Below are positions 1-33,333 of a stretch of 33,333 nucleotides of DNA, piece by piece (the first letter of the stretch is position 1; each line of letters starts with the position of its first letter). The stretch is from Gemmatimonadota bacterium (GTDB lineage Bacteria > Gemmatimonadota > Gemmatimonadetes > Gemmatimonadales > Gemmatimonadaceae), in NCBI GenBank assembly GCA_016194585.1, contig JACQBG010000046.1, forward strand, positions 1 to 33,333. The letters are read 5' to 3'. Under the pieces are notes generated by a model. The model had not been told where the DNA came from. It saw nothing but the letters and a program-made list of their open reading frames with translations, and did no database searches. Position numbers and translations under genes: made by a program.

Positions 1-646
1 CCACGTTCGGGTCGCTCGGGTCGATGCGCACGTCGTTCGCGCTCGTGTATTCGTCGTGGTACAGCACCTTCTGGAACGACTTCCCGCCGTCGGTCGAGCG
101 GAACACGCCACGCTCGGCGTTCGGTCCGTACGGATGCCCCAGCGCCGCCACGAAGAGCCGGTTCGGATCCTTCGGGTCGACGTCGATCATCGCGATCATC
201 TGGCTGTCGAAGAGGCCGAGCCGCGTCCACGTCTTCCCCGCGTCGGTCGACTTGTACACGCCGTCCCCCGTCGCGAGGTCGGGGCGGATGATGCCGGCGC
301 CCGTGCCGACGTAGATCACGTTCGGGTCGCTCGGCGCCACCGCGATCGCGCCGATCGAGCCGGTGCTCTGCTTGTCGAACAGCGGCTCCCAATTCGAGCC
401 GAAGTCCGTCGACCGCCACACGCCGCCGTTGTCGAACCCGATGTAGAACACGTTCGGTTGGCTCGGCACGCCGCTGAGCGCGCGGGCGCGTCCGGCGCGA
501 CCTGGACCGATCTGACGCCAGTGCATCGCCGCGCCCGGGTCGGGTGACTGCGCGACGGTGGGCGCGGCGAGCGCCGCGAGAGCGAGGAGGGCGGTGGGAA
601 GCAGGAGGGATCGGTTGCGCACGGAGCGGACCTCGTGACGATGCAT
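1..646 (-). CDS. Secreted BNR/sortilin-type repeat protein, N-terminal part
   Basis: The gene runs off the left edge, leaving about 215 residues. Translation from the ATG at 646 (an in-frame GTG lies at 622) gives a signal peptide with a leucine/alanine-rich core ending near VAQS. Beta-propeller repeats follow, with the recurring motifs GVWRSTDFGSNW, GVYKSTDAGKTW and GVFRSTDGGKSF (BNR Asp-box pattern S-T-D-x-G-x-x-W/F), and the spacer APSDPNVIYVGTG occurs between blades. This pattern is typical of secreted WD40/YVTN/BNR-like or VPS10-sortilin-like proteins, many annotated as glycosyl hydrolases without biochemical proof. The gene is divergent from the DUF5916 gene, with about 170 bp between them. 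The repeat type is clear; the substrate is unknown and the C-terminus is not visible. Confidence 0.85.
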   Translation of the reverse strand, partial: MHRHEVRSVRNRSLLLPTALLALAALAAPTVAQSPDPGAAMHWRQIGPGRAGRARALSGVPSQPNVFYIGFDNGGVWRSTDFGSNWEPLFDKQSTGSIGAIAVAPSDPNVIYVGTGAGIIRPDLATGDGVYKSTDAGKTWTRLGLFDSQMIAMIDVDPKDPNRLFVAALGHPYGPNAERGVFRSTDGGKSFQKVLYHDEYTSANDVRIDPSDPNV

Positions 647-819
647 TCGTGGAATTACGGATGGCCGACCCGATGAACATGCAGCGCGGAACCGCCGCCG
701 GCCACGCCCGCTGTGCACCGGTCCGGTCTTGGCTAAATTTCGCGAGTCTTCCGGCTCGGCTCCCACTCCCTTCGCGCCCACCCCGCGATCGAGCCGCCGC
801 TCGTCCGTCGCCACTCGCC

Positions 820-3078
820 ATGCACAGCGCCACCACACGATCCGTGAACATCCCGCGCGCGATGCGCGTCACCGCCATCGCCCTCGCCGTCGGCGTGGTC
901 AGCCGATCGGTGCCGGCGCAGGGCGGCGAGCCGCCCCCGCCCGTAGGCGCCGCGCACACGGTCAAGGTCGGCCCGGTGATCGACGGGCATCTCGACGACG
1001 CCGTGTGGAAGGAGGCGACGCCGTTCACCGGCTTCGTGCAGCGCGAACCGACGCTCGGCGCCCCCGTCACGGAGCGCACCGAGGTGCGCGTGCTCGTCGA
1101 CGGCGAAGCCCTGTACATCGGCGCCTGGCTCTACGACCGCGATCCGTCGGGCATCGTGCCCGGCGAGAAGATCCGCGACGGACAGCTCGCCAACAGCGAT
1201 TACTTCGGCGTGATCCTCGACACGTACCACGACCGGCAGAACGGATTCGTCTTCGCCACAACGCCCGCCGGCATCGAGTACGACGGGCAGGTCACGCGCG
1301 AGGGCGAAGGGGGCGGCGTCTACCAGACGGGGCAGACCTCCGCGCAGGCCGGCGCGATGGGCGGCTTCAACCTGAACTGGGATGGGAGCTGGACCGTCGC
1401 CACGTCCACCGATTCGCTCGGCTGGTACGCCGAGTTCCGCATCCCGTTCTCCACGCTGCGCTACGGCGCGGGCGACATCCAGAACTGGGGGCTCAACCTC
1501 GTGCGCGTCATCCGGCGCCGCAACGAGGAGTCGTACTGGGCGCCGATCCCGCGGCAGTTCAGTCTCTATCGTCTCTCGCTCGCGGGCTCGCTCACCGACC
1601 TGAAGGTGCCCGCGCACCGCGTGGCGTCGATCACGCCCTACGTCATCGGCTCCTCCTCGCGCGACTACGTAGCCGGCACGGGCGCCGTCACCCATCGCGA
1701 CTTCGGCGCCGACGCGAAGCTCGGCATCACTCCCAGTCTCACGCTCGACCTCACGTACAACACCGACTTCGCGCAGGTGGAGGTCGACGACCAGCGCGTG
1801 AACCTCACCCGGTTCCCGCTCTTCTTCCCCGAGAAGCGGCCGTTCTTCCTCGAGAACGCCGGCATCTTCTCCGCCGGCACGCCGCAGGGGGTCGAGCTGT
1901 TCTTCAGCCGGCGCATCGGCATCGACTCGCTCGGCAACCCCCAGCGCATCCTCGGCGGCGGACGTCTCTCCGGCCGTATCGGCGAGACGACAGTCGGCCT
2001 CATGCAGATCAACACCGACGACCCGACCACCGGGAAGGGAGGGCAGTCGTTCTCCGTGGCCCGAGTGATCCGTGAGTTCGGCCAACGGTCGCGCATCGGC
2101 GTGATGGCCGTGCAACGCGTGGGGAGCGACAGCGCCGGCGACTACAACCGCACCTACGCCGTCGACGGCCGGCTCGGCATCAGCGAGGCGCTCACCGTCG
2201 ACTGGTGGGGCGCGAAGACCGACACCCCGCACCGCACCGGCGACGACCTCGGCTACAGCGCGCGCGCCGCGTACCAGACCGACGACTGGAACAACAGCTT
2301 CCGCCTCGTGAAGGTGGGCGTGGACTTCAACCCCGAGGTCGGCTTCCTCAACCGCGAGGGAGGCTACACGTACTACGAAGCCATCCTCATGCGGTACATC
2401 CGGTTCCCCGAGCTCAAGTGGCTGCGCGACTTCAATCCGCACATCAGTTACCGCGGCTACTACCAGCCCGGCGGATCGTACGAGAGCGGGTGGCTGCACA
2501 TCGACCTCGTGAAGGCCGACCTCACCAACGGGGGGCGCATCGGGCCCGAGTGGGACATCTACCACGAGCGGCTCACCGCGCCGTTCGCGATCGCCAACAA
2601 CGTGACGCTCCCCGTGGGATCGTACGACTTCGCGGGACCGGCCGCCGACTTCAACACCGATCCCAGCCTGCCGCTCTCGTTCACGCTGCACGGCGACTTC
2701 GGCCAGTTCTACAACGGCATGCGCAGCGGCGGCACCGCCAACGTGACGTTCCGGCGGGGCGCCTCGCTCTCGTCCTCGCTGCTCGTCGACTACACCGACG
2801 TCACGCTCCAGCAGGGGCACTTCATCCGGTCGCTCGTCGGCGCGCGCAACGCCTGGTTCTTCACGCCGCGCATCTTCGTGCAGTCGCTCACGCAGTTCAA
2901 CAACCAGACGAACTCCTGGTCGGCGAACGTGCGCTTCGGCTGGCTCGCCACCGCGGGCACCGGACTCTACGTCGTGTTCAACGACGGCGAGGAGGCCGAC
3001 AGCTTCTTCAGCTGGGTGCGGCCCCAGAACCGCAGCCTGACCATCAAGTACACACGGCAGATCGGCACGGGGAACTGA
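820..3078 (+). CDS. DUF5916 family outer-membrane protein with CBM9-like N-terminal domain
   Basis: The product is about 752 aa. The reading frame is open far upstream, but the ATG at 820 (or at 862) places a signal peptide at the N-terminus with a cleavage-like VPAQG near residue 34, so the longer form is unlikely; no strong ribosome binding site separates the two starts. Residues about 45-240 contain IDGHLDDAVWKEA, the hallmark opening of the CBM9-like sugar-binding fold that starts DUF5916 proteins. The rest is rich in alternating aromatic and polar strands (for example FFPEKRPFFLEN) and ends in a beta-strand-like tail, which suggests an outer-membrane barrel. Length fits the family (about 700-900 aa). 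The family's function is unproven; surface polysaccharide or peptide handling is a guess. Confidence 0.85.
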   Translation: MHSATTRSVNIPRAMRVTAIALAVGVVSRSVPAQGGEPPPPVGAAHTVKVGPVIDGHLDDAVWKEATPFTGFVQREPTLGAPVTERTEVRVLVDGEALYIGAWLYDRDPSGIVPGEKIRDGQLANSDYFGVILDTYHDRQNGFVFATTPAGIEYDGQVTREGEGGGVYQTGQTSAQAGAMGGFNLNWDGSWTVATSTDSLGWYAEFRIPFSTLRYGAGDIQNWGLNLVRVIRRRNEESYWAPIPRQFSLYRLSLAGSLTDLKVPAHRVASITPYVIGSSSRDYVAGTGAVTHRDFGADAKLGITPSLTLDLTYNTDFAQVEVDDQRVNLTRFPLFFPEKRPFFLENAGIFSAGTPQGVELFFSRRIGIDSLGNPQRILGGGRLSGRIGETTVGLMQINTDDPTTGKGGQSFSVARVIREFGQRSRIGVMAVQRVGSDSAGDYNRTYAVDGRLGISEALTVDWWGAKTDTPHRTGDDLGYSARAAYQTDDWNNSFRLVKVGVDFNPEVGFLNREGGYTYYEAILMRYIRFPELKWLRDFNPHISYRGYYQPGGSYESGWLHIDLVKADLTNGGRIGPEWDIYHERLTAPFAIANNVTLPVGSYDFAGPAADFNTDPSLPLSFTLHGDFGQFYNGMRSGGTANVTFRRGASLSSSLLVDYTDVTLQQGHFIRSLVGARNAWFFTPRIFVQSLTQFNNQTNSWSANVRFGWLATAGTGLYVVFNDGEEADSFFSWVRPQNRSLTIKYTRQIGTGN

Positions 3079-3086
3079 GGCGCGTC

Positions 3087-3108
3087 GCGCGCGGGGCGGC
3101 CCGCGCGC
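3087..3108. terminator. Bidirectional hairpin between convergent genes
   Basis: A perfect 9-bp stem (GCGCGCGGG with CCCGCGCGC) around a GCGG tetraloop fills the 30-bp gap between the convergent stop codons of the DUF5916 gene and the transporter gene. There is no T-tract on either strand, so it would be a non-canonical or bidirectional terminator. Position and stem strength support the call. Confidence 0.6.
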
Positions 3109-4344
3109 TCAGTCGGCCTCGCGCCGCCCCGCCACCAGCACCGCCGCCGCGACGTTGCCCGTCACGTTCGACACCGTCGCGAACCGGTCGGGGATCGCGT
3201 CGATCGCGAGCAGCAGCCCCACGCCCTCGGGCGGCAACCCCACCGCCACGAGCAGCGGCGCGAGCAGGATGAACGCGCCCCCCGGCACCCCAGGCGACGC
3301 GAACGAGAGGAACACCGCCGCGAACGCCACCGTCGCCAGTTGCGGCAGGTGCAACGGCACCGCGTAGAACCAGCTCACGAACATCGTGCCGACCGCCCAC
3401 GAGACGGCCGCCGAATACTTGAACGTGCTCACCGCCAGCGGCAGCACGAACCCCGTCGTCGCCGCGGGAATGCGCAACGCGCCTTCCGCCGCTTCGATCG
3501 ACGACGGGAGCGAGGCGATCGACGACGCCGTCGTGAACGCGATGACCTGTGGCGGGAACGCCGCGCGCGCGAACGTCCGCAACGGAACGCGCGCGACGAT
3601 CGCCACCACCGGATACAGCGCGAGCGTCATCACGATGCTCGCCAGGGAATAGATGACGACGTAGAGTCCGATCGCCCCGGTCACCGCCGCTCCGGCGTGC
3701 GCGGCCAGCGGCAGCAGCAGCGCGAACACGCCCACCGGCGCGAGGAGGATCACTCCGCGCACCATCACCAGCATCGTGTCGGCCACCGCCTGGAAGAAGA
3801 GCACGATCGTTGAGCGCGTCGCCGCCGGCGTGCGCGAGACGGCGATGGCGAAGAAGATCGTGAACAGCACCAGCGGCAGCATCGCGCCGGTCGAGGCCGC
3901 GGCCACCGGGTTCACCGGGATGAGCGACGTCACCCACGCCCCGAAACTCTGCCCCTGTGCCGCCGTCTGCGCCTGCCCGGCCCACTCGGCGGCCCCGGGG
4001 GGAAGCGCCATCCGGCCCGTCCCTGCCGGCAGCAGCGTGAACAGCAGCGGGGCGAGCGGCATCACGATCGCCACGCTCCCGACGAGCAGGAGGAAGAAGA
4101 CGAGCAACGTGCGTCCGCCGAGCTTCGCCGTGCTCTGCACGTCGGCCGCCGAGGCGATGCCCGTGATGAGCAGCGACACGACGAGCGGGACCACCGTCAT
4201 GCGGATGGCGTTCACCCAGAGCACGCCGAGCGGCGCGACGGCGTCGGCCGCGTGCATGGCGGCCGCGCTGCCGCTGAAGGCGATCGCCGTGCCGATGACG
4301 ATCGCCGCACCCAGCGACGCGACGACGCGTGTGCTCTCTTTCAT
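3109..4344 (-). CDS. Divergent dicarboxylate/amino acid:cation symporter (SLC1/DAACS) family protein
   Basis: The 411-aa integral membrane protein matches the GltP/GltPh fold along its length, about eight transmembrane segments plus two re-entrant loops. The serine-rich loop is seen as TTASSIASLP (271-280), and the C-terminal substrate-site helix as IDAIPDRFATVSNVTGN (381-397). In GltPh terms, D390, D394 and N401 are retained as D382, D386 and N393. The NMDGT motif of TM7 is replaced by FKYSA (308-312), D405 by N397 and R397 by A389. These positions build the sodium sites and hold the acidic side chain in characterised members, so the substrate and coupling ion are probably not glutamate/aspartate with sodium. 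It appears monocistronic. Confidence 0.85.
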   Translation of the reverse strand: MKESTRVVASLGAAIVIGTAIAFSGSAAAMHAADAVAPLGVLWVNAIRMTVVPLVVSLLITGIASAADVQSTAKLGGRTLLVFFLLLVGSVAIVMPLAPLLFTLLPAGTGRMALPPGAAEWAGQAQTAAQGQSFGAWVTSLIPVNPVAAASTGAMLPLVLFTIFFAIAVSRTPAATRSTIVLFFQAVADTMLVMVRGVILLAPVGVFALLLPLAAHAGAAVTGAIGLYVVIYSLASIVMTLALYPVVAIVARVPLRTFARAAFPPQVIAFTTASSIASLPSSIEAAEGALRIPAATTGFVLPLAVSTFKYSAAVSWAVGTMFVSWFYAVPLHLPQLATVAFAAVFLSFASPGVPGGAFILLAPLLVAVGLPPEGVGLLLAIDAIPDRFATVSNVTGNVAAAVLVAGRREAD

Positions 4345-4467
4345 TCCGTGGGGAGTGGGGGGAGGGGTCGGAACTTACGCGATCGACCGTCCGGGCGAAA
4401 TACCGTGACCCACCGGATCGAGCGCAGAGCAGCGCGCGATGTGCCTGCGCTCAGACCGACCGCGTCG

Positions 4468-7239
4468 TCACTCGTCCAGGCTCCGGCGCACCGTCGCCAG
4501 GATCTCGTCCATCGAGCTAGGCTTGGGCAGGAATCGCTGGCGCGCTCCGAGCACGAGCTCGGCACCGGCGGAGTCTGCGCTGTACCCGCTCGTGAGGATC
4601 ACGCGCAGGCTCGGCTTGCGCTCCTGCAGTTGTCTTGCGAGTTCACGGCCGCCGACGCCGGCGGGCATCACGATGTCGGTGAACAGGAGGTCGATCGAGC
4701 CCGCCTGCTCCTCGAACTGACGCAGGGCATCGATGCCGTCCGACGCCTCCAGTACGCGATAGCCCGCGCTTTCGAGGACGATGACCATCAGTGTGCGCAC
4801 CGCCGCCTCATCTTCGACGAGCAGGATGGTCTCTGTTCCGCCAGCCGGAGGTTTGGGTGCCTCGGGGACCCCCGCGGCCTCGGCCGTCGGTTCGTTCGCG
4901 GGAAGCAGCAGTTCGAACGCGGTGCCGCGGACCTCGTTGCGTTCGAAGAAGATCGTACCCTTGTGCTGCTTCGCGATGCCGAAGGCGGTGGCAAGGCCGA
5001 GCCCCGTTCCCTTGCCCTCGGTCTTCGTCGTGTAGAAAGGTTCGAAGATGTGCTGCGCCTGCGACGGGGAGATGCCGACGCCGCTGTCGCACACGCGAAG
5101 CGTCACATAACGTCCCTGTTCGACGTCGCGTCGCGCCGCCATCTCCTCCGTCGCGACGATGGCTTCGCCTGTCGAGATCACGATCTTGCCGCCGCCGGGC
5201 ATGGCATCGCGGGCGTTGACGACCAGGTTCATGAGTACCTGGTCGATCATCCCGGCGTCGGCCCACGTGTTCAAGGGGTGCGGATGCAGGTTGATCTGAA
5301 GCTGCGTCTCCTCGCCGATGATGCGCTGAAGCATGTTCGCGATGCTGGTGACGACGACGTTGAGGTCCAGGGCGCGTGGCTGCATCACCTGCCGTCGGCT
5401 GAACAGTAGCAATTGGCGTGTCAGGTTCGCCGCTCGCTCCGCCGACGCGCCGATGTCGCGCAGGCCGCTCAGCGCGGACGCCGGCAGCCCGTCGAGCCGC
5501 GAGGTCAGCTCCACCTGTATCAGCATCGCCGCGAGGATGTTGTTGAAGTCATGTGCCACGCCGCCGGCGAGTTGCCCGATGGCCTCTATCTTCTGCGACT
5601 GCCGGATCTCGCGCTCCAGCTGCAGTTCGCGCGAGACGTCGCGCTTCACGGCGACGTAGTTGATCGTGCGGCCGGCGCCGTCGCGCACCGGGGAGATCGT
5701 CGCTTCCTCCTCGAACAGCGTGCCGTCCTTCTTCTTGTTGACCAGGTGCCCGGACCAGGATTCGCCGCGCAGGAGCGTCGCCCACATCGTCTCGTAGAAT
5801 GCGGCGTCGTGCACGCCGCTCTTGAGCAACCGTGGGTTCTGCCCGATCGCCTCGGTACGCGAATAGCCGGTCAGCGATTCGAAGGTCGGGTTGACGTATT
5901 GAATGTCGCCCTTCAGGTCGACGACCACGATGCTTTCGGCGCTTTGCTCTACTGCCGTCGCCAACCGCGCCATCGACTCTTCGGCGAGCCTGCGGTCAGT
6001 GATGTCGCGTTCGATCGCCAGCGCATACGCCTGGGGCCCGAGGGTCAACTCGCTCACCGACACCTCGAATTGCCGCGTCGACCCGTCCTTGCATCGGTGC
6101 GTCAGTTCGAATCGCCCGCCCGCCTCGGCGATGGCCGCGCGCCGGCGGACCTCGACCTCGTCGAGCTCCGCCGAGCGCGACTCGATCATCGATACGGGGC
6201 GCCCGATCAGCTCCGTGCGGTCGTATCCCAGCAATGTCGACGCCGCACTGTTTGCATCCCGGATGACCGGTGTCCCAACTGGCGGCACTTCCAGCAGGAA
6301 CATGACGTCCGCGGCGTGCTCGAACACGGCGCGAAAGCGTTCCTCGCTCAGTCGAAGCTCCTGCAGTGCCTGCCAGCGCTTCGTGATGTCCGTGAGCGTG
6401 ACGACGGCCCCCAGGATCGCGCCGTCGCCGCGCAGCGGTCCGCCGTTCACGATCAGGTTCACGTCCGTTCCGTCTCGATCGATGACCGCATCCACGAGGC
6501 GGACCGTCTCGCCGCGCAGCACGGCGGCGAGATCGAACGCCGCTGGCGTGCTAGTGCGAAGTGGGAACATCTCGGCGAACGGTCGAGGCAACGGCAGCGC
6601 GCTGGAGAGCCCGAGGGCCACCCGATTGGCGCGGATCACGAAGCCGTGCTCATCCGTGACGACGATCGCCTCAGCAGCTTCCTCGAGAATGGAGCGCGCC
6701 AGGCGTTCGTCCTGCACCAGGCGTGCGCTGAAGCGCTGTTGGGTCAGGTCGGTCAGCACGACGCAGAACGCCAGAGCCGAACCCTCGGCGGGCAGACGGG
6801 CGAACGACGCGAGCACCGGCAGCTCCCGGCCGTCTCCACCGACGAGCGTCATCTCCAGGCGCGTCGGTGCGGCGGCGGACGAGATGAGGATGTGCTCGAG
6901 CGCATGCTGATCGCCGGCGGGGAGGTAGTCTCGCAGCGCCGTGCCCACGATCCGATCGAGCGGTCGACCGAGCATCCGCGACACCGCGAGGTTGCCGTAC
7001 AGCACCAGGCCGCTGGCGGAGAGCGTCAGTGCTCCCTCACTCATGGTCTCGATGAGCTGCCGGTACATGCGGTCGGCGCCGTGCAGGGTATACACGACGT
7101 CTCCGCCGCTTCTGGCGATCACCACCGCGTCGACGTCGCCCTGGCGTATGGCGCGCTGCAGCTCCTCGGCGGCCGCCAAACGGGCGCGGAGTTCACCCAC
7201 CTCCGCGGTGAGGGATTCGACAGTGCCCATCACGACCAT
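4468..7239 (-). CDS. Multi-PAS hybrid histidine kinase of the kaiBC operon
   Basis: The product is 923 aa with no membrane segment, so a cytoplasmic sensor. An N-terminal coiled stretch (about 8-45) leads into four PAS domains (roughly 58-170, 178-290, 298-418 and 424-540). The HisKA domain has phosphoacceptor H563 in GGVAHDFNN. The HATPase domain has the N-box NLVVNARDAMPGGG (671-684), CDSGVGIS and GTGLGLA. A C-terminal receiver (about 803-923) has the acidic pair ED (809-810), phosphoacceptor D855 in FTDIVMP and lysine in LPKPSS. The start follows the kaiB stop by 19 bp, and a GGAGGG lies inside the end of kaiB, so co-expression with kaiCB is very likely. It could be the output or input kinase of the Kai module, but unlike SasA it has no KaiB-like domain. 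Its signal and target are unknown. Confidence 0.92.
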   Translation of the reverse strand: MVVMGTVESLTAEVGELRARLAAAEELQRAIRQGDVDAVVIARSGGDVVYTLHGADRMYRQLIETMSEGALTLSASGLVLYGNLAVSRMLGRPLDRIVGTALRDYLPAGDQHALEHILISSAAAPTRLEMTLVGGDGRELPVLASFARLPAEGSALAFCVVLTDLTQQRFSARLVQDERLARSILEEAAEAIVVTDEHGFVIRANRVALGLSSALPLPRPFAEMFPLRTSTPAAFDLAAVLRGETVRLVDAVIDRDGTDVNLIVNGGPLRGDGAILGAVVTLTDITKRWQALQELRLSEERFRAVFEHAADVMFLLEVPPVGTPVIRDANSAASTLLGYDRTELIGRPVSMIESRSAELDEVEVRRRAAIAEAGGRFELTHRCKDGSTRQFEVSVSELTLGPQAYALAIERDITDRRLAEESMARLATAVEQSAESIVVVDLKGDIQYVNPTFESLTGYSRTEAIGQNPRLLKSGVHDAAFYETMWATLLRGESWSGHLVNKKKDGTLFEEEATISPVRDGAGRTINYVAVKRDVSRELQLEREIRQSQKIEAIGQLAGGVAHDFNNILAAMLIQVELTSRLDGLPASALSGLRDIGASAERAANLTRQLLLFSRRQVMQPRALDLNVVVTSIANMLQRIIGEETQLQINLHPHPLNTWADAGMIDQVLMNLVVNARDAMPGGGKIVISTGEAIVATEEMAARRDVEQGRYVTLRVCDSGVGISPSQAQHIFEPFYTTKTEGKGTGLGLATAFGIAKQHKGTIFFERNEVRGTAFELLLPANEPTAEAAGVPEAPKPPAGGTETILLVEDEAAVRTLMVIVLESAGYRVLEASDGIDALRQFEEQAGSIDLLFTDIVMPAGVGGRELARQLQERKPSLRVILTSGYSADSAGAELVLGARQRFLPKPSSMDEILATVRRSLDE

Positions 7240-7258
7240 ATTTCGACCAATGCCCTCC

Positions 7259-7597
7259 TCAGGCCGGGCGGATGTCCAAGCCGATCAGCACGCGCTCGCG
7301 ATCGGACAGATCGCCGATGATGCGCCGCAGCGGCGGTGGAAGGTGCTTGATGAGCGTCGGTACCGCGACGATCTGTTCCCCCTTGGCGAGCGCGGGCTGC
7401 TGGTAGATGTCGATCACGCGCAGGCTGTACCGGCCCTTCAGACGCGCCTCGCAGATCTCCTTGATGTTCGAGATGGCGCGCATCGAGCGTGGCGTGAGTC
7501 CGGCGACGTACAGTCGCAACTCGTATCGCGGGCCCGTCGGAGGTGGTGGCGAGGAGCGACGGCTGGTCGTCGAGCGGGGTGGCCGCGTGGGCGTCAT
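7259..7597 (-). CDS. kaiB: KaiB-like protein
   Basis: The product is 112 aa. After a Pro/Ser/Arg-rich tail (1-23) the KaiB thioredoxin-like fold is clear: [14 protein letters not shown] (25-38), the helix [26 protein letters not shown] (59-71), [13 protein letters not shown] (75-87) and a last helix after [10 protein letters not shown]. KaiB binds the CI ring of KaiC after a fold switch in characterised cyanobacterial systems. The ATG overlaps the kaiC stop in an ATGA, so the two are translationally coupled. The N-terminal tail is an extension relative to the usual roughly 100-aa KaiB. Whether the protein fold-switches here cannot be told from sequence. Confidence 0.92.
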
Positions 7598-9390
7598 CGT
7601 GGTGGCTTCCCTCCACGCACCGTCGCGCGGCCGTGAGGTCGCCTGGCAACCGGGGCGGTGACTTCACGTTTCGCTTGCCGCAGTCGCGTCATCGTATCGC
7701 GATCGCTGGCGAGCACCCCGGCCCGAACGACAGCCTGACCGATCGTCTTAAGCGCTTCCCGCTGGGTGGACGCGAACCGCGCGCGCAAGGCCAGGATCTG
7801 CGCTTCGAGCGCCCGCCGCTTGCGCTCGAGCGATCGCGAGTCGCTCTCCGTGTCCTGTGCGCGCGCGAGCCGTTCTGCCACCTCGCGCGCCTCGAGCTCG
7901 ACGCGAGCGCTACCGGTGAGCAACTCTCCCGACGGCCCGGCATACACGGTCTGCAGCCGCACGCCGCGATCCGTCAAGAGGAATTCCCGCACCTGATTGG
8001 AATGCGGCATCCCCCGTGACTTGAGCACGTGGAGTACGCGATTGCGCTCCGCTCCGCTCTCCACGTCGCGTAGCAGCAGCCAACTGTCCATCAGCGACGA
8101 CACGCCGATGTCCGTCGCCTCCAGTGAACTGCCTCCAGACGTCAGGCTCGTGAACAGAGCCGTGACCTGCCGCGACTTGAAGAGGTCGATGAGCCGCGTC
8201 AGCATCGCCTTTACCTCGAGGTCTCCTCCGAGTGCCGCGAAATTCGTGATCGGGTCGATCACCACGACGTGGGGGGCGAAGCGTTCGACAAGCCGCTGAA
8301 TCGTCGCCAGGTGCGTCTCGAGACCGCACATCGTCGGGCGATCGGCGTGGATCCGCAGCAACCCGCGGCGAACCTGTCGCTCGAGGTCGATGCCGATCGA
8401 TCGCATGTTGCGGATGATCTGGCTCGACGATTCCTCGAAGGCGAGCCAGAGGCACCGCTCTCCGCGCAGTGCGGCAGCGTTCGCGAAGTGCGCGGCCAGA
8501 CTCGTCTTGCCGCAACCCGCCGTGCCCGACACCAGCACGCTGCCGCCGCGATAATAGCCCTTGCCGCCGAGCATGGCGTCCAGCGCGCGAACTCCGGTCG
8601 ACACCCGATCGGTACTCGCCACCGCCGAGCGCTCCGCGGAGCTGATCGGCAGGAGCCACATGCCGCCTTCGTCGATCAGGAACGGGTACTCGCTCGTGCC
8701 ATGCGTGGCCCCGCGATATTTCACGACGCGCAGTCGGCGCGTCGCGATCTGCCCCTCCACGCGGTGATCCATGACGATCACGCAATCGGCGACGTATTCC
8801 TCGAGGCCGAAGGGGGTGAGGCTCGTCTCGCCCCGCTCGGCCGTGACGATCGCCGTGACCCCCCGCGCCTTGAGCCAGAGGAACAGGCGGTGCAACTCCG
8901 ACCGCAGCACCGCCGTGTTGGAGAGCCCTGCGAAGAGCGCCTCCACGGTGTCGAGGACCACGCGCTTCGCACCGATCGCGTCGATCGCGTGGCCCAGCCT
9001 CACAAACAGTCCTTCGAGATCGTATTCGCCCGTCTCCTCGATCTCGCTCCGGTCCACATGCACGAAGTCGAGGGCCAGCGCTTTCCGCGAGACCAACGCG
9101 GAAAGGTCATAGCCAAGGCTGGCGAAATTCTGCTCCAGCTCGCGCGTCGTCTCCTCGAACGACATGAACACGCCGGGCTCGTCGTATTCCAACGCGCCGT
9201 TCACGAGGAATTCCATCGCCAGCAGCGTCTTGCCGCACCCCGGTCCACCGCAGATCAACGTGGGACGACCGCGAGGCAGTCCGCCATCCGTGAGTGCATC
9301 CAGTCCGCGGATACCGGTGCGTGACTTGTGCACGCCTGCTGGGCGCCGCCGACGTGTTTTGGACACCTTCCTCGGCGACTTGCCGCTCAT
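7594..9390 (-). CDS. kaiC: KaiC-like dual RecA ATPase/autokinase
   Basis: The chosen start at 9390 has an AGGAAGG immediately upstream; an in-frame ATG at 9408 would add six residues. Counting from 9390 (598 aa), CI has Walker A GGPGCGKT (48-55) and the catalytic pair E79-E80 in FEETT; CII has Walker A GTAGCGKT (289-296) and E319-E320 in FEESS. The phosphorylation-site segment reads [10 protein letters not shown], with S431-S432 where cyanobacterial KaiC has S431-T432, so both sites are phosphorylatable. After about residue 480 the KaiA-binding tail is replaced by an Arg/Glu/Ala-rich, probably coiled-coil, extension of about 110 residues. It is first in a kaiC-kaiB-kinase operon, and no kaiA is present. 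A KaiA-independent timer or stress regulator is plausible. Confidence 0.93.
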
Positions 9391-9925
9391 CAGACCTTCC
9401 TCACTCATCGCGGCGTGGCAGCATCGCCGAGCTCGCTGGAATGTGCGACAGACGTTCAGCCTGCGGTCACAATGACCGTTCGCTGAACCGTTCCACCTGC
9501 ACCATCGGTCTGTCGTCGCTGCGGGGTGGAGGGATGCGCGCGCCCGGCGACTCGGCTGTAATGCTCGGTGCTGCGGTCAGCTCGATCCACGCCGGTTCGT
9601 TCACGGCTCGGATCGCGACCGCCCACACTGTGAATCGTATGGCGGAGCGACGTCGTACGCAAATGTCAGCCCGACTGTCAGCTTCGACTCGTCGCCGCAG
9701 GAGGGCGCGTCGACGCCGCACGGCCTTGGGACGAACCTGCTTGCTTTGCCGGTCGCGCGGCCATCGCCGCTTCGAGTCCAAGATGTGCGATGCCTTACAT
9801 AACCTTGGCTTTGGTTAGTTCACATCCATATATAGGTCAATACCTTATGGCGAATTTGCCGTCACGGACGACATAATTGAGACAGACTATTCACCCTGCT
9901 CGATCACTTGCCGGAAGCGGTGCCC
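9391..9925. other. Intergenic region upstream of kaiC, AT-rich on its right side
   Basis: About 530 bp separate the divergent kaiC operon and the PAS gene. I see no convincing gene: the open frames here are Arg-rich shadows. From about 9790 to 9900 the sequence turns markedly AT-rich compared with the rest of the window. On the plus strand TTGGCT and TATATA are spaced by 18 bp, ahead of the PAS gene. On the minus strand TTGACC occurs in the same stretch. A short dyad, TAACC with GGTTA, lies just left of the TATATA. These are promoter-like, but sigma-factor preferences of this organism are unknown. Confidence 0.4.
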
Positions 9926-10549
9926 ATGCCGACCGCTACGCCTCGCCAGTCGCCACCCCCGGACGTCGATCCGCGCATCGCGCTCCAAGTCGTGGACCAC
10001 ATCCCGGCGATAGTCGCGTACTGGGATGAGCACGAGATCTGCCGGTTCGCCAACCGCGCCTACGTCGAGTGGTTCGGCAAGTCGCGTGAGGAGCTGCTCG
10101 GAACGAGCATCCGGAGCCTGCTCGGCCCCCTGTACGAACTCAACGAGCCATTCCTCCGGCGCGCGTATGCGGGCGAGGTGGTGACCTTCGAGCGCAGCAT
10201 CCCGCGCCCCGACGGCAAGGGGAATCGCGAGAGTCTCGCGACCTACACCCCTGACCGGCGCGACGGAAAGGTGTATGGCATCTTCGCCCACGTCGCCGAC
10301 TCGACGCTGCTGAAAGACAAGGAGCGCGAGTTGGAGCGCGCCATCGCCGAACGCGATGCGGCGGCGGCCAAGGTGCGCACGCTCGAAGGACTCCTCCCCA
10401 TCTGCGCGCACTGCAAGCGCATCCGCACGCCGGCCGAGGAGTGGGTGCGGATCGAGGAATACGTCGAATCGCATTCGAACGCCCAATTCACGCACGGACT
10501 CTGCCCGGTGTGCATCCACGAGCTCTATCCGGGCGTGCTCCCGCCCTGA
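9926..10549 (+). CDS. PAS-domain protein with C-terminal cysteine-pair motif
   Basis: The product is 207 aa from the ATG at 9926, which has GGAAG 8 bp upstream; a TTG at 9908 is possible but less likely. Residues 15-125 are a PAS fold of the PAS_4 type (IPAIVAYWDEHEICRFANRA; SREELLGTSI). A short coiled linker (130-155) leads to a conserved tail, LLPICAHCKRIR, then W173, and HGLCPVCIHELYP. This tail, with pairs C160/C163 and C193/C196, recurs at the end of many bacterial PAS or receiver signalling proteins and looks metal-binding, though its role is not established. There is no kinase or output enzyme domain, so it may act as a partner of another sensor. It is divergent from kaiC across a shared regulatory region. 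Confidence 0.85.
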   Translation: MPTATPRQSPPPDVDPRIALQVVDHIPAIVAYWDEHEICRFANRAYVEWFGKSREELLGTSIRSLLGPLYELNEPFLRRAYAGEVVTFERSIPRPDGKGNRESLATYTPDRRDGKVYGIFAHVADSTLLKDKERELERAIAERDAAAAKVRTLEGLLPICAHCKRIRTPAEEWVRIEEYVESHSNAQFTHGLCPVCIHELYPGVLPP

Positions 10550-10564
10550 GCGGGTGCCGCCCCC

Positions 10565-11338
10565 TCACATCATCAGGTCGCCGCCCGTGATGTCGAACGA
10601 TGCGCCGGTGATGTACCCCGCGCTCTCGCTCGCGATGAAGCAGATCAGTTCCGCCACTTCCTCCGCCGTGCCGAGCCGCGGCACGGGATACGCCGCGGCC
10701 AACCGCGCGAGCAGCGCCTCGTCCGCGGTCTCGCGCGTCAGCTCGGTGTCGATCATCCCGGGACAGATGGCGTTGACGGTGATCCCGAACGCACCGAGTT
10801 CCTTGGCCGAGGCGCGCGTGAGCCCGAGCAGTGCCGCCTTGCTCGCCGTGTAATGCGCGCCGCCGAGCGTGCTCACCGTGCGCCCGGCTGATGACGACAC
10901 GTTGATCACCCGCCCGTAGCCCTGCGCCTGCATCGCGCCCAGCGCGGCCTTCGTGATGAGGAACGGCGCCGTCACGTTCACTTCCATCGCCAGACGGAAT
11001 TCCTCCGCGCCGAGCGCCGGGAAGCGCGTCGGCCGGGCGAGCGCGGCGTTGTTGACGATGATGTCGAGCCGGCCGAACCGCTCGATGGTGCGGCGCACGA
11101 TCGCTTCGGGCACGCCATCCACCGCCAGGTCGCCGGCCACGGCGAGCGCCCGTTCACCGAGCGCGGCGGCCACCTCCATCGCTCGTGCCTCGTCGCGCAC
11201 GTTCACCGCCACCGACGCGCCGAGCTCGTGCAGGCGCTCGGCGGCGGCGCGGCCGAGGCCGCGATAGGCGCCCGTCACGAGCGCGACGCGCCCGTGGAAC
11301 GCCGCGCTCGTGAAGACCGTCCGGCCGCCCGGCTTCAC
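10565..11338 (-). CDS. SDR-family NAD(P)-dependent oxidoreductase
   Basis: The 257-aa classical short-chain dehydrogenase has nucleotide-binding TGAYRGLG (22-29), NNAA (96-99), catalytic S149/S150 with Y163 and K167 (YTASK), and the proline-glycine turn ICPGMIDTELTRE. Overall it resembles FabG-like 3-oxoacyl reductases or other SDR alcohol dehydrogenases; the substrate cannot be fixed. The start ATG overlaps the stop of the molybdopterin subunit gene (4-bp ATGA), so it is the third gene of that operon and may process a carbonyl or alcohol related to the hydroxylase substrate. It ends just before the PAS gene, convergently. Confidence 0.92.
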   Translation of the reverse strand: MKPGGRTVFTSAAFHGRVALVTGAYRGLGRAAAERLHELGASVAVNVRDEARAMEVAAALGERALAVAGDLAVDGVPEAIVRRTIERFGRLDIIVNNAALARPTRFPALGAEEFRLAMEVNVTAPFLITKAALGAMQAQGYGRVINVSSSAGRTVSTLGGAHYTASKAALLGLTRASAKELGAFGITVNAICPGMIDTELTRETADEALLARLAAAYPVPRLGTAEEVAELICFIASESAGYITGASFDITGGDLMM

Positions 11339-13581
11339 GCCTTGCCCAGGGGGAGCGAGCGATGCCGCTTGCCCGTGGCCGCGTAGATGGCGTTGGCGAG
11401 CGCGGGCGCGACCGGCGGCACCCCCGGCTCGCCCACGCCGCCGGGCAGTCCGCCGCTCGGCGCGAGATGCACGTGCAACGCCCGCGGCGCGGCGCTCATC
11501 CGCAGCACGCGATAGTCGTTGAAGTTCGACTGCACAACGCGCCCGCGCTTGAACGACAGCTCGCTCGTCATGGCGTTGCTCAGCCCCATGATCACCGCGC
11601 CCTCGGCCTGCGACCGCACCCGCTCAGGGTGCACGACGAACCCGCAGTCCATCGCGATGTCGACGCGCGGGATGGCGATCTCCCCGTTCGCGCCGACCTT
11701 GGCGTGCACGACGACCGCGACGTACGTGAGGAAGCTCCGGTGCACGGCGAGTCCCAGCCCTTCACCTTTCGGGAGCTTCTTCCCCCACCCGGCTTCCATC
11801 GTCACGAGTTCCACCACCTTGCGATAGCGCGCCGTGTCGAGCGGATGCGCCTCCCACGTGTCGCCGTAGTTGTCCACCGGCTTCACGGCGCCGACCTTCG
11901 TCATGTCGACGATGCGGTCGGGGCCGAGCAGTTCGAGGATGAAGTCGCGCGGATCGCGCCCCGCGGCGTGCGCGAGTTCGTCGACGAACGACGAGATCGC
12001 GAACGCGTGCGGCACGTTACTGACCGAGCGGAACCAGCCGATGCGCGTGTGCGCCGCGGCCTTGCACGACTCCGCCTGGACGTTCGGGATCGCGTAGGGA
12101 AGGTCGAGGATGCCGAGCGCGAGTTCGCCGTCGCTCAGGTCCGTCACCCCCGGCGCGAACGTCGTGTTGATGGACGGCGACGCCACGCGGTGCAGCCACG
12201 CCGTGACCTTGCCGGTCGCGTCGAGCGAGCCTTCGAGGTGCTGGAACGCGACGGTATGCGGAAAGCCGTTCTGCAGGTCGTCCTCGCGCGTCCACACGAC
12301 CTTCACCGGCGCCTTCATCTCCCGCGAGAGCAGCGCGGCCTCGACGACGTAATCGGGCTTCGACTTGCGCCCGAACGCGCCGCCGAGCAGGGTGACGTGG
12401 CAGGTCACGTTCTCCTTCGGCACCTTGAGCGCGGCGGCGACCTCGTTGCGCGCCGACTGCGGGTCCTGCGTGCAGGCCCAGCAGACGCAGGTATCGCCCG
12501 TCACGAGCGCGACGGCCGCCGGCGGCTCCATCGGCGCTTGCGCCAGATGCGGCGCGTAATACTCGGCGGTCACCTTCTTCGCCGCGCTCGAGAGCGCTGC
12601 CGCCACGTCGCCCTGCTTGCGCACGAGGCGTCCCGGCGCGCGCGAACTCGCCTGCAGCGCGGCGCGATATGCCACCGAGTCGTGCGCGTCGTTCGGGCTC
12701 GCCGTCCACGTGACCTTGAGGGCGCGCCGCCCCTGCAGCGCCGCCCATGTGCTGCTGGCGACCACGGCGACGCCACCGAGCGGCTGGAACCCCGACGGGA
12801 TCGGCGTGGTGGCGAGCGTGATGACGCGTTCGACTCCTTTCACCTTGAGCGCGGCCGACGCGTCGACCGTGGCGACGCTCGCGCCATACACCGGCGGGTG
12901 GAGGATGACGGCGACCTTCATCCCCGGCATCTTCGCGTCCTGCCCGAACACGGCCCTGCCCGTGAGGATGTCGTGCAGGTCGAGTCCGGCGACCTCCTTG
13001 CCGATGAACCGGAACTGCGACGCGTCCTTGAGCTTCGGCGCGGCGGGCACGGGGAACAGGCGCGCTCGCGAGACCAGCTGGCCGAAGGGAAGCGAGCGTC
13101 CCGAGGCGACATGCACCACCGCGCCGTTGCGCGCCGCGACGTCGGTCGCCGGCACTCCCCATTCGGCGGCGGCCGCCTGTTCGAGCATCGTGCGCGCCGC
13201 GGCGCCGGCCAGGCGCAGTCGCGGATATTCGGTGCCGCGGATGCTCGACGAGCCGTCGGTGTTCTGGCTGCCGTACTTCGGGTCGCCGATCGCCTGTTCG
13301 AGGCGGATCGTCGTCCAGTCGGCTTCGAGTTCGTCGCCCATCACCATGCAGAGCGCGGTGCGCACCCCTTGTCCCATCTCGGAGCGATGGCAGACGATGG
13401 TCACCAGTCCGTCTTCGCCGATGTGCAGGTGCACCGAAGGCTGGAAGGGATCGCCGGCGGCGAAGAAGGCGGGCATCGCCTCGAGGCGACGCACCCCGGA
13501 GGCGCCGACGGCGATGACCAGGCCGCCCGCGGCGAGCCGCTTCAGGAATTCACGACGCTCGAGATCGTGTGGCGTCGTCAT
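11335..13581 (-). CDS. Xanthine dehydrogenase-family molybdopterin subunit (IorB-like), Tat-exported
   Basis: The product is about 748 aa from the ATG at 13581, although the open frame extends further upstream. The N-terminus carries the twin-arginine signal RREFLKRLAAGG and a hydrophobic stretch, giving periplasmic export. Family motifs are seen as MGQGVRTALCMVMGDELE, GGAFGRKSKPDYV and, near the C-terminus, GVGEPGVPPVAPALANA, whose Glu is the expected active-site base of molybdenum hydroxylases. Length and the two-gene layout with the [2Fe-2S] protein fit isoquinoline 1-oxidoreductase (IorAB) and related aldehyde or N-heterocycle hydroxylases. The gap to the Fe-S gene is 2 bp. No FAD subunit is present, as usual for the IorAB type, which passes electrons to a cytochrome. 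The substrate is unknown. Confidence 0.92.
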   Translation of the reverse strand: MTTPHDLERREFLKRLAAGGLVIAVGASGVRRLEAMPAFFAAGDPFQPSVHLHIGEDGLVTIVCHRSEMGQGVRTALCMVMGDELEADWTTIRLEQAIGDPKYGSQNTDGSSSIRGTEYPRLRLAGAAARTMLEQAAAAEWGVPATDVAARNGAVVHVASGRSLPFGQLVSRARLFPVPAAPKLKDASQFRFIGKEVAGLDLHDILTGRAVFGQDAKMPGMKVAVILHPPVYGASVATVDASAALKVKGVERVITLATTPIPSGFQPLGGVAVVASSTWAALQGRRALKVTWTASPNDAHDSVAYRAALQASSRAPGRLVRKQGDVAAALSSAAKKVTAEYYAPHLAQAPMEPPAAVALVTGDTCVCWACTQDPQSARNEVAAALKVPKENVTCHVTLLGGAFGRKSKPDYVVEAALLSREMKAPVKVVWTREDDLQNGFPHTVAFQHLEGSLDATGKVTAWLHRVASPSINTTFAPGVTDLSDGELALGILDLPYAIPNVQAESCKAAAHTRIGWFRSVSNVPHAFAISSFVDELAHAAGRDPRDFILELLGPDRIVDMTKVGAVKPVDNYGDTWEAHPLDTARYRKVVELVTMEAGWGKKLPKGEGLGLAVHRSFLTYVAVVVHAKVGANGEIAIPRVDIAMDCGFVVHPERVRSQAEGAVIMGLSNAMTSELSFKRGRVVQSNFNDYRVLRMSAAPRALHVHLAPSGGLPGGVGEPGVPPVAPALANAIYAATGKRHRSLPLGKA

Positions 13582-13583
13582 GG

Positions 13584-14033
13584 TCAGCGCCCTCCCGCGG
13601 CCGCGACGATCGCCTCGCGGATGCGCGTGTAGGTGCCGCACCGGCAGATCACCAGCGACATCGCGCGATCGATGTCGGCCTCGGTGGGCTTGGGCGTCTG
13701 CTTGAGGAGCGCCGCAGCGGCCATCATCTGGCCGCTCTGGCAATAGCCGCACTGGGGCACGTTCGCGTCGGCCCACGCTTTCTGCACGGGGTGGTCCCCC
13801 GCGACGCTCAGCCCCTCGATGGTCGTCACGTGCTTGCCGGCGATGGCCGACATCGGCGTCACGCAAGATTGGATCGCCTGGCCGTCGACGTGCACGGTGC
13901 ACGCGCCGCACGCCGCGATGCCGCAGCCGAACTTCGTGCCGGTGAGCGCGAGTTCGTCGCGCAGGTACCAGAGCAGCGGCTGGGCCGGGTCGCCGTCGTA
14001 GCTGCGGGACGTGCCGTTGACCGTGAGGCGCAT
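13584..14033 (-). CDS. (2Fe-2S)-binding subunit of molybdenum hydroxylase (IorA-like)
   Basis: The product is 149 aa from the ATG at 14033, the normal family N-terminus (MRLTVNG); the open frame allows a start at 14099 with a 22-aa non-conserved extension, and neither has a clear ribosome binding site. The plant-ferredoxin-type cluster ligands are C37, C42, C45 and C57 ([15 protein letters not shown]), and the second, four-helix cluster uses C95, C98, C130 and C132 ([14 protein letters not shown]). The protein carries electrons from the molybdenum cofactor of the adjacent subunit. It lacks its own signal peptide, so it is likely co-exported with the Tat-tagged large subunit. Confidence 0.93.
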
Positions 14034-14160
14034 GGGGGGATCCGTCGTTTCAGGGGTGGACCACGGGTGCACGGGCGATTGGGCGCCCGGCGCCTGCATG
14101 CTCAGAAGCTATCCGGAATCACGTGGCGCGCGAGTCTGGTCGCGCGACGATGGGTCGCGC

Positions 14161-16623
14161 TCAGCCGTTCGCCGCCACCGCCGAGGGGACGAGCCATCGG
14201 ATCATGGCGACCTTGATGGCGTCGTTCACCACGAGGCAGGCGGCCGCCGAGTAGCCCAGGATCAGGAGCGACTGCCCCCACGGCAACGGCATCAGGTCGC
14301 GAAGGCCCACGAACGTGAAGCCGGTGCCGATGGCGGCGTCGAGGGCGAGGGCCAGAATCAGCGTCCGGCTCGGCATCGTGCGCCAGAACCAGCGCCGCTC
14401 GCGGGCCGACACGATGGAGAAGACGGCGAAGTACAGCATCAACTCGAAGCTGAATGTGTAGAGGGCGCCGTCGTTCGTCGCCAGACCGAAGCGCGTCCAG
14501 GCCAGGTACAGCAACAGCAGCGATTCGGCGACCATCACGACGCCGAGCACGGCGGAGACGGCGATGAACCCGCCGATGTTCCATGTCTCGGGCTTCCGCG
14601 ACGGCTGCACCTCGTCGGTGGCGAGCGCGATCTTGGCGAAGTCGGTCATGAACACGAGCAGCAGCATCGCGAATGCGGAGACGACGAATTTGCCGGTCGC
14701 CACGTAGGCGATGGCCACGAACGCCGCCTTGAGGATCGTCCGGCTGATCTTGTTGATGACCCACGTGAGGATGCGCTGGTAGATCGTGCGCCCCTGCTCG
14801 ACCAGCGCCACGATGTTGGTGAGGCCGGGTTCGGTGAGGACGACGCTCGCCGCGCCCTTCGCGACGTCGGTCGCGCTGCTCACCGCGATCCCGACTTCGG
14901 CGAGCCGCAGCGCCGGCGCGTCGTTCACGCCGTCGCCCGTCATCCCGGTCACGTGTCCCGCGGCCTGCAGGTGCTGCACGACGAGGTACTTGTCCTCCGG
15001 ATAGACCTCGGCGAAGCCATCCGTGCCCGCCAGCAGGTCGACCGCCTCGTTCCCAGCTTGCGACGCCGCGGCCTTGAGATCGCCCACCCGGCGGATGTTC
15101 GGCAGGCCGACGCCGCGCGCGATCTCGCTCGCGACGGCGAGGGCATCGCCGGTGAGCATCTTCACCGGCACGCCGAGGCCGCGGAGCGTCTCGATCAGCT
15201 GTTTGGCGTCGGGGCGCGGCGGGTCGTAGAGCGTCACGAGGCCAAGGAGCGTGAGCGGGCCCGCCTCGGGGCCGCGCGCCACCGCGAGCGTGCGATATCC
15301 CTTCAGCGCCGATTCGCTCACCCGTGCCTCGAGCGCGTCGATCGCCGCCGCATCCTGTCCGCACGCCTCGGCGACCGTGCGCACCGCCCCTTTCACGACG
15401 CGCAGTCGCTGGCCGCCCTGCTCGACGACCGCCTCGGTGCGCCGCGTCTTGGCGTCGAACGGAGCGAAAGACACGGGCGTCGCGGGAGCGGCGCCCGTGA
15501 ATACGTCGCCCGCCTTGGCGGCCGCCAGGAACGCAAGGTCGATCGGATCCTGGTTGGCCTCCTGCGAGGCGAGGGCGCCGGCGAGCAACACGGCGGCGTC
15601 GGTCGCCCCGCCGAGCGGGATCACGCCGGTCACGGCCAGCTGGTTCATGGTGATCGTGCCCGTCTTGTCCACGCACAGCACGTCCATCGTCGCCGCGTCT
15701 TCCGCCGCGCTGAGGCGCGTCACCAGCACGCCGCGCTTGGCGAGCTCCTTCGATCCCACCGCCATGCTCACCGTGAACATCACCGGCAACGCCACCGGCA
15801 CGGCGCTCATCAGCAGCACGAGCATGAGCGGCACCATCTCGAGCAGCGGCGCGCCGCGCACGAGCGAGAGCACGGTCACGATGACGAGCAGCGCGCCGAC
15901 GATGACGAACAGCCAGCGCACGACCTTGGCGACGACCGCTTCGATGTGGAGCTTGGGACGCGCCTCCTGCACGAGCTCGGTCGTCCGGCCGAACAGCGTC
16001 TTCGTCCCGATCGCCGCCACCACGCCGGTGCCTTCGCCGTGCCGCACCACGGAGCCGGAACTCAGCACCTCGTTGGGCCCCTTGTCGACGTCCGCCGACT
16101 CGCCGGTGAGCGCCGACTGGTCGACCGTCAGCGCCCCGGTGAGGAGCGTGACGTCCGCGGGCACGATGTCGCCCGAGCGCACGCGCACGACGTCGCCGGG
16201 AACGAGCTCGCGCGACGGCACGACCTGCCAACTCGCGTCACGCAACACGCGTGCGCTCACCTGCAGCCGGCGCCGCAGCGCCTCCACCACACCGGCCGCG
16301 CGATGCTCCTGCATGAACGCCAGCACGGCGTTGACGACGAGCAGCGCGCCGACGACGACGAGATCGGAATATTTCCCGAGCACGGCGGAGAGCACCATGA
16401 TGAGCTCGAGCATCCACGCCGACAGTCCCCAGAACTTGCCGAGGAACTGCAGGACGGGGTGCCGCTTCGTCTCGACGACTTCGTTGTAGCCGTGCGCCTG
16501 GCGGAGACGTTCGACGTCGTCGTGCGAGAGGCCGGTGGCGGGGTCGGTGGCGGGGTTGGTGGCGGGGTTGGTGGCGGGGTTGGTGGCGGGGTTGGTGGCG
16601 GGGCCGGTCGCGGGAGTTGCCAC
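14161..16623 (-). CDS. Plasma-membrane H+-ATPase (P3A-type P-type ATPase)
   Basis: The 820-aa protein shows all P-type signatures: TGES (173-176) in the actuator domain, PVALP (276-280) in the transmembrane ion path, phosphorylated D319 in DKTGTIT, and MTGDGVNDAPALR in the hinge. There are about ten membrane segments. The compact length and PVALP sequence match the P3A proton-efflux group, known from fungi and plants and also found in bacteria and archaea. The first 30 residues are a Pro-Ala-Thr-Asn repeat, so the true start could be downstream near the GLSHDDVERL segment. The gene stands alone on the minus strand, divergent from the selenoprotein gene. Proton export for pH homeostasis or secondary transport is the expected role. 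Confidence 0.93.
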   Translation of the reverse strand: MATPATGPATNPATNPATNPATNPATDPATGLSHDDVERLRQAHGYNEVVETKRHPVLQFLGKFWGLSAWMLELIMVLSAVLGKYSDLVVVGALLVVNAVLAFMQEHRAAGVVEALRRRLQVSARVLRDASWQVVPSRELVPGDVVRVRSGDIVPADVTLLTGALTVDQSALTGESADVDKGPNEVLSSGSVVRHGEGTGVVAAIGTKTLFGRTTELVQEARPKLHIEAVVAKVVRWLFVIVGALLVIVTVLSLVRGAPLLEMVPLMLVLLMSAVPVALPVMFTVSMAVGSKELAKRGVLVTRLSAAEDAATMDVLCVDKTGTITMNQLAVTGVIPLGGATDAAVLLAGALASQEANQDPIDLAFLAAAKAGDVFTGAAPATPVSFAPFDAKTRRTEAVVEQGGQRLRVVKGAVRTVAEACGQDAAAIDALEARVSESALKGYRTLAVARGPEAGPLTLLGLVTLYDPPRPDAKQLIETLRGLGVPVKMLTGDALAVASEIARGVGLPNIRRVGDLKAAASQAGNEAVDLLAGTDGFAEVYPEDKYLVVQHLQAAGHVTGMTGDGVNDAPALRLAEVGIAVSSATDVAKGAASVVLTEPGLTNIVALVEQGRTIYQRILTWVINKISRTILKAAFVAIAYVATGKFVVSAFAMLLLVFMTDFAKIALATDEVQPSRKPETWNIGGFIAVSAVLGVVMVAESLLLLYLAWTRFGLATNDGALYTFSFELMLYFAVFSIVSARERRWFWRTMPSRTLILALALDAAIGTGFTFVGLRDLMPLPWGQSLLILGYSAAACLVVNDAIKVAMIRWLVPSAVAANG
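16534..16605 (-). repeat. 12-bp tandem repeat encoding P-A-T-N units
   Basis: Six consecutive copies of a 12-bp unit (GGTGGCGGGGTT on the plus strand, with small changes in the first and last copies) plus a degenerate seventh lie inside the 5' end of the H+-ATPase gene. They read in frame as Pro-Ala-Thr-Asn/Asp. Because the unit is a multiple of three, copy-number slippage would change only N-terminal tail length. Confidence 0.9.
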
Positions 16624-16708
16624 GGTGCACGTCCTCAGGTCCTGCGAGTGAGGCGGCGCCGATGCGGCCGTCCGGGAGTGCCGAGCCCCTTGCCACGCCG
16701 CGCCGGAT

Positions 16709-16720
16709 GGGAATATTCCC
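16709..16720. promoter_or_regulatory. Perfect 12-bp palindrome, possible operator
   Basis: GGGAATATTCCC is a perfect palindrome in the 140-bp region between the divergent H+-ATPase and selenoprotein genes, 43 bp before the latter's start. Its AT core stands out in GC-rich surroundings. It could bind a dimeric regulator of either gene; no family is assigned. Confidence 0.35.
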
Positions 16721-16763
16721 TGCGCGTACTCTCGGGTCCCCCCACATGGAGTGTAACGCGCGA

Positions 16764-17360
16764 ATGGAGCCGATGTTCCTGCCGGGCGTCGAGTCGAAGC
16801 CGGATCCCGGCACGCCCTACACCAAGCTCATCCAGCAGATGTCGGCCGCGGGGCAGGAGTACCCGCAGATCTGGCATCTCTTCGCCTTCAAGCCGCACGC
16901 CACCGAGCATCTGGCGCGCTTCACGCAGGAGATCCTGCGTGGGGAGGCGCCGCTCAGCCCCGGGTTCCGCGAGCTCATCGCGGCGCGCACCAGCGCGCGC
17001 AACGACTGCCCGTTCTGAACGAAGTCCCACGCCGCGGTCGCGGCGGAGCTGCTGGGAAGCGAGGAACTGGTGCGCCAGGCGCTCGAGGACATCGACCGCT
17101 CGTCGCTCACGAGCGCCGAGAAGTTGATGCTGCATTTCGTCGACAAGGTGAACCACGACTCGCCGCACATCACCGCGGCCGACATGCAGCCGCTCCACGC
17201 GGCCGGGTGGACCGACGAGCAGATCTGGTACGCCATCACCGCGTGCGCGCTGTTCAACTTCTACAACCGGTGGATCGACGCCACCGGCGTGCATGCGCTC
17301 TCCGACGAGGCGCATCGGGCGGGGGGCAAGCGGAGCGCGGCGACGGGCTACGTGCGGTGA
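16764..17360 (+). CDS. AhpD-like peroxidase, probable selenoprotein with CxxU active site (in-frame TGA at 17016)
   Basis: Read through one in-frame TGA, the frame gives 198 residues of a peroxidase-related AhpD/carboxymuconolactone decarboxylase-like protein. The start (MEPMFLPGVE) has GGAG upstream. The TGA is codon 85 and falls exactly on the second cysteine of the redox motif: C82-P-F-U85-TKS-H89. The AhpD proton-relay spacing is kept: Glu 12 residues before the first Cys (E70) and His 4 after the second position. Family similarity is unbroken on both sides (RELIAARTSARND before; SHAAVAAELLG and CALFNFYNRWIDATG after). A SECIS-like hairpin begins just downstream. Selenocysteine at the peroxidatic position would raise peroxidase activity. 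The alternative, a nonsense mutation, is less likely given the exact position and the hairpin. selA/selB/selC are not in the window. Confidence 0.85.
17019..17057 (+). promoter_or_regulatory. Bacterial SECIS-like element following the TGA codon
   Basis: Directly after the TGA, a perfect 6-bp stem CGCCGC (17030-17035) / GCGGCG (17040-17045) closes a GGUC loop. The loop starts 17 nt after the TGA, the same distance as in E. coli fdhF, whose SECIS loop contains GGUCU; the G-U in the loop contacts SelB there. TCCCA (17025-17029) can pair with TGGGA (17053-17057) as a lower stem with a one-sided bulge. The element lies within the coding sequence, as expected for bacteria. Confidence 0.75.
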
Positions 17361-17397
17361 CCGGACCGCGCCCCGTCGCGTCCGTCGTGCGTGCTCC

Positions 17398-19326
17398 GTG
17401 ACCGGCGACGATCGCGAGCTCGGCCTCGACCGGAACATCACGCGGCGCGACTTCCTCGACGGCGTGGCGATCGCCATCGGCGGCGCCGTCGTCGGTCCGC
17501 ACGCGCTGCATGCGGCCTCGGCGAGGCGCGGCGCCGGCCGCGCGGCGATGCGCGACGGCACCTATCCGCCCGCCCTCACCGGGCTCCGCGGCTCGCACGT
17601 GGGGTCGTTCGAAGCGTTGCACGCCCTGCGGGACGGCACGTTCTGGAAGCACGCCAAGGCGCCGGTCCCGACCCACGAGGAATACGACCTCATCGTCGTG
17701 GGCGCGGGGATCAGCGGGCTCGCCGCGGCGCACTACTTCCGCGCGAACCGCCCCGGCGCGAAGGTGCTGATCCTCGACAACCACGACGATTTCGGCGGCC
17801 ACGCCAAGCGCAACGAGTTCATCTACGCGGGCGAGACGCACATCGGGTACGGCGGCACGCAGTCCATCGACAGTCCGTCGCCGTACAGCCCCGTCGCCAA
17901 GGCGCTCATCGCCGAGCTCGGCATCGACGTCGCCAGCTATGGCAAAGCGCTCGACTCGGCCCTCTACCTGTCGCTCGGGCTCAAGCCGGGTTTCTTCTTC
18001 GACGCCGCCACGTTCGGCGCCGACCGGCTCGTCGTCGGCGACCCGCGGGCCGCCGACCCGGCCGCCCTCGCCGCATCGCCGCTCTCCGCCACGGCGCGGC
18101 ATGACCTCGAGCGACTCACGACGGAGCGGCTCGATCCGTTCCCCGGACTGTCGGTCGCCGTGAAGAAGGCCAAGCTCGCGCGCATGAGCTACGCCGACTT
18201 CCTCACGCACGTGTGGAAAGTCGACCCCGCCGTCGTGCGGCTCTACCGGAAAGTCCCGCATCCATTGTTCGGTGCCGGCATCGACGTCGTCCCCGCGCAG
18301 GACGCATATGGACTCGGCTTGCCGGGGTTCCAGGGGATGGGGCTCGACGACGTGCCCGGCCCGGGGCAGAACTGGGATTCGCGGAAGTCGGAGGAAGCCG
18401 AGTCGTACTACTTCCACTTTCCCGACGGCAACGCGACGATCGCGCGGCTCCTCGTCCGCTCGCTCATCCCCACCGCCATTCCCGGCTCGACGGCCGCCGA
18501 CGTCGTCACAGCACGCGCCGACTACGCCCGGCTCGACGAAGCGGGCTCCGACGTCCGCATCCGCCTCGGCAGCCCGGTGATGCGCGTGCGCCACCTCGGC
18601 GCGCCGGCGAAGGCGAAACGCGTCGAAGTCACGTATCTCCAGAACGGAACGCTCCGCTCGGCCACCGGTGGCGCCGTGGTCCTCGCCTGCTGGCACCAGG
18701 TGATCCCGTACATCTGTCCCGAGCTCCCCACGGCGCAGAAGACGGCGATGACGTTCGAGACGAAGGTGCCGCTCGTCTACACGAACGTGCTCATCCGCGA
18801 CTGGACCGCGTTCCAGCGGCTCGGGGTGCGCAGCGTCGCGACGCCGGGACTCTGGCACGACAGCGTGTCGCTCGACATGCCGGTGAGCGTCGGCTCGTAT
18901 CGCCACCCGCGATCGCCCACGCAGCCCATCGTGCTGCACCTGAACAAGTCGCTCGCCAAGCCCGGGCTTCCCATCCGCATGCAGCATCTCGCGGGGCGCA
19001 CGGAGCTCTACACGACGCCGTTCGACACGATCGAGCGGAATGTCCGTGGCGACCTGCTTCGCGTGCTCGGCGCCGGCGGGTTCGATCCCGCGCGCGACAT
19101 CCTGGGACTCACCGTCAACCGGTGGCCCCACGGCTACGCCTACCAGTACAACTCGCTGTTCGACGACTTCTGGTTCGAGGGAGCCGAGACGCCCTGCGAA
19201 GTGGCGCGCCGGCCGTTCGGCCGGCTCGCCGTCGCGAACGCCGATGCGGGCGCCTACTCCTACACCGACGCGGCCATCGACCACGGCCACCGGGCGGTGC
19301 AGGAGATCCTGCGTCTCGATCCCTGA
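17398..19326 (+). CDS. Tat-exported FAD/NAD(P)-binding oxidoreductase
   Basis: The product is about 642 aa from the GTG at 17398; the open frame upstream gives an Arg-rich non-conserved leader and is rejected. A twin-arginine signal (ITRRDFLDG) precedes a hydrophobic stretch. The Rossmann dinucleotide-binding motif is IVVGAGISGLAAAHYFR near residue 100, followed by the acidic strand end LILDNHDDFGGHAKRNEF. The C-terminal HGYAYQYNSLFDDFWFEG and ANADAGAYSYTDAAIDHGHRAVQEI are typical of the second FAD-contacting part of amine oxidase-like flavoproteins. The overall shape resembles spermidine dehydrogenase-like NAD(P)/FAD proteins, but the substrate is not determined. It starts 37 bp after the selenoprotein gene on the same strand and may be co-transcribed. 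Confidence 0.85.
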   Translation: MTGDDRELGLDRNITRRDFLDGVAIAIGGAVVGPHALHAASARRGAGRAAMRDGTYPPALTGLRGSHVGSFEALHALRDGTFWKHAKAPVPTHEEYDLIVVGAGISGLAAAHYFRANRPGAKVLILDNHDDFGGHAKRNEFIYAGETHIGYGGTQSIDSPSPYSPVAKALIAELGIDVASYGKALDSALYLSLGLKPGFFFDAATFGADRLVVGDPRAADPAALAASPLSATARHDLERLTTERLDPFPGLSVAVKKAKLARMSYADFLTHVWKVDPAVVRLYRKVPHPLFGAGIDVVPAQDAYGLGLPGFQGMGLDDVPGPGQNWDSRKSEEAESYYFHFPDGNATIARLLVRSLIPTAIPGSTAADVVTARADYARLDEAGSDVRIRLGSPVMRVRHLGAPAKAKRVEVTYLQNGTLRSATGGAVVLACWHQVIPYICPELPTAQKTAMTFETKVPLVYTNVLIRDWTAFQRLGVRSVATPGLWHDSVSLDMPVSVGSYRHPRSPTQPIVLHLNKSLAKPGLPIRMQHLAGRTELYTTPFDTIERNVRGDLLRVLGAGGFDPARDILGLTVNRWPHGYAYQYNSLFDDFWFEGAETPCEVARRPFGRLAVANADAGAYSYTDAAIDHGHRAVQEILRLDP

Positions 19327-19333
19327 CGCCACC

Positions 19334-19367
19334 CGCCGCGGCGGGGCGGGGTGCCCTCGCCGCGGCG
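19334..19367. terminator. Hairpin between convergent genes
   Basis: Two copies of CGCCGCGGCG, itself nearly self-complementary, form a 10-bp stem around a 14-nt segment in which GGGC and GCCC can extend the pairing. It sits between the convergent stops of the FAD oxidoreductase and DsrE-like genes. No T-tract follows. Confidence 0.5.
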
Positions 19368-19378
19368 CCCTGGCGAGG

Positions 19379-19921
19379 CTACGGCGTCATCGACGCGTAG
19401 CCCTGCGCGTTGAGGACGGCACGCGCGAGCGTCGCCGAGATCGACGTCTTCACGAAGGGGAGCAGCTTGTCGCGCGGCACGTTGCGGTTGACGAGCGCCT
19501 GACCGCACACGATGATCTCGACGCCCGCGCCGTGCAGCGCCTCGAGCAGCGCGATGTTCGGGTTGTCGACCCCGGTCGCCGCCTTGTACGCGTCGTTCTG
19601 CAGCAGCGAACGCGTCGCCGTACCGTGCACGATCATCGCGAGGTGCACGTTCTTGCGCGGGATCCCCGACGTGTCGGCCATCATGAGGAAGTTGGCCGGC
19701 GTGCGGAATCCGTCGGTCACTTCGCCGGGCGTCTTCGGCCCCACGGTGACGTCCCACGCGACCTTGTAGACGAGGTTCTTCGGCGCGACGTGCTCCGGGT
19801 GCGGTATCGGCTTGAACGCGCCCTCCACGCGGAGCAGCGCCTCGCCGGTCTGCGCGGCGGCGGGGGAGATCGCGCACGCGAGGAGCGCGAAGGCGGTCAG
19901 GAGGCGGGAGAAGGTTCGCAT
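19379..19921 (-). CDS. Exported DsrE-family protein
   Basis: The product is about 180 aa from the ATG at 19921, which gives a clean signal peptide (MRTFSRLLTAFALLACA, cleavage near AAAQ); the open frame upstream adds a non-conserved leader. The mature part has the DsrE/DsrF-like alpha/beta fold: LAMIVHGTATRSLL, NIALLEALHGAGVEIIVCGQALV with the conserved Cys after a hydrophobic strand, and VKTSISATLARAVLNAQGY. Cytoplasmic DsrE proteins carry persulfide sulfur on this Cys; the role of exported members is not established. It is last in a minus-strand run with the lipoprotein and zinc-ribbon genes (41-bp and 6-bp gaps). Confidence 0.85.
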   Translation of the reverse strand: MRTFSRLLTAFALLACAISPAAAQTGEALLRVEGAFKPIPHPEHVAPKNLVYKVAWDVTVGPKTPGEVTDGFRTPANFLMMADTSGIPRKNVHLAMIVHGTATRSLLQNDAYKAATGVDNPNIALLEALHGAGVEIIVCGQALVNRNVPRDKLLPFVKTSISATLARAVLNAQGYASMTP

Positions 19922-19961
19922 GGCGGGGGGCTCGTGAAGGGTGAATGTGTGGGACTGCGCG

Positions 19962-20486
19962 TCAATTGCCTTTCTTCGTTCCGACGAAGCGACCGCCGGT
20001 GTATCGATACGTGGTCGTCGAATCGGGATAGTCCACCAGCTCGAACGATCCGGCCGGGCTCCCGGTGGGCCGCGACAGATACACGCCGACCGCATCCGCG
20101 TCGTACAGTGGGATGCGTTCCACGTCCAGCGCCTTCGGCGCCGCGCCGTTCATGATCGCGATCACGCGGAGCGCCGAGTCGCCCGGCGCCGTCCCCTCGA
20201 CGATCGCGTCCAGCGTGCCGTCGCCGTCGAAGTCCGCCACCGTCGCGAAGAGCGGCTGCATCCCTCCCGCGGCCTCGGCCGCGAACTGCGACACGTCGGA
20301 ACGGAACGAGTTGATCTTCACGCTCCGGAACCCGGGCGCGTACGCATCGAGTGCCTGCTGCATGGCGGGCGGCAGGTGGAGCATGAAGCCGATGTTGGCG
20401 AACTCGAGCCGGGGGTCGTCCGGCTTCCGGGCGCAGGCGGAGAGAGCGAGGACGAGCGCGAACGAGCGTATCAGCGTCCCCATCAT
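19962..20486 (-). CDS. Lipoprotein with an FG-GAP/EF-hand-like calcium motif
   Basis: The product is 174 aa. A short signal ends in the lipobox LSAC (lipidated Cys near residue 18). The middle holds ATVADFDGDGTLDAIVEG, an FG-GAP/VCBS-type D-x-D-x-D-G calcium loop, flanked by strands like those of secreted repeat proteins. No catalytic motif is seen. I do not recognise a named family. The start may be the first or second Met. It lies 6 bp after the zinc-ribbon gene and probably belongs to the same transcript. Confidence 0.75.
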   Translation of the reverse strand: MMGTLIRSFALVLALSACARKPDDPRLEFANIGFMLHLPPAMQQALDAYAPGFRSVKINSFRSDVSQFAAEAAGGMQPLFATVADFDGDGTLDAIVEGTAPGDSALRVIAIMNGAAPKALDVERIPLYDADAVGVYLSRPTGSPAGSFELVDYPDSTTTYRYTGGRFVGTKKGN

Positions 20487-20492
20487 CCCTCC

Positions 20493-21056
20493 TCAGCGCG
20501 TCATCATGACGCCCTTCTCGGGGTCGGCCACCGCGAACTCCTTGCCGTCGGGGTCGAGGAACGAGATCCGGCGCTTGCGTCCCAGCACGATCTCGTCGGC
20601 GCGCGCGTACTGCTGCGCGAGCGCGAGCTGGCCGGCACGACGCTGCGGGAGCATCGCCGGCGGATACTTCACGGTCACCACGTCACCGTGGATCTCGACC
20701 AGCGCGGTGGCTTCGGTCGCCCGGAGGGTCACCCCCGCTTCGGCGGGCGACATGGGAGTGGCGATGATGTTCGGCACCACGACGCCGCTCGGGACGCTCT
20801 GCTCGCGCGTGATGAACAGGTACACGAGCGTGCCTGCCGCGAGCACCCCGACCGTGCCCCAGAGAACGGCGCGCGACTGGAAGAGGTTCGCGAGGCCAGA
20901 GCCGCCGGAGGCGCTGGACGCGCGCATCGCGGTCGTCGCGCGCGTCGAACGCGATGGCGGCGCATTCCGAGCCGCCTCCCCCGTCGGGAATGGCGTATGG
21001 CAGAACGCGCAGACGCGGATGTTCTTGCTCTCTTTACCGCAGCTCGGGCATAGCAT
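20493..21056 (-). CDS. Zinc-ribbon membrane protein
   Basis: The product is 187 aa. The N-terminus is a zinc ribbon with C3/C6 and C16/C19 (CPSCGK, CAFCH). A Ser/Ala/Arg-rich linker follows, then one membrane helix (about 65-83, VLWGTVGVLAAGTLVYLF) and a soluble domain of about 100 residues with mixed strands and helices and no known catalytic motif. The topology would put the ribbon in the cytoplasm and the C-terminal domain outside. Function unknown; first gene of the three-gene run. Confidence 0.75.
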   Translation of the reverse strand: MLCPSCGKESKNIRVCAFCHTPFPTGEAARNAPPSRSTRATTAMRASSASGGSGLANLFQSRAVLWGTVGVLAAGTLVYLFITREQSVPSGVVVPNIIATPMSPAEAGVTLRATEATALVEIHGDVVTVKYPPAMLPQRRAGQLALAQQYARADEIVLGRKRRISFLDPDGKEFAVADPEKGVMMTR

Positions 21057-21084
21057 CGCTTAAAGGATCGCTCGGGGGACCGCG

Positions 21085-21114
21085 CCCGGCAACCGGGTCC
21101 GCCCCCCGGGGGCG
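21085..21114 (-). terminator. Possible terminator after the GH2 gene
   Basis: CCCGG/CCGGG around a CAA loop and an adjacent GCCCCC/GGGGGC dyad lie in the 77-bp gap downstream of the GH2 stop and upstream of the zinc-ribbon gene. A T-run just after the GH2 stop precedes the dyads rather than following them. Weak support. Confidence 0.3.
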
Positions 21115-21133
21115 AAACCGGTCAGCGGAAAAA

Positions 21134-23605
21134 TCACCGCGCCGCCGGCACCACCGGTTCGACGCGGCCGCGTACCACCTGAACCGTCACGCTCCCCGAA
21201 CGCAGGCCGTCGCCGCTGGCCTCGAGCCGCAGCACCCCGGGCTGCGCCGCGCGGACGACCGCCAACCCGCGGCCGTTGAACGCCTTGCGACGGTCTCCAC
21301 GGTACGGATCGTGGTCCTGCAGGTCGCCGTTGTCGAGTGCCGCGATCGTGCCGCCGCTCACCGTGAAATGCACGAGATGCGCGTCGGTGGGGACGACGGT
21401 GCCGGCGGCATCCACGACCTCGAACGTGACGTGCGCGACGTCGCCGGGCTCGGCGGTGACGGTGTCACGATCGGCCGTCAGGCGGATCGCCACCGGCGCG
21501 CCCGCCGTGCGCACCTCGTCGGTGCCGCACGCCTTGCCGTCGCGCGTCTTGCCGACGGCGCGCAACACGCCGGGCGCGTACGGCACGTCCCACGAGAGAT
21601 GCAGGTCGTTCGTCGTCGACGCGACCACCGGCAGCGCGTAGCTGTTCCACCCGCCCGTCGTCCCCTGCGCGGGGAACTCGAGCCGTTTCTCTCCTATCGA
21701 ACGTCCGTTCAGAAACAGCTCCACGCGGTTGCAGTTCGTGTAGGCGAGCACGGGGATCGTCTGTCCTTCGCGCCCCGCCCAGTTCCAGTGCGGGAACAGG
21801 TGCAGCACCGGCGCCGTCGTCCACTGGCTCTGATAGAAGTAGTACGAATCCTTCGGCCGCCCGGTGATGTCGAGCGATCCCGAGACGAAGCCGAGTCCGG
21901 GCCAGAACGTCTCCCCGAGATAGTCGATGCCCGTCCACATGAAGTCGCCCGCGAAGTAGTCGTGCATCGCGACCCACTTCCACAGCCGCTCGGCCTGGAT
22001 CATCCCCGTGTTGTAGTTGGGGCGGGCCACCGCGGGGTCGTCGCCGAGCGAATAGCGGCCGTCGAAGGTGTTGAACGCCGGGCTGCTCTCGGTGCCGATC
22101 ATCTTCCACTCGGGGTGATCGTGCCGGTCGGGCTCGGCGAAGATCTGGCGACGCTGGTGCCAGCGGTCGACGTAGTTGTAGCCGACGACGTCCTCGGTGC
22201 TCAGGAACGCCGCCGAGGTCGCGCCGTCGTCGGCGAAGATGTGGTCGTTGCCCGTCGTGACCGGGCGCGTCGGATCCTCGCGATGGAAGATGTCGACGAG
22301 CCGCTGCAGCACGGCGACGCCCGTGGGCGAGGTCTGCTCGCCGATCTCGTTGCCGGCGCTCCAGAGCACGATCGACGGATGGTTGCGGTCGCGATGGATG
22401 TAATCGGTGAGGTCGCGCTCGCTCCACTCGGCGAAGTACTTGTGGTACCCCTCGGGCACCTTGCCGAACGTCCACTCGTCGAACGCCTCCGCCATCACGA
22501 GGAATCCCATCCGGTCGGCGAGGTCGAGGAACTCCGGCGCCGGCGGATTGTGCGAGGTGCGGATCGCGTTCACCCCCATCGCCTTGAGCGCGGCGAGCCG
22601 CCGCTCCCACACCCGCTCCGGCACGGCCGTGCCCACGGCCCCCGCGTCGTGATGCAGGTTGACGCCGTTCATCTTGAGGTGCGTCCCGTTGAGCAGGAAG
22701 CCGCGGTCCTTGTCGTACGCGATCGAGCGGATGCCGAACGGCGTCGTCAGCACGTCGGTCGTGCGCGCGCCGTCGACGACCTCCGAGCGGAGCGTGTACA
22801 TCGCCGGCGCGGTCGTCGACCAGAGCGCCGGCGTGGCGACGCGCAGCCGCTGCTCCAGCTCATCGGAGAGTCCGTTGCCCACGGAGAAGAGCGATTCCGT
22901 GCGTGCGACCTCGCGCCCCGCGCCGTCGACGACCACGCTGCGCAGCACGCCGTGGCTCACCGCCGCACCGCGGTTCTCCACCGTCGTGCGCACGACGACG
23001 TCGGCGGCCGCCGAGTCGGCGCGCGGCGTGGTGATGGAGGTGCCCCAGTGCGCGACGTGCAACGGCTCGAACACCGTGAGCCACGTGTGCCGGTAGATGC
23101 CGCTTCCCGTGTACCAGCGCGAGTTCGGCTGCAGCGAGTTGTCGACGCGCACGGCGACGACGTTCACGCCGGACACGAGATGCGAGGTGATGTCGTACGA
23201 GACGCTGCTGTAGCCGTACGGCCGGCGCCCCAGATGGAAGCCGTTGATCCAGACGTCGGCGTTCATGTAGATGCCGTCGAACTCGAGCGACACCTCATGC
23301 CCCTTGGCGCCGGTCGGCAGGCGGAACGCCTTGCGATACCAGCCGATGCCGGTGGGGAAGTAGCCGCCGTTCCCGCGCGCCGGCGCGTCGCGCTGCGGCG
23401 TACCCTCGATGCTCCAGTCGTGCGGCAGGTCGAGCCGGCGCCACTGCCGGTCGTCGAACGCGGGTCGCTCCGCGCCCGCCGCGTCGCCGAGGGTGAAGCG
23501 CCACCCCGGGTCCATCGAGAGGCGCTGGCGCTGGGCGAGGGCGGGCGTGGTGGCGGCGAACAGCGCCGCGGAGGCGCAGAGAAATACAGCGACCGATCGC
23601 TTCAT
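21134..23605 (-). CDS. Secreted glycoside hydrolase family 2 protein (beta-galactosidase-like)
   Basis: The 823-aa product has a signal peptide (1-25, ending ALAQ). The GH2 layout is complete: sugar-binding jelly-roll domain (about 28-185; LPHDWSIEG, YMNADVWINGFHLG), immunoglobulin-like domain (about 190-290), TIM barrel (about 295-580) and further C-terminal beta-domains. The barrel shows GVNLHHD (314-320), IRTSHNPP (348-355), acid/base E420 in SAGNEIGE and the expected nucleophile E506 in IGTESSP. Length and motifs fit exo-acting beta-galactosidase/beta-glucuronidase-like GH2 enzymes; the exact sugar is not fixed. It is divergently unrelated in function to the cytochrome genes upstream, only 69 bp after the 7-heme gene stop on the same strand. 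Confidence 0.93.
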   Translation of the reverse strand: MKRSVAVFLCASAALFAATTPALAQRQRLSMDPGWRFTLGDAAGAERPAFDDRQWRRLDLPHDWSIEGTPQRDAPARGNGGYFPTGIGWYRKAFRLPTGAKGHEVSLEFDGIYMNADVWINGFHLGRRPYGYSSVSYDITSHLVSGVNVVAVRVDNSLQPNSRWYTGSGIYRHTWLTVFEPLHVAHWGTSITTPRADSAAADVVVRTTVENRGAAVSHGVLRSVVVDGAGREVARTESLFSVGNGLSDELEQRLRVATPALWSTTAPAMYTLRSEVVDGARTTDVLTTPFGIRSIAYDKDRGFLLNGTHLKMNGVNLHHDAGAVGTAVPERVWERRLAALKAMGVNAIRTSHNPPAPEFLDLADRMGFLVMAEAFDEWTFGKVPEGYHKYFAEWSERDLTDYIHRDRNHPSIVLWSAGNEIGEQTSPTGVAVLQRLVDIFHREDPTRPVTTGNDHIFADDGATSAAFLSTEDVVGYNYVDRWHQRRQIFAEPDRHDHPEWKMIGTESSPAFNTFDGRYSLGDDPAVARPNYNTGMIQAERLWKWVAMHDYFAGDFMWTGIDYLGETFWPGLGFVSGSLDITGRPKDSYYFYQSQWTTAPVLHLFPHWNWAGREGQTIPVLAYTNCNRVELFLNGRSIGEKRLEFPAQGTTGGWNSYALPVVASTTNDLHLSWDVPYAPGVLRAVGKTRDGKACGTDEVRTAGAPVAIRLTADRDTVTAEPGDVAHVTFEVVDAAGTVVPTDAHLVHFTVSGGTIAALDNGDLQDHDPYRGDRRKAFNGRGLAVVRAAQPGVLRLEASGDGLRSGSVTVQVVRGRVEPVVPAAR

Positions 23606-23674
23606 GGAACGCTCTCGATTTGGTACCGTGTTGGGTCTCGACGATCCGCGCGTCCGGACGCCCGATACCTCAAT

Positions 23675-25213
23675 CTACTTCGTGCCGACGACCGGTTTCA
23701 CGAGTGGCTTCGCCCCCGGAGCCGGATTGTGGCAGTCGCTGCACAACTGCTTCTTCCACGCGTCGCCGATGTCCACCGGATGGCGGAATTCGATCCCCTT
23801 GAGCGACACGCGCGTCGAATCAGGGTGCGTCTGCTGTGCCAGCACCACGTGGCAGGCGTTGCAGTCGTTCGTGAGCACCTTCCCCGTCTCCGACACGTGC
23901 TTGCCGTCGTGGCAGCGGAAGCAGCCGAGGAAATACATGTGCCCGATGTTGTCCGGGAACGCCTTCCAATTCGCCTTCATGGCGGGGAAGTAGTTCCGGG
24001 CATACACCCCCTGCGCCTCGGAGACCATCCGCGCGATGTCCGCCTTCTTCGCCGTCGCGACGTCGGGATACGCCGTGTCGTAGTAGCCCGTGATGATGCT
24101 CTTGATGCTGTCCGCCGCCGCCTCGTTCGTCGCGTACGGCTTCTCGAGCGCGTACACCACGAGGTTCTTCGCGCTCGGCAGCGACGGGTCGATGCGCCCC
24201 ACCGCCATCAGGTTGTCCACCGACCGCGCCGCCGGATAGAAGATGTGTGTCGGCCGGTTGTGGCAGTCGATGCAATCCATGGTGCGCAGCTTGTTCTCCT
24301 GCACGTCCGCCACCTTCACCGGCGGCAGCTCGGTGCTCTGGTACACCGTGGCCTTGCCGTCGGGCCCCACCGCACGCACCCACGGGATCACCTGCCGCGC
24401 GTCGTCCGTGGCGAGGTACGAGACCTTGTTGTTGATGTTCATGTGCCAGTGGATCCCCGACGTCGGGCCGGCCTGGCTGTTGCCGCCGCCGATGCGCACG
24501 AGGAGGTCGAGCGTCCACTTCGAGTTCGCGGGGTCCGAAGCGAAATAGGTGTTGCTCATCCGCTTCTCGCTGAAGAACTGGCTCGGCCAGTGGCAGTTGC
24601 CGCACGTCTCCTTCGCCGGGCGCAGGTTGTGCACCGGCGTCGCGATCGGCCGCGGATACTTGTTGAACGCCACCGAGTAGAGCTGGTAGCTGCCGGAGAG
24701 CTTCGACCGCACGAACCACCCCGCGCCGGGCCCGATGTGGCACTTCACGCACCCCACCTTCGCGTGCGGCGAGTTGCTGTACGCCGTGTACTCCGGGTTC
24801 ATCACCGTGTGGCAGGTCTGACCGCAGAACGAGTCCGAGTCGGTGTGCTCGTACGCCTGGAAGCTCCCGAACCCCGAGAACACGATCAGCAGCAGGGAAC
24901 CGGTCGCCACGAGCCCGACCGCCGTCTGGTGGCGCGGGTTGTTCAGGTCCACCACCGGCAGATGATGCTCGACGCCATCGCCGAGCTTGCGGCGGCGATG
25001 CTCGCGCCACACGCCCAGCGCTCCGAGCGCCAGGCCGCCGAGCAGGAACGCCGGCAGGATGACGAACGCGATGATCCCCATGTACGGCTTCGGATTCGCG
25101 CTGAACTGCTCGAGCGCCAGCAGGAAGATGATGAGGCCGAAACTCACCCCCGCGATGATCCCGCCTGCGAGCGTCGTCAGGTTGTAGAACGAGGGGGGCA
25201 GCTTCCGTTGCAT
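23675..25213 (-). CDS. Seven-heme membrane-anchored cytochrome c (NapC/NirT-like)
   Basis: The product is 512 aa; the start has GGAG 9 bp upstream. Three membrane helices (about 12-36, 45-69 and 97-119) precede a periplasmic domain with seven CXXCH motifs, the first Cys at 130, 155, 204, 314, 431, 451 and 491. The region from FCGQTCHTVMNP to CVKCHIGPG resembles the NapC/NirT quinol-oxidising core, so electron entry from menaquinol is likely. It is longer than classical four-heme NapC and has extra N-terminal helices and hemes. It faces a divergent operon of three more multiheme proteins across a shared 235-bp region and may feed them electrons or receive them. Confidence 0.92.
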   Translation of the reverse strand: MQRKLPPSFYNLTTLAGGIIAGVSFGLIIFLLALEQFSANPKPYMGIIAFVILPAFLLGGLALGALGVWREHRRRKLGDGVEHHLPVVDLNNPRHQTAVGLVATGSLLLIVFSGFGSFQAYEHTDSDSFCGQTCHTVMNPEYTAYSNSPHAKVGCVKCHIGPGAGWFVRSKLSGSYQLYSVAFNKYPRPIATPVHNLRPAKETCGNCHWPSQFFSEKRMSNTYFASDPANSKWTLDLLVRIGGGNSQAGPTSGIHWHMNINNKVSYLATDDARQVIPWVRAVGPDGKATVYQSTELPPVKVADVQENKLRTMDCIDCHNRPTHIFYPAARSVDNLMAVGRIDPSLPSAKNLVVYALEKPYATNEAAADSIKSIITGYYDTAYPDVATAKKADIARMVSEAQGVYARNYFPAMKANWKAFPDNIGHMYFLGCFRCHDGKHVSETGKVLTNDCNACHVVLAQQTHPDSTRVSLKGIEFRHPVDIGDAWKKQLCSDCHNPAPGAKPLVKPVVGTK

Positions 25214-25448
25214 GCGATGGATCTCCGTCTGGCTGGGGCGCGGGTTGCGTACCGTTCGAGCGCCGGAGCGAACCTAACAGCACTGAGGATGACGCACTTA
25301 CACCCTATAGAATGTCCTCCCGAAACCGGTGGCGCCGTCATCCAATCCCTTATGGCGAGCCAGCGGTCGCGGAGATTGATTTGCGGAGGACGCGGGACCT
25401 GGCGGGCCGGGTGGCCCGTCGGGCGTGGTTCGAGGCAAGGAGAAATCG
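25214..25448. promoter_or_regulatory. Shared divergent regulatory region of the cytochrome locus
   Basis: 235 bp between divergent cytochrome genes. A TATAGA (25306-25311) could be a plus-strand -10 box, without a good -35. A hairpin CGGGCC/GGCCCG with loop GGGT (25403-25418) lies about 30 bp before the plus-strand gene, followed by its strong AAGGAG ribosome binding site. No regulator motif is recognised. Confidence 0.4.
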
Positions 25449-25997
25449 ATGCAGAAGACTCTGGTCCTCCTCACGTTCGTGGCGAGCACGCTCGCCCCGG
25501 CGACGCAGGCCCTGGCGCAGGACGCCGCGGCCAATACCTACATCGGCGTGAAGACGTGCGCCGGGATCTGCCACAAGTCCGAGAAGCAGGGGAACCAGCT
25601 CGGCATCTGGAGCCAGTCAGGGCATGCCCAGGCGTACGTGACGCTCACGACGGCCAAGGCGAACGACATCGCCAAGGCCAAAGGGCTCGCGACCCCCGCC
25701 GCCGAATCGCCCGAGTGCCTGCAGTGCCATGCGCTGCGCGCCGAGAACGTCGAGATCAAGGACGGCGTGCAGTGCGAGATGTGCCACGGCGCCGGCTCGG
25801 GCTACAAGAGCAACAGCATCATGAAGGACCGCGCGAAGTCGATCGCCGCGGGCATGAAGGAATACAAGGACGACGCGGCCATCGAAGCGCAGTGCCGCAG
25901 CTGTCACAACGAGAAGAGCCCGACGTTCAAGGAATTCAATTTCGCCGAACGATGGGCGAAGATCCGGCACACCGTGCCGAAAACCCCTGAAGGATGA
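25449..25997 (+). CDS. Small periplasmic tetraheme cytochrome c with one CX3CH motif
   Basis: The product is 182 aa from the ATG at 25449, preceded by AAGGAG at 6 bp. A signal peptide (MQKTLVLLTFVASTLAPA) ends near ALAQ. Three canonical heme motifs are seen (CLQCH, CEMCH, CRSCH). The first motif, in YIGVKTCAGICHKSEKQGN, has three residues between the cysteines (C-A-G-I-C-H) instead of two. The surrounding sequence fits the cytochrome c-554-like family of small electron carriers. It is first in the plus-strand operon and ends within a few bases of the next start. It could shuttle electrons between the membrane modules. Confidence 0.9.
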   Translation: MQKTLVLLTFVASTLAPATQALAQDAAANTYIGVKTCAGICHKSEKQGNQLGIWSQSGHAQAYVTLTTAKANDIAKAKGLATPAAESPECLQCHALRAENVEIKDGVQCEMCHGAGSGYKSNSIMKDRAKSIAAGMKEYKDDAAIEAQCRSCHNEKSPTFKEFNFAERWAKIRHTVPKTPEG

Positions 25998-25999
25998 GC

Positions 26000-27361
26000 A
26001 TGCGCGTCGTCGTACTCGCTGTGATCGTGGCAGGCAGCCTGCAGGTGAGCGCGCCGAGCGCCTCGGCCCAGAAAGGACAGGAGAAGGGAACGGTCGCCAG
26101 CGTCAAGGGCGTCCCCGCCGTCGACACCTCGGCGCTGCACCAGTCGGCGCACGCAAAACTCGTCTGCGTCGCGTGTCACACGAGCCTCGACGTCAAGCGC
26201 ACGCCGTATCGCGGCAAGGTCGAGCCCGTCGTCTGCGTCCGGTGCCACACCACGGCGGAGTTCAAGCATCCGTTCCACCCCGAAGTCGCGCAGTCGATCC
26301 GGAGTGGCGTCACGCCGAAGGTCACGTGCAAGGAATGCCACGGCACCCACGACGTCGCCTCGGCGAAGGTGCCCGGGTCGACGTTCAGCGCGAGCCGGCT
26401 CACCGAGTCGTGCGGCAAGTGCCATGAGAAGGTCTCGGCGAGCTACGCCGGATCGGCGCACGAGCAGGCGCTCGTCGCCAACGAGCTCGGCGCGCCGACC
26501 TGCCTCTCCTGCCACCGGCAGACCCTCACCTTCGCCCGCGCCGCGACCGATTCGCTCACGGTGAAGGCGGCGCAGGTGCGCGCCTGCCTCACGTGCCACC
26601 TCGACAGCCCCGACGTGAAGACGCGCGTCGCGACGTCGACGGTGCTCGTCTCGCCCTGGGCGCACAGCGCGCACGGCACGCTGCTCGAGCACGGCAAGGC
26701 CGCGGCCGCCAACTGCGTCGACTGCCACGGCAGCCACGGCATCAGGAAGAAGTCGGAGCCCGGATCGACCGTCGGCAAGGACAGCGTCACCACGATGTGC
26801 GCGCGCTGCCACGTCGCCGCCGGGCAGAAGTTCAACGGGAGCGTGCACGGGGCCGCCCGCACGAGCGCCAAGACCGACTCGATGACCTGCGCCACCTGCC
26901 ACAGCGACCACGCGAAGGCCGGCGAGGCCGACACGCTGACCGGCGCGGCGCGGACCTCCTCGTACGACAAGGTCTGCGCGCGCTGCCACGACCCCGTCGC
27001 GTATTCGGGGACGTACGGCATCTCGAGCGACCGCTTCAAGGACTTCTCGGACAGTTATCACGGCGTCGCGGTGCACGATGGCACCGTTGCGGCGGCGAAC
27101 TGCGCGAGCTGCCATGGCGCCCACGACGTGAAGCCCAAGAAGGACAGCACGTCGAGCGTGAACGTGGCGAACCGCGAAGCGACCTGCGGCAAGTGCCATC
27201 GGAACGCCGTCGCCCGGTTCGACATCGCGCCCGTGCACCTCAAGGTGGGCGAGCGCGTGAGCGCCGCCGCGCGGTCGTGGCTCGCGCCGGTGGGCCTCCT
27301 CCTCGTCGCCGGCGTGGCCGGCGGGATCTTCCTCTTCGGCCGGCGGCGCAAGGTGAGCTGA
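26000..27361 (+). CDS. Twelve-heme periplasmic cytochrome c with C-terminal membrane anchor
   Basis: The product is about 453 aa. The start at 26000 has AAGGA 5 bp upstream; an ATG at 25994 overlaps the preceding stop and is also possible. A signal peptide precedes twelve CXXCH motifs (CVACH, CVRCH, CKECH, CGKCH, CLSCH, CLTCH, CVDCH, CARCH, CATCH, CARCH, CASCH, CGKCH), many followed by an HxxH-type distal histidine (CHGTHD, CHGSHG, CHGAHD). A single C-terminal helix (WLAPVGLLLVAGVAGGIFLF) with a positive RRRK tail anchors it to the inner membrane with the hemes outside. It resembles doubled cytochrome c3/c7-type domains and is expected to conduct electrons over a long periplasmic distance. 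Confidence 0.92.
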   Translation: MRVVVLAVIVAGSLQVSAPSASAQKGQEKGTVASVKGVPAVDTSALHQSAHAKLVCVACHTSLDVKRTPYRGKVEPVVCVRCHTTAEFKHPFHPEVAQSIRSGVTPKVTCKECHGTHDVASAKVPGSTFSASRLTESCGKCHEKVSASYAGSAHEQALVANELGAPTCLSCHRQTLTFARAATDSLTVKAAQVRACLTCHLDSPDVKTRVATSTVLVSPWAHSAHGTLLEHGKAAAANCVDCHGSHGIRKKSEPGSTVGKDSVTTMCARCHVAAGQKFNGSVHGAARTSAKTDSMTCATCHSDHAKAGEADTLTGAARTSSYDKVCARCHDPVAYSGTYGISSDRFKDFSDSYHGVAVHDGTVAAANCASCHGAHDVKPKKDSTSSVNVANREATCGKCHRNAVARFDIAPVHLKVGERVSAAARSWLAPVGLLLVAGVAGGIFLFGRRRKVS

Positions 27362-27433
27362 ACGTCGTACCGAGTCGCCGGAATGGCCTGACTCGGATGT
27401 AGAACAATCGCTGACAAGTTGCCCCCCGGCGGA

Positions 27434-27447
27434 CCGTATTTATACGG
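27434..27447. promoter_or_regulatory. Inverted repeat CCGTAT-TT-ATACGG upstream of the 19-heme gene
   Basis: Perfect 6-bp arms separated by TT lie 40 bp before the start of the 19-heme/cytochrome b gene, in a 126-bp gap after the 12-heme gene. The AT-rich centre contrasts with the surroundings. It may be an operator or part of an internal promoter; no regulator is assigned. Confidence 0.35.
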
Positions 27448-27487
27448 GACGCAAAGTTGGCTTCCGACGGGGGACGGCCACTGTCAT

Positions 27488-30277
27488 ATGAAGACATCGA
27501 AGGTCCTTGCATCCATAGCCTGGCTGGCGCTGCTCTGCTGGCTGCCGTCGGGCGCCGCGGCGCAATCGAACAGCGACTGCCTCACCTGCCACGGCGACAA
27601 GAAGCTCACCGCCAAGCGCGGCGGCTCCACCATCTCGATGTACGTCGACTCCGCGGCGCTCGCCGCGTCGAGGCACGGACCCGCGACCTGCATCGCCTGC
27701 CACACTGACCTCGCGAAGAAGGACTTCCCCCACGAAGGGAAGATCGCGCCGGCCACCTGCGTGCGCTGCCACGCCGAAGAATCACGGCAGCAGGCACGCT
27801 CGCTCCACGGCAAGCCGTCGACCCGCGGCGCGACGGGACCGACCTGCGCCGACTGCCACGGCGGACACGACGTGGTCGGGGTGCACGATCCGCGCTCGCC
27901 CGTGCTCCCCGCGCGCGTCTCCGCGCTCTGCGGTTCGTGCCATACCGCGGGTGAAGGGGTGCACAAGCAACGCGCCGTGCGCGCCGCCGATCCCTCCGCG
28001 AACTACCCGGAGCTGATCCACGGCGCGCTGGCCAGGAAAGGCTCGGTCGCCACGGCGACCTGCGTGTCGTGCCACACCGCACACGACGTGCTCCCGCACG
28101 GCGACGACCGCTCCACGGTCGCGCGCTCGAAGCTGGCCTCGACCTGCATGCAGTGCCACACCAAGCTCGAGGAGGTGCACCGCAAGGTCATCCCCGTCGA
28201 GCGCTGGGCGCAGGGCCCCGCGGCGGTGCCGGCGTGCGTCACCTGCCACGCGCCCCACAAGACGTACGGCGGGAACCCGGCTGACGCGGCCTGCGTGCGC
28301 TGTCACGCGAAGGCCGACATCAAGTCGTCGAAGGACGGCCACTCGCTCACCGTGCAGGGCAAGGCCGTCGCCGGATCGGTGCACGCCAAGCTGTCGTGCG
28401 CGCAATGCCACGCGGCCGTCGACCCGTCGCACGAGAAGGCGACCGGCACCCGCGTGCCGGCCGTGGAATGCTCCACCTGCCACGCCGAAGTGTCGCGGCA
28501 GTACCACCTGAGCACGCACGGCCAGCTCGAGGCGAAGAAGGACAAGAATGGCCCGACCTGCGCCGAGTGCCACGGCACGCATGACATCCTCTCGAAGAAG
28601 AGCCAGGCCTCGCCGACGTACCCGCTCAACGTCCCCAAGCTCTGCGCACGCTGCCACCGCACCGGCGAGAAGGCCGCGGTCCGTTACACCGGCGACCAGA
28701 CCCAGATCGTCGAGCAGTATACCGAGAGCATCCACGGCAAGGGGATCATCAAGAGCGGGCTCATCGCCAGCGCCGTGTGCACGAGCTGCCACACCGCGCA
28801 CAGCGCGCTCCCCTCCGACAGCCTCGCGTCGAGCGTGAGCCGCGCGAACATCCCCGCGACCTGCGGCGCGTGCCACGTCGGCATCCAGGAACTGTTCGAG
28901 CGCAGCGTCCACTCGGCGAAGGTCACCGCCACGACGAAGGACCTGCCGGTGTGCAGCAGCTGTCACAGCGCGCACACCATCAGCCGCACCGACGCGCAGG
29001 GGTTCAAGCTCGTCGTGATGGACCGGTGCGGCAAATGCCACGAGACGATCGCCAAGGAGTACTTCGACTCGTATCACGGCAAGGTCTCGCGGCTCGGCTT
29101 CACGCAGACCGCGCAGTGCTACGACTGCCACGGCTCGCACGACATCCTGCCGGCGCGCGACCCGCGCGCGCATCTCAACAGCGCGAACGTCGTCGCCACC
29201 TGCCAGAAGTGCCATCCCGGCGCCGGTCCGAAATTCGCGAGCTACATCACCCACGCCACGCCGCACGACCGCAAGAAATATCCGTGGCTCTTCTGGGCCT
29301 TCTGGGGGATGACGGCGCTGCTCGTCGGCACCCTCGGCTTCACCGGCGCCCACTCGCTGCTCTGGCTCGGCCACGCGCTGCGCACGAAGGGGAAGGCCGC
29401 CGCGGCGGCCGCCACCGTGGCCGCGGCGCCGCACGTCGCGCCCTCGAAGGCACACGGCAAGGAACTGGAGTTCGAGCGCTTCACGCGGCTGAACCGCGTG
29501 CTGCACATCGTGATGATCATCACCTTCATCGGCTGTGCCGCCACCGGCATGACGCTGAAGTTCTCCAACACCAGTTGGGCATCGGTGCTCGCGCACCTGC
29601 TCGGTGGATTCCAGACCGCCGGCTACATCCACCGGTTGTGCGCGCTGTTCATGATCCTGCTCTTCGTCACGCACCTCGTCGACGTGGTGCGCCGCCGGAA
29701 GGGTCCGTGGATGGACTATCTCCTCGGCGCCAACACGATGGTGCCCACCCTCAAGGACGCGAAGGAGTTCATCGCCACCGTCAAATACTTCCTCGGCCGC
29801 GGCGAACGCCCCAAGTACAGCCGCTGGACGTACTGGGAGAAGTTCGACTACATGGGCGTGTTCTGGGGCATGGTCGTGATCGGCGGCACGGGGCTCGCCC
29901 TCTGGTTCCCCGTGTTCTTCACGAAGTTCCTCCCCGGCTGGGCGCTCAACGTCGCGACGATCATCCACAGCGACGAAGCGCTCCTCGCCACCGGCTTCAT
30001 CTTCACGGTGCACTTCTTCAACACGCACCTGCGTCCCGAGAAGTTCCCGATAGACACGGTCATCTTCACCGGCCGCATGTCGGTGGAGGAGCTGAAGGAA
30101 GACAAGCCCGCCGAGTACGACGCGCTGGTGAAGAGCGGCGAGCTCGAGGAGCACATGGTGGAGCCGTACCAGCCCATCGTGATCCGGACGTTCCGCGCCT
30201 TCGGCTGGACGGCGCTCACGGCCGGCATCCTGATCGTGGTGTGGATCGTGTACGCGATGCTGTTCGCGCGGGGCTGA
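27488..30277 (+). CDS. 19-heme cytochrome c fused to a cytochrome b561-like membrane domain
   Basis: The product is 929 aa from the ATG at 27488 (signal peptide MKTSKVLASIAWLALLCWLP, end near AAAQ); the open frame upstream is not conserved-looking. Nineteen CXXCH motifs fill residues 31-576. Hemes 1-8 (31-254) and 9-16 (269-493) align as two copies of one eight-heme block; hemes 17-19 follow. A helix at about 600-630 crosses the membrane. After an Ala-rich linker, residues 665-850 form a di-heme cytochrome b561/FDH-gamma-type domain with likely heme ligands in NRVLHIVMI (H673), GYIHRLC (H715), FVTHLVDV (H729), IIHSDEA (H827) and VHFFNTHLRPEKFP. A last helix ends the protein. This joins a quinone-site membrane module and a long heme wire in one chain. 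The direction of electron flow is unknown. Confidence 0.92.
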   Translation: MKTSKVLASIAWLALLCWLPSGAAAQSNSDCLTCHGDKKLTAKRGGSTISMYVDSAALAASRHGPATCIACHTDLAKKDFPHEGKIAPATCVRCHAEESRQQARSLHGKPSTRGATGPTCADCHGGHDVVGVHDPRSPVLPARVSALCGSCHTAGEGVHKQRAVRAADPSANYPELIHGALARKGSVATATCVSCHTAHDVLPHGDDRSTVARSKLASTCMQCHTKLEEVHRKVIPVERWAQGPAAVPACVTCHAPHKTYGGNPADAACVRCHAKADIKSSKDGHSLTVQGKAVAGSVHAKLSCAQCHAAVDPSHEKATGTRVPAVECSTCHAEVSRQYHLSTHGQLEAKKDKNGPTCAECHGTHDILSKKSQASPTYPLNVPKLCARCHRTGEKAAVRYTGDQTQIVEQYTESIHGKGIIKSGLIASAVCTSCHTAHSALPSDSLASSVSRANIPATCGACHVGIQELFERSVHSAKVTATTKDLPVCSSCHSAHTISRTDAQGFKLVVMDRCGKCHETIAKEYFDSYHGKVSRLGFTQTAQCYDCHGSHDILPARDPRAHLNSANVVATCQKCHPGAGPKFASYITHATPHDRKKYPWLFWAFWGMTALLVGTLGFTGAHSLLWLGHALRTKGKAAAAAATVAAAPHVAPSKAHGKELEFERFTRLNRVLHIVMIITFIGCAATGMTLKFSNTSWASVLAHLLGGFQTAGYIHRLCALFMILLFVTHLVDVVRRRKGPWMDYLLGANTMVPTLKDAKEFIATVKYFLGRGERPKYSRWTYWEKFDYMGVFWGMVVIGGTGLALWFPVFFTKFLPGWALNVATIIHSDEALLATGFIFTVHFFNTHLRPEKFPIDTVIFTGRMSVEELKEDKPAEYDALVKSGELEEHMVEPYQPIVIRTFRAFGWTALTAGILIVVWIVYAMLFARG

Positions 30278-30300
30278 TCGCGCGACACTGAGCGGGAGTG

Positions 30301-30353
30301 GCGGGCGGCGGCGGGGGCGGGATCGCGAGAGCGGTTGCCCCGCCACCGCCCGC
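30301..30353 (+). terminator. Strong hairpin after the cytochrome operon
   Basis: A 16-bp stem with a single mismatch (arms 30301-30316 and 30338-30353) begins 23 bp after the stop of the 19-heme gene. No clear T-tract follows, but position and stem length fit a terminator. Confidence 0.55.
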
Positions 30354-30416
30354 CGCTGCATCTTCACCCCTTCGTTCCGGGCCGTGGCGGCCCGTCACAC
30401 CACGAAGGGGATCACC

Positions 30417-31244
30417 ATGAGACGTCTGTTCGCGACCCTCGCACTCGGCGCCTGCGCCTCGCTGTGCCTCAGCACGCCGGCGCTGGCCCAGTCGGCGCCC
30501 GTCGTCACGCTCACGCGGCTCGAGTGCGGCTCGCCCGCGGGACCCGTCGACGTCAGCGCACGATTCTCCGACACGTGGGCGTATGACGGGCTCAAGGTGC
30601 CGATCCTGTTCAGCTGCTATCTGATCAGGCACGGCGACGACTACATGGTGTGGGACACCGGCAATCCCGTGGGGAGTGCCGCGACCGCGCCCAAGGCGAG
30701 CCTCGTCGACCTTCTCGCGCAGTTGAGGCTCACGCCGGCGCAGGTGAAGTACGTCGCCATCAGCCACTATCATGGCGATCACACGGGGCAGGTGAGCGAG
30801 TTCCCGCAGTCGACGCTGCTCATCGGCAAGGGCGACTGGGACGTGCTGAGCGACCCGAAGACGCAGGCGAGCGTGGCGAACCCCGCGCCGTTCGCGAACT
30901 GGATCAGCGGGGGCGGCAAGGTCCAGCCGTTGACGGGCGATCGCGACGTCTTCGGCGACGGCACCGTGGTGATCCTCAACATGCCGGGGCACACGCCCGG
31001 GCATCGCAGTCTGCTCGTGCGGCTCAAGGAGATGGGGAACGTCCTCATCAGCGGGGACGTCACGCATTTCCGCGAGAACTATGAGTCGAATGGCGTCCCC
31101 ACGTTCAACACCGACCGTGCCGCGTCGCTCGCCTCGCTCGACCGGTTCAAGCAGATCGCGGCGCACCTCAAGGCGACGGTGATCATCCAGCACGACGGGC
31201 GCGACGTGCCTAAGCTCCCCGCGTTCCCGGCGGCGGCGAAGTAG
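30417..31244 (+). CDS. Secreted metallo-beta-lactamase-fold hydrolase (lactonase-like)
   Basis: The product is 275 aa from the ATG at 30417 with AAGGGG upstream; a signal peptide ends near ALAQ (residue 25). The metal site motif HYHGDH (H117, H119, D121, H122) is intact, with later ligands in MPGHTPGH, ISGDVTH and IQHDGRD. The order and spacing, and the strand VWDTGNP near the start, match the N-acyl homoserine lactonase branch of MBL-fold enzymes; a related lactonase or esterase role is possible. Its 3' end overlaps the convergent DoxX-like gene by 35 bp. Confidence 0.88.
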   Translation: MRRLFATLALGACASLCLSTPALAQSAPVVTLTRLECGSPAGPVDVSARFSDTWAYDGLKVPILFSCYLIRHGDDYMVWDTGNPVGSAATAPKASLVDLLAQLRLTPAQVKYVAISHYHGDHTGQVSEFPQSTLLIGKGDWDVLSDPKTQASVANPAPFANWISGGGKVQPLTGDRDVFGDGTVVILNMPGHTPGHRSLLVRLKEMGNVLISGDVTHFRENYESNGVPTFNTDRAASLASLDRFKQIAAHLKATVIIQHDGRDVPKLPAFPAAAK

Positions 31245-31992
31245 CGCGGTACGACTCCGCCACCACCCACGAGCCGGCGAGGATCGCGTACGTACCGATG
31301 AACTCCGCCCAGTCGGAGGGCTTCGGCGCGGCCGTCACTACGGGGATCCACACGAGCACCGTGAACAGCGCGAACTGCGCGGCGATGAGGGCCGCCGACA
31401 GTCGCGCGTAGACGCCGATGATCTGCGACACCCCCGCCGCGATGAACGCGACGCCGAAGAAGTACGCCCACGCCATGGGCCACGGCAGCCAGCCCGGCAC
31501 CATCGACGTCGTTCGTGCCAGGAACATGAAGTGGCCGATGCCGAAGTGGATGAGGGTCAGGCCGAAGAGCGCACGGGCGATGCGCAACCCTCGCTCGCCG
31601 CCGGCGGCGCCGAGTGGCGAGCCAGCGCGACCGCCGTTGAGCCGGATGAACAGGATCCACGCGGCGGCGAGCATCACCGACAGCTCGGCGGCGGCCCACA
31701 TGAACTGCAGCACCGAATCGGTGAAGACCTGCGGCACGTCCATGAGCAGCAGCCACGCGACGAGGTAGCCGAACAGCACGCGTGACGCGGCGGCGGCGGT
31801 GCGCTGCACGAGCAGGCCCGCGCCGGCCAACAGCGAGACGGCGGCGCAGAGATACGCCAGCAGCGTGTGCGCGGGCATCCCCTTGGGTATGGGGGACCAG
31901 ATCGGGGTGAGATGTCCCGTGATCAGTCCCATGACGCCGAGGCTGATCATGGTCGCGGCGAAGAAAGCGTGCCCCCAGCTGGTGATGCGCAT
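31210..31992 (-). CDS. DoxX-like integral membrane protein
   Basis: The product is 260 aa. The ATG at 31992 has GGAGG 7 bp upstream and is preferred over the ATG at 31998, which abuts the ribosome binding site. About eight hydrophobic helices and the motif LIHFGIGHFMFL suggest two DoxX-type four-helix units. DoxX-like proteins are linked to respiratory or oxidative-stress complexes in some bacteria, but no function is proven for this type. It lies 60 bp after the RibD/DHFR-like gene on the same strand. Confidence 0.75.
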   Translation of the reverse strand: MRITSWGHAFFAATMISLGVMGLITGHLTPIWSPIPKGMPAHTLLAYLCAAVSLLAGAGLLVQRTAAAASRVLFGYLVAWLLLMDVPQVFTDSVLQFMWAAAELSVMLAAAWILFIRLNGGRAGSPLGAAGGERGLRIARALFGLTLIHFGIGHFMFLARTTSMVPGWLPWPMAWAYFFGVAFIAAGVSQIIGVYARLSAALIAAQFALFTVLVWIPVVTAAPKPSDWAEFIGTYAILAGSWVVAESYRATSPPPGTRGA

Positions 31993-32052
31993 GGTCATTC
32001 CTCCATCGCGAAAGGCCCGCGCGGGTTCAGTCGCGCGAGATGCCGTCGGTGT

Positions 32053-32646
32053 TCACTCCCTACGACTTCGGTCGAGAGTGCGGCCTCGCACCTCGTAGCG
32101 GAGTTCCACCATGCCGTTCCGGTACGCTTTGGTTTCAGCGAGATGGAGGGCGACGTCCCGGTCGAGTCGCTCGAAGAACCTGATCCCGTCACCGATGAGC
32201 ACGGGGAGGATCGAATAGCGGACGGTGTCGGCGAGCCCGAGTCGCAGGCACTCGGCGGCGACGGCGCCGCCTCCGGCGATCCAGATGTTGCGGAAGTTCG
32301 GTCGCAGGCGGTCAGCGACGAACCGCGCGAGATCGCCCGAGTGGAACTCGACGGACGTGCGCGTCCGTGGCAGGTCGCGTGTGGTGAGGACGAAGGTCGG
32401 CGTGTCGCCGTACGCCCACCCCATCCCCTGCGATTCGAAGCGGAGCGCGGTCTCGTAGGTCCGCGAGCCCATGACGTAGCAGTCGATCGACTTGAGGAAC
32501 GCTTCGACGGCTCCCGGCTCCATCGTCTCGCCGCCGGCGAATTCGTCGGCGGTCTCGAGCCAGTCGACGCGACCGTCGTTGCGGGCGATGAAGCCGTCGA
32601 GGCTCGCCGCCATGTGGATCGTGACGTGGGATGCAGGGGAGGTCAT
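32053..32646 (-). CDS. Dihydrofolate reductase/RibD C-terminal family protein
   Basis: The product is 197 aa. The fold opens with VTIHMAASLDGFIARNDGRVDWL, and the later segments YVMGSRTYE, FVLTTRDLP, IWIAGGGAVAAECLRLGLAD and SILPVLIGDGIRFF are the hallmarks of the YyaP/RibD-C group, in which the GGG loop binds NADPH. It is not a canonical FolA. The actual substrate of most such proteins is unknown. It may be co-transcribed with the DoxX-like gene. Confidence 0.9.
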   Translation of the reverse strand: MTSPASHVTIHMAASLDGFIARNDGRVDWLETADEFAGGETMEPGAVEAFLKSIDCYVMGSRTYETALRFESQGMGWAYGDTPTFVLTTRDLPRTRTSVEFHSGDLARFVADRLRPNFRNIWIAGGGAVAAECLRLGLADTVRYSILPVLIGDGIRFFERLDRDVALHLAETKAYRNGMVELRYEVRGRTLDRSRRE

Positions 32647-32809
32647 AGGGAGTTCGGTACCGGCCGTGCTGGCATGGGCAGGCGGCTCACAGGAGGTTGC
32701 ATGGAGATGATCTCAGAAGATGGCCGCGAGGTCCCGTGTCGCGCGAATCGTCGAAGCGAGGCCACTCGCGGCAATACCCGCGCGCGGCCCTTCTCTGTCA
32801 CGGGCGCGC

Positions 32810-33175
32810 TTACGGGGCCGGCTGCAGCTCGACGGTGAGCCGAACGGTCTCGGCCGTGCAGATCTTCCTCACGACGATGCCGGACATCGACCACTCCTGA
32901 TATCCCTGCTTGTGCACCATCACGTCGTAGGTGCCCGGCGTGCCGTAACAGCCCGCGAGGCTTTCCCCCGCTACAGTCCCGACGACGGAATCCGAACACG
33001 CGGTACTCCGCAGGATCAGCACCGCCCCAAGCGTGGCATCAGATCCCGTGCGAGCATCCTTGATAGTCGCGGCGACGGCCGGCATCAGGATGGCCGGGCA
33101 GACGGTGACCGGGGAGCCACACGAGGCGAGACAGGCGAGCGAACCGAGGATGAGGAGGTTGGAGTGCGGGGTCAC
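32810..33175 (-). CDS. Small lipoprotein with a carboxypeptidase-regulatory-like beta domain
   Basis: The product is 121 aa from a GTG start. The signal ends in the lipobox LASC (Cys at residue 19). The mature part, with DARTGSDATLGAVLILRS, AGCYGTPGTYDVMVHKQGY and a strand-rich end, looks like a single CarboxypepD_reg/transthyretin-like fold. Extra cysteines may form disulfides. No ribosome binding site is seen; the start is only 13 bp from the attC-like element, as in a gene cassette, though no matching second site is seen at its other end. Confidence 0.7.
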   Translation of the reverse strand: MTPHSNLLILGSLACLASCGSPVTVCPAILMPAVAATIKDARTGSDATLGAVLILRSTACSDSVVGTVAGESLAGCYGTPGTYDVMVHKQGYQEWSMSGIVVRKICTAETVRLTVELQPAP

Positions 33176-33188
33176 GGATGGTGGGGCG

Positions 33189-33323
33189 GTCTAACGTTTG
33201 CTTCTGCTGCGAGCGCTCCCATGAAATGCGGTTGTGGGGCCACTGCCGTCCTTTCATGAAGTGGAGCAGTGGCCCCGCAACCGCTACCGCACCCGCGCTC
33301 GTCGGCAGCAAGCTGCGTTATAC
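33189..33323. repeat. Integron attC-like recombination site
   Basis: A 135-bp imperfect palindrome is bounded by GTCTAAC (33189-33195, a match to the R'' box RYYYAAC) and GTTATAC (33317-33323, close to the R' box GTTRRRY). Inner complementary pieces are GCTGC/GCAGC, GAGCGC/GCGCTC and 19-nt arms with one mismatch (33228-33246 and 33266-33284), around a 19-nt loop holding TTCATGAA. Length and box layout fit attC sites. Read on the minus strand the boxes are GTATAAC and GTTAGAC, so orientation is uncertain. No integrase gene is in the window. Confidence 0.6.
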
Positions 33324-33333
33324 GGCTACGCGC

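Follow-up and report, generated by a model that had tools for sequence, protein, structure and literature searches.

AhpD-like selenoproteins with a CxxU motif were described from the Sargasso Sea in 2005, within COG2128 (PMC1088965), and as the families AhpD-like 1 and 2 in the GOS data of 2008 (PMC2398784). A 2026 review lists a further AhpD-like CxxU protein assigned to TIGR01926, MCB9421940.1 (PMC13188914). For the cysteine-containing enzyme of Mycobacterium tuberculosis (MtbAhpD), a proton relay is described that comprises Glu118, Cys130, Cys133 and His137 (PMC3141380). The second of these cysteines, Cys133, is reported to cross-link Cys61 of AhpC, and Cys130 is partly buried; in Burkholderia thailandensis AhpD, by contrast, the first cysteine mattered more (PMC6626918). 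Here we describe a gene that adds to the known class of AhpD-like CxxU selenoproteins, a class that a sequence-only reading of this DNA had already noted as known from marine metagenomes. The window analyzed is the whole 33,333-nt stretch of contig JACQBG010000046.1, from a member of the Gemmatimonadaceae. Within those portions of the open-licence literature that were accessible, no description was found of a Sec-dominated clade in Acidobacteriota and Gemmatimonadota, of Cys orthologs lacking a SECIS element, or of linkage to selA and selB; the accessible main text of PMC13188914 names neither phylum.

An AhpD-family gene with an in-frame TGA

The gene occupies positions 16764..17360 of the forward strand and belongs to the TIGR01926 branch of the AhpD/CMD superfamily. 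It runs from an ATG at 16764 to a terminal TGA at 17358-17360, and its coding frame (16764-17357) specifies 198 residues with a single internal TGA at codon 85 (17016..17018, +). This codon falls within the motif D-C82-P-F-U85-T-K-S-H89, at the position of the second cysteine of the AhpD-type motif, just as the sequence-only reading had it; homologs carry TGA here, or TGC/TGT in orthologs. The partner cysteine C82 (17007..17009, +), E70 twelve residues before it (16971..16973, +) and H89 four residues after U85 (17028..17030, +) had been called conserved, and all three are invariant in an alignment of 45 sequences, Cys paralogs included, as are R69 and the Sec/Cys position 85 itself. The spacing of E70 is that of the MtbAhpD proton relay.

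The frame is intact on both sides of the TGA. In profile searches, the read-through protein scores 97.7 bits against TIGR01926, above the curated cut-off of 81.8, and also matches the Pfam CMD model. The assigned start is shared with 100 of the 104 homologs aligned from residue 1, which likewise have Met there. The closest pairs (L024-L026) show comparable purifying selection on the two sides of the TGA (pN/pS of 0.23-0.51 ahead of it and 0.30-0.39 beyond it), and the downstream half of the gene is conserved as protein. Open reading frame listing under translation table 11 nevertheless reports two pieces in place of one gene (16617-17018 and 17070-17360), the split that had been predicted for gene callers. 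Standard gene calling truncates or splits the gene in the window, and probably its relatives too, so that genome annotations for abundant soil phyla would record fewer such genes than are present. On all the computational tests applied, this AhpD-family gene is almost certainly a selenoprotein gene.

Selenocysteine machinery and SECIS element

All four genes that the sequence-only reading had proposed seeking, selA, selB, selC and selD, were found in the host genome of the window (3.34 Mb, 98% complete). SelA scores 541 bits in a profile search (cut-off 268), SelB 335 bits with its C-terminal part, and SelD 383 bits. A single tRNA-Sec was detected at 77.7 bits against a gathering score of 47, with ARAGORN in agreement (anticodon TCA), and this selC gene lies ~100 bases from selD. 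Across the 179 genomes of the family, a SelA match is present in 26 of the 29 that carry the TGA gene and in 83 of the 150 that do not (p=3e-4, a value that ignores the shared ancestry of these related genomes). Of the three TGA-gene genomes without a SelA match, two encode a tRNA-Sec; the remaining one has a completeness of 72%. Outside the family, SelA was found in 22 of 24 other hosts of the TGA gene, mostly Acidobacteriota.

A SECIS hairpin, CGCCGC-GGUC-GCGGCG (17030..17045, +), begins 12 nt past the UGA; it comprises 6 bp (-10.8 kcal/mol) and overlaps codons 89-94, the last base of the H89 codon being the first base of the stem. Its apical GGUC loop (17036..17039, +) lies 18-21 nt after the UGA, and the outer bases of the loop covary, G-C exchanging with A-U. 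Among 106 distinct TGA genes, loop positions +18/+21 are G-C in 74, A-U in 31 and G-U in one, and stem positions +15/+24 are C-G in 101, U-A in four and G-C in one. Positions +15, +18, +21 and +24 are all third codon positions, placing this covariation at synonymous sites; the element within codons 89-94 shows RNA constraint on synonymous positions. The 24 distinct hairpin sequences have 97% of cells paired and 13 double changes, and the covariation was equalled in none of 500 shuffles and was far lower in slid controls. At least six of the seven pairs form in every one of the 106 TGA genes, versus three to five of seven in 13 Cys orthologs, none of which has the full stem. The hairpin also agrees with the published bSECIS criteria, as set out in PMC13188914. 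Rfam gave no match in the window at gathering thresholds. A 72-nt region folds no more strongly than its shuffles (MFE z=0.10), a measure that is uninformative at its G+C content, and the case for the SECIS element thus rests on covariation.

Exchange of selenocysteine and cysteine among homologs

A first homolog set, gathered from the 179 family genomes and the GTDB contig collection, comprised 110 loci. Codon 85 aligned with TGA in 109 of its 117 matches and with TGC or TGT in the other eight, which are paralogs of 30-38% identity; every subfamily member in this set, whether from Gemmatimonadota, Acidobacteriota or elsewhere, has TGA there. A wider search, covering the order of a Bryobacterales genome, revealed stop-free full-length orthologs. 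Thirteen of these (46-60% identity) were examined, and in each of them codon 85 itself is TGC or TGT. Only TGA, TGC and TGT were thus encountered at this codon, which is, at the level of sequence, the classical signature of Sec/Cys exchange. In a tree, the Cys orthologs occur in several places among and beside the Sec forms, a distribution that needs about four changes of state. The genome with the closest Cys ortholog (G336) has no SelA match, and a second (G544) has weak selA-like matches only. However, selA is kept in 10 of the 12 genomes with a Cys ortholog, so replacement by Cys does not usually track loss of the machinery. Given their 46-60% identity, and together with solved structures of Cys forms, the Sec and Cys orthologs offer a clean system for assessing what Sec contributes to AhpD-fold chemistry.

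Several variations on this pattern were observed. Two Cys-form orthologs from one genome (L151 and L152 of G515) read T-P-F-C, with Thr replacing the first Cys while the cysteine at the Sec position is kept. In some Acidobacteriota, the Sec form is immediately preceded by one to three Cys-form AhpD paralogs arranged in tandem (L116, 2960-4783; L122, 3839-4929; L115, 4456-4953; L131, 2638-3141). Moreover, most AhpD-family matches in the order searched, even those far outside the subfamily, contain one in-frame TGA. Their presence suggests that there may be several further candidate lineages of AhpD-like selenoproteins.

Evolution and the ahpD(U)-selA-selB cluster

In a tree of 111 proteins, the gene in the window groups with its three closest relatives with strong support, and this group is nested among Acidobacteriota sequences. 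Of the Gemmatimonadota sequences, most fall in a distinct 19-member clade, and several of the intervening branches are weakly supported. Gene transfer between the phyla is the simplest reading of this topology, and a probable one. In two Gemmatimonadaceae, a copy of ahpD(U) is immediately followed by selA and selB, and selD and selC are found nearby: Gemmatirosa kalamazoonensis (G072:C4; L145, 1135-6224) and a second genome, G014 (L144, 1458-6650). In G. kalamazoonensis, which carries two copies of the TGA gene, the cluster is part of NZ_CP007130, a replicon of 1.04 Mb, and the genome has no SelA match outside it. As a speculation at long odds, a Sec-dominated AhpD-fold subfamily might have moved between Acidobacteriota and Gemmatimonadota, sometimes with its own selA-selB-selC-selD on a separate replicon, and might be a main reason that these soil bacteria keep selenocysteine; its reaction might then be one to which Cys is poorly suited, e.g. 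dehalogenation, rather than ordinary peroxide removal.

Structure and active site

An AlphaFold2 model, with Sec read as Cys, has a pLDDT of 96.8. By fold and sequence, its best solved matches are the "peroxidase-related" or AhpD-like structures 3c1l, 2pfx, 6k40, 2prr and 2oyo (Foldseek E ~1e-8 to 1e-9), with 3c1l and 2pfx reaching a TM of about 0.8 at E of about 1e-9. Proteins of this TIGR01926-type structural branch are mostly named just "peroxidase-related". M. tuberculosis AhpD (1gu9) matches the model at a Foldseek E=0.1 and a TM of about 0.5, and no sequence match to MtbAhpD was found at E below 1e-3. The AhpD-like identity proposed from sequence therefore stands as regards the active site, where E70, C82, U85 and H89 correspond to Glu118, Cys130, Cys133 and His137 of MtbAhpD, but shifts as regards the nearest relatives, which are TIGR01926 proteins. 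Because the closest structures are of that type and 1gu9 is reached just at E=0.1, AhpD chemistry is something we infer for this protein. A similar qualification attaches to the sequence-only view that the second cysteine of AhpD is the peroxidatic one, which agrees with the cross-link of MtbAhpD Cys133 to AhpC but not with the B. thailandensis enzyme, where the first cysteine mattered more (PMC6626918). Since the second cysteine of MtbAhpD does cross-link AhpC, the more reactive selenol at this position would be chemically sensible.

Proposed function and alternative explanations

We favor, at a probability of roughly 90%, the reading that the gene encodes a selenoprotein with a Cys82/Sec85 redox pair, its UGA being decoded via SelB and the hairpin. 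The computational part of this explanation comprises the gene structure, the Sec machinery, the SECIS element, Sec/Cys exchange, the predicted fold and the conserved catalytic residues. When the ribosome reaches the UGA at codon 85, SelB carrying Sec-tRNA-Sec would bind the hairpin just downstream, and insertion of Sec would yield a 198-residue, all-helical protein of the AhpD fold. U85 would be the likely nucleophile, forming a selenenylsulfide redox pair with Cys82, and E70 and H89 would act as the proton relay. The product is probably a redox enzyme of AhpD/peroxidase-related type, which would most likely reduce hydroperoxides or re-reduce an oxidized partner such as a peroxiredoxin, and would be recycled by a cellular dithiol.

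The division of the gene by table 11 is also what would be expected of a pseudogene, or of two genes separated by an ordinary stop at codon 85. This is most improbable, and we reject it: homologs from several phyla have TGA at this very codon, purifying selection continues past it, the SECIS element covaries, and Cys replaces Sec at exactly this codon. An in-frame TGA could likewise reflect a variant code in which UGA encodes an ordinary amino acid throughout the organism, a prospect we regard as negligible and also reject, since the gene ends at a TGA of its own and a complete Sec system and a conserved SECIS element are present.

Other alternatives accept Sec insertion and differ as to the reaction. 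The protein could be mainly an electron adaptor, as MtbAhpD is for AhpC, with Sec85 attacking an oxidized peroxiredoxin and the protein not itself a peroxidase. The cross-linking of the U85 counterpart to AhpC in M. tuberculosis speaks for such a role, but no ahpC neighbor was identified within the window and the fold is nearer to TIGR01926 proteins than to MtbAhpD, so we consider it possible though doubtful. A selenol/thiol reaction on something other than a peroxide, such as reductive dehalogenation like that of the AhpD-fold debrominase Bmp8, or a CMD-like role in aromatic catabolism, appears unlikely. Bmp8 structures were matched weakly (E about 2e-3), and the Acidobacteriota copies are often near genes that, named by sequence, resemble those for TonB-dependent receptors or MFS transporters; against this, the closer structures are all TIGR01926 "peroxidase-related" proteins, and E70, C82, U85 and H89 fit the AhpD proton relay.

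Genomic context

The neighbors of the selenoprotein gene in the window are not conserved beside its homologs, and genomic context therefore names no substrate, partner or reductant. About 37 nt downstream, a gene at 17398-19326 (+) is predicted to encode an FAD/NAD(P)-binding oxidoreductase whose N-terminus is twin-arginine-like. Given this short gap the two genes may be co-transcribed; homologous loci do not preserve this arrangement. Elsewhere, the window carries a DsrE/DsrF-like protein with a signal-peptide-like segment at 19379-20095 (-), and two adjoining multiheme c-type cytochrome genes at 25994-30277 (+), the second of which includes a cytochrome b561-like region. Tandem GGCGGGGTTGGT-like repeats occupy 16538-16605, at the start of an opposite-strand P-type ATPase reading frame.

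Comparison with known systems

The protein shares with the Sargasso and GOS AhpD-like CxxU proteins membership of the AhpD/CMD family, Sec at the second CxxC position and a bacterial SECIS element. Those proteins derive from marine and non-marine water metagenomes, whereas the subfamily of the window is mostly Sec-containing and comes from genomes of Gemmatimonadota and Acidobacteriota. MCB9421940.1, compared here by its description in the review, has the same NCBIfam model, TIGR01926, and the CxxU motif in common with it. The NF041238 family (AhpD_rel_CFYUT (seleno)protein) is likewise AhpD-related with CxxU, but its model is longer (357 positions), and the protein of the window scores 48.3 bits against it, below the cut-off of 175. 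At the RNA level, the SECIS element of Escherichia coli fdhF is also a hairpin just after the UGA with a GGUC loop, at 19-22 nt as opposed to 18-21 nt here; its stem sequence differs, the hairpin in the window having a 6-bp, GC-only upper stem. Finally, M. tuberculosis AhpD has the same Glu/CxxC/His active-site pattern, E-C-C-H, but is a weak fold match and carries Cys at both motif positions, the second of which is predicted to be Sec in the protein described here.
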